Positions 1 to 55,696 of a DNA stretch of 55,696 nt are shown in pieces. The DNA comes from Lachnospiraceae bacterium (lineage in GTDB: Bacteria > Bacillota > Clostridia > Lachnospirales > Lachnospiraceae): contig JAFZOS010000086.1 of the NCBI GenBank assembly GCA_017550535.1, forward strand, positions 1 to 55,696, read 5' to 3'. The notes beneath the pieces were generated by a model. It saw only the letters and a list, made by a program, of their open reading frames with translations, was not told where the DNA came from and did no database searches. The position numbers were made by a program, and so were the translations under genes. The stretch's first letter is position 1. The number at the start of each line of letters is the position of its first letter.

Positions 1-81
1 CGCCCCAACTTTTTGTCGAATGAATTAAAGTCAAGTATCCGCGGGCTAACCGAGCTTTACAGCAGAGTACCTAAGTTGTAA
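1..81 (+). CDS. C-terminal end of an upstream gene (partial)
   Basis: Frame 1 is open from the window edge to a TAA at 79-81, giving 26 residues that end in SRVPKL. The other two forward frames hit stops within the first 30 bases. The stop lies 36 bases before hydC with no terminator between, so this is probably the preceding gene of the hydrogenase operon. Clostridial hyd operons often carry a sensor kinase-like or ferredoxin-like gene here, but too little is visible to name the family. Confidence 0.5.
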   Translation, partial: RPNFLSNELKSSIRGLTELYSRVPKL

Positions 82-117
82 AATTAATCTATAAATGTTT
101 TCACAGGAGGTATTTCA

Positions 118-603
118 ATGGCGAAACTAAATGCCGCCGCAAAGGCGCAGATCGAAGAGATCTGCAACAGGTATAAGGGGGAAAAAACACCGCTTATGAT
201 GATCCTTTCGGATATCCAGAACGAGTACGGATACATCCCGCTTGAGGTTCAGGAGCTGGTGTCTGAAAAGACCGGGATCGCGGTTGCCGAGATCTACGGT
301 GTTGTTACTTTCTATTCATTTTTCTCACTCACTCCGAAGGGGAAATATGTGATCGGCTGCTGCCTCGGTACGGCATGTTACGTCAAGGGAGCGCAGATAG
401 TCATCGACCGTTTTTCGGAGCTTTTGGGGATCGGCCCCGGTCAGACAACCGAGGACGGCCTTTTCACACTCGATGCCTTAAGATGCATAGGAGCCTGCGG
501 TATAGCACCGGCAGTAAGCATTAACGGTAAGGTATACCCTAAGGTTGATGTTGAAGAGGTAGAAGGCATAATAGAATCATACAGGAAGGAGGCATCGGCA
601 TGA
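118..603 (+). CDS. hydC: Bifurcating [FeFe]-hydrogenase subunit HydC (NuoE-like, 2Fe-2S)
   Basis: This 161-residue protein belongs to the NuoE / 24-kDa complex I family. In trimeric electron-bifurcating hydrogenases it is the small [2Fe-2S] subunit that works beside the flavin subunit. The four cluster cysteines are visible as the GCCLGTAC segment (about residues 78-86) and RCIGACG (about 122-128), with the family GVVTFYSFF stretch upstream. The start is set by AGGAGG about 8 bases before the ATG. It overlaps hydB by 4 bases (ATGA), which implies translational coupling. The order HydC-HydB-HydA is diagnostic for the cytoplasmic NADH/ferredoxin-dependent enzyme, which here would make or oxidise H2 during fermentation. 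Confidence 0.93.
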   Translation: MAKLNAAAKAQIEEICNRYKGEKTPLMMILSDIQNEYGYIPLEVQELVSEKTGIAVAEIYGVVTFYSFFSLTPKGKYVIGCCLGTACYVKGAQIVIDRFSELLGIGPGQTTEDGLFTLDALRCIGACGIAPAVSINGKVYPKVDVEEVEGIIESYRKEASA

Positions 604-2489
604 ATCAGATAACTTCCTTTGAAGAACTGGATAAAATAAGTGTGGAATGCGAAAAAAGCATGAAGGACAAATTAAACGGTGCCGATAATATGCGCCATAT
701 CGTTATGTGCGGCGGTACCGGCTGTCTTTCGAGCAATTCAAAAGAGATCGCCGAAAAGTTTGAGAAGGTGCTCGCCAAGAAGGGTTTAAACCAGAAGGCG
801 ACAATCAATCTCGCAGGCTGTTTCGGTTTCTGTTCACAGGGACCATTTGTAAAGATATATCCCGAAGATACGCTTTACAGGCTTGTATCTCTGGATGATG
901 TCGAGGAGATAGTTGAATCCGATATAGGACGCGGCGAAGTTGTTGAGCGTCTTTTATATGTCGATCCCGTTTCCGGCGAAAAGGTATCTAAGCAGGATGA
1001 TATCAATTTCTATAAAAAGCAGCGCAGGATAGCACTCCACGGCTGCGGCGTAATAAATCCCGAGGACTTAAACGAAGCTCTCGGTTTCGGCGCGTTTAAG
1101 GGACTTGAAAAAGCGCTTTCGATGACTCCCAAGGAAGTGGCGGATCTTGTCCTTCTTTCGGGACTCAGGGGTCGCGGAGGCGGCGGATTCCCTGCGGGAC
1201 GTAAGTGGATGTTCGCCCTCGGTTCCGAAGGCGATGAAAAATACGTTGTATGTAACGGTGACGAAGGCGATCCGGGAGCGTTCATGGACCGTTCAATACT
1301 TGAGGGTAATCCGCTGGCGGTTATCGAAGGCATGATGATCGCTGCCTATGCGATCGGAGCACACGAGGGTTATTTCTATGTACGTGCGGAGTATCCCATT
1401 GCCGTTGCCAGGCTTAAAAAAGCGATCGAGAATGCAAGGGAAGCCGGGCTTCTCGGAAAGAACATACTCGGCAGCGGATTTGATTTTGACTGCAGTATAA
1501 GGCTTGGCGCCGGCGCGTTTGTCTGCGGTGAGGAAACGGCCCTTCTTAATTCGATAGAGGGTAAGCGCGGAATGCCCAGGCCCCGTCCTCCGTTCCCTGC
1601 GGTTAAGGGACTTTGGGGCAAGCCTACCATCGTAAACAATGTCGAGACGCTTGCCTGCGTTCCGTATATCCTGCGTGAAGGTGCAGCCGAATTTGCAAAG
1701 GTAGGAACCGAAGGATCAAAGGGAACCAAGGTGTTTGCACTCGGTGGAAAGGTAAACAACGTTGGTCTTGTCGAAGTACCCATGGGAACGACCTTAAGGG
1801 AACTCATATTTGATATAGGCGAAGGCATACCGAACGGCAAGAAGTTTAAGGCCATCCAGACGGGCGGCCCTTCGGGCGGATGTCTTACTGAGGAATTTCT
1901 GGATGAACCCATTGATTTTGACAACCTTGTTCAGAAGGGCTCGATGATGGGTTCGGGCGGTGCCATCGTAATGGATGAAGACAACTGTATGGTGGATGTT
2001 GCCAAGTTCTACATGGAATTTATCTGCGATGAATCCTGCGGCAAATGTTCTCCCTGCCGTGTCGGCACAAAGAGGATACTTGAGATATTAACAAGGATCA
2101 CCGAAGGCAAGGGCGAGCTGGAAGACCTTGACACACTTGAGGAGCTTTCAAAGACCATCCGTAAAAATTCCCTGTGCGCTCTCGGTCAGACGGCAGCCAA
2201 TCCCGTCAATTCGACTCTCAGGCATTTCAGGGACGAGTATATCGCTCATATAGTCGATAAGCGTTGTCCCGCCCATGTATGTAAGAGCCTGATGCAGTAC
2301 AAGATCAATCCCGATATCTGTATCGGATGCGGACTGTGCGCAAGGAACTGTCCTGCGGAATGTATCTCGCGCACCCATTATATTCCGGAAGGCCACAAGC
2401 TTGCTTCGTTTGAGATCGATCAGGAGAAGTGCGCTAAGTGCGGCCTGTGTAAGAGTAACTGTAAATTCAACGCAATAACCAAGGACTAA
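600..2489 (+). CDS. hydB: Bifurcating [FeFe]-hydrogenase subunit HydB (NuoF-like flavoprotein)
   Basis: This 629-residue NuoF-type subunit carries FMN and the NAD(H) site and is the likely electron-bifurcating centre. Domains in order are an N-terminal thioredoxin-like [2Fe-2S] domain (CGGTGC ... AGCFGFC, about residues 37-80), the FMN/NADH core with GRGGGGFPAGRKW (about 191-203) and GDEGDPGAFMDRS, the [4Fe-4S] motif SCGKCSPCRVGT (about 480-491), and two C-terminal ferredoxin-type [4Fe-4S] motifs (CIGCGLCARNC and CAKCGLCKSNC). Both end domains are typical of HydB rather than respiratory NuoF. It starts inside the hydC stop and ends 14 bases before hydA, so the three genes form one operon. Confidence 0.94.
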   Translation: MNQITSFEELDKISVECEKSMKDKLNGADNMRHIVMCGGTGCLSSNSKEIAEKFEKVLAKKGLNQKATINLAGCFGFCSQGPFVKIYPEDTLYRLVSLDDVEEIVESDIGRGEVVERLLYVDPVSGEKVSKQDDINFYKKQRRIALHGCGVINPEDLNEALGFGAFKGLEKALSMTPKEVADLVLLSGLRGRGGGGFPAGRKWMFALGSEGDEKYVVCNGDEGDPGAFMDRSILEGNPLAVIEGMMIAAYAIGAHEGYFYVRAEYPIAVARLKKAIENAREAGLLGKNILGSGFDFDCSIRLGAGAFVCGEETALLNSIEGKRGMPRPRPPFPAVKGLWGKPTIVNNVETLACVPYILREGAAEFAKVGTEGSKGTKVFALGGKVNNVGLVEVPMGTTLRELIFDIGEGIPNGKKFKAIQTGGPSGGCLTEEFLDEPIDFDNLVQKGSMMGSGGAIVMDEDNCMVDVAKFYMEFICDESCGKCSPCRVGTKRILEILTRITEGKGELEDLDTLEELSKTIRKNSLCALGQTAANPVNSTLRHFRDEYIAHIVDKRCPAHVCKSLMQYKINPDICIGCGLCARNCPAECISRTHYIPEGHKLASFEIDQEKCAKCGLCKSNCKFNAITKD

Positions 2490-2503
2490 GGAGGGACCTG
2501 AAT

Positions 2504-4282
2504 ATGTCATTGATCAATATAAAAATAGAGGGCATTCCATATCAGGTTGAAGACGGGCAGACCATTCTGGAAGCGGCAAGGGCATGCGGTTATGAGATCC
2601 CTTCCCTCTGCTACTTTAACCACGGCGAATGTTCACAGGGTTCCTGCCGCGTATGCCTTGTTGAAGTAAAAGGCGCAAGGGGACTTGTGGCAAGCTGTGT
2701 ATATCCCGTAAATGACGGTATGGAGATAAGCATATCATCGGCTGAAGCAGTAGCTGCCAGGAGAAGGAGCGTTGAGCTTCTGTTATCCGATCACAATCAG
2801 TTCTGTCAGGCCTGCGACAAGAACGGAAAGTGCGAACTTCTCCACGTTGCAAATGTTACCGATGCAAGGTCGGGCGTGTTCTCCGGCTCACACAGTGAGA
2901 CTCATTTAGACGAGGTCGCGCCCGGACTTGTAAGGGATACTTCCAAGTGTATCCTCTGCGGAAGGTGTATAGAAAGGTGTAAGAGTGCACATGGGCTCGG
3001 TATCCTCGGATTTGAGAACAGGGGCTTTAATACCTTTGTTTCTCCGGCGGATGACCGTTCGTTTAACGACAGCCCGTGCATCCAGTGCGGACAGTGCGTA
3101 CTTGTATGTCCCACGGGAGCATTAATGGAGCATTCGGAAATAGATAAGGTGGATCATGCCTTAAGGTACGGAAAGAAGATAGTCATCGCCCAGGCGGCAC
3201 CCGCTGTAAGGGCTGCGCTCGGCGAGGAATTCGGATATAAGATCGGAACTCCGGTAACAGGCAAGATGATAGCCGCCATGAGGAGGCTCGGATTCCACAG
3301 GATATACGATGTAAACTTCGGCGCCGACCTTACCATAATGGAAGAGGGAACGGAGCTCCTTGACCGTCTTAAGAATGACGGAGTCCTTCCGATGATCACA
3401 TCATGCTCACCCGGCTGGGTCAACTATGCCGAGTATAAATACGGCGATCTTCTGCCGCATCTCTCGTCATGCAAGTCGCCTCATCAGATGCAGGGAGCGA
3501 TAATAAAGTCATACTGGGCAAAGAAGAATGATGTTAAGCCCGAGGATATATTTGTTGTTTCCGTTATGCCGTGTACCGCGAAGAAATTCGAGCGGCAGCG
3601 TGAACAGCTTAAGGTTAACGGACTTCCCGATGTTGATGCCGTTATAACGACAAGGGAACTTGCAAGGATGATCAAGCGTGCAGGTATCATATTTGACAGG
3701 CTTCCCGATGAAGACTGGGATCAGGATATCATGGGCGATTACACCGGCGCGGGCGTTATCTTCGGCGTTACCGGCGGTGTTATGGAGGCTGCCCTTCGTA
3801 CCGTATATTACAAGCTTACAGGGAAAGAATCAGACCCGATCGAGTTTAAGGATGTCCGCGGCCATGATGCGGGTATAAGGGAGGCGTCAATAGATATCGA
3901 CGGAACAGTCGTAAACGTGGCAATAGCATCGGGTATGAAATCCGCAAAGGTCCTGCTTGATGATATAAGGGCGGGTAAGTCAAAGTATCATTTCATTGAG
4001 ATCATGGGCTGCCCGGGCGGCTGTATAAACGGCGGCGGCCAGCCGTATGTGCGTGAGTTCTTCCTTCCGAATGAGGACGACGATATACTTGATACGTATA
4101 AGGAGAAGCGTGCGAAGGCACTGTACAGTGAAGATGAGCGGATGACCCTGCGCCAGTCGCATAACAATCCGCAGATCATCGAGCTTTACGATAAGTTCCT
4201 AAGCGAACCGAACAGCCATAAAGCACATGAACTGCTGCATACGACTTACGCAGCCCGCGAAGGATACAACGATATAGACTAA
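2504..4282 (+). CDS. hydA: [FeFe]-hydrogenase catalytic subunit HydA
   Basis: This 592-residue catalytic subunit holds the H-cluster. The N-terminus has a plant-type [2Fe-2S] domain (Cys36, 48, 51, 65), then a His/Cys cluster segment (CQACDKNGKC), then two [4Fe-4S] ferredoxin motifs (CILCGRCIERC and CIQCGQCVLVCP). All three H-cluster signatures are intact: TSCSPGW, MPCTAKK and MGCPGGCINGGGQP. The accessory clusters and linkage to hydCB fit the trimeric bifurcating group (A3), which uses ferredoxin and NADH together. The RBS is GGAGG. A long palindromic repeat follows 8 bases after the stop. H-cluster maturases (HydEFG) are not in this window. Confidence 0.95.
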   Translation: MSLINIKIEGIPYQVEDGQTILEAARACGYEIPSLCYFNHGECSQGSCRVCLVEVKGARGLVASCVYPVNDGMEISISSAEAVAARRRSVELLLSDHNQFCQACDKNGKCELLHVANVTDARSGVFSGSHSETHLDEVAPGLVRDTSKCILCGRCIERCKSAHGLGILGFENRGFNTFVSPADDRSFNDSPCIQCGQCVLVCPTGALMEHSEIDKVDHALRYGKKIVIAQAAPAVRAALGEEFGYKIGTPVTGKMIAAMRRLGFHRIYDVNFGADLTIMEEGTELLDRLKNDGVLPMITSCSPGWVNYAEYKYGDLLPHLSSCKSPHQMQGAIIKSYWAKKNDVKPEDIFVVSVMPCTAKKFERQREQLKVNGLPDVDAVITTRELARMIKRAGIIFDRLPDEDWDQDIMGDYTGAGVIFGVTGGVMEAALRTVYYKLTGKESDPIEFKDVRGHDAGIREASIDIDGTVVNVAIASGMKSAKVLLDDIRAGKSKYHFIEIMGCPGGCINGGGQPYVREFFLPNEDDDILDTYKEKRAKALYSEDERMTLRQSHNNPQIIELYDKFLSEPNSHKAHELLHTTYAAREGYNDID

Positions 4283-4290
4283 TGTGATTC

Positions 4291-4356
4291 GGACACGGGG
4301 ACGGTTCTTCCGTCTGGTCTTTCAAAAAACCAGACGGAAGAACCGTCCCCGTGTCC
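4291..4356. repeat. Long palindromic repeat, copy 1 (GGGGACGGTTCTTCCGTC family)
   Basis: The arms at 4291-4318 and 4329-4356 are perfect 28-bp inverted repeats around a 10-base spacer. Each arm also holds a smaller internal stem (GACGG-TTCTT-CCGTC), so a cruciform or cloverleaf is possible. The element lies between the convergent ends of hydA and thrH. No T-tract follows on either strand, so it is not a classical terminator, although it could still act as an RNA stem for both genes. The same arms recur at 21128, 43192 and 51433. Confidence 0.95.
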
Positions 4357-4365
4357 TGATGTCTA

Positions 4366-4965
4366 TTACAATACTTCTTTGATCGCTTCAAGCAATTCCC
4401 CATATTCCTCAAATGCCGGGTACTGCGGATAGTCCTTCTTTATCTGCTCGGTACTCCTGAATAAAAAGCCTGCTTTGCTTGCCTGTATCATTCCGAGATC
4501 GTTGAAAGAATCACCCGCCGCGATCGTATCAAATCCCATCGCCTGAAGTCCCTTTACGGTAGTAAGCTTTGACTTTTCACAGCGCATTTTGAATCCGGTT
4601 ATCTCGCCGTTATCGGCTGCTATAAGTTCGTTGCAGAAAAGTGAAGGATAACCTAACTTTTTCATAAGCGGCATCGCGAACTGATAGAAGGTATCGCTTA
4701 ACACTATGACCTGCGTCAGGCTCCTTAGTTCATCGAGGAATTCCTTTGCCCCCTCAAACGGATCTATAGTTGCGATCGTATCCTGAATCTCCTTAAGCCC
4801 GAGCCCATGCTCCTTAAGGATACCGATCCTGAAATTCATAAGTTTATCATAGTCGGGCTCATCCCTTGTAGTCCTCCTTAGCTCCGGTATCCCCGTCGCC
4901 TCCGAAAACGCGATCCAAATTTCGGGTACGAGTACCCCTTCCATATCCAGGCAAACTATGTTCAT
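4366..4965 (-). CDS. thrH: ThrH-type HAD phosphatase (phosphoserine phosphatase / homoserine phosphotransferase)
   Basis: This 199-residue HAD-superfamily protein matches ThrH in length and motifs. Motif I is DMEGVLVPE with Asp7 and Glu9, motif II is VLSDTFYQF, and the C-terminal acidic motif is GDSFNDLGM. ThrH removes phosphate from phosphoserine and can move it to homoserine, feeding serine or threonine synthesis in the cytoplasm. The start is supported by GGAGG 9 bases upstream. It is transcribed alone, convergent with hydA and divergent from the gene at 5223. A TATAAT on the minus strand (5011 down to 5006) is a likely -10. Assignment to ThrH rather than SerB rests on the DMEG and SDTFYQF signatures. 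Confidence 0.85.
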   Translation of the reverse strand: MNIVCLDMEGVLVPEIWIAFSEATGIPELRRTTRDEPDYDKLMNFRIGILKEHGLGLKEIQDTIATIDPFEGAKEFLDELRSLTQVIVLSDTFYQFAMPLMKKLGYPSLFCNELIAADNGEITGFKMRCEKSKLTTVKGLQAMGFDTIAAGDSFNDLGMIQASKAGFLFRSTEQIKKDYPQYPAFEEYGELLEAIKEVL

Positions 4966-5030
4966 ATTATGTAAACCTCCATATCGTATTTATTTTGACA
5001 TAGGTATTATATACATGCCGATGAGATTAA

Positions 5031-5097
5031 GGTGTTGAGCACTTCCATAAGCAAACGATTACGACATGTCGGTTTGCGTTGGAAGTGTCGAAACACC
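5031..5097. repeat. Imperfect 67-bp inverted repeat upstream of thrH
   Basis: Three paired blocks are separated by small internal loops: GGTGTT/AACACC, CACTTCC/GGAAGTG and GCAAAC/GTTTGC, closing over about 15 bases. It lies in the divergent space between thrH and the 5223 gene, just upstream of the proposed thrH -10 site. It could be an extended operator, a small structured RNA, or the relic of a palindromic element. It is unrelated in sequence to the GGGGACGG repeats. Confidence 0.7.
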
Positions 5098-5182
5098 GTA
5101 GTCAAGTATAGCATACATATAATTTATGTGTACAATTTTATATAAAAAAAGTGAATAAATGTATCACAACCGCAAAATCATG

Positions 5183-5191
5183 TGATATAAT
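5183..5191 (+). promoter_or_regulatory. Extended -10 promoter for the 5223 gene
   Basis: TGaTATAAT is a consensus extended -10 element with no clear -35. It places transcription start near 5198, about 25 bases before the ATG at 5223, and argues against the longer reading from 5151. Confidence 0.55.
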
Positions 5192-5222
5192 TAATCTTCG
5201 GGGAGCAAACGAAAGGTTTGTA

Positions 5223-5561
5223 ATGTTAGACAAGCATAAAACAGTCATCAAATGGTATGAATATGATCATTCCAAGCTGTATGAAAAGGTTGAATCAGAA
5301 GACGTAACGGATGAGAGTACAGATGAACCCGAAGTCGAACAGGCTGAGGAAGAAAAGGCTTCCCTTACGGGTGATTCTGATATGGACGATGAAGTGGCAA
5401 GGATCATGGCGGCATTTTCCGGAGCAAAACAGAACAGCGTTGACGATGTGTTCGCAAAAATGGCCGAAGAGGAAAACCAGGATGCGCTTGTGGCATCGAT
5501 CTGTGCTCCGAAGCAGAATAATGTCGACGATCTTATCATGAAAGCAAGGGATAATAAATAA
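5223..5561 (+). CDS. Small acidic protein with a repeated KQN-VDD motif (unknown)
   Basis: I do not recognise this 112-residue protein. It opens with a basic/aromatic segment (MLDKHKTVIKWYEYDHSKLYEKV), continues with an acidic low-complexity stretch (about residues 25-55), and ends with two related segments, AKQNSVDDVFAKM and PKQNNVDDLIMKA, about 30 residues apart. There is no signal peptide or membrane segment. The ATG at 5223 is chosen over an upstream in-frame ATG at 5151 because the extended -10 at 5183 lies between them and AAAGG precedes 5223. It is followed 24 bases later by the FMN-barrel gene, so the two are probably co-transcribed. The repeats could be short partner-binding motifs. 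Confidence 0.65.
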   Translation: MLDKHKTVIKWYEYDHSKLYEKVESEDVTDESTDEPEVEQAEEEKASLTGDSDMDDEVARIMAAFSGAKQNSVDDVFAKMAEEENQDALVASICAPKQNNVDDLIMKARDNK

Positions 5562-5585
5562 AGCAAATTTTGGAGGTGACAATAT

Positions 5586-5978
5586 ATGGAAAAGGTAGCT
5601 GAATTCTTAAAGGAAGCAGGAACATATTATCTTGCCACGGTTGATGGCGATCAGCCAAGGGTAAGGCCGTTCGGAACGGTCAATATTTTTGAGGGTAAGC
5701 TGTATATCCAGACGGGAAAGGTAAAAGACGTATCAAAACAGATACATAAAAACCCGAAGGTTGAACTGTGTGCTTTTAAGGACGGCGACTGGTTAAGGGT
5801 TGCCGGAACGCTTGTCGAGGATGACAGGGTAGAGGCAAGGCAGTCGATGCTTGATGCTTATCCTTCGCTTCAGGCAATGTATAAAGCGGATGACGGCAAT
5901 ACGGAAGTTTTTTACATTAAGGATGCCACCGCGACCTTCAGTTCATTTACGAAAGCGCCGGAAACGGTAAAATTCTGA
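5586..5978 (+). CDS. Pyridoxamine 5'-phosphate oxidase-like FMN split-barrel protein
   Basis: This 130-residue single-domain protein has the split-barrel flavin-reductase/PNPOx-like pattern: YYLATVDGDQPRVRPFG near the N-terminus, then the KLYIQTGKVKDVSKQI strand-helix and a VELCAFKDGDWLRVAGT strand. Small family members bind FMN, F420 or haem and act as general reductases; the substrate cannot be read from sequence. The start is set by GGAGGTGA 7 bases upstream. It lies between two unrecognised genes in the same direction (gaps of 24 and 18 bases) and so probably belongs to a three-gene unit. Confidence 0.82.
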   Translation: MEKVAEFLKEAGTYYLATVDGDQPRVRPFGTVNIFEGKLYIQTGKVKDVSKQIHKNPKVELCAFKDGDWLRVAGTLVEDDRVEARQSMLDAYPSLQAMYKADDGNTEVFYIKDATATFSSFTKAPETVKF

Positions 5979-5996
5979 TCGGAGCTTAATCTTTTT

Positions 5997-7502
5997 ATGA
6001 AAAGCATTTTTGAACGGATTGATGAGGTTGTTAAGGAGAACGGCTGTGTTCCGGCAGGTTATGTGCTTGAGGAAGCATTAAAGCCGGGTGAGATCCCCTG
6101 TGTGCATATGGGCGAGCAGGAAGGATTATTAAGGCATCCCGGGAAGCCGGCAGGCAGGGATGAGCTTAAAAAGGCGGTCGGTATCATAAAGGAAAGCTTA
6201 AAGATAAATGCCCGTCTCGCAGTGCATTCTTTTGACGATAATAACCTGGGATTCCGCGTGGCGGATATAAGGGGGCAGCTCCTTAAGAACATAGTTGACA
6301 ACATAAAGGATTACGATCCGCATAAGCTTTCCACACTGGCCTATTCGCTCGTTATCTTCGGCAAAAAGCTTGAGACCGTAAAGCTCGGTCTGCTGCTCCT
6401 TGTATTGTTTAATTTTGCCGATGACGAAGTGGTAAAGAAGCACCTTATTACTCTCGGCCTGTATGAGGAATTCACGAGTTACGTCATCTCTAACGTATCC
6501 GGCTGGCCGGAGGAAACGAGGGATCACGTTTACTATGTATATGCACAGAAATTAAACGGCTGGGGCAAGATAAATGCCATGGACCGTATCGAGCCCATCA
6601 ATGATGAGGTTAAGGAATGGATCCTATGTAACGGATGCAGCAATGATATAAACTTCGGCTACCTGGGAAGGATCGCATACGATAAGAGCGGCGTTGAGGA
6701 AAGGCTTATAAAGGGGAACCTTACAAGTGAGGAGATGCAGGGCGCAAGGGATATAATGCGCGGTCTTTTGATAGGGGGAGAATCAGGCGACCTTAAGGGA
6801 CTTGATAATCCCGCAAGGTTTGCAAGGGCTTATCTTAACGAGCAGGTCTCGCACACCGTAAGGCTTGAAGATATCTCGAACATGTATGAACTCCGTACCT
6901 TCCTGCGTGACTGGGATAAGCAGGGAGTAAACGATGATGCGGAGGCGGCGCTTAAGCTCATCGAAAGGATATTAAGCTTATCGGATGCCGAGGAAATGAT
7001 CCGCGAAGGACTTCTTTACGACCCGGATATCGCCGTATGTGCGGCAAGGGACGGAAGCATAGATATTTCGGGTGAGCTTTTAAAGCTCATGAAGGGTGAT
7101 ATTGAAAAGTACTGCAGATACTCACCGTACTTCCTTGCGGATGACCGCTATGTTAAGGAATTCCTTGATATCTGCGAGCACAAATTAAACGGATATGATT
7201 TTGATGTGGTACCTACCGACCAGGAAACGGCAGACGTAAAGACCTGGCGTCTTGATAAGGTGCTTAAATATCTTGGGAAATATCCCGGAATGGGCAGCAA
7301 GATCGTAGTCGCGGCCATGGGTTCCGTCATTCCGAATTACAGGTTTGGGGCGGCAAAGGTCATAAGGGAATGGGAGGAACTTCAGGGGAAGAACATAAAA
7401 AAGATAAGCCTCGAAGTATCCCATACGATCAAAAAAGTAAGGAAAAAGGAAACCGACGAAGCGCTTAAAAAGGAATGGGACGCGCTGGCTGATTATAAAT
7501 GA
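5997..7502 (+). CDS. Unrecognised 501-residue helical protein
   Basis: I cannot assign this to a family. It is soluble and Lys/Glu/Leu-rich, with no signal peptide and no long hydrophobic segment apart from KLGLLLLVLFNF (about residues 130-141). The helical, leucine-spaced texture suggests an all-alpha, possibly HEAT-like fold. An early stretch (VPAGYVLEEALKPGEIPCVHMGEQEG) and a Lys-rich tail (TIKKVRKKETDEALKKEW) are the most distinctive parts. The upstream GGAG is 12 bases from the ATG, longer than optimal. It sits between the FMN-barrel gene and a DJ-1-like gene in the same direction. Confidence 0.75.
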   Translation: MKSIFERIDEVVKENGCVPAGYVLEEALKPGEIPCVHMGEQEGLLRHPGKPAGRDELKKAVGIIKESLKINARLAVHSFDDNNLGFRVADIRGQLLKNIVDNIKDYDPHKLSTLAYSLVIFGKKLETVKLGLLLLVLFNFADDEVVKKHLITLGLYEEFTSYVISNVSGWPEETRDHVYYVYAQKLNGWGKINAMDRIEPINDEVKEWILCNGCSNDINFGYLGRIAYDKSGVEERLIKGNLTSEEMQGARDIMRGLLIGGESGDLKGLDNPARFARAYLNEQVSHTVRLEDISNMYELRTFLRDWDKQGVNDDAEAALKLIERILSLSDAEEMIREGLLYDPDIAVCAARDGSIDISGELLKLMKGDIEKYCRYSPYFLADDRYVKEFLDICEHKLNGYDFDVVPTDQETADVKTWRLDKVLKYLGKYPGMGSKIVVAAMGSVIPNYRFGAAKVIREWEELQGKNIKKISLEVSHTIKKVRKKETDEALKKEWDALADYK

Positions 7503-7530
7503 TTCTTAATTATTGACAGGAGACCACGGG

Positions 7531-8082
7531 ATGAAAGAAAGTTACGTTTTTTTGGCGGAAGGTTTTGAGGAGATTGAGGCACTTACGGTCGTTGACATTT
7601 TAAGGCGTGTCAACATAGCCGTTAAAACGGTTTCGATATCGGGTGAGTATAAGGTAAACGGTGCGCACGGCATAACAGTCACTGCCGACAAGCTCATAAG
7701 CAATGTCAGGTTAAACGATGCCGCACTTTTAGTGCTCCCGGGAGGAATGCCGGGGACGCTTAATTTAAAGGAGTGCGAGCCGCTTATGGATATGGTAAAG
7801 CAGTTTGCTCAGACGAACCGCCGTATCGCAGCCATCTGTGCGGCGCCTACGATACTCGGAGGACTCGGTCTTTTGGAGGGTAAGAAGGCGTGCTGCTATC
7901 CCGGGATGGAAGGCCAGCTTACCGGTGCAAAGGTATTAAAGGACGAAGTCGTGACCGACGGAAACATAACCACATCAAGGGGCTTGGGGACCGCGATCCC
8001 GTTTGCGCTTGAACTGGTGAGGATATTTGATTCTGCGACCGAGGCGGGAGCCCTGAAGAATAAGATAGTGTACGGACACTGA
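7531..8082 (+). CDS. DJ-1/PfpI family protein (ThiJ/YajL-like)
   Basis: This 183-residue protein is the usual size for DJ-1/ThiJ proteins. The N-terminal FLAEGFEEIEALTVVDILRR supplies the conserved Glu near the active site, and AICAAPTILG (about residue 103) is the nucleophile elbow with the catalytic or redox-sensitive Cys. Relatives include deglycase or chaperone proteins (YajL) and older thiazole-biosynthesis annotations; exact activity is uncertain. The ATG at 7531 is preferred to an upstream TTG at 7513 because AGGAGA lies 7 bases before it. An intrinsic terminator follows. Confidence 0.88.
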   Translation: MKESYVFLAEGFEEIEALTVVDILRRVNIAVKTVSISGEYKVNGAHGITVTADKLISNVRLNDAALLVLPGGMPGTLNLKECEPLMDMVKQFAQTNRRIAAICAAPTILGGLGLLEGKKACCYPGMEGQLTGAKVLKDEVVTDGNITTSRGLGTAIPFALELVRIFDSATEAGALKNKIVYGH

Positions 8083-8100
8083 TGAGCATACGGATATTAA

Positions 8101-8128
8101 GGCAGGCACATAAAGTGCCTGTCTTTTT
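8101..8128 (+). terminator. Intrinsic terminator after the DJ-1-like gene
   Basis: The stem GGCAGGCAC/GTGCCTGTC has a short ATAAA-type loop and is followed by TTTTT. It closes the unit that began at 5223 and isolates the tig leader downstream. Confidence 0.85.
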
Positions 8129-8192
8129 GTGTAAAGCATATTGTAAGAATCACCCTGAACGGCAAATAATACTGGTATTTGGGCAATACATG

Positions 8193-8201
8193 TGTTATAC
8201 T
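8193..8201 (+). promoter_or_regulatory. Extended -10 promoter for tig
   Basis: TGtTATACT matches an extended -10. No good -35 lies 17 bases upstream. Transcription would start near 8208, leaving a leader of about 130 bases before the tig ATG. Confidence 0.5.
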
Positions 8202-8207
8202 TGGCTC

Positions 8208-8338
8208 TGTATGGATAGATCATGAGGAGGGACCCGATTTCGGGAGGAGTCCTTATGATGCCTTAGCGGCGAGCGTATTCAGAAGAAATACGGAGTATTT
8301 CTTACATTATAATGTTAATTCAGGAGGTTTTTTAGGTA
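8208..8338 (+). promoter_or_regulatory. Structured 5' leader of tig
   Basis: The leader can fold into a long stem between ATCATGAGGA (8219-8228) and TCCTTATGAT (8250-8259), one G-U pair included, with CCCG/CGGG (8233-8236, 8241-8244) inside. A second region offers two competing hairpins: CGTATT (8274-8279) with AATACG (8287-8292), or AGAAATAC with GTATTTCT (8284-8302). Mutually exclusive pairs are typical of regulatory leaders. I cannot match it to a known riboswitch class. The RBS (AGGAGG, 8322-8327) lies outside both stems. A 14-codon reading frame (8222-8266) also exists but has no ribosome-binding site. Confidence 0.45.
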
Positions 8339-9634
8339 ATGAGTTTACAGGTTGAAAAGTTGGAACATAACATGGCGAAGCTTACCATCGAAGCAACCGC
8401 CGAGGAATTTGCGGCGGCCATGACGCAGGCATATAAAAAGAACAAGAACAAGATGAGCGTCCCGGGCTTCCGTAAGGGTAAGGTTCCCCAGCAGATGATA
8501 GAGAAGATGTACGGTCCCGAGGTATTCTATGAGGATGCCGCAAATGCTCTTATCCCCGATGCATACGAAAAGGAGATATCTGAGCATAAGGAGCTGGAGG
8601 TAGTTAGCCAGCCGAAGATCGAGGTTACACAGTGCAAGAAGGGCGAGCCTTTTATATTCACGGCCGAGGTTGCATTAAAGCCCGAAGTTGAGCTCGGAAA
8701 GTACAAAGGTGTCAAGATCGATAAGATAGATACCGAAGTGACCGACGAGGAAGTAAATAAGGAGATCGATAAGGAACGCGAGAGCAATGCGCGTACCATC
8801 TCGGTAGAGGACAGGCCCGTTAAGGATAAGGATATGACCATCATCGACTTTGAGGGCTTTGTCGACGGTGAGGCATTTGAAGGCGGCAAGGGTGAGAATT
8901 ATCCCTTAACTATAGGATCGGGAGCGTTTATCCCCGGATTCGAGGAGCAGCTCATCGGTGCAAAGATCGGTGAGGAGACCGAGGTCAAGGTAACCTTCCC
9001 CGAGGATTATCATGCGGAATCATTAAAGGGTAAGGACGCCGTGTTCAAGGTGACCGTGCATGAGATAAAAGAGAAGGAGCTTCCCGAGCTTGACGATGAA
9101 TTCGCAAGCGAGGTTTCCGAGTTCGATACACTTGCCGAATATAAGGAAGACGTTAAAAAGAAACTCACCGAGCGCAAGGAAGCCGAGGCCAAAACAAAGA
9201 AGGAAGACGCAGTGATCGAGGCTATCGTAAATGACTCAAGGATGGATATCCCCGAGGCCATGATCGATACGCAGACACGCCAGATGGCACAGGATTATGC
9301 GGGACGTCTTCAGCAGCAGGGCCTTACACTTGAGCAGTATTTCCAGTTTACGGGAATGGATGCCGATAAGTTCCTTGAGCAGATGAAGCCCGGAGCCAAG
9401 AAGCGCATCGAGTCAAGGCTCGTACTTGAGGCTGTTGCCAAGGAGGAGAACTTCGAAGTATCCGACGAGGATTACGATAAGGAAGTCGCAAGGATGGCCG
9501 AGTCCTATCAGATGGAAGCTGACAAGCTTAAGGACCTTATAGGCGATTACGAGAAGGAACAGATCATCGAGGATCTTAAGATACAGAAGGCAGTTGATTT
9601 TGTTGTCGATAATGCAAAGGAAAGCAAGAAATAA
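8339..9634 (+). CDS. tig: Trigger factor (ribosome-associated chaperone, PPIase)
   Basis: This 431-residue protein has full trigger-factor architecture. The N-terminal ribosome-binding domain carries the VPGFRKGKVPQQMI signature (about residues 41-54, canonical GFRxGKxP). An FKBP-type peptidyl-prolyl isomerase domain follows (about 150-240, VDGEAFEGGKGENYPLTIGSG), then the long helical substrate-cradling C-domain. It binds nascent chains at the exit tunnel. It heads a tig-clpP-clpX-lon-engB series, the standard Firmicutes order. AGGAGG precedes the ATG with slightly long spacing. The leader upstream may regulate it. Confidence 0.97.
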   Translation: MSLQVEKLEHNMAKLTIEATAEEFAAAMTQAYKKNKNKMSVPGFRKGKVPQQMIEKMYGPEVFYEDAANALIPDAYEKEISEHKELEVVSQPKIEVTQCKKGEPFIFTAEVALKPEVELGKYKGVKIDKIDTEVTDEEVNKEIDKERESNARTISVEDRPVKDKDMTIIDFEGFVDGEAFEGGKGENYPLTIGSGAFIPGFEEQLIGAKIGEETEVKVTFPEDYHAESLKGKDAVFKVTVHEIKEKELPELDDEFASEVSEFDTLAEYKEDVKKKLTERKEAEAKTKKEDAVIEAIVNDSRMDIPEAMIDTQTRQMAQDYAGRLQQQGLTLEQYFQFTGMDADKFLEQMKPGAKKRIESRLVLEAVAKEENFEVSDEDYDKEVARMAESYQMEADKLKDLIGDYEKEQIIEDLKIQKAVDFVVDNAKESKK

Positions 9635-9655
9635 TAACCGAAGGGGGAGTAAGAA

Positions 9656-10240
9656 ATGAGTTTAGTACCTGTAGTCATTGAACAGACCAGCCGCGGCGAG
9701 CGTTCATATGATATTTTTTCAAGGCTCTTAAAGGAGCGTATCGTAATGCTCAGCGAGGAGGTAAATCCCACGACGGCAAGTCTCGTTGTTGCGCAGATGA
9801 TGTTCCTTGAGGCTGAGGATCCGGATAAGGATATCCACTTCTATATAAACAGCCCCGGCGGCTCCGTAGCCGACGGATATGCGATCTACGACACGATGCA
9901 TTACGTTAAGTGTGATGTCGCAACCTACTGCATGGGCATGGCAGCCAGCATGGGCGCATTCCTTTTGGCCGGCGGAAGCAAGGGCAAGCGTTTTGCTCTT
10001 CCGAATGCCGAGGTGATGATACATCAGCCTTTGGGCGGTGCCAAGGGACAGGCGACCGAGATCGAGATAGCGGCAAAGCAGATTCTCCGCACCAAGGCAA
10101 ACTTAAACCGCATCCTTGCCGAGAACACCGGCAAGCCGATCGAGATAATCGCAAGGGACACCGAACGCGATAACTGGATGACGGCGCAGGAAGCGCTTGA
10201 GTACGGACTTATAGATAAGATTATAACCACAAGGGCATAA
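9656..10240 (+). CDS. clpP: ClpP protease proteolytic subunit
   Basis: The protein has 194 residues, the normal ClpP length. The catalytic Ser is in [11 protein letters not shown] (about residue 98) and the His in [10 protein letters not shown] (about 123); the third residue, Asp, is expected near RDTERDNWM. It forms the tetradecameric barrel that degrades proteins unfolded by ClpX. It lies 21 bases after tig and 18 before clpX, with a good RBS (GGGGGAG), so all three are probably one transcript. No CtsR direct repeat or CIRCE element was seen upstream. Confidence 0.97.
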
Positions 10241-10258
10241 ATATAAGGGGAGATAAAT

Positions 10259-11533
10259 ATGGCAGGAAGGATAGATGATCGTATAAGATGTTCGTTTTGC
10301 AATAAGCCGGAGAATCACGTGCGCAAGCTTATCGCAGGTCCGGCGGGAGCATATATATGCGACGAGTGCATAGAGATATGCATGGACATAATAAGGGATG
10401 AATTCGGCGATGATGCATATGACGATGAAGCGGCAGCCGGCGACGGCAGCCTGCATATAAACCTTTTAAAGCCAAGGGAGATAAAAACCTTCCTCGACGA
10501 GAACGTTATCGGACAGGAGGAAGCCAAGAAGGTCCTTTCTGTTGCCGTATACAATCATTATAAAAGGGTTACGGCAAAGGAAGCATCGGATGTTGAACTC
10601 CAGAAGAGCAACATCATAATGATAGGCCCCACAGGTTCCGGTAAAACCCTTTTGGCGCAGACGCTCGCCAAGATAATAAACGTACCGTTCTGTATCGCCG
10701 ATGCAACGGCGCTTACCGAAGCCGGATACGTGGGCGAGGATGTTGAGAACATACTCTTAAAGCTCATACAGGCCGCCGATTACGATATAAAGAAAGCGGA
10801 ACTCGGGATCATCTACATCGATGAGATCGATAAGATAACAAGGAAGTCCGAGAACGTATCGATTACCCGTGATGTTTCGGGTGAGGGCGTTCAGCAGGCT
10901 CTGCTTAAGATAATCGAAGGCACTCAGGCATCCGTTCCTCCGCAGGGAGGAAGGAAGCACCCGCATCAGGAGCTTATCCAGATAGATACAACAAACATCC
11001 TGTTCATCTGCGGCGGTGCGTTCGAAGGACTTGATAAGATAGTCGAGCGCAGGCTTGATAAAACTTCTATAGGTTTCGGTGCCGAGATAAAGAACAGAAA
11101 GGAAACCGATGTTAACGAGCTCCTCCGTCAGGTTCAGCCCGAGGATCTTGTTAAATACGGTATCATCCCCGAGTTCGTAGGCCGTGTTCCGATAGGTGTT
11201 TCGCTTGAAGGCCTTGATGAGGATGCACTCGTTAAGGTGCTTACGGAACCTAAGAATGCGATAATAAAACAGTACGAGAAGCTGTTTGAAATGGACGGCG
11301 TTGACCTTAAGTTCGAACCCGAAGCCGTAAGGGAGATAGCAAAGAAGGCGCATGAGCGTAAAACCGGAGCGCGCGGTCTTCGCTCCATACTTGAAAAGCT
11401 GATGCTTGAGCTCATGTTCGAGATACCGTCGGACGGCAGGATCGACAAGGTCGTGATCACGGGATCCGCCGTAAACGGAGAAAGCGAGCCGCTCATATTA
11501 AGAAAGGGCCGCAAGCTTAAGAAGGCCGAATAA
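10259..11533 (+). CDS. clpX: ClpX ATP-dependent unfoldase
   Basis: This 424-residue AAA+ unfoldase delivers substrates to ClpP. The N-terminal zinc-binding domain has two Cys pairs (CSFCNK and CDECI). The Walker A is [12 protein letters not shown] (about residues 122-133), the GYVG pore loop follows, and the Walker B is [10 protein letters not shown]. The ClpP-contact loop is expected near the FGAEIKN region. Start context is GGGGAGATAAAT-ATG. A hairpin at 11547 follows the stop before lon. Confidence 0.97.
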
Positions 11534-11546
11534 CCACGCTGCGATA

Positions 11547-11572
11547 AATGCCACCTGATATCCGGTGGCATT
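11547..11572 (+). terminator. Hairpin between clpX and lon
   Basis: The 9-bp perfect stem AATGCCACC/GGTGGCATT has an 8-base loop. It lacks a T-tract (ACTCTTAG follows), so it may be a weak or Rho-assisted terminator or an RNA-processing or stability stem rather than a full stop. Confidence 0.5.
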
Positions 11573-11611
11573 ACTCTTAGAATGAAATCAACTCAAACCT
11601 GAGGTGTAAAC

Positions 11612-13183
11612 ATGCCGGTACGAGCATACAAGAAGCATATCCCACTCGTGGCCGTAAGGGGTCTTGCGGTCATCCCGGGTATGATAATTCATTTTGATAT
11701 AGCTAAAGAGGGCGCCGTAAGCGCAATAGAACGTGCTATGGTACAGAAGGACCAGCAGGTCTTTATCGTGATGCAGAAAGAGCCGGAGGGGCAGGATGAT
11801 CCCGACGGACCGTTAAACCTGTATCCCGTCGGCTGTATCTGCGCCGTCAAGCAGGTATTAAAGCTCCCCGATAAAACGATAAGGGTTTTGGTCGAAGGCA
11901 TAAGGCGCGGCCGGATCGAAGGCCTTACACAGGAGGAGCAGTGCCTGATAGGTGCGGTAAGGCCGATCGTTGCACAGGACGGTTTGGGCTATGAATCCGA
12001 GACGGATCCCGAGAAGGTTGCGGTGATCCAGTCCTTCATGGCAACGATGAAGGAATACCTTCAGTATAACCCCAAGGTCGAAAAGATTCTGAGTAAGTGT
12101 AAGGTATCAAAGATCCCGTTCGTTGATCTTATGGATATGTATGCCGCACATCTCCCGATGACGGCTATTGACAGGCAGAAGCTTCTGGAAGCCGTAGGCG
12201 AGCGTGAGCGGGCCGTGGCATTCTGCACTATCCTTGAAAATGAGATAAATATCTTAAGGGTAAGGCAGGATCTTCAGGATCAGGTCAGGGACAGGGTCGA
12301 TAAGAATCAGAAAGAGTACATTTTAAGGGAGCAGCTAAAGGCGATCAAGGAGGAGCTTGGAGAAGGACATTCCCTTACCGATGAGGAGGAATACCTTGTT
12401 AAGATAGACAGGCTGAAAGCCTCAAAGGAAGTAAAGGATAAGCTCAAAAAGGAAGTTGACCGATTGGGTCAAGTTTCTATTTATTCATCAGAAAGCGGTG
12501 TTATCAGGGCATATATCGAGACTTTGCTCGAGATGCCGTGGGATAAGGTATCAAGGGACAACCGCGATCTAAAGGATGCGGAGCGCATCCTTGATGAGGA
12601 TCATTACGGACTTAAGAAGGTCAAGGAAAGGATGCTCGAGTTCCTGGCGGTACGTAATCTTACGAAAAAGGGTGATTCTCCCATAGTCTGCCTCGTGGGG
12701 CCTCCCGGAACCGGCAAGACAAGCATAGCAAAGTCGGTAGCGCGTGCGCTTGATAAGAAGTATGTGCGTGTGAGCCTTGGCGGTATAAGGGATGAGGCCG
12801 AGATCCGCGGCCACCGGAAGACATATGTCGGCGCCATGCCGGGACGTATCGCGATGGGACTTAAACATGCGGGTGTAAAGAATCCGCTGTTCCTGCTTGA
12901 CGAGATAGACAAGATGAGCAGCGACTACAGGGGCGACACGGCTTCGGCCCTGCTTGAGGTTCTTGACAGCGAACAGAACAATAAGTTCAGGGATCATTAT
13001 ATCGAACTGCCGATAGACTTATCGCAGGTGCTTTTCATAGCGACTGCCAATTCGGCGTCGGATATACCGCGTCCGCTTCTTGACAGGATGGAGCTTATTG
13101 AGGTTTCAAGCTATACCGAAAACGAGAAGGTGCATATAGCTAAGGAGCATCTTATACATAAGCAGTTTGAAAAAACGGGATAA
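11612..13183 (+). CDS. lon: Lon protease, N-terminal part (frameshifted gene)
   Basis: This frame encodes 523 residues covering the Lon N-domain and most of the AAA+ module. The Walker A is GPPGTGKTSIAKS (about residues 368-380), the Walker B is NPLFLLDEIDKMS, and sensor sequences FIATANSASDIP and LLDRMELIE follow. It stops at TAA 13181-13183 just after KQFEKTG, inside the AAA+ small domain. The expected continuation (IKDGQLTISDKAL...) is present one frame away. Adding one A to the A6 run at 13170-13175 restores a roughly 790-residue Lon. On its own this product lacks the protease domain. The start is backed by GAGGTG before ATG. Confidence 0.85.
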   Translation: MPVRAYKKHIPLVAVRGLAVIPGMIIHFDIAKEGAVSAIERAMVQKDQQVFIVMQKEPEGQDDPDGPLNLYPVGCICAVKQVLKLPDKTIRVLVEGIRRGRIEGLTQEEQCLIGAVRPIVAQDGLGYESETDPEKVAVIQSFMATMKEYLQYNPKVEKILSKCKVSKIPFVDLMDMYAAHLPMTAIDRQKLLEAVGERERAVAFCTILENEINILRVRQDLQDQVRDRVDKNQKEYILREQLKAIKEELGEGHSLTDEEEYLVKIDRLKASKEVKDKLKKEVDRLGQVSIYSSESGVIRAYIETLLEMPWDKVSRDNRDLKDAERILDEDHYGLKKVKERMLEFLAVRNLTKKGDSPIVCLVGPPGTGKTSIAKSVARALDKKYVRVSLGGIRDEAEIRGHRKTYVGAMPGRIAMGLKHAGVKNPLFLLDEIDKMSSDYRGDTASALLEVLDSEQNNKFRDHYIELPIDLSQVLFIATANSASDIPRPLLDRMELIEVSSYTENEKVHIAKEHLIHKQFEKTG

Positions 13184-13272
13184 AGGACGGTCAGCTTACG
13201 ATCTCTGACAAGGCGCTTGAGCTTATCATCCGCGGTTATACAAGGGAGGCCGGCGTCAGGAATTTAGAGCGT

Positions 13273-13986
13273 ATGATAGGCCGGATAGCAAGGAAGGCCG
13301 CAAGGGAGATAATACAGGATAAGAAAAAGAGCGTTAAGGTAACGCCCGCAAGCCTTGAAAAATACCTTGGGAAGTCAAAATACGAATACGATAAGGCTAA
13401 TGAAGAGGATCAGGTCGGTATAGTAAGGGGGCTTGCATGGACCGCGGTCGGCGGCGACACCTTACAGATCGAGGTAAACGTTATGCCCGGCAAGGGCGAG
13501 TTAAAGCTTACCGGGCAGCTCGGTGATGTTATGAAAGAATCAGCCCAGGCCGGCGTTTCATATATAAGGTCGATAAGCGGAAAGCACGGTATAAAGGCCG
13601 ATTATTTCGCAAAACATGATATCCATATCCACATACCGCAGGGCTCCGTGCCAAAGGACGGACCCAGTGCCGGCATCACGATGGCAACGGCCATTTATTC
13701 CGCGGTGACGGGCATCCCCGTAAGGGCGGACGTGGCTATGACCGGTGAGATAACGCTTAGGGGAAGGGTGCTTCCGATAGGAGGACTTAAGGAAAAAACC
13801 CTTGCAGCGAAGAATGCCGGGATAAAGACGGTGCTTGTCCCTGTGAAGAATGAAAAGGACATAGCCGAGATAGACGATGAGATCCTTAAGGGACTTAAGA
13901 TAGTATATGTTGAATCAATGGAAGACGTGCTTAAGGAAGCGCTGGTAAAGGACAGGAAAAAGACAGTGTCATCCCGAACAAAGTGA
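13273..13986 (+). CDS. lon: Lon protease, C-terminal protease part (frameshifted gene)
   Basis: This frame, open from 13171 with its first ATG at 13273, carries the end of the AAA+ small domain (IIRGYTREAGVRNLER before the ATG) and the whole Lon protease domain. The catalytic Ser lies in PKDGPSAGITMATA and the Lys in the GGLKEKTLAAKNAG segment, both intact. No Shine-Dalgarno sequence precedes 13273, so this piece is unlikely to be made alone. It reads as the second half of a broken or recoded lon. The last codons run into a repeat-like stretch (13967-13995). engB follows 21 bases later. Confidence 0.75.
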   Translation: MIGRIARKAAREIIQDKKKSVKVTPASLEKYLGKSKYEYDKANEEDQVGIVRGLAWTAVGGDTLQIEVNVMPGKGELKLTGQLGDVMKESAQAGVSYIRSISGKHGIKADYFAKHDIHIHIPQGSVPKDGPSAGITMATAIYSAVTGIPVRADVAMTGEITLRGRVLPIGGLKEKTLAAKNAGIKTVLVPVKNEKDIAEIDDEILKGLKIVYVESMEDVLKEALVKDRKKTVSSRTK

Positions 13987-13995
13987 GGGATCTTA
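13967..13995. repeat. GTCATCCCGA...GAGGGATCT-type repeat at the lon stop
   Basis: The segment TGTCATCCCGAACAAAGTGA followed by GGGATCTTA resembles a short dispersed bacterial repeat of general form GTCATCCCGAGCGAAGCGAGGGATCT, known to me from many genomes. Outer bases ATCCC and GGGAT can pair. Only one copy is seen in this window. It supplies the last five lon codons and the stop. Confidence 0.4.
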
Positions 13996-14007
13996 GGAAG
14001 GACCAAA

Positions 14008-14595
14008 ATGAAGATAAAAAGCGCTGAGCTTGAAACGGTATGCGGCATAACCAGTAAGCTGCCTGACAATGATCTTCCCGAAGTCGCATTTGCGGGCAAG
14101 AGCAATGTCGGAAAGTCGTCGCTTATAAATGCCCTTATGAACCGCAAGTCGCTCGCACGTACTTCGGCGCAGCCGGGAAAGACTCAGACGATAAATTTCT
14201 ACAACATAAGTAAGGAACTGTACTTCGTTGATCTGCCGGGCTACGGTTATGCGAAGGTAAGCAAAGAGGTCAAGGAAAAGTGGGGAAAGATGATCGAGAA
14301 GTACTTAAGGTCATCAAAGCAGCTTAAGGCCGTTTTCCTGCTTATCGATATAAGGCATGAGCCCTCAGCCAACGATGTGCTCATGTATGACTGGATCGTA
14401 AGTAACGGATACGATCCCATCATAATAGCGACCAAGCTTGATAAGATAAACAGGAGCCAGGTCGCCAAGAATGTTAAGATCATAAGGGAAAAGCTTAAAT
14501 GCAAACCCGGAACGATGATAATCCCGTTTTCCGCCCTTTCAAAGCAGGGCAGGGATGAGATATATGAAATCATTGAAAATCTTATAGGGGATTAA
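14008..14595 (+). CDS. engB: Ribosome biogenesis GTPase EngB/YsxC
   Basis: This 195-residue TRAFAC GTPase has G1 GKSNVGKSSLINAL (about residues 31-44), the PGKTQTINFY G2 region, G3 DLPGYGYAK and G4 ATKLDKI. YsxC/EngB assists late 50S subunit assembly. Its place directly after lon is conserved across Firmicutes. The RBS is AGGAAGG. Only 2 bases separate it from the cation exporter, suggesting coupling. Confidence 0.96.
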   Translation: MKIKSAELETVCGITSKLPDNDLPEVAFAGKSNVGKSSLINALMNRKSLARTSAQPGKTQTINFYNISKELYFVDLPGYGYAKVSKEVKEKWGKMIEKYLRSSKQLKAVFLLIDIRHEPSANDVLMYDWIVSNGYDPIIIATKLDKINRSQVAKNVKIIREKLKCKPGTMIIPFSALSKQGRDEIYEIIENLIGD

Positions 14596-14597
14596 CT

Positions 14598-15764
14598 ATG
14601 GTAAGTCTCTTGATCAGGATCCTTGTAAACAATTACAACAATACATCAGATGAGAAGGTTAGACAGGGCTACGGCGTTGTTTGCGGCGGCATGGGCATCA
14701 TCCTTAATATCCTGCTGTGCTGCGCAAAGGCATTTATCGGCATGATGTCGGGATCGATCGCGGTTATAACCGATGCCGTCAACAACTTAACCGATGCGGG
14801 TTCGTCGCTTATAAGCATCGTGGGATTTAAGATGGCGGGACGAAAGCCCGATCCCGAGCATCCCTTCGGTCACGGACGCATTGAATATGTGGCGGGTCTC
14901 ATCATATCCATCATCATCATCGTGCTCGGCGTTGAAATGGGTAAGACTTCCGTGACAAAGATAATAGATCCTGCCGACATATTTACATCAAAATCTGTTT
15001 TCTTATGCCTTGAGATATCGATCGGTGTAAAGATCTATATGTATCTTTATAACAAGCATTTCGGAGATAAAGTCCAGTCGCCTACGATGGTAGCGACTGC
15101 GGTCGACAGCTTTACGGATGCGATAGCCACAACGGGAGTCCTTATCTCGGTCATCCTTTATGAATTTGCCGGTATGCTGGTCGACGGCTGGTGCGGACTT
15201 GTTGTTTCCGTATTCATCATCTATTCGGGTGTCAAGTCGGTAAAGGCGACCGTGGATCCGCTGCTTGGTTCAAGGCCCGATCCCGAGTACGTCAAGGTCA
15301 TAGAGAAGTACGTGCTTGCGCAGAAGGGCGTGCTGGGTATGCACGATCTTATCATCCATAATTACGGGCCGGGAAGGAGCATGATATCGCTCCATGTTGA
15401 GGTGCCCGCGAACAGCAGCCTGGTGGATGCGCATGATTCTATCGATAATATAGAACGCAAGCTGCGGGAAGTATTAAACTGTGAATGTATCATCCATATG
15501 GACCCAATAGTGATGGATGATTCCGTTACGGCAAGGATGCGTGAATATATCGGGATAATAGTGACGAACGTGGATCCGTCGCTTTCTGTTCATGATTTCA
15601 GGATGGTACAGGGTTCGACGCACACCAACCTTATCTTCGACCTCGTGATCCCGCACGGGCTTGCCATGAGCGATGAGGCAGTCGTGGATACGGTAAAACG
15701 CAGGGTGGCTGAGCTTCCGGGCAATCATTATGCCGTTATCAACGTGGATAAGCCGTATGTATGA
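14598..15764 (+). CDS. Cation diffusion facilitator, Mn-type metal signature
   Basis: This 388-residue CDF transporter has six predicted membrane segments (about residues 25-220) and a cytoplasmic C-terminal domain. Family landmarks are AVNNLTDAGSS in TM2, the HPFGHGRIEYVAGL loop and AVDSFTDAIAT in TM5. The TM2/TM5 metal-site pattern reads NxxxD and DxxxD. That combination is known from Mn2+ exporters of the MntE type, whereas zinc CDFs have HxxxD or DxxxD with HxxxD. I therefore infer Mn2+ export across the cytoplasmic membrane. It follows engB by 2 bases. There is no terminator hairpin before the hup promoter. Confidence 0.88.
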   Translation: MVSLLIRILVNNYNNTSDEKVRQGYGVVCGGMGIILNILLCCAKAFIGMMSGSIAVITDAVNNLTDAGSSLISIVGFKMAGRKPDPEHPFGHGRIEYVAGLIISIIIIVLGVEMGKTSVTKIIDPADIFTSKSVFLCLEISIGVKIYMYLYNKHFGDKVQSPTMVATAVDSFTDAIATTGVLISVILYEFAGMLVDGWCGLVVSVFIIYSGVKSVKATVDPLLGSRPDPEYVKVIEKYVLAQKGVLGMHDLIIHNYGPGRSMISLHVEVPANSSLVDAHDSIDNIERKLREVLNCECIIHMDPIVMDDSVTARMREYIGIIVTNVDPSLSVHDFRMVQGSTHTNLIFDLVIPHGLAMSDEAVVDTVKRRVAELPGNHYAVINVDKPYV

Positions 15765-15816
15765 CGGGAAATAAGGAAAAATATCAAAATAAATATCAAA
15801 AAATATGCCATTTTCT

Positions 15817-15844
15817 TTGTATTATGCGATTTTTGTGGTATAAT
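15817..15844 (+). promoter_or_regulatory. Promoter of hup
   Basis: The -35 is TTGTAT (15817-15822), the spacer 16 bases and the -10 TATAAT (15839-15844), with TGg making it an extended -10. Start is near 15851, giving a leader of about 58 bases. Confidence 0.75.
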
Positions 15845-15908
15845 GAGTAGGCAGAAAAACATCAACGGCCGTTTGGCTGTTGAAATAAAATCATGAAGGA
15901 GAATTCAT

Positions 15909-16187
15909 ATGAACAAGACAGAATTGATTGCCGCTATGGCTAAGAAGGCAGATTTGTCAAAGAAGGATACGGAAGCAGCTCTTAACGCTTTCACCGAGAC
16001 AATAGCTAAGACCCTTAAGAAGGGTGACAAGGTTCAGCTTGTTGGCTTCGGTACTTTCGAAGTTACCAAGAGGGCGGCAAGGGAAGGTAAGAATCCCCAG
16101 ACAGGCGCTAAGATCAAGATCGCTGCTTGCAAGGCTCCTAAGTTTAAGGCAGGCAAGGCTTTAAAGGATACCGTTAATAAGAAGTAA
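15909..16187 (+). CDS. hup: DNA-binding protein HU
   Basis: This 92-residue histone-like protein of the HU/IHF family starts with [20 protein letters not shown] and carries the family signature [20 protein letters not shown] (about residues 46-65), which includes the DNA-minor-groove arm with the conserved Pro. It bends and compacts the nucleoid. It is monocistronic, with its own strong promoter and a strong terminator. The RBS is AAGGAG. Confidence 0.97.
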
Positions 16188-16193
16188 TTCTTC

Positions 16194-16224
16194 AAAAGGC
16201 AGGTCGTACGACCTGCCTTTTTAT
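16194..16224 (+). terminator. Intrinsic terminator of hup
   Basis: The perfect 10-bp palindromic stem GGCAGGTCGT/ACGACCTGCC is flanked by AAAA and followed by TTTTTATTT. It could work in both directions. Confidence 0.9.
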
Positions 16225-16241
16225 TTATGAATTTTCATGTA

Positions 16242-16270
16242 TTGCATTTATCCGTAAAATGTGTTTTAAT
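16242..16270 (+). promoter_or_regulatory. Probable rho promoter
   Basis: TTGCAT (16242-16247), a 17-base spacer and TTTAAT (16265-16270) predict a leader of about 113 bases before rho. The leader has the 9-base direct repeat TTAGTTATT at each end but no strong hairpin. Rho is often autoregulated by attenuation in its leader; nothing here proves it. Confidence 0.5.
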
Positions 16271-16389
16271 ACTTTTAGTTATTAGTTTCAATGTAACATA
16301 TACATCACTTCGCGTTAAATCCCGATGGTGAATTTTCAGTTGAATATCGTATTGTTAGTTATTTTGTGTCTTTTTAACAGGAGAGGAAT

Positions 16390-17856
16390 ATGAGTAACAG
16401 AGCAAAGTATGAAACACTGTCGCTTCCGGTCTTAAAGGATCTGGCCAAAGCGAGGGGCATTAAGGGGCTTACCGGAATTAAGAAGGCTGACCTTGTCGAA
16501 GCCATGGTTCTTAAGGACGAGGAGGATGAGGCTGCTGAAGATAAGGCTAAAAAGGCAGTTGCTGCTGCTGAAAACAAGGCCAAAAAGACAGCAGTGGCTG
16601 AAACACCTGCCGCAGCAAAAAAGGCTGAGCAGGAAGCTCCGGAACCCGAAAAGGCCGCTGAGGAGCAGCCTGCAAATAAGGAAGCGGTCGCGAACGATCT
16701 TGAAATATCCGAGGAGAAGCGCAGCCTTGACAGCGGTCAGGAAGCCAGCGGAATACTTGAGGTATTATCTGACGGCTACGGTTTTATCAGGAGCGAAAAC
16801 TACCTTCCCGGTGAGAACGATGTATATGTTGCACCAAGCCAGATAAGGCGCTTTTCATTAAAGACCGGTGATATAATCACGGGTAATACAAGGGTTAAAA
16901 CGGCCAGCGACAAGTTCGGTGCGCTGCTGTTCGTCAAGTCGATCAACGGACTGACTCCCGCCGAGCATGCAAGGCGTAAGAATTTCGAGGAGCTCACTCC
17001 CGTCTTTCCCGATGAGCGCTTAAGGCTTGAGCGCCCGGGCGGCACGGTTGCGATGAGGATAATGGATCTTATGTCTCCGGTCGGCAAGGGGCAGAGGGGA
17101 ATGATCGTATCCCCGCCCAAGGCAGGTAAAACGACTTTGCTTAAGGATGTTGCGCGTTCCGTGACTCTTAACAATCCCGAAATGCATTTCATCATCCTTC
17201 TTATAGATGAACGTCCCGAGGAAGTTACGGATATAAAGGAAGCTATCGAAGGCAAAAATGTCGAGGTCATATATTCAACGTTTGATGAACTTCCGGAGCA
17301 TCATAAACGTGTATCCGAGATGGTTATAGAACGTGCGAAGAGGCTTGTCGAAGGCGGCGAGGATGTCATCATCCTGCTTGATTCCATAACAAGGCTCACC
17401 AGGGCATACAACATGACGGTTCCGCCGAGCGGACGTACTCTTTCGGGCGGTCTTGATCCTGCAGCCCTGCATATGCCGAAGCGTTTCTTCGGAGCGGCAA
17501 GGAATATGCGTGAGGGCGGAAGCCTTACGATACTCGCGACGGCCCTTATCGAAACGGGCAGCAAGATGGACGATGTTGTATACGAGGAGTTCAAGGGTAC
17601 CGGTAACATGGAAATGGTACTTGACAGGAAGCTTTCCGAGAAGCGTGTATTCCCTGCGATAGACATACCCAAGTCGGGTACCAGGCGCGAGGATCTGCTG
17701 CTTGATCCCGAGGAGCTCGAGGCCATCAATATCATCCGTAAGGCACTTAACGGACTCAAGGCGGACGAGGCGGTTGAAAAGGTGCTCGATATGTTCGTGC
17801 GTACCAGGAGCAATCATGATTTTGTCCAGATCGTCAAAAAAATGCGAATTTTATAA
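16390..17856 (+). CDS. rho: Transcription termination factor Rho
   Basis: This 488-residue hexameric RNA helicase ends Rho-dependent transcripts. An N-terminal SAP-like segment (about residues 1-40) is followed by an Ala/Lys/Glu-rich insert (about 41-115). Next is the cold-shock RNA-binding domain with [10 protein letters not shown], and then the ATPase core with Walker [13 protein letters not shown] (about 241-252), the [12 protein letters not shown] motif and the [24 protein letters not shown] segment. The insert length is typical of Clostridia and Actinobacteria Rho and may add RNA contacts. The start is set by GGAGAGG 5 bases upstream. Confidence 0.96.
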
Positions 17857-17861
17857 AATGC

Positions 17862-17890
17862 TTGCATAACTGTGCCCGGTATGTTATTAT
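17862..17890 (+). promoter_or_regulatory. Promoter of rpmE
   Basis: TTGCAT (17862-17867), a 17-base spacer and TATTAT (17885-17890) fall immediately after the rho stop, so rpmE is transcribed separately. Confidence 0.65.
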
Positions 17891-17896
17891 TAGTAA

Positions 17897-17920
17897 GCTG
17901 TCCGCGGGTTTTGCGGCAGC
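17897..17920 (+). promoter_or_regulatory. Leader hairpin of rpmE (L31-leader candidate)
   Basis: GCTG-t-CCGC pairs with GCGG-CAGC over a GGGTTTT loop, an 8-bp stem with one bulged T placed right at the 5' end of the rpmE transcript. L31 leaders with a small stem have been described as autoregulatory protein-binding sites in several phyla. Equivalence here is inferred from position and shape only. Confidence 0.45.
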
Positions 17921-17966
17921 CATACATAAGAACATATGAGATGATTATATTATAAGAGGTGATATC

Positions 17967-18173
17967 ATGAGAGAAGGAATACATCCCAATTATCAGCAGG
18001 CAACCGTGACCTGCAACTGCGGAAATACATTTGTAACGGGGTCGACGAAGCCTGAGCTCCACGTCGAGATCTGCAGCAAGTGCCATTCGTTCTATACCGG
18101 CCAGCAGAAAAGTGCCAGGATAGACGGACGTATTGAGAAGTTCAACAAGAAATACGGAGTGGCAGGCAAATAA
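17967..18173 (+). CDS. rpmE: 50S ribosomal protein L31 (zinc-binding type)
   Basis: The protein has 68 residues. Zinc ligands are retained: CNC near residues 16-18 and CSKC near 37-40, marking the C+ paralogue rather than the zinc-free YtiA type. The HPFYTG signature appears as [18 protein letters not shown] precedes the ATG. The gene has its own promoter and terminator. Confidence 0.97.
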
Positions 18174-18180
18174 GGGTTTT

Positions 18181-18211
18181 AAGGGCTGAGGCATTGACCT
18201 TGGCCCTTTTT
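18181..18211 (+). terminator. Terminator of rpmE
   Basis: The 11-bp stem AAGGGCTGAGG/CCTTGGCCCTT includes two G-T wobbles around CATTGA and is followed by a T-run. Because it precedes ATG 18239, it also excludes a longer N-terminus for the next gene. Confidence 0.8.
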
Positions 18212-18238
18212 AAATACTGTTACAATTGCGAGGATGCT

Positions 18239-19177
18239 ATGAAAAAGAAACGAAGTGATCATTATTCGGGAATCGGCGGTCAGGCCGTTATCGAGGGGAT
18301 AATGATGAAAAACAAGGACAGGTATTCGGTGGCGGTAAGGACCCAGGGCGGCAGTATCAATGTGTCTGTCGAGGAATATGATTCGGTCGCACCGTTTAAG
18401 GTACTTAACAGGATCCCCTTTATAAGGGGTGTGTTTGCCTTCATCGATTCACTTGTTTTAGGTATAAGGACGCTTAATTATTCGGCTTCGTTTTTTGAGG
18501 ATGAAAGCGAGCGTGAGCATAAGGGAAGTGCGGGAACGGGCGCCATGTCAAAGGTCGTGTCGGCCCTTACGGTGATCGTGTCGCTTGCGATAGCGATAGC
18601 GCTTTTCATGCTTCTGCCTTATTTCCTTTCGCAGCTCCTTAGAAGGTGGATAATAAACGATACGATACTTGCGCTTATCGAAGGTGTCATAAGGATAGTG
18701 ATCTTCATCCTTTATCTGCTCCTTATCTCGTGCCTTAATGATATAAAACGTGTGTTCATGTACCACGGGGCCGAGCATAAGTGCATCAACTGCCTTGAGC
18801 ACGGTTTTCCGTTAACGGTTGAAAATGTGGCGCGTTCGTCAAGGCAGCATAAGCGCTGCGGTACGAGCTTCTTATTCTTTGTGGTGCTTATAAGCGTTAT
18901 CCTTTTCGTGTTTATAAGGGTTAATGATCCTGTGATGAGGGTGGTTTTAAGGCTTGTCCTTATACCGGTCATCGCTGGCATATCATATGAGATAATACGG
19001 CTTGCGGGAAGGTCTGACAATCCGATAGTAAGGGTGCTGTCGGCCCCGGGTCTTGCCCTGCAGAAGTTAACGACACGCGAACCTGACGATGAGATGATCG
19101 AAGTCGCAATGGTTGCGGTAGATGCCGTATTTGACTGGCGCACATATCTTTATGAGGAGTTCGGACTGGCACTATGA
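18239..19177 (+). CDS. yqhQ: DUF1385 membrane protein (YqhQ family)
   Basis: This 312-residue protein begins with the family GIGGQAVIEGIMMKN signature and continues with several hydrophobic segments (about residues 100-170 and 210-255). Between them is the conserved MYHGAEHKCINCLEHG block, with His and Cys residues resembling a metal site. Function is unknown; the gene usually sits beside rpmE, prmC and prfA in Clostridia and Bacilli. I chose ATG 18239 (GAGG upstream) because a TTG start at 18194 would overlap the rpmE terminator. It overlaps prmC by 4 bases. Confidence 0.87.
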   Translation: MKKKRSDHYSGIGGQAVIEGIMMKNKDRYSVAVRTQGGSINVSVEEYDSVAPFKVLNRIPFIRGVFAFIDSLVLGIRTLNYSASFFEDESEREHKGSAGTGAMSKVVSALTVIVSLAIAIALFMLLPYFLSQLLRRWIINDTILALIEGVIRIVIFILYLLLISCLNDIKRVFMYHGAEHKCINCLEHGFPLTVENVARSSRQHKRCGTSFLFFVVLISVILFVFIRVNDPVMRVVLRLVLIPVIAGISYEIIRLAGRSDNPIVRVLSAPGLALQKLTTREPDDEMIEVAMVAVDAVFDWRTYLYEEFGLAL

Positions 19178-20037
19178 CGATAAACGGGCTTCGGAGTGAA
19201 TGCGACGTAATGCTTGAGGGCGCTGGGATAGCGGATCATAAAACCGACGCGATGCTGCTTATGATGCATGCGCTTAAGGTAAGCCGTGACCATATCCTGG
19301 CACACGGCAGCGATCCTGTTGATGATGATAAAGCGGCCGCCTTAAGGGAGCTTGTAAGGATAAGGTGTGATCATGTTCCGCTGCAGCATATTACGGGACA
19401 TCAGGAGTTTATGGGGCTTGATTTTGCGGTAAATGAGCATGTGCTTGTTCCGAGGCTTGATACGGAATGCCTTGTCGAGGAAGCGATGATCGAAACGCAG
19501 GACGGCATGCGGGTACTGGATCTTTGCACCGGTTCGGGCTGTATCTTAATAAGCCTTATGAAATATAAGAATCAGATAACCGGCATCGGTACCGATATCT
19601 CGGATAAGGCACTTGAAGTTGCCATGGAAAATGCCGCATCAAACGGTGTTGATGCCGTGTTTTTACAGGGTGATCTGTATGCTGCGCTTGATGATTCTCC
19701 CGCTGTTAATAAAGGATCGGGCAGCAGGTTTGATGTTATAATATCCAATCCGCCCTATATAAGGAGTGACGTCATTTCGACTCTCATGGAGGAAGTTAAG
19801 GATCATGAACCCTTAAGTGCGCTTGACGGCGGCAGTGACGGGCTTATGTTTTACAGGCGGATAATTGAAGGCGCGGATGAGTGGCTCACGCCGGGCGGTT
19901 GCATTCTTTTTGAGATAGGATACGACCAGGGCAGCGCGGTATCGGGGATGCTTTCTGATAAGGACTACAGGGATGTTACGGTTATCAAGGACTTTGCGGG
20001 ACTTGACAGGGTAGTTAAGGGACATAAGAGGATTTAA
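19174..20037 (+). CDS. prmC: PrmC, release-factor glutamine N5-methyltransferase
   Basis: This 287-residue SAM-dependent methyltransferase modifies the GGQ glutamine of release factors. It has a helical N-domain, then [14 protein letters not shown] (SAM motif I, about residues 109-122), the catalytic SNPPYIRSD (about 191-199) and the C-terminal FEIGYDQG strand. It directly precedes prfA, its substrate, with only 2 bases between, so the enzyme and its target are made together. Confidence 0.95.
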
Positions 20038-20039
20038 AG

Positions 20040-21113
20040 ATGTTTGATAAGTTAGACGATCTTATAATGCGATATGAGGATATAATGAATGAGCTTAACG
20101 AGCCCGGCGTGGCAAACGACCAGGAGCGTTTCCGTAAGCTCATGAAGGAGCAGAGCGACTTAACTCCCATTATAGACACCTATAAGGAATATAAGAAGAG
20201 TAAGCAGGATATCGAGGATTCTCTTGCCATGCTTGCCGAGGAAACCGACGATGATATGAAGGAGATGCTGAAGGACGAACTTGCAAGCGCCAAGAAGAGC
20301 GTCGAAGTCCTTGAGGAAAAGCTTAAGATCCTTCTCCTTCCCAAGGACCCCAATGATGACAAGAACGTTATAGTCGAGATCCGTGCCGGCGCGGGCGGCG
20401 ATGAGGCTGCGCTTTTTGCTGCCGAGATCTACAGGATGTATGTGCACTATGCAGAGGGCAGGCGCTGGAAGGTCGAGACGATGGAAGTTGACGAGATCGG
20501 CATCGGCGGTATGAAGAGCGTGACCTTTATGATAACCGGACAGGGCGCTTATTCAGTAATGAAATACGAAAGCGGTGTGCACCGCGTGCAGAGGGTGCCG
20601 GAAACCGAATCCGGCGGCCGCATCCACACATCAACGATATCGGTTGCGGTAATGCCCGAAGCCGAAGAAGTGGACGTTCAGATAGATGAAAAGGATATAA
20701 GGATAGATGTCATGCGGGCATCCGGAAACGGCGGCCAGTGCGTAAATACGACTGATTCTGCCGTGCGTCTTACTCATTACCCGACGGGCATCGTCATCTA
20801 TTCACAGACCGAGAAATCGCAGCTCCAGAACAAGGAAAAAGCTTTTGCCCTGCTTCGCGCAAAGCTGTATGACATGGAACAGCAGAAGGCACACGATGCC
20901 GAGGCTGAGCTCCGTAAGAGTCAGATAGGCACGGGCGACCGCTCGGAGAAAATACGTACATATAACTTCCCCCAGGGCCGTGTCACCGACCACAGGATAA
21001 ACTTAACGCTTTATAAACTGGATAAAGTCATGAACGGGGATATCCAGGAGATAATAGATGCGTGTATCGCCGCCGATCAGGCCGCGAAATTATCCAAGAT
21101 GCAGGATGATTAA
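20040..21113 (+). CDS. prfA: Peptide chain release factor 1
   Basis: This 357-residue class I release factor has the catalytic GGQ loop in [17 protein letters not shown] (about residues 228-244) and the PxT-type recognition region in the [10 protein letters not shown] area, which identifies RF1 (UAA/UAG) rather than RF2. The Gln is the target of PrmC encoded just upstream. A long palindromic repeat starts 15 bases after the stop. Confidence 0.97.
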
Positions 21114-21127
21114 CAAGACATGGGGAC

Positions 21128-21205
21128 TAACAAGACATGGGGACGGTTCTTCCGTCTGGTATTGCTCGCAAAACCGGACGGAAGAACCGTCCCCGTGTCT
21201 TGTTA
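21128..21205. repeat. Long palindromic repeat, copy 2, with partial arm duplication
   Basis: The arms 21128-21160 and 21173-21205 are 33 bp long with only two differences, both G-T wobbles. The spacer (ATTGCTCGCAAA) is itself partly self-complementary. Just upstream, 21112-21126 repeats the first 15 bases of the left arm (AACAAGACATGGGGA), starting on the prfA stop codon. The right arm ends inside the TAA of the convergent EAL gene. The core is the same as copies at 4291, 43192 and 51433. Confidence 0.93.
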
Positions 21206-22894
21206 CAAGCTCACATCATATATAAATTTCTCAGAAAGTTTCCTTGTAAATTCCTCACATGCCATGGGCTTGTCAAACAGATAGCCCTGTATCGTGGTGC
21301 AGTCCATTTCTTTAAGGATGCGGGCCTGTTCCTCATCCTCGCAGCCTTCGGCGATCACTTCCATGCCAAGGCCGGTTACCATCGTAAGGATCGAACCCAA
21401 TATGATCCTGTCCCTTTTGTCCTTTCCGGCAATATTATCAACAAATGACTTATCGATCTTTATAACGTTTACATGCAGGTCCTTAAGGAGGCTTAAGGAT
21501 GAATAGCCCGTCCCGAAATCATCGATCGAAGTGAAGATCCCATGTGTTTTAAGTTCGTCTATGAACTGTCCGAGCATAACGTAGTCCTCGCCGCTCGCGC
21601 TTTCGGTAAGCTCGATCTCTATAAGTGTGGGACTTATGCCGTGACTGGTTATAACGGCCATTATATCGTCGACAAGGTTCGGATTGCGCAGGTGATGCTT
21701 GCTGAAATTGACGGATACCCTTGCGGGAGTTATCCCATCCCGGATCCAACTGACTATATCCGCACATACCCGGTCAAGAACATAAAAGTCAAGTTCGCAG
21801 ATCATGCCTTGAGTTTCAAGTACAGGTATGAATTGCACAGGCGGGATTATCTGCCCGTTCTTATTCCAGCGCACAAGAGCCTCGCAGCCTGATATGGCGC
21901 CCGTGGTAAGGTTGACCTTTGGCTGATAGTATACGATAAATTCCTTACGGCTTAAGGCCTTTTTAAATTCGGATATTATCTCGCGTTCACGGTTTGCCTG
22001 GGCCAATATCTGTTCGGTGAAATATATCCTGTCGGAATCGCCTGAATGCCTTGCATGCTCAAGCGAAATGTTTGCCCTCGTAACTGCCTCGCCCGGATTT
22101 GACATGGTTTCGGGTATGCTGTATATCCCCGAACGCGCCGTAATGGTAAACGTCCTTGTCTGATTGCCGAGCGCTACCGGTATGTTTATCCTTGATATGT
22201 TTTTTAAGTATTTGTCAACGTTTTCATCCTTTAACAGTGCAACGAAATTGTCGCCGCCGAAACGTGCGATGATCTCGCCTGTTGAAAACATATCCTTAAG
22301 CTTATTTGCGTATTCCTTAAGAACGATATCCCCGGCGCGGGATCCCAAAGTCTGGTTTATATAACTGAAATTTTTAAGGTTTGAGAATATGACCGTATAC
22401 TGCCCAAGGATACCCTTAAGTCCCAGATCCCTTGCAAACATTGAAAAGCTTGTGGTATTCGGGAGCATGGTAAGATGATCGGTAAGCTGACGCTTTTTGA
22501 CAAGCTCGGTAAGCCTTGCCTTCGCCATTATTATGAACAGGTTTTTTATAAGATGATCGAGCGCTCCCTTTTCCTCATCGTTCCACTCATATCCCTTCTG
22601 AGGAAATACAGCAAAGCTCACACGGCCTTTATCGAGCGTCTTTATGACCCTCGCATGCGCCATGTAATCAAAGCCGTCTGGTGAAACATACATGACCTTT
22701 GATTTGTTGTATGCCGCTGCTTCGGAAGAACTGGCAGCAAGCTCTATCTGAATTTCAAACTTGCCTATATGCAGTTCGTCCACAACATATTCAAGCGCCC
22801 CGGGTACCAGGTTTAAAATGTCGTCACTTGATACTGTTTCCGCCTGAAGTGCGTTATAAAAATGCCTGTAATTTTCGCTGCACAATGTGCTCAT
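21203..22894 (-). CDS. c-di-GMP phosphodiesterase: degenerate GGDEF plus EAL
   Basis: This 563-residue soluble protein has an N-terminal GAF/PAS-like sensory region (about residues 1-150), a GGDEF domain whose motif reads GGDNF (so probably no cyclase activity), and a C-terminal EAL domain. EAL catalytic features are intact: CEALVRW, SVNFS, ELTES, IDDFGTGYSS, IKIDKS, IAEGCE and IQGYLF. I infer c-di-GMP hydrolysis, with the GGDNF domain perhaps binding GTP as a regulator. The ATG at 22894 follows GGAG; a longer reading to 22969 has no RBS. It is divergent from mtnA, with two palindromes in between. Confidence 0.9.
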   Translation of the reverse strand: MSTLCSENYRHFYNALQAETVSSDDILNLVPGALEYVVDELHIGKFEIQIELAASSSEAAAYNKSKVMYVSPDGFDYMAHARVIKTLDKGRVSFAVFPQKGYEWNDEEKGALDHLIKNLFIIMAKARLTELVKKRQLTDHLTMLPNTTSFSMFARDLGLKGILGQYTVIFSNLKNFSYINQTLGSRAGDIVLKEYANKLKDMFSTGEIIARFGGDNFVALLKDENVDKYLKNISRINIPVALGNQTRTFTITARSGIYSIPETMSNPGEAVTRANISLEHARHSGDSDRIYFTEQILAQANREREIISEFKKALSRKEFIVYYQPKVNLTTGAISGCEALVRWNKNGQIIPPVQFIPVLETQGMICELDFYVLDRVCADIVSWIRDGITPARVSVNFSKHHLRNPNLVDDIMAVITSHGISPTLIEIELTESASGEDYVMLGQFIDELKTHGIFTSIDDFGTGYSSLSLLKDLHVNVIKIDKSFVDNIAGKDKRDRIILGSILTMVTGLGMEVIAEGCEDEEQARILKEMDCTTIQGYLFDKPMACEEFTRKLSEKFIYDVSL

Positions 22895-22926
22895 TTTCTT
22901 GCGCTCCGTGGTACAATTGTGATAAG

Positions 22927-22965
22927 TTGTTCTTGATGAACAAGCGTATGATAATTCTATCATAC
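22927..22965. promoter_or_regulatory. Two adjacent palindromes between the EAL gene and mtnA
   Basis: TTGTTC-TTGAT-GAACAA (about 22927-22943) is followed directly by GTATGATA-ATTC-TATCATAC (22946-22965), a perfect 8-bp inverted repeat with 4-base centre. Lying in a 104-base divergent intergenic region, they look like transcription-factor operators shared by both genes. No regulator gene is adjacent. Confidence 0.5.
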
Positions 22966-22998
22966 ACATATAAAAATAACAATGAGGAGGTCCCCTTT

Positions 22999-24045
22999 AT
23001 GTCAAGTATTCTCGACCATGATACGGTAAGCCTTGACGAAGGTAAAAATGCTCTTGTGATAATAGACCAGACACTGCTCCCTACAAGGACCGTGATGTTA
23101 AAGCTTACGGATCTGAAGGATATATGGGACGCAATATATCTTTTAAAGGTGCGCGGTGCACCGGCCATCGGTGTTGCGGCCGCGATCGGCATGTATGTGG
23201 TGTCTTCCCGTTACGACACGGATGATAATGATGAATTTTTAACCCGATTTATAAAGGATAAGGAATACTTAAACAGCTCCCGCCCGACGGCAGTAAATCT
23301 TTCGTGGGCGCTTAACAGGATGGAGAAGGTATTAAGGGATAATATAGGCCTTCCTCTTTCTGACCTTAAAAACCGCCTTAAGGAAGAATCACTCGCAATA
23401 CTTAATGAAGATAAGGATATGTGTTACCGCATCGGCGAGAATGCACTTTCACTGCTTAATAAGGGTGACGGGCTTTTGACCCACTGCAACGCCGGACAGC
23501 TTGCGACTTCAAAATACGGTACTGCGACTTCGGCGATGTATCTTGGGCATCAGAGGGGCTACGGGTTTAAGATATACTGTGATGAGACACGGCCCTTATT
23601 GCAGGGTGCAAGGCTAACGTCATATGAACTCTCAAGCGCGGGAATGGACGTTACCGTTTTGTGTGACAACATGGTAAGCTCTCTTATGAGGGAAGGCAGG
23701 ATAAACGCCGTTTTGGTAGGCTGTGACCGTGTTGCCGCTAACGGAGATGTTGCAAATAAGATAGGTACTTCGGTAGTGGCAACGGTGGCAAAGCGATACG
23801 GCGTGCCCTTCTATGTATGCGCCCCTTCTTCAACCATAGATCCGTCGGTTAAGTGCGGGAACGATATAGTGATCGAGCAGCGCCCCGCAGACGAGGTAAC
23901 AAAGATGTGGTATAAGGAGCCGATGGCGCCGGATAACGTTAAGGTATATAACCCTGCCTTTGACATAACCGACAATGAACTTATAACCGCGATAATAACG
24001 GAGCGGGGGATACTCCGTGCCCCATATGAGTTTAAAAATACATGA
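22999..24045 (+). CDS. mtnA: S-methyl-5-thioribose-1-phosphate isomerase
   Basis: This 348-residue member of the eIF2B/MtnA family converts methylthioribose-1-phosphate to methylthioribulose-1-phosphate in methionine salvage. Signatures are KVRGAPAIGVAAAIG (about residues 47-61), the catalytic Cys in THCNAGQLAT (about 158-167) and the Asp in GCDRVAANGD (about 238-247). AGGAGG precedes ATG 22999; an open extension upstream runs into the divergent promoter and is rejected. No other mtn genes are nearby, so the rest of the salvage route lies elsewhere or is absent. Confidence 0.94.
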   Translation: MSSILDHDTVSLDEGKNALVIIDQTLLPTRTVMLKLTDLKDIWDAIYLLKVRGAPAIGVAAAIGMYVVSSRYDTDDNDEFLTRFIKDKEYLNSSRPTAVNLSWALNRMEKVLRDNIGLPLSDLKNRLKEESLAILNEDKDMCYRIGENALSLLNKGDGLLTHCNAGQLATSKYGTATSAMYLGHQRGYGFKIYCDETRPLLQGARLTSYELSSAGMDVTVLCDNMVSSLMREGRINAVLVGCDRVAANGDVANKIGTSVVATVAKRYGVPFYVCAPSSTIDPSVKCGNDIVIEQRPADEVTKMWYKEPMAPDNVKVYNPAFDITDNELITAIITERGILRAPYEFKNT

Positions 24046-24079
24046 TGCATAAGGCATATTGAAAAGGGAGGACATGACT

Positions 24080-27000
24080 ATGAAGTTTGAACGGGTGTTT
24101 AAAAGGCTGCTGATGATTCTCATTGCTGCAGCAATGATCCTGCCGGAAACAGGCGCGGTTGTATGGGCTGATGATATCAGTTCCCTACAGGGATCGTATG
24201 TTGAAGCATTTCCGGAAGCGATCGATGATATCGGTGAGGCCGGACCTGTGGCTGATGAAGCGGTACCGGAAATTTCCGGGACAGGGGAAACGGATGACGT
24301 CCTGACAGGGGACGCTGACAGCGAAGATATATCATTCGAGGGTGAAGGCATATCAAATGACAGCGCTTCGCCGACCGTTTACTGTAACACCAAGGCAGAA
24401 GCATATGAGGCTGTCCGCAATATAATAAGAAACCGCGTTAATAAAATGGATTATTATAACGCGAAGATCACAAATCCGGATAAGGTATACAATAATTTTG
24501 TATATGACAGGATATATGTCAGGGAAGATCTGTTTGGGGCAATGTATATCTCAATGACCGATGTCTGCGATTTTGAAGAGGAACGTATGGGAATGAAGCC
24601 GTATGAGGGTGACTATATGTATAACCTTATAGGCGACAGCATAAACCCCAGGTTTTTCTACGAGGATCCGCAGAGTCCCGATGATCCCGATGTGCAGACA
24701 TGGATTGAGAGCGGCGGAGTGTTTTACAAATTATATGAGGTATACCTACCTGTCATAACGACTAAGGAGCAGGAGGACGAACTTGATAAAAAGGTTGAGG
24801 AAATACTTTCTACTCCTGCCTTCCGGAATGTTAAGGACGGCACTAACGACCAGAAGATAAAAGTGATCTTTGATTATGTAAAAGGTACGGTTAAGTCCGC
24901 ATCGGGTGACAGGACCAGGCCCATTGTCCATACCGCTTACAGTGCGCTGTGTACTTCGGGCCACCAGGGAACATGTGAGGCGTATGCACAGGCCTTCTAC
25001 AGGCTGGCAAGGGAGATGGGTGTTCCGGCAAGGGTGCTGATGGGACTGGATGCAAATAACCATACTTATAATCTTGTCAAACGTGATGACGGATACTGGT
25101 GGTTTATAGACTGCTCGAGCGGGACATATCTAAAGTCCTATAAGGAATTTAAACATGCCCAGTTACAGGACAGGTTTAAAACTCCCAAATTCCAATATAA
25201 TTACTGGAATAATGTTAAGGACTATACGGATCGTGTGGATCCCACACGAGTTTTCAGAAACGGAGATGAGATCCTTACTTCAATCGATCTGCAGGAATTA
25301 TATGAATACACCCGAAATGACATGGCTGCCCATCCCGGTGCCGAATATCTTATAAGGCTCGGAAGCGATCAGACAGTTGATGAAACGAACGGTGAGGTTT
25401 TTTATTTTTACGGTGATGAGAGGAAAAAGGTTTCACTTGACCTTAACGGACATACGTTAAACTTAAGGAGCAGTGGAGACATATATCTTAAGGAGATAAA
25501 AAACGGCAGTATTACGATAGGTAAAGCTGAAGTGTTCAGGGGTCATGTATACGGCCAAAGCGGGCAGTGGAGGTTAAATGCCGATCTTATAAATGATTTA
25601 TCGATCACGGGATTATTAAATGGTTTTGACCGCTGTTTTATTTGCGGTAATAACGATACAAAGATAAGTAATGTGAGTGTTAATAAACTGCATTTCTGGG
25701 CAAGGAATAAGCTTATCCTTAACGGTGACCTTATCATTAATAACTGTTCTGCCGCGGATATCGGGGACCATGATATCGTAAAGGGCGCAGACGGATTGTG
25801 CCGCGGAAAGGTTATATATAAGGGTAACAATACCCTGGGACGGGTTGGTGACGGATATGATGAAGAAGACTACGCTGTTGACAGGACATATTCGCCCAAA
25901 CCCATGATCGTCAGGGCGGTCGATGAAAACGGTACCGTAGTTAAGTTTAAGCCAAATGACGTGATAGCGACAAATGAGGGTAAGCTTAAGTATTACAGTA
26001 ACGGTTCCGCGGCTGCGGCAACATTTGATAAAATATATGATTTTGCAAAGATCAATGAAGCAGAAAATGCGGGTCTGCCGGATGATGAAACCATGACTTT
26101 AAAGGTGTTGGGGAAAGACCTTATATTTGCATATCCTGCCGAGGTACAGGTTGTATTTAAGTATAATGCGGCACAGGTGACTCTTCTTGATGATAAGGGC
26201 TTAAACCTTAATCTGATCGCGGGAAAGACAGGTGCCAGACAGGGAAAAGTACTGAAATTCAAAGTTGTACCCAAAACCGGTTATATGTGTACCAGGGTTT
26301 TTGACGGCAGCGTACTTGCCCCTGACACTGACGGCCTTTATTCCGTAAACTGTGACAGAGCAAAGAGCATTGCAATTACCTCGTGCGGCCTTCCGGGTGT
26401 AGCCGTAAGCACGCTGGTTGACGGCAAAGCTCCTTCCGCATCTTCGGCAGTGGTCGCATATGGCGGATTAAAGGGAGGCAAAACCGTAAACTGCGCGGTA
26501 AGGCTTAAGTTCAAACCGGCAGCGGGCAGGGTCATGACAGAGGTTAAATATGATTATGAAGGAATGCCCACAGGATCGGCCGTACTTGCTCCGACTGTCA
26601 TGAATGTATATGATATACCGGTCGATGCGGTTAATGCCGCTACCGCTGCCGGAAAGGATTTAAGTGTAAGTGCATCGACTGTGAAACCGGTTATGTATAT
26701 AAAGAAGGGCGGCAGCGAAGAATATGAAGCTGTTGTAAACAAAGGCGTTGTTAAGCTTAAGTCGGATGATACAGCGGAGCTTGGTGTATTTATGGATTCG
26801 GCAGAAGGTGAGCAATTTGTTATTTCGGATCTTGCATTAAAACCTGCCAATGTTGACAGTGGCTTTGCTACTCTTTCAAATGATAAGAAGAAAATAATCA
26901 TAGATGCATCAAAGGCATCAACCCTGGGTAAGAATGTTTCATTTGTCCTTAAAGGAGATTTCGGAACGCAGGTGGTGACGCTTAATGTTGCGCAAAAGAT

Positions 27001-27730
27001 CGTCAAGCTGAGTGTTAAAGGCTTCAAGTCTGTTAAGAACTCAAATGAAGCAGTGGCTGTTCAGGCGGCAGGAACAACAGTGAAATACGCGATCGCATTG
27101 AACAGGAATGCTGATACTTCGAGGCTGGAACTTGTTTGTGATCCGGCGGGGTGTGCCGAAATAACGCAGGATGCAAAAGGAAATCCGATACTCAAAGTCG
27201 ATACTTTTGTAACGGGTACAGGCGGTACTGTACTTACAACGGATGCTGTCAGGGTCAGGTTTGTTGACAGGAAAGATACATCCATACAATACGGAAACGA
27301 TCATATGATCAATATTCTGGAGCCCGGAAAGGTACGGATGCCGGTTCCTGCAGTCAAGCCGGAAAATCCGACTGATATTGATATGGTTCTTAAATTTACG
27401 CTTCCAAAAGCTGCGTGGAGTTACGGTAATCTGTATTACCGGGTTGAAGCCGAAGCGGTAGGAGGGACTGTTCCCAATGATATGAAAGAGTCAGTGACTG
27501 AGTTTGTGCCGGTTGATACAACATCATACCGTCTTGTCTTTATGAAGGATCCAAGTGCTGTACCCGGCACGGGTCATGCACAGAAATACGATTTAAAGGT
27601 AAGCATTGTACAGATAAAGGATAGCAGCCTTCCTGTTGGCTATGGCCCCGGCGAGCGCTATGGCGAGGATAACCTTTATATAAGCGGCGCTGCAAGGGTA
27701 CTTAAGAATCAGGGGACCAAGGCCCCTTAA
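24080..27730 (+). CDS. Large secreted protein with transglutaminase-like domain
   Basis: This protein of about 1216 residues has a signal peptide (FKRLLMILIAAAMILPETG, likely cleavage after VVWA). An acidic spacer is followed by a transglutaminase/protease-like domain (about residues 210-350) with a Cys-His-Asp triad in GTCEAYAQ, NHTYNLV and WWFIDCSSG. A beta-strand-rich region (SLDLNGHTLNLRS onward) resembles a beta-helix, and the C-terminal half is a series of Ig-like or bacterial-repeat beta domains. No LPXTG or S-layer motif was seen at the C-terminus. The GGGAGG site is 8 bases from ATG 24080. It probably cleaves or cross-links cell-surface or environmental protein. Confidence 0.85.
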   Translation: MKFERVFKRLLMILIAAAMILPETGAVVWADDISSLQGSYVEAFPEAIDDIGEAGPVADEAVPEISGTGETDDVLTGDADSEDISFEGEGISNDSASPTVYCNTKAEAYEAVRNIIRNRVNKMDYYNAKITNPDKVYNNFVYDRIYVREDLFGAMYISMTDVCDFEEERMGMKPYEGDYMYNLIGDSINPRFFYEDPQSPDDPDVQTWIESGGVFYKLYEVYLPVITTKEQEDELDKKVEEILSTPAFRNVKDGTNDQKIKVIFDYVKGTVKSASGDRTRPIVHTAYSALCTSGHQGTCEAYAQAFYRLAREMGVPARVLMGLDANNHTYNLVKRDDGYWWFIDCSSGTYLKSYKEFKHAQLQDRFKTPKFQYNYWNNVKDYTDRVDPTRVFRNGDEILTSIDLQELYEYTRNDMAAHPGAEYLIRLGSDQTVDETNGEVFYFYGDERKKVSLDLNGHTLNLRSSGDIYLKEIKNGSITIGKAEVFRGHVYGQSGQWRLNADLINDLSITGLLNGFDRCFICGNNDTKISNVSVNKLHFWARNKLILNGDLIINNCSAADIGDHDIVKGADGLCRGKVIYKGNNTLGRVGDGYDEEDYAVDRTYSPKPMIVRAVDENGTVVKFKPNDVIATNEGKLKYYSNGSAAAATFDKIYDFAKINEAENAGLPDDETMTLKVLGKDLIFAYPAEVQVVFKYNAAQVTLLDDKGLNLNLIAGKTGARQGKVLKFKVVPKTGYMCTRVFDGSVLAPDTDGLYSVNCDRAKSIAITSCGLPGVAVSTLVDGKAPSASSAVVAYGGLKGGKTVNCAVRLKFKPAAGRVMTEVKYDYEGMPTGSAVLAPTVMNVYDIPVDAVNAATAAGKDLSVSASTVKPVMYIKKGGSEEYEAVVNKGVVKLKSDDTAELGVFMDSAEGEQFVISDLALKPANVDSGFATLSNDKKKIIIDASKASTLGKNVSFVLKGDFGTQVVTLNVAQKIVKLSVKGFKSVKNSNEAVAVQAAGTTVKYAIALNRNADTSRLELVCDPAGCAEITQDAKGNPILKVDTFVTGTGGTVLTTDAVRVRFVDRKDTSIQYGNDHMINILEPGKVRMPVPAVKPENPTDIDMVLKFTLPKAAWSYGNLYYRVEAEAVGGTVPNDMKESVTEFVPVDTTSYRLVFMKDPSAVPGTGHAQKYDLKVSIVQIKDSSLPVGYGPGERYGEDNLYISGAARVLKNQGTKAP

Positions 27731-27737
27731 CTGTATA

Positions 27738-28802
27738 TCATGTGGTAAGAGTAAGATCGCCGTCGTGTATCCAGCCTATTTTCCGCAGAAGCTGCCCGAA
27801 GCACCATGTAAGCACTGCGGGAAGTATAAAGCAGATAAGGATGAGCCCCAGCCAATCCATGGCTGTGATCCCTGCTTTGGTACCGGCGGCGATATCGTTT
27901 ACCCATCCGGTATAAACGCCTATCTGACCTACCAGGCCGCAGGTTCCCATACCTGATGAGATCGCTTCGCCGTTCATCTGCATCTTGAATATGCAGGTGG
28001 CGATCGGACCTGTTATGGCAGAGGTTAAGATCGGCGGTATCCATATCCGTGGATTTTTTACGATATTTCCCATCTGGAGCATACTCGTTCCGATGCCCTG
28101 GGATATAAGTCCCGACACCCTGTTTTCCTTAAAGCTCATAAAAGCAAATCCGATCATCTGCGCACAGCATCCCGCTACCGCAGCTCCTCCCGCGAGTCCC
28201 GTAAGTGACAGCGCGGCACATATCGCAGCTGAACTTATGGGAAGTGTAAGCGCTATGCCGACGATGACGGATACTAAGATTCCCATCATGAACGGATGAA
28301 GCTCCGTAGCCCACATTATAAGCTTGCCGACAGAGCTTGCCGCCGTTCCTATGGCGGGAGCCAAAAGGACGGAGAGTGCTACACCCAGCCCGATCGTTAC
28401 AAGCGGAGTCACCAGTATGTCAACCTTGGTCTCCTTGCTGACCATCTTGCCGAGCTCGGTGGCAACTATCGCGATCACCAGTACGGCAAGCGGTCCGCCC
28501 GCGCCGCCCAGAGTATTGGCTGCGCTTCCTACCGCAAGCATTGAAAACAGTACGAGATTCGGAGCCTTTAATGCATAGGCGATCGCAACTGCCATCGCAG
28601 GTCCCGCAACCCCCTTTGCATATCCGCCGATATCTGTAAGCACCTGTACGTTAAGCTGTGTTCCCAGCGTGGAAAGTATGGTTCCTATAAGAAGCGATGC
28701 GAACAGGCCGCTCGCCATTGCTCCCATGGCGTCTATGAAATATCTTTTCCATGAAATGACGATGTCCTTCCGTTTAAGGAAGGCTTTAAATCCTTTTTCC
28801 AT
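27738..28802 (-). CDS. PTS EIIC-family permease (PTS_EIIC_2 type), no EIIA/EIIB domains
   Basis: This 354-residue integral membrane protein is Gly/Ala-rich with about ten hydrophobic segments and belongs, as far as I can judge, to the PTS_EIIC_2 group of stand-alone IIC proteins (YFIDAMGAMASGLFASLLIGTIL and GGAGGPLAVLVIAIVATELGKMVSKETKVDILVTP features). The transported substrate of this group is unknown. Its RBS (AGGAG) directly follows the stop of the EIIC-EAL fusion, with a gap of 13 bases, so both are one operon. No EIIA, EIIB or HPr kinase gene is near. It ends 7 bases from the convergent transglutaminase gene. Confidence 0.82.
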   Translation of the reverse strand: MEKGFKAFLKRKDIVISWKRYFIDAMGAMASGLFASLLIGTILSTLGTQLNVQVLTDIGGYAKGVAGPAMAVAIAYALKAPNLVLFSMLAVGSAANTLGGAGGPLAVLVIAIVATELGKMVSKETKVDILVTPLVTIGLGVALSVLLAPAIGTAASSVGKLIMWATELHPFMMGILVSVIVGIALTLPISSAAICAALSLTGLAGGAAVAGCCAQMIGFAFMSFKENRVSGLISQGIGTSMLQMGNIVKNPRIWIPPILTSAITGPIATCIFKMQMNGEAISSGMGTCGLVGQIGVYTGWVNDIAAGTKAGITAMDWLGLILICFILPAVLTWCFGQLLRKIGWIHDGDLTLTT

Positions 28803-28815
28803 TGTTTTCTCCTGA

Positions 28816-30969
28816 TCATTTTATTTCGGATAATATTTTGTCCCCGACTGGTTCGTCGTGCTTTTCTTCCATTAGCTGTTTGAACTTTTGAAGAGGGATG
28901 GCCGGGCTGTACAGGTATCCCTGATAGATCATGCAGCCTGCATTCTGAAGTGCCTTGCGCTGTTCCTCGGTTTCAACATATTCGGCTATGGTTTCGATAT
29001 TGAGCCCTTCCGTAAGACGTGATATCGAGTATATGATCTCGCGGCTTCGGGCATTGAACACGTCGCGGCTTATCCCGCCGTCAAGCTTGACGATATCGAA
29101 GATATTTGACTGCAGGTATTTGATAGAAGTATTTCCCATTGAAAAATCATCGATACCGAAGGTATAACCGAGTTCTTTTATCCTTGAAAGCCTTGATATG
29201 AAATTATCATCAACCCTCAGGGTCGCCTGCTCGGTTATCTCGATAAGCACATTCCTGCATTTGCCCGGATAAATGATATGAAGGTTTTTAAGGAACTCCT
29301 CGAATTCATCGGTCTGTATTGTAAGTCCCGTCACGTTTATCGAAATATGGAAGCTGTCATCTTCCTTGTATTTTAACAGTTCCTCAAGCGTCTTAAACAC
29401 AGTCAGGAATACCTTTTCCTCAAGCTCGACGAGCTTGCCCTGTTCCTCGGCCAGTGCGATGATCAGAGGAGGATATATCCATCCGTACTGATCGTGGTGC
29501 CACCGAAGCAGTGCCTCGGCGCCGATGAGCTTATGATCCGAATTGTACTGCGGCTGGTAATATATGATAAAGTCGCCGTTATCTATATATTCACGGAGCT
29601 CCGCGGAAAGTGTCCTGGCAGTCCTGCCGGGATCGCCGGGAAGGCTTAAGAATTCAACGGGCTCGCGATTCTTCTCGCACTCCTTTAGGATATTTTCGAG
29701 CATGGTCACCTTTTCATGCGCATTTTGGTACTTGATATGATCGTTTATCCTGACAAACGGCATGTAAATGAGGACTCCTATAGCGATGCATATTATCTGG
29801 AGCAGGGAACCCTTTGCCGAACCCGTGGCAAGATATCCGCCGAGTATAACGGGCGTTGTCCAGTTTATCGCTTTTGATGCCGCCGGCACAAAACCCGATG
29901 CCATTGCTGAATAACATATGATGATATTTACGATCGGTGCAAGCAGGAAGGGTATTATATAAATGGGATTGAACACGACCGGAAGTCCGAGTACCACAAG
30001 TTCGTTTATATTAAATATCATGGGTACCGAAGCAGCCTTTGCAAGAAAACGGTCGTTTTTCTGCCTGCTGAAGATGATGATCGCAAGCACGAGCGACCAG
30101 GTGGAGCCGCAGCCTCCCAGAAGTACGAACACATCTATGAAAACTCCTGACAGTATGGGATTAAGTCCCTTTGCTCCGCCCTGACTTAAGACGATATCAA
30201 ACAGCCTGTATTTTACTTCGCCGAGAGCATCCGATCCGTGTATGCCGAGTACCCACATAAGGTCCTGTACGATCTCGAAGTATATCATGTTGCCGAGGCT
30301 GTTAAGTGAACGTGAGAACATCTTGGTAAAGCCTGCGTTTACGAGAGAATATAGATCCTCATACCCGATAACGTTTATCGTTATGTTGATTATTGCAAAT
30401 ATCTCAAGCACGAGCAGCATGGGGAAAAGGGAGATGAGTATGGTGGTAAAGTCCATGCTTATCCCGTCCACATACCGCCGGCTGTTGAACACAACCAGAT
30501 CCAGCAGTTTTATAAAGATAAATGAAGATAACAGGCCGCAGGCGATAGCGCACAGCACGTTCTTGGGCCCTAAGAGATCAAGGTTTTCCGGGTGATTGAA
30601 GATGCCCGACAGGATCAAAAATGAAGCGATCGAAGTGATGATCACCAGAAGGCGGTGTGAGAGCTTGCCGATACGGGAATTGATGCTGTCGGCGATCGTT
30701 ATTGCCATATATAGGGAAAGCATGCCGTATGATGCAAATTCAAGGTATTTAAGCATCGTGAACAGCATACCGTCATATGCGCCGTGTATAAGGTCCTGAT
30801 ATGCGTTTATGGGCAGGTTTATGAACACCTGTACAAGGGCGCTTACCAAAAATACGGGCAGCAGTGATTCGAGGCTGTCTGTGATGATCTTAAAAAGCGA
30901 GAATTCGGAAACTTTCCTGAATGCCCGTATTATTTTTTTCCATACATCGGACTTGGCAAGCCAGCTCAT
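28816..30969 (-). CDS. PTS EIIC (lactose/cellobiose type) fused to an EAL c-di-GMP phosphodiesterase
   Basis: In this 717-residue fusion, residues about 1-410 are a membrane EIIC domain of the lactose/cellobiose/chitobiose family with the sugar-site signatures GIHGSD (His244) and FNINELVVLGLP (Glu323). Both correspond to residues that contact sugar in ChbC-type permeases. After a linker (about 411-450) comes a complete EAL domain with Glu485 (AEALLRW), Asn545, Glu577 (IEITE), Asp607-Asp608 (IDDF), Lys628, Glu663 and Gln683 (YQGYLYS). These match catalytic EAL residues, so hydrolysis of c-di-GMP is likely. The arrangement suggests a membrane sugar sensor that controls c-di-GMP. It is the first gene of an operon with the EIIC protein at 27738. 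Confidence 0.9.
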   Translation of the reverse strand: MSWLAKSDVWKKIIRAFRKVSEFSLFKIITDSLESLLPVFLVSALVQVFINLPINAYQDLIHGAYDGMLFTMLKYLEFASYGMLSLYMAITIADSINSRIGKLSHRLLVIITSIASFLILSGIFNHPENLDLLGPKNVLCAIACGLLSSFIFIKLLDLVVFNSRRYVDGISMDFTTILISLFPMLLVLEIFAIINITINVIGYEDLYSLVNAGFTKMFSRSLNSLGNMIYFEIVQDLMWVLGIHGSDALGEVKYRLFDIVLSQGGAKGLNPILSGVFIDVFVLLGGCGSTWSLVLAIIIFSRQKNDRFLAKAASVPMIFNINELVVLGLPVVFNPIYIIPFLLAPIVNIIICYSAMASGFVPAASKAINWTTPVILGGYLATGSAKGSLLQIICIAIGVLIYMPFVRINDHIKYQNAHEKVTMLENILKECEKNREPVEFLSLPGDPGRTARTLSAELREYIDNGDFIIYYQPQYNSDHKLIGAEALLRWHHDQYGWIYPPLIIALAEEQGKLVELEEKVFLTVFKTLEELLKYKEDDSFHISINVTGLTIQTDEFEEFLKNLHIIYPGKCRNVLIEITEQATLRVDDNFISRLSRIKELGYTFGIDDFSMGNTSIKYLQSNIFDIVKLDGGISRDVFNARSREIIYSISRLTEGLNIETIAEYVETEEQRKALQNAGCMIYQGYLYSPAIPLQKFKQLMEEKHDEPVGDKILSEIK

Positions 30970-30995
30970 ATTTTATCCGTCCCTGACACAGTTTG

Positions 30996-31030
30996 ATAAG
31001 GCATCCCCGGGGGATGCTTATGATATTTTA
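30996..31030 (-). promoter_or_regulatory. Promoter -10 and start-site hairpin of the EIIC-EAL operon
   Basis: On the minus strand TGgTAAAAT (-10 hexamer at 31030-31025) is an extended -10, placing the start near 31018. This is the first base region of the stem ATAAG-GCATCC/GGATGC-TTAT (30996-31021), whose GC-rich core is centred at 31009. The mRNA would therefore begin with a hairpin, or the palindrome is an operator over the start site. The remaining intergenic DNA (31031-31227) shows nothing else clear. Confidence 0.45.
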
Positions 31031-31227
31031 CCACATTTTGTGTACCGATGCACGAAAAATCAGCGCTTTTGACAAAAAGAATGCACGATTACGACGGTTT
31101 TGTTATGGAGCATTTACGGTGCTGCTGTTAATAATCAATAAATCGCGGGCGTGATGTAATTGATGATTTGAACAGAATGCACAAATACTTGGTGTTTTTT
31201 AATCCGGAAAACACAATATATTGATTC

Positions 31228-31256
31228 TTGACATTGTGATATCCCTGGTGTAAAGT
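31228..31256 (+). promoter_or_regulatory. Promoter of the HPr-like gene
   Basis: TTGACA (31228-31233), a 17-base spacer and TAAAGT (31251-31256) form a near-consensus promoter. The leader of about 63 bases holds the stem TAAGAAT/ATTCTTA (31263-31286) and then a purine-rich RBS. Confidence 0.75.
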
Positions 31257-31325
31257 GCTATCTAAGAATTTTGAAGGTGATTCTTATTTCCGGGGGGAAA
31301 GATAATAAGGGAAGGGGTGTTTTAA

Positions 31326-31553
31326 ATGATGAATGAGTGCAGGATAAGGTTGGATCTTGATAATGCCGGCGAGTTCGTTAGGAAGGCCTCGAAGTGTGAT
31401 TTTGATATTGATATCTCATATAATCATTTTATAATCGATGCCAAATCGATGCTCGGCGTGCTGGGGCTTGACTTTTCAAAGATCCTTACCGTAAAGTACG
31501 GCGGACAGGATAATGAGTTTGACGGTATGATCAAACGCCTGGCCGTAGGCTGA
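31326..31553 (+). CDS. HPr-like protein without the phosphorylatable His (Crh-like)
   Basis: This 75-residue protein matches HPr over most of its length: EFVRKASKCDFDIDISYN aligns with the HPr helix 1 and strand region, and AKSMLGVLGL aligns with the regulatory Ser46 helix. By ungapped alignment to Bacillus HPr, the catalytic His15 position is Asp10 and the following ARP is lost, whereas the Ser46 equivalent (Ser41) is kept. This resembles Crh, an HPr paralogue that regulates carbon catabolite control but cannot transfer PTS phosphate. It is monocistronic, with its own promoter and terminator, and divergent from the EIIC-EAL operon. Two ATGs (31326, 31329) are possible starts. Confidence 0.8.
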   Translation: MMNECRIRLDLDNAGEFVRKASKCDFDIDISYNHFIIDAKSMLGVLGLDFSKILTVKYGGQDNEFDGMIKRLAVG

Positions 31554-31583
31554 TGCAGAGGGAGATCTAAAATACAGTTTAAG

Positions 31584-31614
31584 GAAACCACGGATTGATT
31601 CCGTGGTTTCTTTT
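31584..31614 (+). terminator. Terminator of the HPr-like gene
   Basis: The perfect 11-bp stem GAAACCACGGA/TCCGTGGTTTC is followed by TTTT. It ends only 21 bases before the helicase ATG. Confidence 0.88.
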
Positions 31615-31620
31615 ATCTTA

Positions 31621-31629
31621 TGTTATACT
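31621..31629 (+). promoter_or_regulatory. Extended -10 promoter of the helicase gene
   Basis: TGtTATACT (31621-31629) predicts transcription start at about 31636, which is the A of the helicase ATG. No Shine-Dalgarno sequence precedes that ATG. Confidence 0.55.
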
Positions 31630-31635
31630 GTTGGT

Positions 31636-34005
31636 ATGGATAATACAGACATAAGAAACACAATTTCAATATCCGTACGTGACCTTGTGGAATTTGTGCT
31701 GCGCACAGGTGATATCGATAACCGCAGGAAGAGCGGTCAGGATATAAACCTGATGCTTGAGGGCGCCAGGATACACAGGATGATCCAGAAGGGAATGGGT
31801 GCGGATTACGATGCCGAAGTTTATCTTAAGAAGTTTATCCATCTTGACGATTTCGATATCATGATCGACGGGCGCGCCGACGGTATAATAAGCGATGATG
31901 ACCGATATATCATTGATGAGATAAAAACCCTGTATACAGACCTTGACAGGCTTAAGGCTCCGGTGCCGGTACACCTTGCGCAGGCAAAGTGCTACGCATA
32001 TATATTTGCGGATGAGCGGAGACTTAAAGAGATCACCGTCCGCATGACTTATGTAAACCAGATCACACTCGATACCAGATATTTCCACGAAACATACACA
32101 TATCATGAGATAGCCGCATGGTTTGATTCTCTCATCGAAAGCTATAAAAGATGGGGGCGTTTTCAGTTTGAGTTTAAAAAGATAAGGGATGATTCGATAG
32201 CAGGGGTCGGTTTTCCGTTTGAATACAGGAAGGGGCAGAAGGAGCTTACTTCGCAGGTATACAGGACCATATATCATGGCCGCAAGTTATTCCTTGAAGC
32301 TCCGACGGGGGTCGGCAAAACGGTATCCACGGTCTTTCCGTCCGTAAAGGCACTTGGAAGCTCGCTTGCCGACAAGATATTTTACCTTACCGCGAAAACT
32401 GTGACCCGCACCGTCGCTGCCGAGTGTTTTGACATATTAAGGGAGCAGGGCTTAAGGCTTAAATCCGTGGTCATCACGGCAAAGGAAAAGATATGCCCGC
32501 TTGATAAGCCGGAATGCAATCCCGACACCTGTGACCGGGCAAAGGGGCATTATGACAGGATAAACGATGCGATGTATGACCTGCTCATAAACGAGGATTC
32601 TTTCACCCGCGAAAAGATAACTGAGTATGCTGAAAAGCATTGTGTGTGCCCGTTTGAACTCTGCCTTGATATGTCCCTTTTTTCGGACACAATAATCTGC
32701 GATTACAATTACGTTTTTGATCCCAATGTTTATCTGCGGAGGTTCTTCTCCGATGCTTCCGGCGGCAGTTATATCTTCCTTGTGGATGAGGCGCATAACC
32801 TTGTGGAGCGCGGTATGAACATGTACAGCGCCGCGCTGTTAAAGGAGGATTTTCTTGTCATAAAACGCCTTGTTAAGGAAGCGGATCCAAGGCTTGACCG
32901 TGCGCTCGGTGCCTGCAACAGGAAGCTGCTCCTGCTTAAGCGGGAATGCGTTTCGTGCATGGTGCTTGACAGTATCGATGATATCATACTGTCGCTTAAT
33001 AAGCTTATGGCGCGGTTTGAAACCTTCCTTGATGAGCAGGAGCATTTTGCCCATATGGATGAGGTGCTCGATATGTATTTTAAGGTAAGGCATTTCATCA
33101 ATATGTACGATAACATGGGGGCCGATGATTACAGGATATACTGCCGCCACACGGGAGCGGGTGACTTTATGCTCAAGCTTCTTTGCATAAATCCGTCAGA
33201 ATCACTTAAGCGGCGGCTTGAGAAAGGAAGGAGCTGCATCTATTTTTCCGCGACCCTTCTGCCGGTAAAATACTATAAGGATATGCTGGGAGCAGGAGAG
33301 GGTGATTATGAAGTATATGCGGAGTCAGTTTTTGATCCTTCAAAGAGGGGACTGTTTATAGCAAACGATGTAAGCTCAAAGTATACAAGGCGCAACAAAA
33401 AGGAATATGATACCATAGCCGCCTACATTGCGGACATATGCGGCGCGAAGGAAGGAAATTACATGGTGTTCTTCCCGTCTCATGCTTTTCTTGAATGCGT
33501 CCTTAAGGCTTATGTTGAAGGCTACAGGACCGATAACGTAAGGCTGCTTGTACAGGGGAGCACGATGAACGAGGAGGAGAGGGAAGAGTTTTTGTCGGGG
33601 TTTAAGACAAATGACGGGACGCTTATCGGATTCTGTGTTATGGGAGGCATCTTTGCAGAGGGGATAGACTTAAAGAATGACAGCCTTATAGGTGCGCTCA
33701 TAGTAGGCACCGGGCTTCCGATGGTCAGCGAGGAGCGCGGAATTTTAAAGGAAGCGTATGAACTTTCGGGCCTTAACGGCTTTGATTACGCTTACAGATA
33801 TCCCGGAATGAACAAGGTCATGCAGGCTGCGGGGCGGGTTATAAGGACTGCGGATGATGTAGGTATAGTCGCGCTACTTGATGAGCGGTTCCTCCTGCCC
33901 GAGTACCTTAAGATGTTCCCGCGCGAGTGGAAGAATTATGAGCGGATAAGGATATCCACGGCATCTGAAGCGGTGGCTGAATTCTGGGATGAACAGGATG
34001 AATGA
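31636..34005 (+). CDS. PD-(D/E)XK nuclease-DinG/XPD-type Fe-S helicase fusion
   Basis: The protein has 789 residues. The N-terminal domain (about residues 1-180) shows a Cas4/RecB-like nuclease pattern: DGRADGI, IIDEIKT and HLAQAKCYAY. The helicase has Walker A APTGVGKTVST (about 218-228), four cysteines for an XPD-like Fe-S cluster (CPLDKPEC, CDRAKG, HCVCPFELC), the DEAH box VDEAHNLVERG and C-terminal motifs including QAAGRVIRT. It probably unwinds damaged or structured DNA during repair. The ATG at 31636 is chosen because the ISVRDLVEFVLRTGDIDNR opening is a recurrent start of this family and the longer GTG reading crosses a terminator. Possible leaderless mRNA. Confidence 0.87.
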   Translation: MDNTDIRNTISISVRDLVEFVLRTGDIDNRRKSGQDINLMLEGARIHRMIQKGMGADYDAEVYLKKFIHLDDFDIMIDGRADGIISDDDRYIIDEIKTLYTDLDRLKAPVPVHLAQAKCYAYIFADERRLKEITVRMTYVNQITLDTRYFHETYTYHEIAAWFDSLIESYKRWGRFQFEFKKIRDDSIAGVGFPFEYRKGQKELTSQVYRTIYHGRKLFLEAPTGVGKTVSTVFPSVKALGSSLADKIFYLTAKTVTRTVAAECFDILREQGLRLKSVVITAKEKICPLDKPECNPDTCDRAKGHYDRINDAMYDLLINEDSFTREKITEYAEKHCVCPFELCLDMSLFSDTIICDYNYVFDPNVYLRRFFSDASGGSYIFLVDEAHNLVERGMNMYSAALLKEDFLVIKRLVKEADPRLDRALGACNRKLLLLKRECVSCMVLDSIDDIILSLNKLMARFETFLDEQEHFAHMDEVLDMYFKVRHFINMYDNMGADDYRIYCRHTGAGDFMLKLLCINPSESLKRRLEKGRSCIYFSATLLPVKYYKDMLGAGEGDYEVYAESVFDPSKRGLFIANDVSSKYTRRNKKEYDTIAAYIADICGAKEGNYMVFFPSHAFLECVLKAYVEGYRTDNVRLLVQGSTMNEEEREEFLSGFKTNDGTLIGFCVMGGIFAEGIDLKNDSLIGALIVGTGLPMVSEERGILKEAYELSGLNGFDYAYRYPGMNKVMQAAGRVIRTADDVGIVALLDERFLLPEYLKMFPREWKNYERIRISTASEAVAEFWDEQDE

Positions 34006-34028
34006 AAAGGTAGGAAGATTCAGCAGGT

Positions 34029-34400
34029 TTAAGATAGTGGCAGGTTTCGCCATACTCCGAATATGATAAGGGCGATGCAGTAAACTATAAGGATATAATT
34101 GTTTATGCGGTGAAACTTGCTGTTATTATGGGGAACAAGGAATCCGTATATAATTTCAAACAGTAAAAAGGGGCTTGTTAAGAAAAGGAAGGGATTGGCT
34201 TCACAGGCTCCTTTCATATCAAGCTTGAGCATGCATTCAAGCATACGTGTTACACCGCAGCCCGGGCATTTAAACCCCGTAACCTTCCTGAATATGCAGG
34301 GAATACTAAAGCCGGTCATGCGCCTCAGCATCAGGTATAATGCCAGGGCGCAGCCGGCTGCAATGATCTTTAAAAGGTTTTTCTTATACGGAGCCTTCAC
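34029..34400 (-). CDS. DUF2752 membrane protein
   Basis: This 123-residue protein has three hydrophobic segments and the family signature FKCPGCGVTRM (about residues 43-53). The Cys pair may bind metal or take part in redox chemistry; function is unknown. It starts 6 bases after the stop of the DUF4234 gene, so the two are co-transcribed on the minus strand. The helicase converges on it. Confidence 0.82.
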   Translation of the reverse strand: MKAPYKKNLLKIIAAGCALALYLMLRRMTGFSIPCIFRKVTGFKCPGCGVTRMLECMLKLDMKGACEANPFLFLTSPFLLFEIIYGFLVPHNNSKFHRINNYILIVYCIALIIFGVWRNLPLS

Positions 34401-34406
34401 TTAAGA

Positions 34407-35036
34407 TCACACTGAGGCATCGTTGATAGTGTCCTGCATGAGGCAGTAATTGACGATCGCAAGACCTACAAGTGAAAGCAGAAGATACAGTATAGATGAA
34501 GAGATCGATGAAGGTGATTCTCCGAGTGAGGCCTTTATATCATCGACCTTGCCGCCCATCTTATACATCCAGAAGAAACCGTAAATGCCGCAGGTTACGA
34601 TGGTAAGGAGCAGAACCATTCCGCCGGAAGTGTCCTCGGGGGTTCCGTGGATCGCATTGATCTCGTCATTTAACTTGACCATCCAGTATAAGCCGTATAT
34701 ACCGCAGGTAACAAGGCTTAATACGATACACATAACAATGCTCCTGTTTGTGCCGCCGCCCATCTGATAATTAACGGACTGCTGATAATTGTTGGCCTGC
34801 TGGTAATTATTCTGCTGATAATTATTCTGCTGATAGCCGGTGTTCTGCTTAAAAGAATCAGACTGGCCGAAGCTGTCGGGCTGCGAAAGATCGGCAGCAG
34901 GCTGCAGGTCTTCTGCAGGCTGTGTATCGACGGGCTGTTCGCCGGCCCCGGCGGTATTGCTTTCTATGGTGGCGCCGCACTCGGTACAGAACTTGGCACC
35001 ATCCTCGATATTGGATCCGCAGTTAGGACAAAACAT
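34407..35036 (-). CDS. Zinc-ribbon protein with Gln/Asn-rich linker and DUF4234 membrane domain
   Basis: The protein has 209 residues. An N-terminal zinc ribbon (CPNCGSNIEDGAKFCTECG) is followed by an acidic then Gln/Asn/Tyr-rich linker with repeated NNYQQ units, and two repeats of a membrane segment (SLVTCGIYGLYWM and TIVTCGIYGFFWM) of the DUF4234 type. This architecture is common in Lachnospiraceae; its role is unknown. The start at 35036 is chosen because AAGGAGG lies just upstream; an upstream in-frame ATG (35093) has no RBS. Confidence 0.82.
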   Translation of the reverse strand: MFCPNCGSNIEDGAKFCTECGATIESNTAGAGEQPVDTQPAEDLQPAADLSQPDSFGQSDSFKQNTGYQQNNYQQNNYQQANNYQQSVNYQMGGGTNRSIVMCIVLSLVTCGIYGLYWMVKLNDEINAIHGTPEDTSGGMVLLLTIVTCGIYGFFWMYKMGGKVDDIKASLGESPSSISSSILYLLLSLVGLAIVNYCLMQDTINDASV

Positions 35037-35176
35037 ATTTATTTCCTCCTTGGTTTTATTCAAAATTTTTATCATTATAACATCACTCTTCATAAATTGC
35101 GAGTTTTTCGATGTGTTTTTCGCTGATAAACCGTAAAATTACGACTGCCGCCGGTTGTGTAATTTTAACGAAAATA

Positions 35177-35205
35177 TTGAATTGGAAAGCCTGTTATTGT
35201 ATAAT
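35177..35205 (+). promoter_or_regulatory. Promoter of the chemoreceptor gene
   Basis: TTGAAT (35177-35182), a 17-base spacer and TATAAT (35200-35205), with start near 35212. AAGGGGG precedes the ATG at 35242. The site looks sigma-A-like and not like the flagellar sigma-D consensus. Confidence 0.75.
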
Positions 35206-35241
35206 CTTATATAACCAGCTTACTATCCAAGGGGGTACAAC

Positions 35242-37005
35242 ATGGAGAATCGGACGGATAACGCAAAAAACACTGAAGTTAAAAAGGCAGTTGCAAAGAA
35301 AAATGATGTTAAGAAGAAAGAAGTAAAAAAGAACACCGAAAAAGTCTCTTTCATTAATTCCATATGTTTTAAGATCATGATGCTGGTGATAGCATCACTG
35401 GTGATAGCGGTGGTTGTTGTCATGCTGCTTACGATCACCAGGTTTAAGAAAGCCATGGTAACGCAGATGAACACACAGCTTCTGTACATGGCCGAAACCG
35501 AGAAAAATGTCATCGACGTTGAAACCGGCGGCGTTGTGCAGATGATCTCCAACTACGCCGATATCCTTGATACGGTAAGGATCGACGGTTATTCGACGAA
35601 TAACATCATGCTGGTTACCGAGGAAGGTTTTGTAAAATACAGTCAGAACGGTTATCTGGCAGGTGAGGATATAACTATCCAGGAATTCTTTGACATGCAC
35701 GCCAAGGGTGACAGCGGTCTGTTTGAGTATAAGCTCCCGAACGGTGAGGACAGGCTTGCCGCATATTCCATCATCAAGGTTAACTGGCTCCTTGTATGTG
35801 ACGTATCAAGGGCTGAGGTAATGAGCAAGGCAAATGCCATAAGGAATCAGGCGATCCTGGTTGCGGTGGTAGTACTCATCGTTTGTGCGATACTGGCATA
35901 CATATTAAGCGCGATGATCGTAAAACCCATAAAGATGCTGACCGAGGTTATCGTAAGGACATCGGAGTTTAATTTCAAGAAGAGCAAAAGGGCCGATCAG
36001 CTTTGCAAGCGTCATGATGAGACGGGAGGAATGGCAAGGGCGGTTGTACTTATGAGGAGCAACCTTGCCAATATGGTGGGCAACATCGAAAACGCGAGCA
36101 CGAAGATAGACGGCAACGTAAACCAGCTGCAGAGTGTTACGAATGTCGTTAACAATATGTGTACCGATAACTCGGCCACAACACAGGAACTTGCCGCAGG
36201 AATGGAAGAAACGGCAGCAACGACCGAAAGCATCTACGCAAATATCGGTTATATGCAGAACGGTGCAAAGGATATAACGAACTTATCCGAAAACGGCGAT
36301 GCACTGAGCGTCGAGGTTATGGAGCGCGCCAATGCCCTTCGTGATAAAACAATGGATGCGACCCGCAGGACCAATGAAACATATAATTCCGTTAAGATAC
36401 GTTCGGCAAATGCCATTGAGGGCAGCAAGGCCGTAAGCAAGATAAACGAGCTTACCGAAGCTATCATGTCCATTTCATCACAGACAAGCCTGCTTGCGCT
36501 TAATGCAAGTATCGAGGCAGCCCGTGCCGGTGAAGCGGGACGCGGATTTGCGGTTGTTGCAACTGAGATCGGACATCTTGCCGAGCAGACCAGCAAATCG
36601 GTTACCGATATCAACGGTATAGTGGGTGAAGTTAACGCAGCGGTTGCCAACATGACCTCATGTCTTGAGGAGACCACGGCCTTCCTTGAGGATACGGTAC
36701 TTAACGATTATAGGGAATTTGCCGAAGTCAGCGAACAGTACAGTGCCGATGCCATCGAATTCAAACGCAGCATGAATGACGTACACGAGTCGATCATCAA
36801 CCTGGCCGATTCGATATCAAAGATCTCCGATGCAATGTCGCGGATCACGTCAACAGTCGGAGAATCAACACTCGGTGTTACGGATATCGCGGATAAGACG
36901 ACCGACATGGTATCAAGGACATCAAGGACCAACGATCTTGTTGAGGAAAGCCTGCAGTGCGTTGAACAGCTTAAATCGATAGTCGGTGAATTTATCATTG
37001 AATAG
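35242..37005 (+). CDS. Methyl-accepting chemotaxis protein with Cache-like sensor
   Basis: This 587-residue chemoreceptor has an N-terminal Lys-rich cytoplasmic tail (about residues 1-35), TM1 (about 45-68) and a small extracellular Cache-like ligand domain (about 70-195, including [30 protein letters not shown]). TM2 (about 211-235), a HAMP-like linker and the signalling hairpin follow; the tip reads [25 protein letters not shown] (about 412-436). It would report an extracellular small molecule to CheA. The unusually basic N-terminus, with repeated KK(N/E)VK motifs, is notable. No che genes are nearby. Confidence 0.93.
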
Positions 37006-37039
37006 TAGGAAATGATGTAATAAAATGTGTTCTATGTGG

Positions 37040-37066
37040 AGCCGCGGGCATCCCGCGGCTCTTATC
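37040..37066 (+). terminator. Terminator of the chemoreceptor gene
   Basis: The perfect 9-bp GC-rich stem AGCCGCGGG/CCCGCGGCT has a 3-base loop, followed by a T-containing stretch (CTTATCATTT). It separates the receptor from argC. Confidence 0.75.
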
Positions 37067-37087
37067 ATTTATATTAAGGAGTAAAAT

Positions 37088-38044
37088 ATGACCAAAGTTT
37101 ACATAGACGGAAGCGCCGGTACCACGGGCCTTCGGATAAACGAAAGGTTTGAAGGAAGGGATGATATCACGGTTATCCGCATTCCGGATGAGTTAAGGAA
37201 GGATAATAATGAGCGCGCCAAATATTTAAACGAAGCGGACATTTCGTTTTTATGCCTGCCTGATGATGCGGCAAGGGAAGCGGTATCGCTTATGGATCCC
37301 AACAATAAAAGGACCGTACTTATAGATACCTCTACGGCCCACAGGACGGATCCTAACTGGGCATACGGTATCCCGGAGCTCTCGGATGAGTTTAGGGATA
37401 AGATAAGGGAAAGCAAACGCATCGCCGTGCCCGGCTGCTATGCATCGGGTTTTATCATGATGGTCTATCCCCTTATTAAGGAGGGTGTTATATCAAATGA
37501 TTATCCGGTGACCGTAAGTGCTCTTTCCGGTTACAGCGGAGCCGGTAAGAAGGCTATAGCTTTATATGAGGGTGAAGGCAAGACGGATGATCTTTTTGCG
37601 CCCCGCCAGTATGCCCTTGCACAGCAGCATAAGCACTTAAAGGAAATGCAGTTTATAAGCGGCCTTAAGCGGGCGCCGATATTCACGCCCGTGGTTGATG
37701 ACTATTACTGCGGCATGCTTGTGACTCTTCCCCTGTATACACATTTGCTTAAAAGCAGGGTAAGTCCCGAAGGGCTTCGCGATATCCTTTTTGAGTATTA
37801 TAAGGGAGAATCATTTGTAAAGGTAATGCCTTATGGAAGCGAAGCGGATATGAGCGGATTCTTATCTGCAAACGATATGCGCGGCCGTGATGATATAAAG
37901 TTATATGTTACCGGCAACGAGGAGCGGATAATAGTAAACGCAAGCTTTGACAACCTTGGCAAGGGGGCTTCGGGCGCCGCTGTACAGTGCATGAACATAG
38001 TCCTTGGCCTTCCCGAAACAACCGGCCTTAACCTGGGGGTGTAA
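37088..38044 (+). CDS. argC: N-acetyl-gamma-glutamyl-phosphate reductase, short (type 2) form
   Basis: This 318-residue NADPH-dependent enzyme carries out the third step of arginine biosynthesis. The nucleotide-binding start is VYIDGSAGTTGLRI, and the catalytic Cys is in VPGCYASGF (about residue 116). The length of about 310 residues and sequence pattern fit the second ArgC class rather than the 345-residue class. Other arginine genes are absent here. lgt follows at once (stop 38044, ATG 38046) with its RBS inside the argC end. Confidence 0.93.
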   Translation: MTKVYIDGSAGTTGLRINERFEGRDDITVIRIPDELRKDNNERAKYLNEADISFLCLPDDAAREAVSLMDPNNKRTVLIDTSTAHRTDPNWAYGIPELSDEFRDKIRESKRIAVPGCYASGFIMMVYPLIKEGVISNDYPVTVSALSGYSGAGKKAIALYEGEGKTDDLFAPRQYALAQQHKHLKEMQFISGLKRAPIFTPVVDDYYCGMLVTLPLYTHLLKSRVSPEGLRDILFEYYKGESFVKVMPYGSEADMSGFLSANDMRGRDDIKLYVTGNEERIIVNASFDNLGKGASGAAVQCMNIVLGLPETTGLNLGV

Positions 38045-38045
38045 A

Positions 38046-38840
38046 ATGGCAATAAACTTATTCTCGATCGGACCGTTCACGGTCCACGGCTACGGCCTTA
38101 TGATAGGACTCGGCTTTGTCCTCGGCATATATGTAAGCTCTTTTATGGCGCGCCGTTTCGGGCTGTCAGATGACCATATCACAAACATAGCCATGTGCGT
38201 GCTCATTTTCGGTTTCATGGGCGGGAAGCTTTTGTATATCCTGGTGAATTTCAAGGATTTCATAAAAGCGCCGCTTGCTTTGCTCGGATCGGAAGGATTC
38301 GTGGTTTACGGCGGGATAATAACGGGAATACTGTCGATATATATTTACTGCAGGATAAAAAAGCTTGATTTTATATCATATATGGACACGCTGTCCCCGG
38401 GAGTTGCGATCTGCCAGGGGCTCGGAAGGGTAGGCTGCTTTCTGGCAGGCTGCTGCTACGGCAGGGAAACAACATCGCATTTCGGTGTCGTTTTTCCGCA
38501 GGGCTGCCTCGCACCGGCGGGAGTGAGGCTCATACCAACGCAGCTTATTTCGGCGGTGTTTAATCTGTGTGTGGCGGCCTTTCTTATCTTCATGTTTAAA
38601 AAAGTAAGATACAGGGGGATCATCTCCGGACTGTATCTTATGTTCTACGGCATCGGCCGTTTCATTATCGAATTTTTCAGGGGTGATGTTGAAAGGGGGA
38701 GCATTGCCGGACTCCCGACTTCACAGTTCATCTCGATATTTATGGTGATATTTGCGGGCGGCTACCTTTATTTTGCATTTAAGAGTGCAAGGCAGCCGGA
38801 ATATGTTATTCAATCTTCCCAAACTGACGATAATACCTGA
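38046..38840 (+). CDS. lgt: Prolipoprotein diacylglyceryl transferase
   Basis: This 264-residue membrane enzyme attaches diacylglycerol to the lipobox Cys of prolipoproteins. It has about seven membrane segments and the Lgt signature region GRVGCFLAGCCYGR (about residues 122-135), a divergent form common in Clostridia, plus the FGGHYMIGR-like start HGYGLMIGLGF. The ATG at 38046 follows a GGGGGTG site in the argC end. Its 3' end overlaps lepB on the other strand by 35 bases. Lipoprotein genes in the window (42037, 47558) are potential clients. Confidence 0.92.
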   Translation: MAINLFSIGPFTVHGYGLMIGLGFVLGIYVSSFMARRFGLSDDHITNIAMCVLIFGFMGGKLLYILVNFKDFIKAPLALLGSEGFVVYGGIITGILSIYIYCRIKKLDFISYMDTLSPGVAICQGLGRVGCFLAGCCYGRETTSHFGVVFPQGCLAPAGVRLIPTQLISAVFNLCVAAFLIFMFKKVRYRGIISGLYLMFYGIGRFIIEFFRGDVERGSIAGLPTSQFISIFMVIFAGGYLYFAFKSARQPEYVIQSSQTDDNT

Positions 38841-39375
38841 ATACCGCCTTGCCGAGGATCTTTTCGCGCTTTAAGAACGGGTGTACCCAGAACCTTGAAT
38901 CCGCTGACTGGTTGCGGTTATCGCCCATCATGAAGTAGCAGCCTTCGGGAATGGTCACAGGACCGTAATCGCCCACCGCATCAACCTTTACATAGGGCTC
39001 GTTAAGCGGCATTGCATCTGAGTTTATATATACACGTCCGTCCTTTACTTCAAGGGTCTCACCCGGCATTCCGATGACACGTTTTATAAAGAGCTGGCTT
39101 TCATCATCCGGGTATTTGAAGATGATGATATCACCGCGCTGCGGGCCGTTCTTTTTATATGCAAGCCTGTTGCCGAATATCCTGTCGCCTGTCATTATCG
39201 TGGGTTCCATGGACGCCGAAGGGATCACGGCATTAACAAGAATGAACATGTTCACGACGACCGCGATCACAACTGCGATCTCAAGTACCAGTACCCATTC
39301 CATTATCTCGCGTTTTATTTCGGCCTTGCTCATTTTCGGAGCGGGCAGTCTCTTCACGGAGTTATCTTTTGCCAT
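38806..39375 (-). CDS. lepB: Signal peptidase I
   Basis: This 189-residue type I signal peptidase has one N-terminal membrane anchor (about residues 27-49). The catalytic Ser is in IPSASMEPTI (about residue 55) and the Lys in LFIKRVIGMPGE (about 98), with the GDNRNQSADSR box (about 153-163) near the C-terminus. It removes Sec signal peptides outside the membrane. GAGGTG precedes the ATG. Convergent with and overlapping lgt. Confidence 0.95.
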   Translation of the reverse strand: MAKDNSVKRLPAPKMSKAEIKREIMEWVLVLEIAVVIAVVVNMFILVNAVIPSASMEPTIMTGDRIFGNRLAYKKNGPQRGDIIIFKYPDDESQLFIKRVIGMPGETLEVKDGRVYINSDAMPLNEPYVKVDAVGDYGPVTIPEGCYFMMGDNRNQSADSRFWVHPFLKREKILGKAVFRYYRQFGKIE

Positions 39376-39459
39376 TTTTCACCTCACAGCCCCTGATTGA
39401 CTACGTTTCCCTATTATAGTACAATCGTAGGCGAATTACAAGGACGGAGTGCAGGTAAG

Positions 39460-40914
39460 ATGTTGTTTAATTCACTGCCTTTTTTGATATTCTTTCCCAT
39501 AGTCATCCTGTTTTATTTTATTATCCCAAACAGGTACAGGTATATATGGCTGCTTTTGTGCAGCTATTTTTTCTATGCGTGTCAGGACAGCTCCGCCACC
39601 GTACTTTTAATGGTATCGACAGTGATAACCTGGTCTGCGGGACGCCTTGTTTATAATGCGGATATTCCCGGACAGAAAAAACTGTACGTTGCGATCGGTT
39701 TTGTGCTTAACCTTTCTATACTCATCTATTTTAAATATGCGGGATTCTTCACGGGGCTTTTAACCGATACCGGCAGTTTTTCCCTTGTGCTTCCGGCGGG
39801 TATTTCGTTTTATACCTTCCAGTCCCTTACTTACATAGTTGACTGCTACCGGGAGGAGGTTGAACCTGAAAACAATATACTTAAATACGCTTTGTTTGTT
39901 TCATTTTTCCCATGCATCCTATCGGGTCCCATCGAGCGTTCAAAACACCTTCTTCCACAGATAAACGATGAGCATTCTCCCGACCTTATCCGCATAAAGG
40001 AAGGTCTGTTTACCATGCTCTGGGGCTATTTTCTTAAGATGGTCATTGTATCCAGGCTCGATATACTTACCTCGAATGTATTTAACCCAAATGCGGGAGG
40101 GGTATCGCAGGGCAGTGTTTCCTGCGGAATGCCGATGCTTATTGCGATGTTTGCATACAGTTTTAAGATATACTGCGATTTTGCCGGCTATTCATTTATA
40201 GCAATAGGGGCGGCAAGAGTCATGGGCTTTGAGCTTATAAGGAACTTTAAACAGCCCTATCTTGCGACAAGTGTTTCCGATTTCTGGCGCAGGTGGCATA
40301 TATCGTTATCGACGTGGTTCAGGGATTATCTGTATATACCCCTTGGAGGCAGCAGGAAGGGCGACCTAAGAAGATACCTTAATATAATGATAGTGTTTGC
40401 CGTAAGCGGTATATGGCACGGGGCGACTCTCAATTTCCTTATATGGGGACTGCTGTTTGGTATATATCAGGTTTTGGGCTATGCGTGTAAGCCGATTAAG
40501 GCAAAAGCGTCGGCACTGTTTAAGCTTGATTCTCATAAGCGGGCGGAGCGGGTTTTGTGTATTGCGTTTACTTATCTGCTCGTCAGCGTTACATGGACGT
40601 TCTTCAGGCAGGAGAGCTTTGCCGGAGCGATCGATGATATTTCCCGTACCTTCAGCGGCATAAGGCTTTCGTGGCTCTTTGACGGTTCGCTTGCCGGGCT
40701 GGGGCTCGGTACGATGAACCTTTTGTTTGTGCTGCTTGCGATCCTGATCCTGATTTTGGTTGACATAATGTGCGAAAAGAAGGGATGCGAAGTCTATTCA
40801 CTTATGGACCGGACTCCCGCCTTTGCAAGATGGTGTGTTTATTACCTTTTGTTCATAATGATACTGTTATCATGTAATCTGTCCACTCAGGAATTTCTGT
40901 ATCAGAAGTTCTGA
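39460..40914 (+). CDS. MBOAT-family membrane O-acyltransferase (AlgI/PatA-like)
   Basis: This 484-residue polytopic protein has the AlgI/DltB-like motifs FWRRWHISLSTWFRDYLYIPLGG (about residues 278-300) and GIWHGATLNFLIWG, with the conserved active His in WHGAT (about 321). It moves acyl groups, usually acetyl, across the membrane to a surface polymer. ATG 39460 lies after GGAG/GCAGG; an open extension upstream overlaps the lepB promoter region. It is followed 16 bases later by an SGNH-like partner, the usual pairing for wall or exopolysaccharide O-acetylation. Confidence 0.92.
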   Translation: MLFNSLPFLIFFPIVILFYFIIPNRYRYIWLLLCSYFFYACQDSSATVLLMVSTVITWSAGRLVYNADIPGQKKLYVAIGFVLNLSILIYFKYAGFFTGLLTDTGSFSLVLPAGISFYTFQSLTYIVDCYREEVEPENNILKYALFVSFFPCILSGPIERSKHLLPQINDEHSPDLIRIKEGLFTMLWGYFLKMVIVSRLDILTSNVFNPNAGGVSQGSVSCGMPMLIAMFAYSFKIYCDFAGYSFIAIGAARVMGFELIRNFKQPYLATSVSDFWRRWHISLSTWFRDYLYIPLGGSRKGDLRRYLNIMIVFAVSGIWHGATLNFLIWGLLFGIYQVLGYACKPIKAKASALFKLDSHKRAERVLCIAFTYLLVSVTWTFFRQESFAGAIDDISRTFSGIRLSWLFDGSLAGLGLGTMNLLFVLLAILILILVDIMCEKKGCEVYSLMDRTPAFARWCVYYLLFIMILLSCNLSTQEFLYQKF

Positions 40915-40930
40915 TCATAACGGGGTTTAT

Positions 40931-41914
40931 ATGAAAAGCTACGGCAGGTTTCTTTTAAAGTGCATACTGGCCCTTGTTCCGCTGTTTCTCATACAGGGAT
41001 TCACACTCCTTTTTCCCATGTGTTATATGGATGAGGAGTATCCGTCGTGGCATTATACAAAGATGGTGGAGGAAGGCAGGATAAAGCCCGTTTCTTCAGG
41101 CCGGGCTGCGCTTATCCTGGGTGATTCCAGAGCAATGGCCGATATCGTTCCGGAAATGATGGGCGAAAGTTATGTAAACCTGGGCGTCGGTGGGGCAACG
41201 CCGGTCGAGATGTATTTTGCGCTTGAAAGATATATAAAGAATAACGGAGCGCCCGAAAGCGTGATCATAATGTTCGCGCCGTTTCATTACTCCTATATGG
41301 ACAACTATAAAACAAGGACCATGTACTTTAAGCACTTGGGATTTGCAGAAGCCATGCGGGTATATTCGCAGGGCCGCTCATATGATGCCGCTGTGTTTGA
41401 CGACTTTGACAGGTCGGATATATTAAGCATGTATGCGGGGCTTCCGGACAGCTATCTGCCAGCACTTATAAACGCCAAGGTTACGGGCAGGCTCAACATA
41501 AACCGCTCGCTATATTCAGAGCAGGTTTTAAACAGGGGACATGCGCTTTACGGAACGGATGACGGCAACGGCGATGTAAATTACGAAGCGACCTACGAGC
41601 ATATGAACAGGGACGGGGAGCATCTTCTGATAACATATTATTTTGAAAAGCTCTTAAAGCTCTGTTCGGAAAACGCTATAAGGACGATCGTACTCCAGCC
41701 GCCCATGAATGAGGCATCCTGCAGTGCTCTTCATGAGAGCTATGTAAAGGAGTATTTTAGTTATGTAAACCAAATCGCGAATGATAATCCGGATATCGTC
41801 TTTGAGGATGAGATCCCCTGCTATGATAATGAGTATTTCGGTGATCCCTCCCACCTTAATGAGAAGGGCGCAAGGCAATACACAGGGGCGATAATTGACA
41901 AATATATTAATTAA
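40931..41914 (+). CDS. Membrane-anchored SGNH-like acyltransferase partner (AlgX/DltD-like)
   Basis: This 327-residue protein has one N-terminal membrane segment (about residues 8-30) and an extracellular SGNH-fold domain. Block I is LILGDSRAM with the nucleophile Ser (about 62), a GVGG block follows, and block V is GDPSHLNEKG with Asp and His. MBOAT proteins hand acetyl groups to such SGNH enzymes for final transfer to sugar. The acceptor polymer is not shown by context. It sits 16 bases after the MBOAT gene. Confidence 0.82.
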   Translation: MKSYGRFLLKCILALVPLFLIQGFTLLFPMCYMDEEYPSWHYTKMVEEGRIKPVSSGRAALILGDSRAMADIVPEMMGESYVNLGVGGATPVEMYFALERYIKNNGAPESVIIMFAPFHYSYMDNYKTRTMYFKHLGFAEAMRVYSQGRSYDAAVFDDFDRSDILSMYAGLPDSYLPALINAKVTGRLNINRSLYSEQVLNRGHALYGTDDGNGDVNYEATYEHMNRDGEHLLITYYFEKLLKLCSENAIRTIVLQPPMNEASCSALHESYVKEYFSYVNQIANDNPDIVFEDEIPCYDNEYFGDPSHLNEKGARQYTGAIIDKYIN

Positions 41915-41970
41915 ATATAATAAAATCACAAAAACTTGTGTATTTTATCAGTGACTTATACAATGTTTTG

Positions 41971-41979
41971 TGGTACAAT
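41971..41979 (+). promoter_or_regulatory. Extended -10 promoter of the DUF3048 gene
   Basis: TGgTACAAT with weak -35 similarity (GTGACT) 17 bases upstream. The start would be near 41986, leaving about 50 bases to the ATG. Confidence 0.5.
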
Positions 41980-42036
41980 ATGCAAAGTGGTGTGATAATA
42001 TCCTATTAGTAAGGGAATTTGTCAGGGAGGCTATAT

Positions 42037-43176
42037 ATGAAAAGGAAATATTTATTACTGTTACTGGCTCTGTCGGCCGCACTTGCGTTTAGCGGCTGTA
42101 AAAAGGAGGCTGAGGAACCGGATGAACCCGAGGTTGAAACAAGCGATGAACCCGTTATACAGCTTGTAACCGATGATAATACACAGCCCGCGGTCGATAC
42201 GACGATCGAGGCCGAGGATGAGGGTGACGATGAGGTGCGCCCGGGTATGTACAGGAGCGAGCTCACCAACGAGTGGATCGATGAGTCGCTTAAGGATCAG
42301 CGCCCCATAGCAGCAATGGTCGATAACGAAAAGACGGCACTTCCTCATTTCGGTTTATCACAGTCTGATGTGGTATATGAGATGACCAACTCTACTGCCA
42401 ATGACGGTGTTACCCGTTTCATGGTACTGTTCAAGGATTATAACAGCATCAAGCAGATAGGAAGTATTCGAAGCGTAAGGCCTACAAACTTACAGATAAT
42501 CCCCGAGTGGAATGCAGTCGTATGTCATGACGGCGGTCCCTTCTATATTGATGACTATCTTGCAAAGGATTATGTTGAGAACTTCAGCGGAACCTTCTCG
42601 CGTGTAAACAACGGTAAGTCAAGGGAGTTCACGGAATACATCCTTGAAGGCGATGTTGATAAGAACTTTGCAAGCCACAGCAAGTACAGCAAAACATACA
42701 ATGACTATTATCCGGGTCCGCATTATAAGTTCACTTCCGAAAAGAAGCAGAACGATCTGAGCCAGTACGGTGATGCGAAGTCGGCAACCCATATCCAGAT
42801 GCCTTACAGGCACAACAAGCCTTACCTTGATTATGACGAGGCGAGCGGAACTTATCTGTATTCCGAGTACGGCATGAAGCATGTTGATGCGGGCAACAAC
42901 GATACTCAGCTTGCATTTAAGAACCTTCTCATACAGAACTGCCGTTACGTTCAGTTCGATGCAAACGGATACATGATGTTCCATTCGGTTGACTTTAACC
43001 GTGACGGATACTATATCACCAACGGAAAGGTGATACCCATTACATGGTCGAAGGAAGACGAGCTTACTCCCACAAGGTACTATGACAAGGACGGCGAGGA
43101 GATCGTACTTAACACGGGAAGGACTTATGTAGCACTTGTTCCCGATGATATCTGGAGCGGCCTTACGATAGATTAA
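42037..43176 (+). CDS. DUF3048 (YerB-like) lipoprotein
   Basis: This 379-residue lipoprotein has the signal sequence MKRKYLLLLLALSAALAFSGC, with the lipid-modified Cys at 21, then an acidic spacer and the DUF3048 N-domain (RPIAAMVDNEKTALPHFGLSQ) and C-domain (GYYITNGKVIPITWSK). The family is widespread in Firmicutes and its activity is unknown. The start is chosen at 42037, with GGGAGG upstream, which puts the signal peptide at the N-terminus. A long palindromic repeat follows the stop. Confidence 0.88.
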   Translation: MKRKYLLLLLALSAALAFSGCKKEAEEPDEPEVETSDEPVIQLVTDDNTQPAVDTTIEAEDEGDDEVRPGMYRSELTNEWIDESLKDQRPIAAMVDNEKTALPHFGLSQSDVVYEMTNSTANDGVTRFMVLFKDYNSIKQIGSIRSVRPTNLQIIPEWNAVVCHDGGPFYIDDYLAKDYVENFSGTFSRVNNGKSREFTEYILEGDVDKNFASHSKYSKTYNDYYPGPHYKFTSEKKQNDLSQYGDAKSATHIQMPYRHNKPYLDYDEASGTYLYSEYGMKHVDAGNNDTQLAFKNLLIQNCRYVQFDANGYMMFHSVDFNRDGYYITNGKVIPITWSKEDELTPTRYYDKDGEEIVLNTGRTYVALVPDDIWSGLTID

Positions 43177-43191
43177 GATTTATACACGGGC

Positions 43192-43259
43192 AGACACGGG
43201 GACGGTTCTTCCGTCTGGCTTTGCGAACAAAACCAGACGGAAGAACCGTCCCCGTGTCT
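43192..43259. repeat. Long palindromic repeat, copy 3
   Basis: The 27-bp arms (43192-43218 and 43233-43259) are perfect inverted repeats; the spacer CTTTGCGAACAAAA extends the pairing. It lies between the DUF3048 gene and the ATP-grasp gene, both on the plus strand, with no other terminator or promoter in that 110-base gap. Confidence 0.95.
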
Positions 43260-43286
43260 TACCATTAAATTTGGGAGGAGAATTCT

Positions 43287-44972
43287 ATGAGGAATATCAT
43301 TATCGTCGATCCGTTTTCAACGGGATACAACCTCGTTGAGGATGTAATACGCAGGGGATATAAGCCGGTGGTTCTTGAGACCATACAGGAAAAGACCGAA
43401 GATCTGGATGCGCTTAAGAAGATATATGCTGCGTTCTATCATGAGCCTCAGTTCATTAAGGAATGCGACAGCTATGAAGAGACTTTGAAACTGGTAAAAG
43501 GGTTTGATCCTGTTCTTATCCTGGCAGCCTGTGAAACAGGAGTGCCTCTTGCCACAAGGCTTGCGGATGATATGGGCCTTCCGGGAAATTCAGCCAAAAA
43601 TCTTGATTACATGATAAAGAAGGATGCCATGCATGAAGCGTTGAAGCAGGCGGGCATCAGGTATATACATGGTAAAAAGGTAAAAAGTGCAGAGGAGGCC
43701 CTTGATTTTTGCAGGGAAAACGGCTTTGAATGTGCTGTTGTGAAACCTTTGCGCAGTGCGGGAAGCATGGGCGTGTTCCTCTGCGACAATCTTAAAGAGG
43801 TGGAAAATGCCGTCACCGCACTTTTGTCCGTGAAGGATTTCTTTGGAAAAACTCAGGAGGAGGTTCTTGTCCAGGAGAGGATCTTCGGAACGGAGTATAT
43901 CGTCAATACTCTGACTCTTAACGGAAAGCACAGGCTGAATACCGTACTCAGATACACGAAGGAAAAAACAGATGAAGGCGGATACATCTATGACTATTGC
44001 GAATACATAACGAAGCTGGAAGCAGGTCATACAAAGATGGTTGAATATGCTTTTCAGGTGGCAGATGCGATCCACTATCAAAACGGTATGATCCATGGCG
44101 AATACATGATAGATGATAAGGGACCGGTACTTATTGAGGTCAATTGCAGACCCATGGGTGCCACTCAACCCGCTGAGTTTATGGATCTGATAACTGGCCA
44201 GCACGAAACGGACAGCCTGCTTGATACCTTCCTTTACCCTGAAGAGTTTGAGAGGAAAAAGAAAGAACCCTACAGGCTTCTTCGTAAAGGCTACATGAAG
44301 CTGATCATGATCCCGAAGGATATGGAGGCGGAGAATCACCCGATATGGGAAGTTGCAAGGCAGCTTAAGAGTACATTTAAGGTCTCGGTACAGGATCCGT
44401 CTGCTGTTGTCAGATATGCAAAGACCAGAGATTTGGAGACCAGCGGCGGCATAATCTATATGGTACACGATGATGAAAAGGTAGTGGAAGCCGACATAAA
44501 TATGCTCCGGTATATTGAGAAGAAGTATTTCCAGTTTATCTTAAATGACGGGATGTCCAGGCGCTGGTTCATTGACGGAAAAACCGAAAAGGTTGATTTT
44601 AAAAAGATCATTGAGGAATGTCATTTAAGAGGCGCCGTCCTTGTGGCGGGAGATGAGAAGACGGAAATAGAGGGAGCCCAGTGTATTACTCCCGATAGCC
44701 TGGGAGATGCCCACAAGGGCTTTGACTACGTGATAATAGGATACCAGAAGGCCCTTGTTAAACTAGGCGAATCGGAATGCCTTAAGCTTATCTTTGACAC
44801 CATGGAACTTGTCAAAGACGGAGGCAAAGTTATCATCCCAAGGGAAACCTACAGATATCTGTCCTATGAACGGGAGGGTGCCGAGGAGCTTATGCTCATT
44901 AAGGGTCTTACGCTGGAAGCACCTGACGGTTTTGACAATGGAAGGGTTATAGGAACATATGAATCGATTTGA
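43287..44972 (+). CDS. ATP-grasp ligase with a C-terminal methyltransferase-like domain
   Basis: In this 561-residue protein, residues about 1-330 form an ATP-grasp enzyme. It has a pre-ATP domain (IIIVDPFSTGY), the lysine-bearing CAVVKPLRSAGSMGVF (about 148-163), the VLVQERIFGTEYIVN hinge and the Mg-binding VLIEVNCRPMGA (about 281-292). This resembles carboxylate-amine ligases such as L-amino-acid ligases. The C-terminal 150 residues (FDYVIIGYQKAL, VKDGGKVIIPRET) look like the second half of a Rossmann methyltransferase without a clear SAM motif. It overlaps the MATE gene by 14 bases, so product and exporter may be linked. GGGAGGAG precedes the ATG. Confidence 0.85.
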   Translation: MRNIIIVDPFSTGYNLVEDVIRRGYKPVVLETIQEKTEDLDALKKIYAAFYHEPQFIKECDSYEETLKLVKGFDPVLILAACETGVPLATRLADDMGLPGNSAKNLDYMIKKDAMHEALKQAGIRYIHGKKVKSAEEALDFCRENGFECAVVKPLRSAGSMGVFLCDNLKEVENAVTALLSVKDFFGKTQEEVLVQERIFGTEYIVNTLTLNGKHRLNTVLRYTKEKTDEGGYIYDYCEYITKLEAGHTKMVEYAFQVADAIHYQNGMIHGEYMIDDKGPVLIEVNCRPMGATQPAEFMDLITGQHETDSLLDTFLYPEEFERKKKEPYRLLRKGYMKLIMIPKDMEAENHPIWEVARQLKSTFKVSVQDPSAVVRYAKTRDLETSGGIIYMVHDDEKVVEADINMLRYIEKKYFQFILNDGMSRRWFIDGKTEKVDFKKIIEECHLRGAVLVAGDEKTEIEGAQCITPDSLGDAHKGFDYVIIGYQKALVKLGESECLKLIFDTMELVKDGGKVIIPRETYRYLSYEREGAEELMLIKGLTLEAPDGFDNGRVIGTYESI

Positions 44973-46701
44973 CCGCAGCGGAACTCTGGTTAACAGAAAA
45001 TTCTACCATTTCCTCATTCCGACCGTGCTCAGTACGATAGCCATTTCCCTTAACGAATTTGTGGACAGCATCATCGTGTCCAATATGCTGGGAAGTGATG
45101 CCATGAGCCTTGTGAATATGGGATACCCGGTGATGCTTACATTTGCTGTTGTCTATACTTTGCTGGGAGTCGGCGGCTCCGTAGTATATGCTGAGCTCAC
45201 GGGAAAACAGGAAGTTAAGAGGGCCGGGATGTCTTTTTCTGCCGTAATCCTGGCTTCACTTGTCATTGCGGTGATCATTTCTGTTCTTGGCATAGTATTT
45301 CTGGAACCGATCTCTGCCGGTATTTGCAGAGATAAAGGACTTCTGGTTCAATTTGTTCCGTACATGAGGGTACTGGTGATCTCCGGAATCCTTATAATAC
45401 CTCTTCAGGTTCTGATAACCTTTCTTCCCGCGCTGGGGAGCCCGGGAGTGGGAACGGCGATCAATATAACCGCCAATGCAGTCAATCTTATCATGGATTA
45501 CATTTATATAAGGTACTTTAATACCGGGCTTAAAGGCGCCGCCATGGCAACCTTTACCGGATATGCGGCAGGTCTTTTACTGGCGCTTGTTCTTGCTTTG
45601 CTTAAAAAAGTAGAGATTCCCTTTGGCAGGTTTGGCATAAGTGAATATAAAAATCTGCCGGATACCATATTAAGAGGGGCGGCTCCGGCTTTAAACCAGT
45701 TTGGCTACTGCATTAAGATCGCTTTCTGCAACAACCTTGCCATGTCTCTTGCGGGTATTGCGGGTGTAAGTGTTTTTACGCTCTGCATGCAGACTGTATC
45801 CATCATGTCCATTTTCATAGCCGGTATAATCGGAGCCATGGTACCGATCATGGCAGCTCTTAACGGACAGGGAGACTATAAGGGCGTGCGGATCTTAATG
45901 AAGACCGCACTTATCATGCAGTTTGCCGTAAACCTTATGCTGGTAGCGATCCTTGAGTTTTTCCCCGGATCGATACTGTTTATCTACAATGTTAAGGGTG
46001 ATCTTGTCGCGCCGGCAATCCATGCTCTTCGCATTTTCTCCGTTATGTTCATTTTCAGAGGATTTGTGATGGTCTTTATGTATTATTTTCAGGTTATCTC
46101 CAGGAAGGCTTATGCGGTCATTATCGGCATGATCGACGGTTTTGCGGGTATTATTCCCCTTGCGCTGATCCTTTCATCATTTATGGGAATAACGGGAATA
46201 TGGATCGCCTTCCCGCTTTTGTCAGTCATATTGCTCGCCGTGATCCTTGTTGCAAACTATGTGATCTCTCTGCGATCCGATGGAAGGCTTAAAGGCATTC
46301 TCCTGTATGAGTATGAAGAAGAGAGTATCCCGGCCTACGATGCAACTGTTCTTCTTAACGAAAATGACATAGTAAAGAATGCAAAAGCGCTTCAGGACTT
46401 TTGCGAGGAAAAGCTGACAGATCCCGGGTTGTCATCACTTGTAGCGGTGACTTCGGAGGAAATGGGAATTTATACTATGGATCGGAAGGATAAAAGTTTA
46501 CTTGATGAAATAGACCTTTTGGTAAAGATATATGAGGATAATGTTACCATGGATATCCGCAGCGTAGGCAAACCTTTTGATATAACGTCGTCTCCTGCCG
46601 AGGAGTATTCCAATATAGATGTGATAAGGAAGATCGCATTATCAATAGATTATGCCTATGTCACGGGCATGAATCAGACCAGGATCAAAATTAAGAGGTG
46701 A
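44959..46701 (+). CDS. MATE-family exporter with C-terminal GHKL-like domain
   Basis: The protein has 580 residues. About 1-445 is a 12-segment MATE transporter (FLIPTVLSTIAISLNEFVDSIIVSNMLG at the start, internal repeat from about 235). The last 130 residues are soluble and resemble an RsbW/SpoIIAB-type ATPase domain (FCEEKLTD, VTSEEMGIY, DIRSVGKPFDI, IRKIALSIDYAYV). The N-box Asn and the DxG Asp are replaced, so ATP hydrolysis is doubtful and a regulatory role more likely. It starts inside the end of the ATP-grasp gene. The cargo may be the ligase product, which is inference. Confidence 0.85.
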   Translation: MNRFDRSGTLVNRKFYHFLIPTVLSTIAISLNEFVDSIIVSNMLGSDAMSLVNMGYPVMLTFAVVYTLLGVGGSVVYAELTGKQEVKRAGMSFSAVILASLVIAVIISVLGIVFLEPISAGICRDKGLLVQFVPYMRVLVISGILIIPLQVLITFLPALGSPGVGTAINITANAVNLIMDYIYIRYFNTGLKGAAMATFTGYAAGLLLALVLALLKKVEIPFGRFGISEYKNLPDTILRGAAPALNQFGYCIKIAFCNNLAMSLAGIAGVSVFTLCMQTVSIMSIFIAGIIGAMVPIMAALNGQGDYKGVRILMKTALIMQFAVNLMLVAILEFFPGSILFIYNVKGDLVAPAIHALRIFSVMFIFRGFVMVFMYYFQVISRKAYAVIIGMIDGFAGIIPLALILSSFMGITGIWIAFPLLSVILLAVILVANYVISLRSDGRLKGILLYEYEEESIPAYDATVLLNENDIVKNAKALQDFCEEKLTDPGLSSLVAVTSEEMGIYTMDRKDKSLLDEIDLLVKIYEDNVTMDIRSVGKPFDITSSPAEEYSNIDVIRKIALSIDYAYVTGMNQTRIKIKR

Positions 46702-46708
46702 GGAACTT

Positions 46709-47452
46709 TTATTTCATTAAATAATTCACCACATAATATATCAGGTAAATATGCAGCGGGTAGAAGAAGTAAAAGAAATATTTAACCTTCAGCCCGCGTT
46801 TTCCGTTATAGAAAAATATCGGGATGAAAGCGGGCATTGCCCACGGTTCCCAGGAGAAGCATACAGCGCCGCCGAGGCACATGACCAGCCGGTTGTAGCT
46901 TAAAAGGTATATTGCAGTTACTGCGAGCACTCCCTTGTAGGAGTAATCGGTTTTTAAAAGGTAAGCCGCCACACATCCCACAAGTGTGATCAAAAGAGTC
47001 AGGGCGGTGCGTATGGGATCCGACAGTTTATCCTGCGAAGCAAATTTATGTATGCATATGATGACCGAAAGCGATATTGCAAGGGTCAGGAACACGTTCT
47101 GATGCGTTAAGTCAAGGCTGCTTCCGTTTGCCAGAAGGTTGAAAGCATGTTCCGAAAGAAGGGCCATTACAAGCAGCCGTATAAGATAATCGCGTTTGCT
47201 GTGCGTATGACGAAATCCTTCGACGAGGAGGAAGCAGAAGATGGGAAAAGCGGGCCTCCCCAGATTCCGCCCCAGCTTATACAGATTTTTGTAATGCTGT
47301 ATCGAGTCATAATCAAGGGTTACGATATAGCCCAGATATCTTCTCCATAGTATGACGGTCATATGGTCGATGAACATGCTTATGCAGGCAATTATCTTAA
47401 GTGTGCTCCCCGACAGATATTCAGTATTGAAAGGCAGTGATCTTTCCGACAT
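46709..47452 (-). CDS. TraX-family membrane protein
   Basis: This 247-residue polytopic protein opens with STLKIIACISMFIDHMTVIL, followed by the LGRPAFPIFCFLLVEGFRHT motif, and ends with the FFYFFYPLHIYLIYYV segment; all are characteristic of the TraX family. TraX acetylates F-pilin in plasmids; chromosomal Firmicutes homologues have unknown acceptors. It is convergent with the MATE gene (7-base gap) and divergent from the TPR lipoprotein. Confidence 0.87.
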   Translation of the reverse strand: MSERSLPFNTEYLSGSTLKIIACISMFIDHMTVILWRRYLGYIVTLDYDSIQHYKNLYKLGRNLGRPAFPIFCFLLVEGFRHTHSKRDYLIRLLVMALLSEHAFNLLANGSSLDLTHQNVFLTLAISLSVIICIHKFASQDKLSDPIRTALTLLITLVGCVAAYLLKTDYSYKGVLAVTAIYLLSYNRLVMCLGGAVCFSWEPWAMPAFIPIFFYNGKRGLKVKYFFYFFYPLHIYLIYYVVNYLMK

Positions 47453-47480
47453 GCGTATAGCATATCACCATGAGTGCTTA

Positions 47481-47509
47481 TTGTAAAATCAAATAAATTC
47501 GGGTATACT
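47481..47509 (+). promoter_or_regulatory. Promoter of the TPR lipoprotein gene
   Basis: TTGTAA (47481-47486), a 17-base spacer and TATACT (47504-47509) give a start near 47516. The CDS must therefore begin downstream of this point. Confidence 0.65.
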
Positions 47510-47557
47510 TGTGTGAGTGTGAAACGACATATTCTGGTAGATGATATGCAGGGAAAA

Positions 47558-48607
47558 ATGACCGTTCCCGGAAAGCTTATAACGGCCCTGACAGTATCTT
47601 TAATGATGCTTTGCGGCTGTGCGGTAAGCGGAATGGGAAACAATAATATAAACGAAGGAATGGAAGCCATAAGCCGGCAGGAATATGAGCAGGCGATGAC
47701 GGCTTTTGCACGTGCTCAGGCAAACGGCGAGGATCAGCGCCTTACATACAGGGGCATGGGGATCGCGCACATGGGGCTTGGCAAATACGAGGAAGCCGAA
47801 TCTGATTTTTTAAATGCGCTTTCATGCTCCAACGGTCTTATAAGAAAGGTCGATTATGACATAAATTATTATCTTGCGATGGCTCAGTGCAAAACGGGTG
47901 ATTATGACGGCGCCATTGATACTTATAATGCAATTCTTGACCTTAACGAGAAAGCAGCCGACGCGCACTACCTGCGGGGCAGGGTGGAGCTTTTAAAGAA
48001 TGACAGGGACGCGGCGATAGCCGATTTTGACAGGGCTGTCGAATTAAAGGGCGGCGATTACGATCTGTATATAAATATCTATGAGGGGCTTACCGCATCC
48101 GGCTTTAAAAGCGAAGCCGAAGGTTATATAAGGAAGGCGCTGCAAAAGAACGGCAAGATGACCAAGTACCAGTCGGGTATGTTCGCATATTATCTCGGTA
48201 ATTATGATGAAGCCAGGAGTTACCTTGAAAGTGCAAGGGAGTCGGGCGACAGTGACCCGGTGATCCTTTATCTCGGAAGGTCATATGAGGCGCTCGGGGA
48301 TGTCAACTATGCAGCCACCCTTTATTCCGATTATATTGATAAGGGTAATGCGGGCGCATCGATTTACAATGAGCTTGGCCTTATACGCCTTAAGAAGGGC
48401 GAATATGATGATGCCCTTAAGGCATTTCAGGGCGGTATGGAGCTTAATGATCCGTCATATTCGCAGAGCATAATGTTCAATGAGGCGGTCACATATGAAT
48501 ATCTCTACGATTTTAAAAAGGCGGCCGTACTCATGAAGGAATACCTTGACAAGTACCCTGATGATGAGGAAGCACAGCGTGAATACGTGTTTTTGAGCAC
48601 CAGGTAG
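47558..48607 (+). CDS. TPR-repeat lipoprotein
   Basis: The protein has about 349 residues. The signal peptide MTVPGKLITALTVSLMMLCGC has a lipobox Cys at 21. It is followed by at least eight tetratricopeptide repeats (for example GMEAISRQEYEQAMTAFARAQ, GLIRLKKGEYDDALKAFQGG). TPR lipoproteins scaffold protein complexes on the outer face of the membrane; the partner is unknown. ATG 47558 is preferred (CAGGGA just upstream) with 47546 as an alternative; readings from 47474 would begin upstream of the promoter. Confidence 0.85.
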   Translation: MTVPGKLITALTVSLMMLCGCAVSGMGNNNINEGMEAISRQEYEQAMTAFARAQANGEDQRLTYRGMGIAHMGLGKYEEAESDFLNALSCSNGLIRKVDYDINYYLAMAQCKTGDYDGAIDTYNAILDLNEKAADAHYLRGRVELLKNDRDAAIADFDRAVELKGGDYDLYINIYEGLTASGFKSEAEGYIRKALQKNGKMTKYQSGMFAYYLGNYDEARSYLESARESGDSDPVILYLGRSYEALGDVNYAATLYSDYIDKGNAGASIYNELGLIRLKKGEYDDALKAFQGGMELNDPSYSQSIMFNEAVTYEYLYDFKKAAVLMKEYLDKYPDDEEAQREYVFLSTR

Positions 48608-48659
48608 GGTTTATGTGATTCTCGTATAAAAATCCCACCCCAAATTTGTGAAAAAGTTA

Positions 48660-48682
48660 CAATTGACCTACATGGTCAATTG
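48660..48682. repeat. Perfect palindrome downstream of the TPR gene
   Basis: CAATTGACC-TACAT-GGTCAATTG is a 9-bp perfect inverted repeat with a 5-base centre. It lies 52 bases after the stop and about 28 bases before a terminator. It could be an operator for an unannotated transcript or a mobile-repeat relic. Confidence 0.6.
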
Positions 48683-48709
48683 GCACTTGACTATTTTTGG
48701 ATTGTCTCC

Positions 48710-48744
48710 GCCCCTATTCTTATTATGGATAAGGGGCCTTTTTT
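48710..48744 (+). terminator. Intrinsic terminator downstream of the TPR gene
   Basis: The stem GCCCCT/AGGGGC extends with one bulge through ATTC/GGAT, has a loop of about 7 bases and is followed by TTTTTT. Confidence 0.75.
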
Positions 48745-48783
48745 GACTTTAAGAATCACTCTCCTTATGGTTGACATAAAAAC

Positions 48784-48829
48784 CACAACATATTGTATGT
48801 GTATCAAAAAAGCCACATAATATCTTGTG
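48784..48829 (+). promoter_or_regulatory. Two candidate NrdR boxes upstream of nrdD
   Basis: CACAACATATTGTATGTG (48784-48801) and CACATAATATCTTGTG (48814-48829) are AT-rich CACA...TGTG palindromes whose centres are 29 bp apart, close to three helical turns, directly upstream of the -35. NrdR, the nucleotide-sensing repressor of ribonucleotide reductase genes, binds paired boxes of this kind. The spacing within each box is longer than the consensus ACACwATATATwGTGT, so the assignment is tentative. Confidence 0.5.
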
Positions 48830-48837
48830 TTTTGACG

Positions 48838-48866
48838 TTGACTTTTAAAATGCCCGATGCTATACT
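48838..48866 (+). promoter_or_regulatory. Promoter of nrdD
   Basis: TTGACT (48838-48843), a 17-base spacer and TATACT (48861-48866). Another TTGACG lies directly before it. The start is about 48873. Confidence 0.8.
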
Positions 48867-48874
48867 AACCCTAG

Positions 48875-48916
48875 TCGCGGTTTTGACTGATTCGGACTAA
48901 GCCGCGAGCTTTTTTT
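48875..48916 (+). terminator. Promoter-proximal terminator (attenuator) in the nrdD leader
   Basis: TCGCGGTT (48875-48882) pairs with AGCCGCGA (48900-48907), followed by GC and seven T. It starts within a few bases of the predicted RNA 5' end, so it would release a transcript of about 45 bases. TAGTC (48872-48876) can pair with GACTA (48895-48899) instead, an antiterminator-like alternative. Confidence 0.65.
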
Positions 48917-48947
48917 CACATTACGGATTTTAAAAGGGGTAAGCAGT

Positions 48948-48992
48948 ATGCACATCGTATCTGACAAAGGGGAGGGGTATAAGGGATGTTAA
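48948..48992 (+). CDS. 14-codon mini-ORF coupled to nrdD
   Basis: ATG at 48948 has AAGGGG 8 bases upstream and encodes MHIVSDKGEGYKGC; its TAA (48990-48992) overlaps the first codons of nrdD. It may be a leader peptide or a coupling device. No homologue can be judged from sequence. Confidence 0.35.
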   Translation: MHIVSDKGEGYKGC

Positions 48993-51376
48993 GTGTTATC
49001 AAGAGGGACGGAACGGTAACTGACTTTAACTTAAGTAAGATAAACGATGCCATAATGAAGGCATTCGATGCTTGCGAAAAGCAGTATACCAATGAAATGA
49101 TCGATCTTCTGGCACTAAGGGTCACATCGGATTTCCAGTCCAAGCTTGAGGGGGACAAGGTCAACGTTGAGGATGTTCAGGACAGCGTGGAGACCGTGCT
49201 CGAGCAGGCAGGTTATACCGAAGTGGCGAAGGCTTACATATTATATCGTAAGCAGCGCGAAAAAATCAGGAACATGAAATCCACCATCCTTGATTATAAG
49301 GAAGTGGTTAACAGCTATGTCAAGGTTGAGGACTGGCGTGTTAAGGAAAATTCAACGGTCACCTATTCGGTTGGTGGTCTTATCTTAAGCAATTCGGGAG
49401 CGGTTACCGCTAACTACTGGCTGTCTGAGATATACGACCAGGAGATAGCCGATGCGCACCGCAATGCTGATATCCATATCCATGACCTTTCCATGCTCAC
49501 GGGTTATTGCGCGGGATGGTCACTTAAGCAGCTTATAAAGGAAGGACTCGGCGGCATCAGCGGCAAGATAACTTCCGCACCTGCTTCGCATCTGTCGGTA
49601 CTTTGCAATCAGATGGTTAATTTCCTTGGAATAATGCAAAACGAGTGGGCGGGAGCACAGGCTTTCTCTTCATTTGATACATACCTTGCACCTTTTGTTA
49701 AGGTTGATAACCTTACATATGATGAAGTAAAGAAATGCATCGAGTCCTTTATCTACGGTGTTAACACTCCCAGCCGCTGGGGAACCCAGGCTCCTTTCTC
49801 AAATATCACGCTTGACTGGACGGTTCCCAATGACCTTGCGGAACTTCCGGCTATCGTCGGCGGTAAGGAGATGGATTTTAAGTATAAGGACTGCAAGGCC
49901 GAGATGGACATGATCAACAAGGCCTTTATCGAAACGATGATCGAGGGTGATGCCAACGGACGTGGATTCCAGTATCCTATCCCCACTTATTCGATCACTT
50001 CCGATTTCGACTGGTCGGATACCGAAAACAACAGGCTGCTGTTCGAGATGACGGCCAAGTACGGTACTCCTTATTTCTCGAATTATATTAACAGCGACAT
50101 GGAGCCTTCGGATGTGCGCAGCATGTGCTGCCGTCTGCGTCTTGACCTTCGTGAGCTCCGTAAAAAGACCGGCGGTTATTTCGGTTCTGGCGAGAGCACG
50201 GGTTCTGTGGGCGTTGTTACGATCAACATGCCGAGGATCGCATATCTTTCGGCCAACAAGGATGATTTTTACAAGCGCCTTAACAGGCTTATGGATTTAT
50301 CTGCACGCAGCTTAAAGATAAAGAGGGGTGTCATCAGCAAGCTGCTTGAGGAAGGTCTGTATCCTTATACGAAGCGTTATCTCGGAAACTTCGATAATCA
50401 TTTCTCGACCATCGGTCTTGTGGGAATGAACGAAGTGGGTCTTAACGCCAACTGGTTAAGGGCCGATATGTCGGATAAGCGCACGCAGGAATTTACAAAG
50501 GAAGTACTTAATCACATGCGTAACCGTCTGTCCGATTACCAGGAGCAGTACGGCGATCTTTATAACCTTGAGGCAACACCTGCCGAAAGTACGGCGTACC
50601 GTCTTGCGAAGCATGATAAAAAGCGCTGGCCGAACATCAAGACTGCGGGCAATACCGGTGATACACCGTACTACACAAACAGCTCGCATCTGCCGGTTGA
50701 TTTTACTCCCGATATCTTTGATGCACTTGATATCCAGGATGAACTCCAGACCTTATATACATCGGGTACGGTATTCCATGCATTCTTAGGTGAAAAGCTT
50801 CCCGACTGGAAGGCGGCGGCTAACCTGGTACGCAAGATAGCGCAGAATTACAAGCTCCCGTACTATACGATGTCCCCCACATATTCGGTATGTAAGGAGC
50901 ACGGATACTTAAGCGGCGAGCAGACCACCTGTCCTCACTGCGGTGCGGTGACCGAAGTTTACAGCCGTATCACCGGATACTACAGGCCGGTACAGAACTG
51001 GAACGACGGCAAGGCTCAGGAGTATAAGAACAGGGTAGTATATGATATAGAAAATTCATCACTCAAGCGTCCTACAGCAACGGTGGTTAAGCTTTCAGGT
51101 TCCGACGATAATAAGGAAGTAAGCGTTGAACCGGCAAACGTGAAATACCTGTTTACGACAAAGACCTGCCCCAACTGCAAGCTTGCAAAGGACTTCCTCA
51201 AAAATGAGAAGTATGTCCTTATAGATGCCGAGGAGAACATCGAACTCGCAAGGAAGTACGGTATCATGCAGGCGCCCACGCTGGTTGAGGTAAAGGGTGA
51301 TTCTTACAACAAATACACCAACATTTCAAATATAAAGAAATATGCCGAGGAGCATTCACCGCTTGTGGTGGTATAG
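48986..51376 (+). CDS. nrdD: Anaerobic ribonucleoside-triphosphate reductase with fused glutaredoxin-like domain
   Basis: The protein has 796 residues. An N-terminal ATP-cone (about 1-95, VIKRDGTVTDFNLSKI) senses ATP/dATP. The large catalytic barrel is followed by a zinc site (CKEHGYLSGEQTTCPHCG) and the glycyl-radical motif RITGYY (Gly at about 664), of the kind seen in redoxin-dependent class III enzymes. The last 90 residues form a thioredoxin/glutaredoxin-like domain with active-site CPNC (728-731), likely the built-in reductant. It makes dNTPs without oxygen and needs an NrdG activase, not found in this window. Start set by GGAGGGG 8 bases upstream. Confidence 0.94.
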   Translation: MLSVIKRDGTVTDFNLSKINDAIMKAFDACEKQYTNEMIDLLALRVTSDFQSKLEGDKVNVEDVQDSVETVLEQAGYTEVAKAYILYRKQREKIRNMKSTILDYKEVVNSYVKVEDWRVKENSTVTYSVGGLILSNSGAVTANYWLSEIYDQEIADAHRNADIHIHDLSMLTGYCAGWSLKQLIKEGLGGISGKITSAPASHLSVLCNQMVNFLGIMQNEWAGAQAFSSFDTYLAPFVKVDNLTYDEVKKCIESFIYGVNTPSRWGTQAPFSNITLDWTVPNDLAELPAIVGGKEMDFKYKDCKAEMDMINKAFIETMIEGDANGRGFQYPIPTYSITSDFDWSDTENNRLLFEMTAKYGTPYFSNYINSDMEPSDVRSMCCRLRLDLRELRKKTGGYFGSGESTGSVGVVTINMPRIAYLSANKDDFYKRLNRLMDLSARSLKIKRGVISKLLEEGLYPYTKRYLGNFDNHFSTIGLVGMNEVGLNANWLRADMSDKRTQEFTKEVLNHMRNRLSDYQEQYGDLYNLEATPAESTAYRLAKHDKKRWPNIKTAGNTGDTPYYTNSSHLPVDFTPDIFDALDIQDELQTLYTSGTVFHAFLGEKLPDWKAAANLVRKIAQNYKLPYYTMSPTYSVCKEHGYLSGEQTTCPHCGAVTEVYSRITGYYRPVQNWNDGKAQEYKNRVVYDIENSSLKRPTATVVKLSGSDDNKEVSVEPANVKYLFTTKTCPNCKLAKDFLKNEKYVLIDAEENIELARKYGIMQAPTLVEVKGDSYNKYTNISNIKKYAEEHSPLVVV

Positions 51377-51399
51377 AAGTTAAGCGCCCGGCAGCATGT

Positions 51400-51430
51400 A
51401 AAAGAGCATCCTCCGGGATGCTCTTTTGTT
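51400..51430 (+). terminator. Terminator of nrdD
   Basis: AAAAGAGCATCC-TCCG-GGATGCTCTTTT is a perfect 12-bp stem ending in TTTTGTT. It lies 3 bases before the fourth palindromic repeat. Confidence 0.92.
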
Positions 51431-51432
51431 AA

Positions 51433-51502
51433 CAGACACGGGGACGGTTCTTCCGTCTGGTTTTGTTAGCAAGACCAGACGGAAGAACCGTCCCCGTGTC
51501 TG
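51433..51502. repeat. Long palindromic repeat, copy 4
   Basis: The perfect 29-bp arms (51433-51461 and 51474-51502) flank TTTGTTAGCAAG. It sits after the nrdD terminator and 25 bases before the next start codon. Because nrdD already has a terminator, this copy is clearly not needed for that purpose. Confidence 0.95.
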
Positions 51503-51527
51503 CCCGTGGTTAAGAAGGGAATTAATC

Positions 51528-53807
51528 ATGAAAAGAGAAGTGGGATCCAATCTTTATATACCAATCTGCCAAATTAAAGATGTAACGGACATGATGCTGC
51601 CGTACTGCGGAGGTAAGGGCGCGTCTTTGGTTAAGCTTAAAAGGGCGGGATTGCCCGTTCCCGACGGATATATACTGGCTCCGGATGCAGACATTGAAGT
51701 AATATCAGGCATAAAGGACAGGCTTAAGGGAACTTATGCCGTAAGATCCTCGGCGCTTAATGAAGACGGCGAACATGCATCCTTTGCGGGAGCATATGAA
51801 ACCGTAACGGATGTCAGGGTTGAAGACATTGAAGAGGCCGTCAAAAAGGTAAGGGCATCCGCAGGCGATAAAAGGGTTGAGTCTTATGCAAGGGAACAGG
51901 GAGTAGCGCCTGATAAGATCGCCGTAGTGATCCAGGAATTTGTTAAGCCCGAATACGCGGGTGTTGTATTTACTTCCGATCCGATAACTGGGTCATCAGC
52001 CCGGATGACCGGGAACTATGTAAGGGGCGAAGGCGAGCTTTTGGTATCCGGTATGGGTGATGCCGCTGAGTTTGTTTTTGACGCACGAAAGAACAGATAC
52101 GACGGTCCCGATGAATTTAAAAGATATGCCGGGAAGCTTTATAAGTACTGTAAAAAGATAAAGGATCTGTGGGACTGCGCCGTTGACATCGAGTGGGCGG
52201 TTTCAGGCGGCAGGGTATATATACTTCAGGCACGGCCCATAACTACCGTAAGCCGCGGCAGCGAAGATAAGTATATGTTAAACGGTACTCATGCAGGCGA
52301 ATTCTTAATGACACGGACCAATGTCGGTGAAATATTCGGCATGCCGGTTTCTCCCGTTACATACAGCATCCAGGAAAAGATCTGCGACAGTGTTGCGATG
52401 CCTCATTTTATTGACAATATTTACGGCCAGGCATATTTAAATGTCAGTGTTGTTGCTTCATCGATCGTTTCTCTGGGGGTATCGGACAAAAAGGCAGTAA
52501 AGCTTATAAAGGATATCGTAGGCAGGCTTCCCGAAGGGGTTACGGTACCCATATATCCCGTAAGGGGCTCTAAGACGATCGGGAAGGTGATCGCTCTCCT
52601 TCGGCCTAAGAAAACAAATAAAGACATGGGTCTTGACTACAGCCCCGTGATCTTTTCAAAGATAGATGCCCTTACAACAAGGGAGGAACTTAAGGCTTTC
52701 TGGGATGATGAAATGCTTCCCTACATCATGTCTTCCCTTGCCGAGGTATTTAAGGGTGTAAACATCACGGGCCTGTTTACGGTTAAAAACAAGGTGGAGA
52801 AAATGTGCGGTCCCGACCTTGCAAACCGCCTTCTTTCAGGATGTGCGGGTATCATCGACAGCATGAAGCCCCTGCTGTGGCTTGAAGATCTTAACGAGGG
52901 CAGGATAACAAGGGAGCAATACCTTGAGGAATGCGGTCATCGCCATTCAAATGAGATGGAACTCATGATGCCGTTCCCTTATGAAGATCCGACGTTTCCG
53001 GAAGAGCGGCTTAAAAGCCACATGGCTTCGGGAGTAAACGTACATAAGATGAAGGAAGAATCACAGGCGCGGTTTGCTGATGCACTGAAGGAATTCGACT
53101 CTCTGTACCCGCGCAGGTCAAATAAGATCCGCAAGGCTCTTTCAAAATACGCAAAGGCAAACGATGACCGTGAACGTGTAAGGAACAAGGGTGTCAGGAT
53201 ATTCTGCGCACTCCGTAAATATCTCTTAAGGATCGCGGAAGTTATGGATATCGGAAACGATGGCATATTCATGCTGTATATCGATGAAATCCTTAAAATG
53301 CTCTCCGGCGATGACAGTGTCCTTGATAAGATCCCTCCAAGGCGTGAGCTCTACGACAGATACCTTGAGTATCCTAATTTCCCCAATATCATCGTCGGCA
53401 GGTTTGATCCGGATGAATGGGTAAAAGATCAAGACAGGCGTAATGACTTTTATTCTTTCGGTTTAAGAGATGAGTCCCCGGCGGATAATGATGTTAAGGG
53501 GTTCCCCGGAGCCGCGGGAGTTGTTACCGGGAAGGTGCGCGTGGTAACGGATGTGGAAGATGCTGCGTATCTTGAAAAGGGCGAGATACTGGTAACCTGC
53601 GCTACGAATATCGGGTGGACGGTTTATTTTCCGTTAGCCGCCGCCATTGTCACCGATATCGGAGCCCCGCTGTCTCATGCCGCCATAGTCGCAAGGGAAT
53701 TCGGGATACCTGCGGTTGTCGGCTGCGGTAACGCAACTACAGTATTAAAGACGGGAGATACCGTCACCGTAAACGGGGCGGCAGGCACTGTAACGATCCT
53801 TGAATGA
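51528..53807 (+). CDS. PEP-synthase-like dikinase of rifampicin phosphotransferase architecture
   Basis: The protein has 759 residues. An N-terminal PPDK-type ATP-grasp domain (GGKGASLVKLKRAG, TYAVRSSALNEDG, VIQEFVKPEYAGVVFT, ILQARPI; about 20-250) is followed by a large central region and a C-terminal swivelling phosphohistidine domain with TDIGAPLSHAAIVAREFGIPAVVG (catalytic His about 707). There is no PEP/pyruvate TIM barrel at the end. This ATP-grasp/middle/His order is that of rifampicin phosphotransferase and related dikinases that phosphorylate small molecules. The acceptor is unknown. ATG 51528 is chosen because upstream in-frame codons lie in the palindromic repeat. Confidence 0.82.
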   Translation: MKREVGSNLYIPICQIKDVTDMMLPYCGGKGASLVKLKRAGLPVPDGYILAPDADIEVISGIKDRLKGTYAVRSSALNEDGEHASFAGAYETVTDVRVEDIEEAVKKVRASAGDKRVESYAREQGVAPDKIAVVIQEFVKPEYAGVVFTSDPITGSSARMTGNYVRGEGELLVSGMGDAAEFVFDARKNRYDGPDEFKRYAGKLYKYCKKIKDLWDCAVDIEWAVSGGRVYILQARPITTVSRGSEDKYMLNGTHAGEFLMTRTNVGEIFGMPVSPVTYSIQEKICDSVAMPHFIDNIYGQAYLNVSVVASSIVSLGVSDKKAVKLIKDIVGRLPEGVTVPIYPVRGSKTIGKVIALLRPKKTNKDMGLDYSPVIFSKIDALTTREELKAFWDDEMLPYIMSSLAEVFKGVNITGLFTVKNKVEKMCGPDLANRLLSGCAGIIDSMKPLLWLEDLNEGRITREQYLEECGHRHSNEMELMMPFPYEDPTFPEERLKSHMASGVNVHKMKEESQARFADALKEFDSLYPRRSNKIRKALSKYAKANDDRERVRNKGVRIFCALRKYLLRIAEVMDIGNDGIFMLYIDEILKMLSGDDSVLDKIPPRRELYDRYLEYPNFPNIIVGRFDPDEWVKDQDRRNDFYSFGLRDESPADNDVKGFPGAAGVVTGKVRVVTDVEDAAYLEKGEILVTCATNIGWTVYFPLAAAIVTDIGAPLSHAAIVAREFGIPAVVGCGNATTVLKTGDTVTVNGAAGTVTILE

Positions 53808-53859
53808 AGCTGTAAGTATCCGGGAGTCGGGGGCTGTGTCTCCTGACTCTTATGTTGTG

Positions 53860-53888
53860 TTGAATTGTCATAAACCGTATGATAAACT
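53860..53888 (+). promoter_or_regulatory. Promoter of pyrF
   Basis: TTGAAT (53860-53865), a 17-base spacer and TAAACT (53883-53888), start near 53895 and RBS GGGAGG before the ATG. A loose hairpin (GAGTC...GACTC, about 53824-53849) precedes it. Confidence 0.55.
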
Positions 53889-53924
53889 GTGGTATTGGTG
53901 ATATAAAACCCGGGAGGATGTTCC

Positions 53925-54854
53925 ATGATAAATAAACTCATCGAAAACATAAAACAGACTAACGCTCCTATAGTGGTGGGACTTGATCCCATGCTTAAAT
54001 ATGTGCCGGAGCACATAACAAAAAAGGCATATGATAAGTGCGGCGAAAACCTTGAAGGTGCGGCCGAGGCGATATGGCAGTTTAACAAGGGTATCATAGA
54101 TGCGGTCTATGATCTTATACCTGCGGTCAAACCTCAGATAGCGATGTATGAACAGTTCGGCATTCCGGGTCTTATCGCATTCAAGAAAACAGTTGATTAC
54201 TGTAAGGATAAGGACCTCGTTGTCATAGGCGATATAAAGAGGGGAGACATAGGCTCCACTTCCGAGGCATACGCTACGGGGCATCTGGGAAAGGTTAAGA
54301 TAGGAAATGAGGAGTTTGCCGGATTTGACGAGGATTTTGTGACGGTAAATCCCTATCTGGGTTCCGACGGAGTGCAGCCCTTCATCGATGTGTGCGCTAA
54401 GGAAAAGAAGGGCATATTTGTGCTTGTAAAAACATCCAATAAAAGCAGCGGGGAATTCCAGGACAGGAAGATAAGCGATGCGGATGAGCGGCCGCTTTAT
54501 GAGCTTGTCGGCGAGCAGGTCGATAAATGGGGAAGTAAGCTCATGGGTGATGAGTACAGCTATGTCGGTGCGGTCGTCGGCGCGACCTATCCCGAGCAGG
54601 GAAAGATACTGCGCGAGCTTATGCCAAAGACTTATATCCTGGTTCCCGGGTATGGAGCTCAGGGCGGCAAGGGAGCCGACCTTAAGCATTTCTTTAATAA
54701 GGACGGACTTGGCGCTATCATCAATTCATCACGCGGTATAATCGCCGCATACACGAACGAAAAATACAGCCGGTACGGGGCGAAGAATTATGCTGACGCT
54801 TCCCGCGCCGCAGTTATTGATATGAGGAAAGATATTTCAGAGAACGCCCTGTAG
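53925..54854 (+). CDS. pyrF: Orotidine-5'-phosphate decarboxylase, type 2
   Basis: This 309-residue enzyme performs the last step of UMP synthesis. The catalytic lysine block is IGDIKRGDIGST (about residues 101-112), with the N-terminal GLDPMLKYVP and the phosphate-binding VPGYGAQGGKG (about 242-252). The length and sequence match the longer type 2 group. yigZ follows 7 bases later; no other pyr genes are adjacent. Confidence 0.95.
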   Translation: MINKLIENIKQTNAPIVVGLDPMLKYVPEHITKKAYDKCGENLEGAAEAIWQFNKGIIDAVYDLIPAVKPQIAMYEQFGIPGLIAFKKTVDYCKDKDLVVIGDIKRGDIGSTSEAYATGHLGKVKIGNEEFAGFDEDFVTVNPYLGSDGVQPFIDVCAKEKKGIFVLVKTSNKSSGEFQDRKISDADERPLYELVGEQVDKWGSKLMGDEYSYVGAVVGATYPEQGKILRELMPKTYILVPGYGAQGGKGADLKHFFNKDGLGAIINSSRGIIAAYTNEKYSRYGAKNYADASRAAVIDMRKDISENAL

Positions 54855-54861
54855 GTAAAAT

Positions 54862-55509
54862 ATGTCCGGATATAAATGCATCTACGAAGGCGGCATGGGC
54901 GAAATCGAGGAAAAAAAGTCACGGTTTATCTGCCATGTCAAACCCGTTGAAACGGAAGAAGAAGCTGTAGCCTTCATAAACGCAAAGAAAAAAGAATACT
55001 GGGACGCAAGGCACAACTGCTCGGCATTCGTTATAGGTAAAAATGCCGAGCTTACACGTTGTTCGGATGACGGTGAACCGGCAGGCACTGCGGGACGCCC
55101 GATGCTTGAAGTGCTGCTTAATGAGGAGATAAGGAACGTTGCCGTTGTGGTGACAAGGTATTTCGGCGGAGTACTCCTCGGTACAGGCGGCCTTGTGCGC
55201 GCCTATCAGGCAGCGGTAAAGGCGGGGCTTGAAGAAAGCAGTATCATTGAGAAGCTTGAAGGTTTCAAGGCAACACTTACGACCGATTACACGACCGTAG
55301 GCAAGCTGCAATATATATTCGAGAAAAATAAGTACACGGTGCTTGATTCCAAATATGAGGACAGCGTGACCTTTAACCTTCTCATTCCCGCAGAAGGCTG
55401 GGACGCTGCAAAAGCGGCAGTGACCGAAGCAACAGCAGGCCAGTGCGAACTTATTAAGGAATGCGAATGCATATACGGCATCATAGACGGAAAAGCGCTT
55501 GTTTTTTAG
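54862..55509 (+). CDS. yigZ: YigZ/IMPACT family protein
   Basis: This 215-residue protein shows the UPF0029 N-domain with EEKKSRFICHVKPVETEEEA, CSAFVIG, the DDGEPAGTAGRPML box (about residues 73-86) and the VVVTRYFGGVLLGTGGLVRAY signature (about 98-118), plus the small DUF1949 C-domain. The family binds RNA or ribosomes and is linked to translation control; exact activity is uncertain. It sits 7 bases after pyrF. Confidence 0.92.
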   Translation: MSGYKCIYEGGMGEIEEKKSRFICHVKPVETEEEAVAFINAKKKEYWDARHNCSAFVIGKNAELTRCSDDGEPAGTAGRPMLEVLLNEEIRNVAVVVTRYFGGVLLGTGGLVRAYQAAVKAGLEESSIIEKLEGFKATLTTDYTTVGKLQYIFEKNKYTVLDSKYEDSVTFNLLIPAEGWDAAKAAVTEATAGQCELIKECECIYGIIDGKALVF

Positions 55510-55543
55510 AAAACGCTGAAAAATAAAAAGATTGGAGTAAGTT

Positions 55544-55696
55544 ATGTTAACCAAGAGAGAAGATATCAGAAATATCGCCATAATCGCGCATGTCGATCAC
55601 GGCAAAACAACGCTCGTTGATGAGCTGTTAAAGCAAAGCGGTGTTTTTAGGGAGAATCAGGAAGTCGCCGAACGTGTGATGGACTCTAACGATATC
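55544..55696 (+). CDS. typA: Translational GTPase TypA/BipA (5' end only)
   Basis: The first 51 codons are present: [20 protein letters not shown] includes the start of the G1 loop, continuing [13 protein letters not shown] and ERVMDSNDI, as in BipA/TypA. GGAG lies 6 bases upstream. The gene is cut by the window end. TypA is a ribosome-associated GTPase involved in assembly and stress adaptation. Confidence 0.9.

Follow-up and report, generated by a model that had tools for sequence, protein, structure and literature searches.

A permease-type domain and an EAL domain in one chain

The window, by which we mean the whole 55,696-nucleotide stretch of DNA analysed here, is contig C5 of a 2.74-Mb assembly that is 98.1% complete. 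On its reverse strand lies a gene that joins a sugar permease domain (PTS_EIIC) to an EAL phosphodiesterase domain. This gene, its parts and its closest neighbours are as follows:

28816..30969 (-): EIIC-EAL fusion gene; open frame of 717 aa plus stop, Pfam PTS_EIIC and EAL
29728..30927 (-): EIIC half, residues 15-414; phmmer against the PDB, ChbC 3qnq, E 2.5e-35
30436..30486 (-): residues 162-178, presumed TM4-TM5 loop; between hydrophobic peaks 141-155 and 176-197 by hydropathy
30238..30240 (-): His244 codon (GIHG), by alignment to 3qnq; H in 60/64 fusion rows
30001..30003 (-): Glu323 codon (FNINE), by alignment to 3qnq; E in 61/64 fusion rows
29590..29757 (-): linker, from F405 (where the last hydrophobic stretch ends) to residue 460 within EAL, by the F405-460 spacing
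28903..29601 (-): EAL phosphodiesterase half, residues 457-689; PF00563, E 1.1e-47
27738..28802 (-): PTS_EIIC_2 (PF13303) gene, starting 14 bp downstream of the fusion on the same strand
31326..31553 (+): HPr-like ORF of 75 aa, divergent, upstream of the fusion

The fusion frame runs uninterrupted from its ATG, and both Pfam domains lie above their curated cut-offs: PTS_EIIC (PF02378) at residues 35-345 (E 3.7e-22, 79.2 bits against 30.7) and EAL (PF00563; 162.9 bits against 31.3). The one-chain arrangement claimed in the preliminary description was therefore confirmed. A sequencing error or assembly artefact that joined two genes is ruled out by the intact frame and by the occurrence of the same fusion in all rows of two alignments: (i) A1, with 31 fusion rows from 30 genomes of the source family that are 25-41% identical to the window protein, and (ii) A2, in which the window protein is joined by 37 rows from 36 named loci (38 rows in all, 26-44% identical; L086 and L117 are partial). 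The window protein is a row in both. No known RNA elements were found in the window at gathering thresholds.

The closest solved relative of the EIIC half is ChbC (3qnq). TIGR00410 (lactose/cellobiose IIC) matches residues 24-417 (E 4.7e-53) with a score of 180.7 bits, which falls short of the cut-off of 236; the EIIC-EAL proteins of G430 and G486 do pass it. H244 aligns with the histidine of GIHG in 3qnq and E323 with the glutamate of FNINE, two residues that we take to be sugar contacts in ChbC. His244 is retained in 28/31 rows of A1 and 37/38 of A2, Glu323 in 29/31 and 37/38, and the two together in 28/31 and 37/38; the initial assignment to the lactose/cellobiose type, with both sugar-site residues in place, was correct. 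Their retention would also suit an alternative that we consider unlikely on the evidence below, namely that the fusion is a working or facilitated-diffusion transporter, served by EIIB in trans where EIIB is present, and that the EAL half reports on transport or is merely anchored by the permease.

The EAL half keeps its metal and catalytic positions and has an unusual loop 6

Residues 449-702 have the EAL domain 8arv as their closest solved relative (E 1.2e-33). Nine residues that we take to be the metal/catalytic positions (E485, N545, E577, E580, D607, D608, K628, E663 and Q683) are all present, as had been claimed for those that could be aligned, and are invariant in 31/31 rows of A1 and 38/38 of A2. 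EALs of the LapD/FimX type, which are non-catalytic, lack such invariance. This difference, which holds over phyla, counts against an inside-out arrangement in which the EAL half would have no phosphodiesterase activity and would serve as a c-di-GMP-binding effector that gates EIIC, an arrangement that we rate as quite improbable.

What speaks for an effector is loop 6. The canonical EAL loop 6 is DDFG(T/A)GYSS, and 11 of the 13 other EALs of this genome whose loop was read have DDFG[TS]GYS[SN]; the fusion has the non-canonical DDFSMGNTS. EAL phosphodiesterases such as MucR and DosP share the EAL domain and the catalytic residues with the fusion, which differs from them in its permease-fold input and in having this loop rather than DDFGTGYSS. 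Throughout the fusion clade and across phyla, the loop keeps its two aspartates, G612 and S615 without exception and is altered at the flanking positions (S/G, M, mostly H); M611 is found in 31/31 rows of A1 and 37/38 of A2. According to the accessible part of one report, the DDFGTG loop holds two metal-binding aspartates, moves with dimerisation and matters for EAL activity (PMC5301497). We read the altered loop as a probable clade-specific version and not as decay, because decay would be expected to hit the metal ligands also. Judged by its residues, the EAL half is predicted to be active, and loop 6 calls for caution in that prediction.

The fusion is widespread and patchily distributed

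A search with the EIIC half matched 58 of 250 genomes of the source family; in 32 of them the matching frame is of fusion size (at least 693 aa). Counted among the 32 are G104, whose EIIC continues into a kinase, and G143, which has a stop inside the gene. A profile built from 13 EIICs of the fusion clade (A3) matched 86 of 397 family genomes at 1e-20. Forty-five matches were better than 1e-114, and their frames measure 693-762 aa except in G104 (1018 aa) and G681 (a 489-aa frame with EIIC only, ended by the contig edge). The EAL half was read in 30 of the 43 fusion-size frames (29 in A1 plus L254), forms a separate piece in G143 and went unread in 12. The next match stands at 1.7e-93; below this gap are mostly standalone EIICs in frames of 420-475 aa, together with the EIIC-EAL proteins of G047, G249, G710 and G665.

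At the scale of the phylum, 61 of 398 genomes matched. Besides the two fusions of the window's own genome, fusion-size frames occur in G774, G806, G803, G430 and G486, the last three of which were checked with Pfam. Scores overlap at this scale, with a standalone EIIC (G557, 9.8e-113) ranking above a fusion (G486, 3.7e-111), a point against the sensor reading given below. In a scan of named genomes, the best 80 loci of a longer list comprise 36 that match well past EAL (L086-L121) and others that match mainly through EAL (L122-L165). Among these best 80, the 36 of fusion type include Treponema porcinum, Sporomusa ovata, a Selenomonadaceae bacterium, a Synergistales bacterium, Desulfovibrio sp., Desulfobulbus sp., Azoarcus sp., Duganella radicis, Thiorhodococcus drewsii and Nisaea nitritireducens. 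Domain and homologue searches thus place the same architecture in many genomes, including Treponema, Sporomusa and Proteobacteria. Its presence is patchy, since G193, a sampled genome of the same genus, is without the fusion.

Several loci depart from the single-copy, single-frame arrangement. In Duganella radicis, a gap of about 3.4 kb separates a pair of EIIC-EAL fusions on one strand (L121:154-2295 and 5674-8160, +). EIIC and EAL lie on separate adjacent frames at L077:6069-8192 (+) and at L269:4167-6244 (+), the latter in G796; these are either real split genes or broken copies. At L253:399-2189 (-), one open frame places a family 1 glycosyl hydrolase behind the later part of an EIIC.

Both halves have probably been inherited together across a near-fixed linker

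In quick maximum-likelihood trees, the 64 distinct fusion EIICs fall on one side of a branch with 50 standalone EIICs on the other (SH-aLRT 100), and the 64 fusion EALs are likewise separated from 36 other EALs, a set that includes 12 of the window's own genome (SH-aLRT 99). The searches were short and used a simple model, with a few long branches (L084 and L085) and hand-chosen outgroups. Pairwise distances in the EIIC and EAL halves are correlated (Spearman 0.51 over 2016 pairs). Because each half lies on one branch side and the distances of the two are correlated, a single old fusion whose halves were inherited jointly is likely. The spacing between the halves is nearly constant: F405 and position 460 are 55 residues apart in 30/31 rows of A1 and 32/38 of A2, and 52-56 residues apart otherwise.

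Fusion EIICs have lost a loop motif of standalone EIICs

Standalone EIICs carry the motif P..VP..V...F at positions that correspond to residues 162-178, and the window fusion does not. In the 63 of 64 fusion rows that reach the loop (L117 stops short of it), P..VP was found in 0/63, compared with 47/50 standalone EIICs, and F178 in 4/63, compared with 50/50. The use of P..VP and F178 to tell the two groups apart arose in this analysis and corresponds to no published criterion. Of 44 columns that are at least 85% conserved in the 50 standalone EIICs, 8 are lost (less than 25% kept) in the fusions, and they comprise 5/5 of the columns within residues 160-180 and 3/39 of those elsewhere (Fisher p 5e-5). 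The segment had first been spotted on 20 family EIICs. With the 30 further EIICs from the phylum taken as a separate set, lost columns made up 7/7 in the segment and 8/50 elsewhere (p 2e-5). Since the fusions form a single clade, the loss counts as one evolutionary change and not as 64.

A structure of a Vibrio cholerae EIIC, as described in the accessible part of its report, has the TM4-TM5 loop touching the transport domain of the neighbouring protomer (PMC12900739). The loop that the fusions have lost may formerly have served EIIB. Its loss weighs against a working transporter. On the other side, three standalone EIICs without the exact P..VP (L205/L266, L207/L265 and L215/L267) sit in real PTS operons with an EIIB gene, so loss of the motif is no proof that use of EIIB was lost.

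Neither of two EIIB families was found in many fusion-bearing genomes

EIIC normally requires EIIB for sugar transport. The genome that holds the window has two PF02378 EIICs, both of them fusions. Of the 21 matches to the window fusion in a protein search of this genome, one is that fusion, one is a second full-length fusion at C22:146365-148410 (35% identical) and 19 lie in the EAL part only. No PF02302 EIIB and no PF00367 EIIB was found in it (0 each). It encodes one EI N-domain (PF05524) and has four HPr (PF00381) matches, consisting of one with GLHLRPA (L018), one with GLEARP (L019) and two short HPr-like ORFs. The possibility that this genome is without any PTS was rejected, as EI and the GLHLRPA HPr are encoded.

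PF02302 is absent from 13 of the 32 family genomes with fusion-size frames, the window's own included, and from 22 of 35 genomes of named loci (taken from the best 80 loci listed, without L090); the two sets share at least three genomes, some of the genomes are incomplete, and those of the named loci carry no completeness figures. We tested 34 genomes without PF02302 for PF00367 and found 26 (the window's own and 25 others) to be without this family also. Among genomes with a completeness of 90% or more and a contamination of 5% or less, 9/24 of the family set are without PF02302, and 5/9 of those tested are also without PF00367. A PF02302 match is present in 19/32 family genomes and in 13/35 named-locus genomes (12 over the cut-off); many such matches lie in frames of 600-700 aa and are probably of the fructose type. 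All four of the standalone EIICs near the fusion clade but outside the family that were checked (L265-L268) adjoin a PF02302 EIIB gene.

These counts bear on the transporter alternative in both directions. The 26 genomes with neither EIIB family, the window's own among them, argue against it, whereas the EI and HPr genes and the presence of some PF02302 EIIB in 19 of the 32 family genomes argue for it. EI and an HPr with its histidine in the same genome count against a sensor as well, as do the PF02302 matches in 19/32 family and 13/35 named-locus genomes.

In the usual PTS chain, phosphate is carried by EIIA and EIIB and not by EIIC, which argues against another explanation, that the EIIC half is a receiver of phosphorylation state. 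The loss of the loop motif and the failure to find EIIB in the window's own genome point the same way, and we hold this explanation to be very improbable. It would be in line with the EI and HPr genes and with the wording of a 2022 review, in whose accessible part PTS_EIIC is one of the rare domains combined with GGDEF, EAL or HD_5 and is termed a phosphoreceiver (PMC8846402).

The fusion gene has signalling genes more often than sugar genes beside it

No EIIB or EIIA is fused to the gene or adjacent to it, as first described; Pfam searches of the window and the neighbouring genes bore this out. The PTS_EIIC_2 gene directly downstream is probably co-transcribed with the fusion. Being permease-like, it favours a transporter and counts against a sensor. 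With no EIIB recognised in the genome, this gene is an orphan, and we rejected it as a conserved partner because no relative of it lies near the fusion at 32 other loci (L054-L085). The divergent HPr-like ORF matches the profile from position 16 onwards, beyond the region of the phospho-histidine, and KSMLGVLGL (the Ser46-like part) is retained. This ORF was rejected as a conserved partner too: over L054-L121 and L018-L021, the only matches are L020 (the ORF itself) and L021 (on C22 of the same genome).

No conserved sugar operon was found over 33 neighbourhoods, some of which are ended by contig edges. The neighbour families found at more than two loci are a cluster of chemotaxis receptors (4) and a large c-di-GMP/kinase cluster that includes the fusion itself. 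At the 33 loci, 31 genes lie on the same strand within 120 bp of the fusion (one is the EIIC piece of the broken L077), and 27 were scanned. Signalling genes make up ten of them (two hybrid kinases, three with GGDEF, two with GGDEF-EAL, and one each of HD_5, MCP and RelA/SpoT). Four are linked to sugar, namely a 4-alpha-glucanotransferase (GH77), an enolase, an MFS_2 sugar carrier and PTS_EIIC_2; the remaining 13 are unrelated or without a match over the cut-off. None of the 27 is an EIIA or EIIB, which, with the low share of sugar-linked genes, is at odds with a transporter.

The same EIIC clade also occurs in a kinase

At L075:6989-10006 (-), an EIIC of the fusion clade is followed by HisKA, HATPase_c and Response_reg. 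This EIIC has GIQG, NEI and no P..VP, and the tree places it in the same clade. The chain has the make-up of a sugar-permease-like hybrid histidine kinase. That the same EIIC clade is fused to a kinase is a further point against the fusion as a transporter.

The fusion is probably a one-chain sugar sensor

Taken together, these results make it probable that the fusion is a membrane sugar sensor in one chain that controls c-di-GMP breakdown. We prefer a sensor to a permease because of (i) the absence of two EIIB families from many fusion-bearing genomes, (ii) the loss of the loop motif with the sugar site kept, (iii) the near-fixed linker, (iv) the kinase fusion and (v) the signalling neighbours. 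These points were added here to the earlier proposal of a permease turned into a sensor, which is partly supported and is the best-supported model; the departure from transport is what they strengthen, and the control of the enzyme by occupancy stays a prediction. Beta-glucosides as the ligand would be a guess from the parent family.

How such a sensor could work may be outlined from what the sequences show, namely that the fusion is intact, that key residues are conserved, that the loop motif is lost, that the linker varies little in length, that two EIIB families are absent and that the halves are inherited jointly; ChbC-like dimerisation, ligand binding and helical coupling enter the outline as assumptions. 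The EIIC half would retain the fold and sugar pocket of a lactose/cellobiose-type permease and would stand outside phosphotransfer, given that transporter loop features are lost and no EIIB was recognised. An EIIC dimer would bind sugar at H244/E323, or would cycle between outward and inward states without phosphorylation. The change in EIIC could then travel through the linker of about 55 residues to the EAL pair, where dimer contacts and the metal-binding DDF loop would shift and so alter the rate of c-di-GMP hydrolysis. Published work that links EAL activity to dimerisation and to the DDFGTG loop (PMC5301497) favours such a route.

For the clade as a whole we lean, with less confidence, towards a wider reading. 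A separate EIIC clade may have left the PTS and become a portable sugar-sensing input domain, used through a near-fixed linker by c-di-GMP phosphodiesterases in several phyla and also by at least one hybrid histidine kinase, with loss of P..VP and F178 setting the clade apart from most transporters.

Comparison with known systems

ChbC-type transporters (3qnq, TIGR00410, PF02378) share with the fusion the sequence family, the sugar-site His and Glu, GG.G, W370, P330 and N334. The fusion differs from them in falling below the TIGR00410 cut-off, in having no EIIB that was found and in its C-terminal EAL; the P..VP loop, P324 and P369 are lost in most fusions. Transporter and putative receptor versions of one fold can here be set against each other. 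UhpC, Snf3/Rgt2 and CbrA are transporter-like receptors that also use a permease fold as a sensor, with other folds and other outputs. As a probable case of a permease fold reused as a receptor, the fusion combines a clear candidate ligand site (H244, E323) with an enzyme output, and its sequence signature allows more such proteins to be found.

Few c-di-GMP enzymes, to our knowledge, have a known sugar input. The window's own genome by itself has 21 EAL matches, most of them without a known signal. In the system described in the accessible part of PMC10333796, sugar or PTS status acts on a c-di-GMP phosphodiesterase through a separate EIIA that binds the enzyme, whereas the permease-like part here is in the same chain.

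The domain pairing itself is already tabulated, and is called rare, among the PTS_EIIC architectures with GGDEF, EAL or HD_5 in the accessible part of PMC8846402. Our reading differs from the phosphoreceiver of that text in being one of ligand sensing, drawn from the missing EIIB families, the lost loop motif, the near-fixed linker and the fusion to a kinase. We found no experimental work on an EIIC-EAL fusion in the openly licensed literature. What seems to be new is the separate EIIC clade with lost transporter features, together with its kinase version.

Other genes in the window

Convergent with the pair formed by the fusion gene and the PTS_EIIC_2 gene is a gene at 24059-27730 (+); its product of 1223 aa has a core that resembles transglutaminase and an N-terminus that resembles a signal sequence. 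The window also encodes a GGDEF-EAL protein at 21203-22969 (-) and a chemotaxis receptor at 35242-37005 (+).
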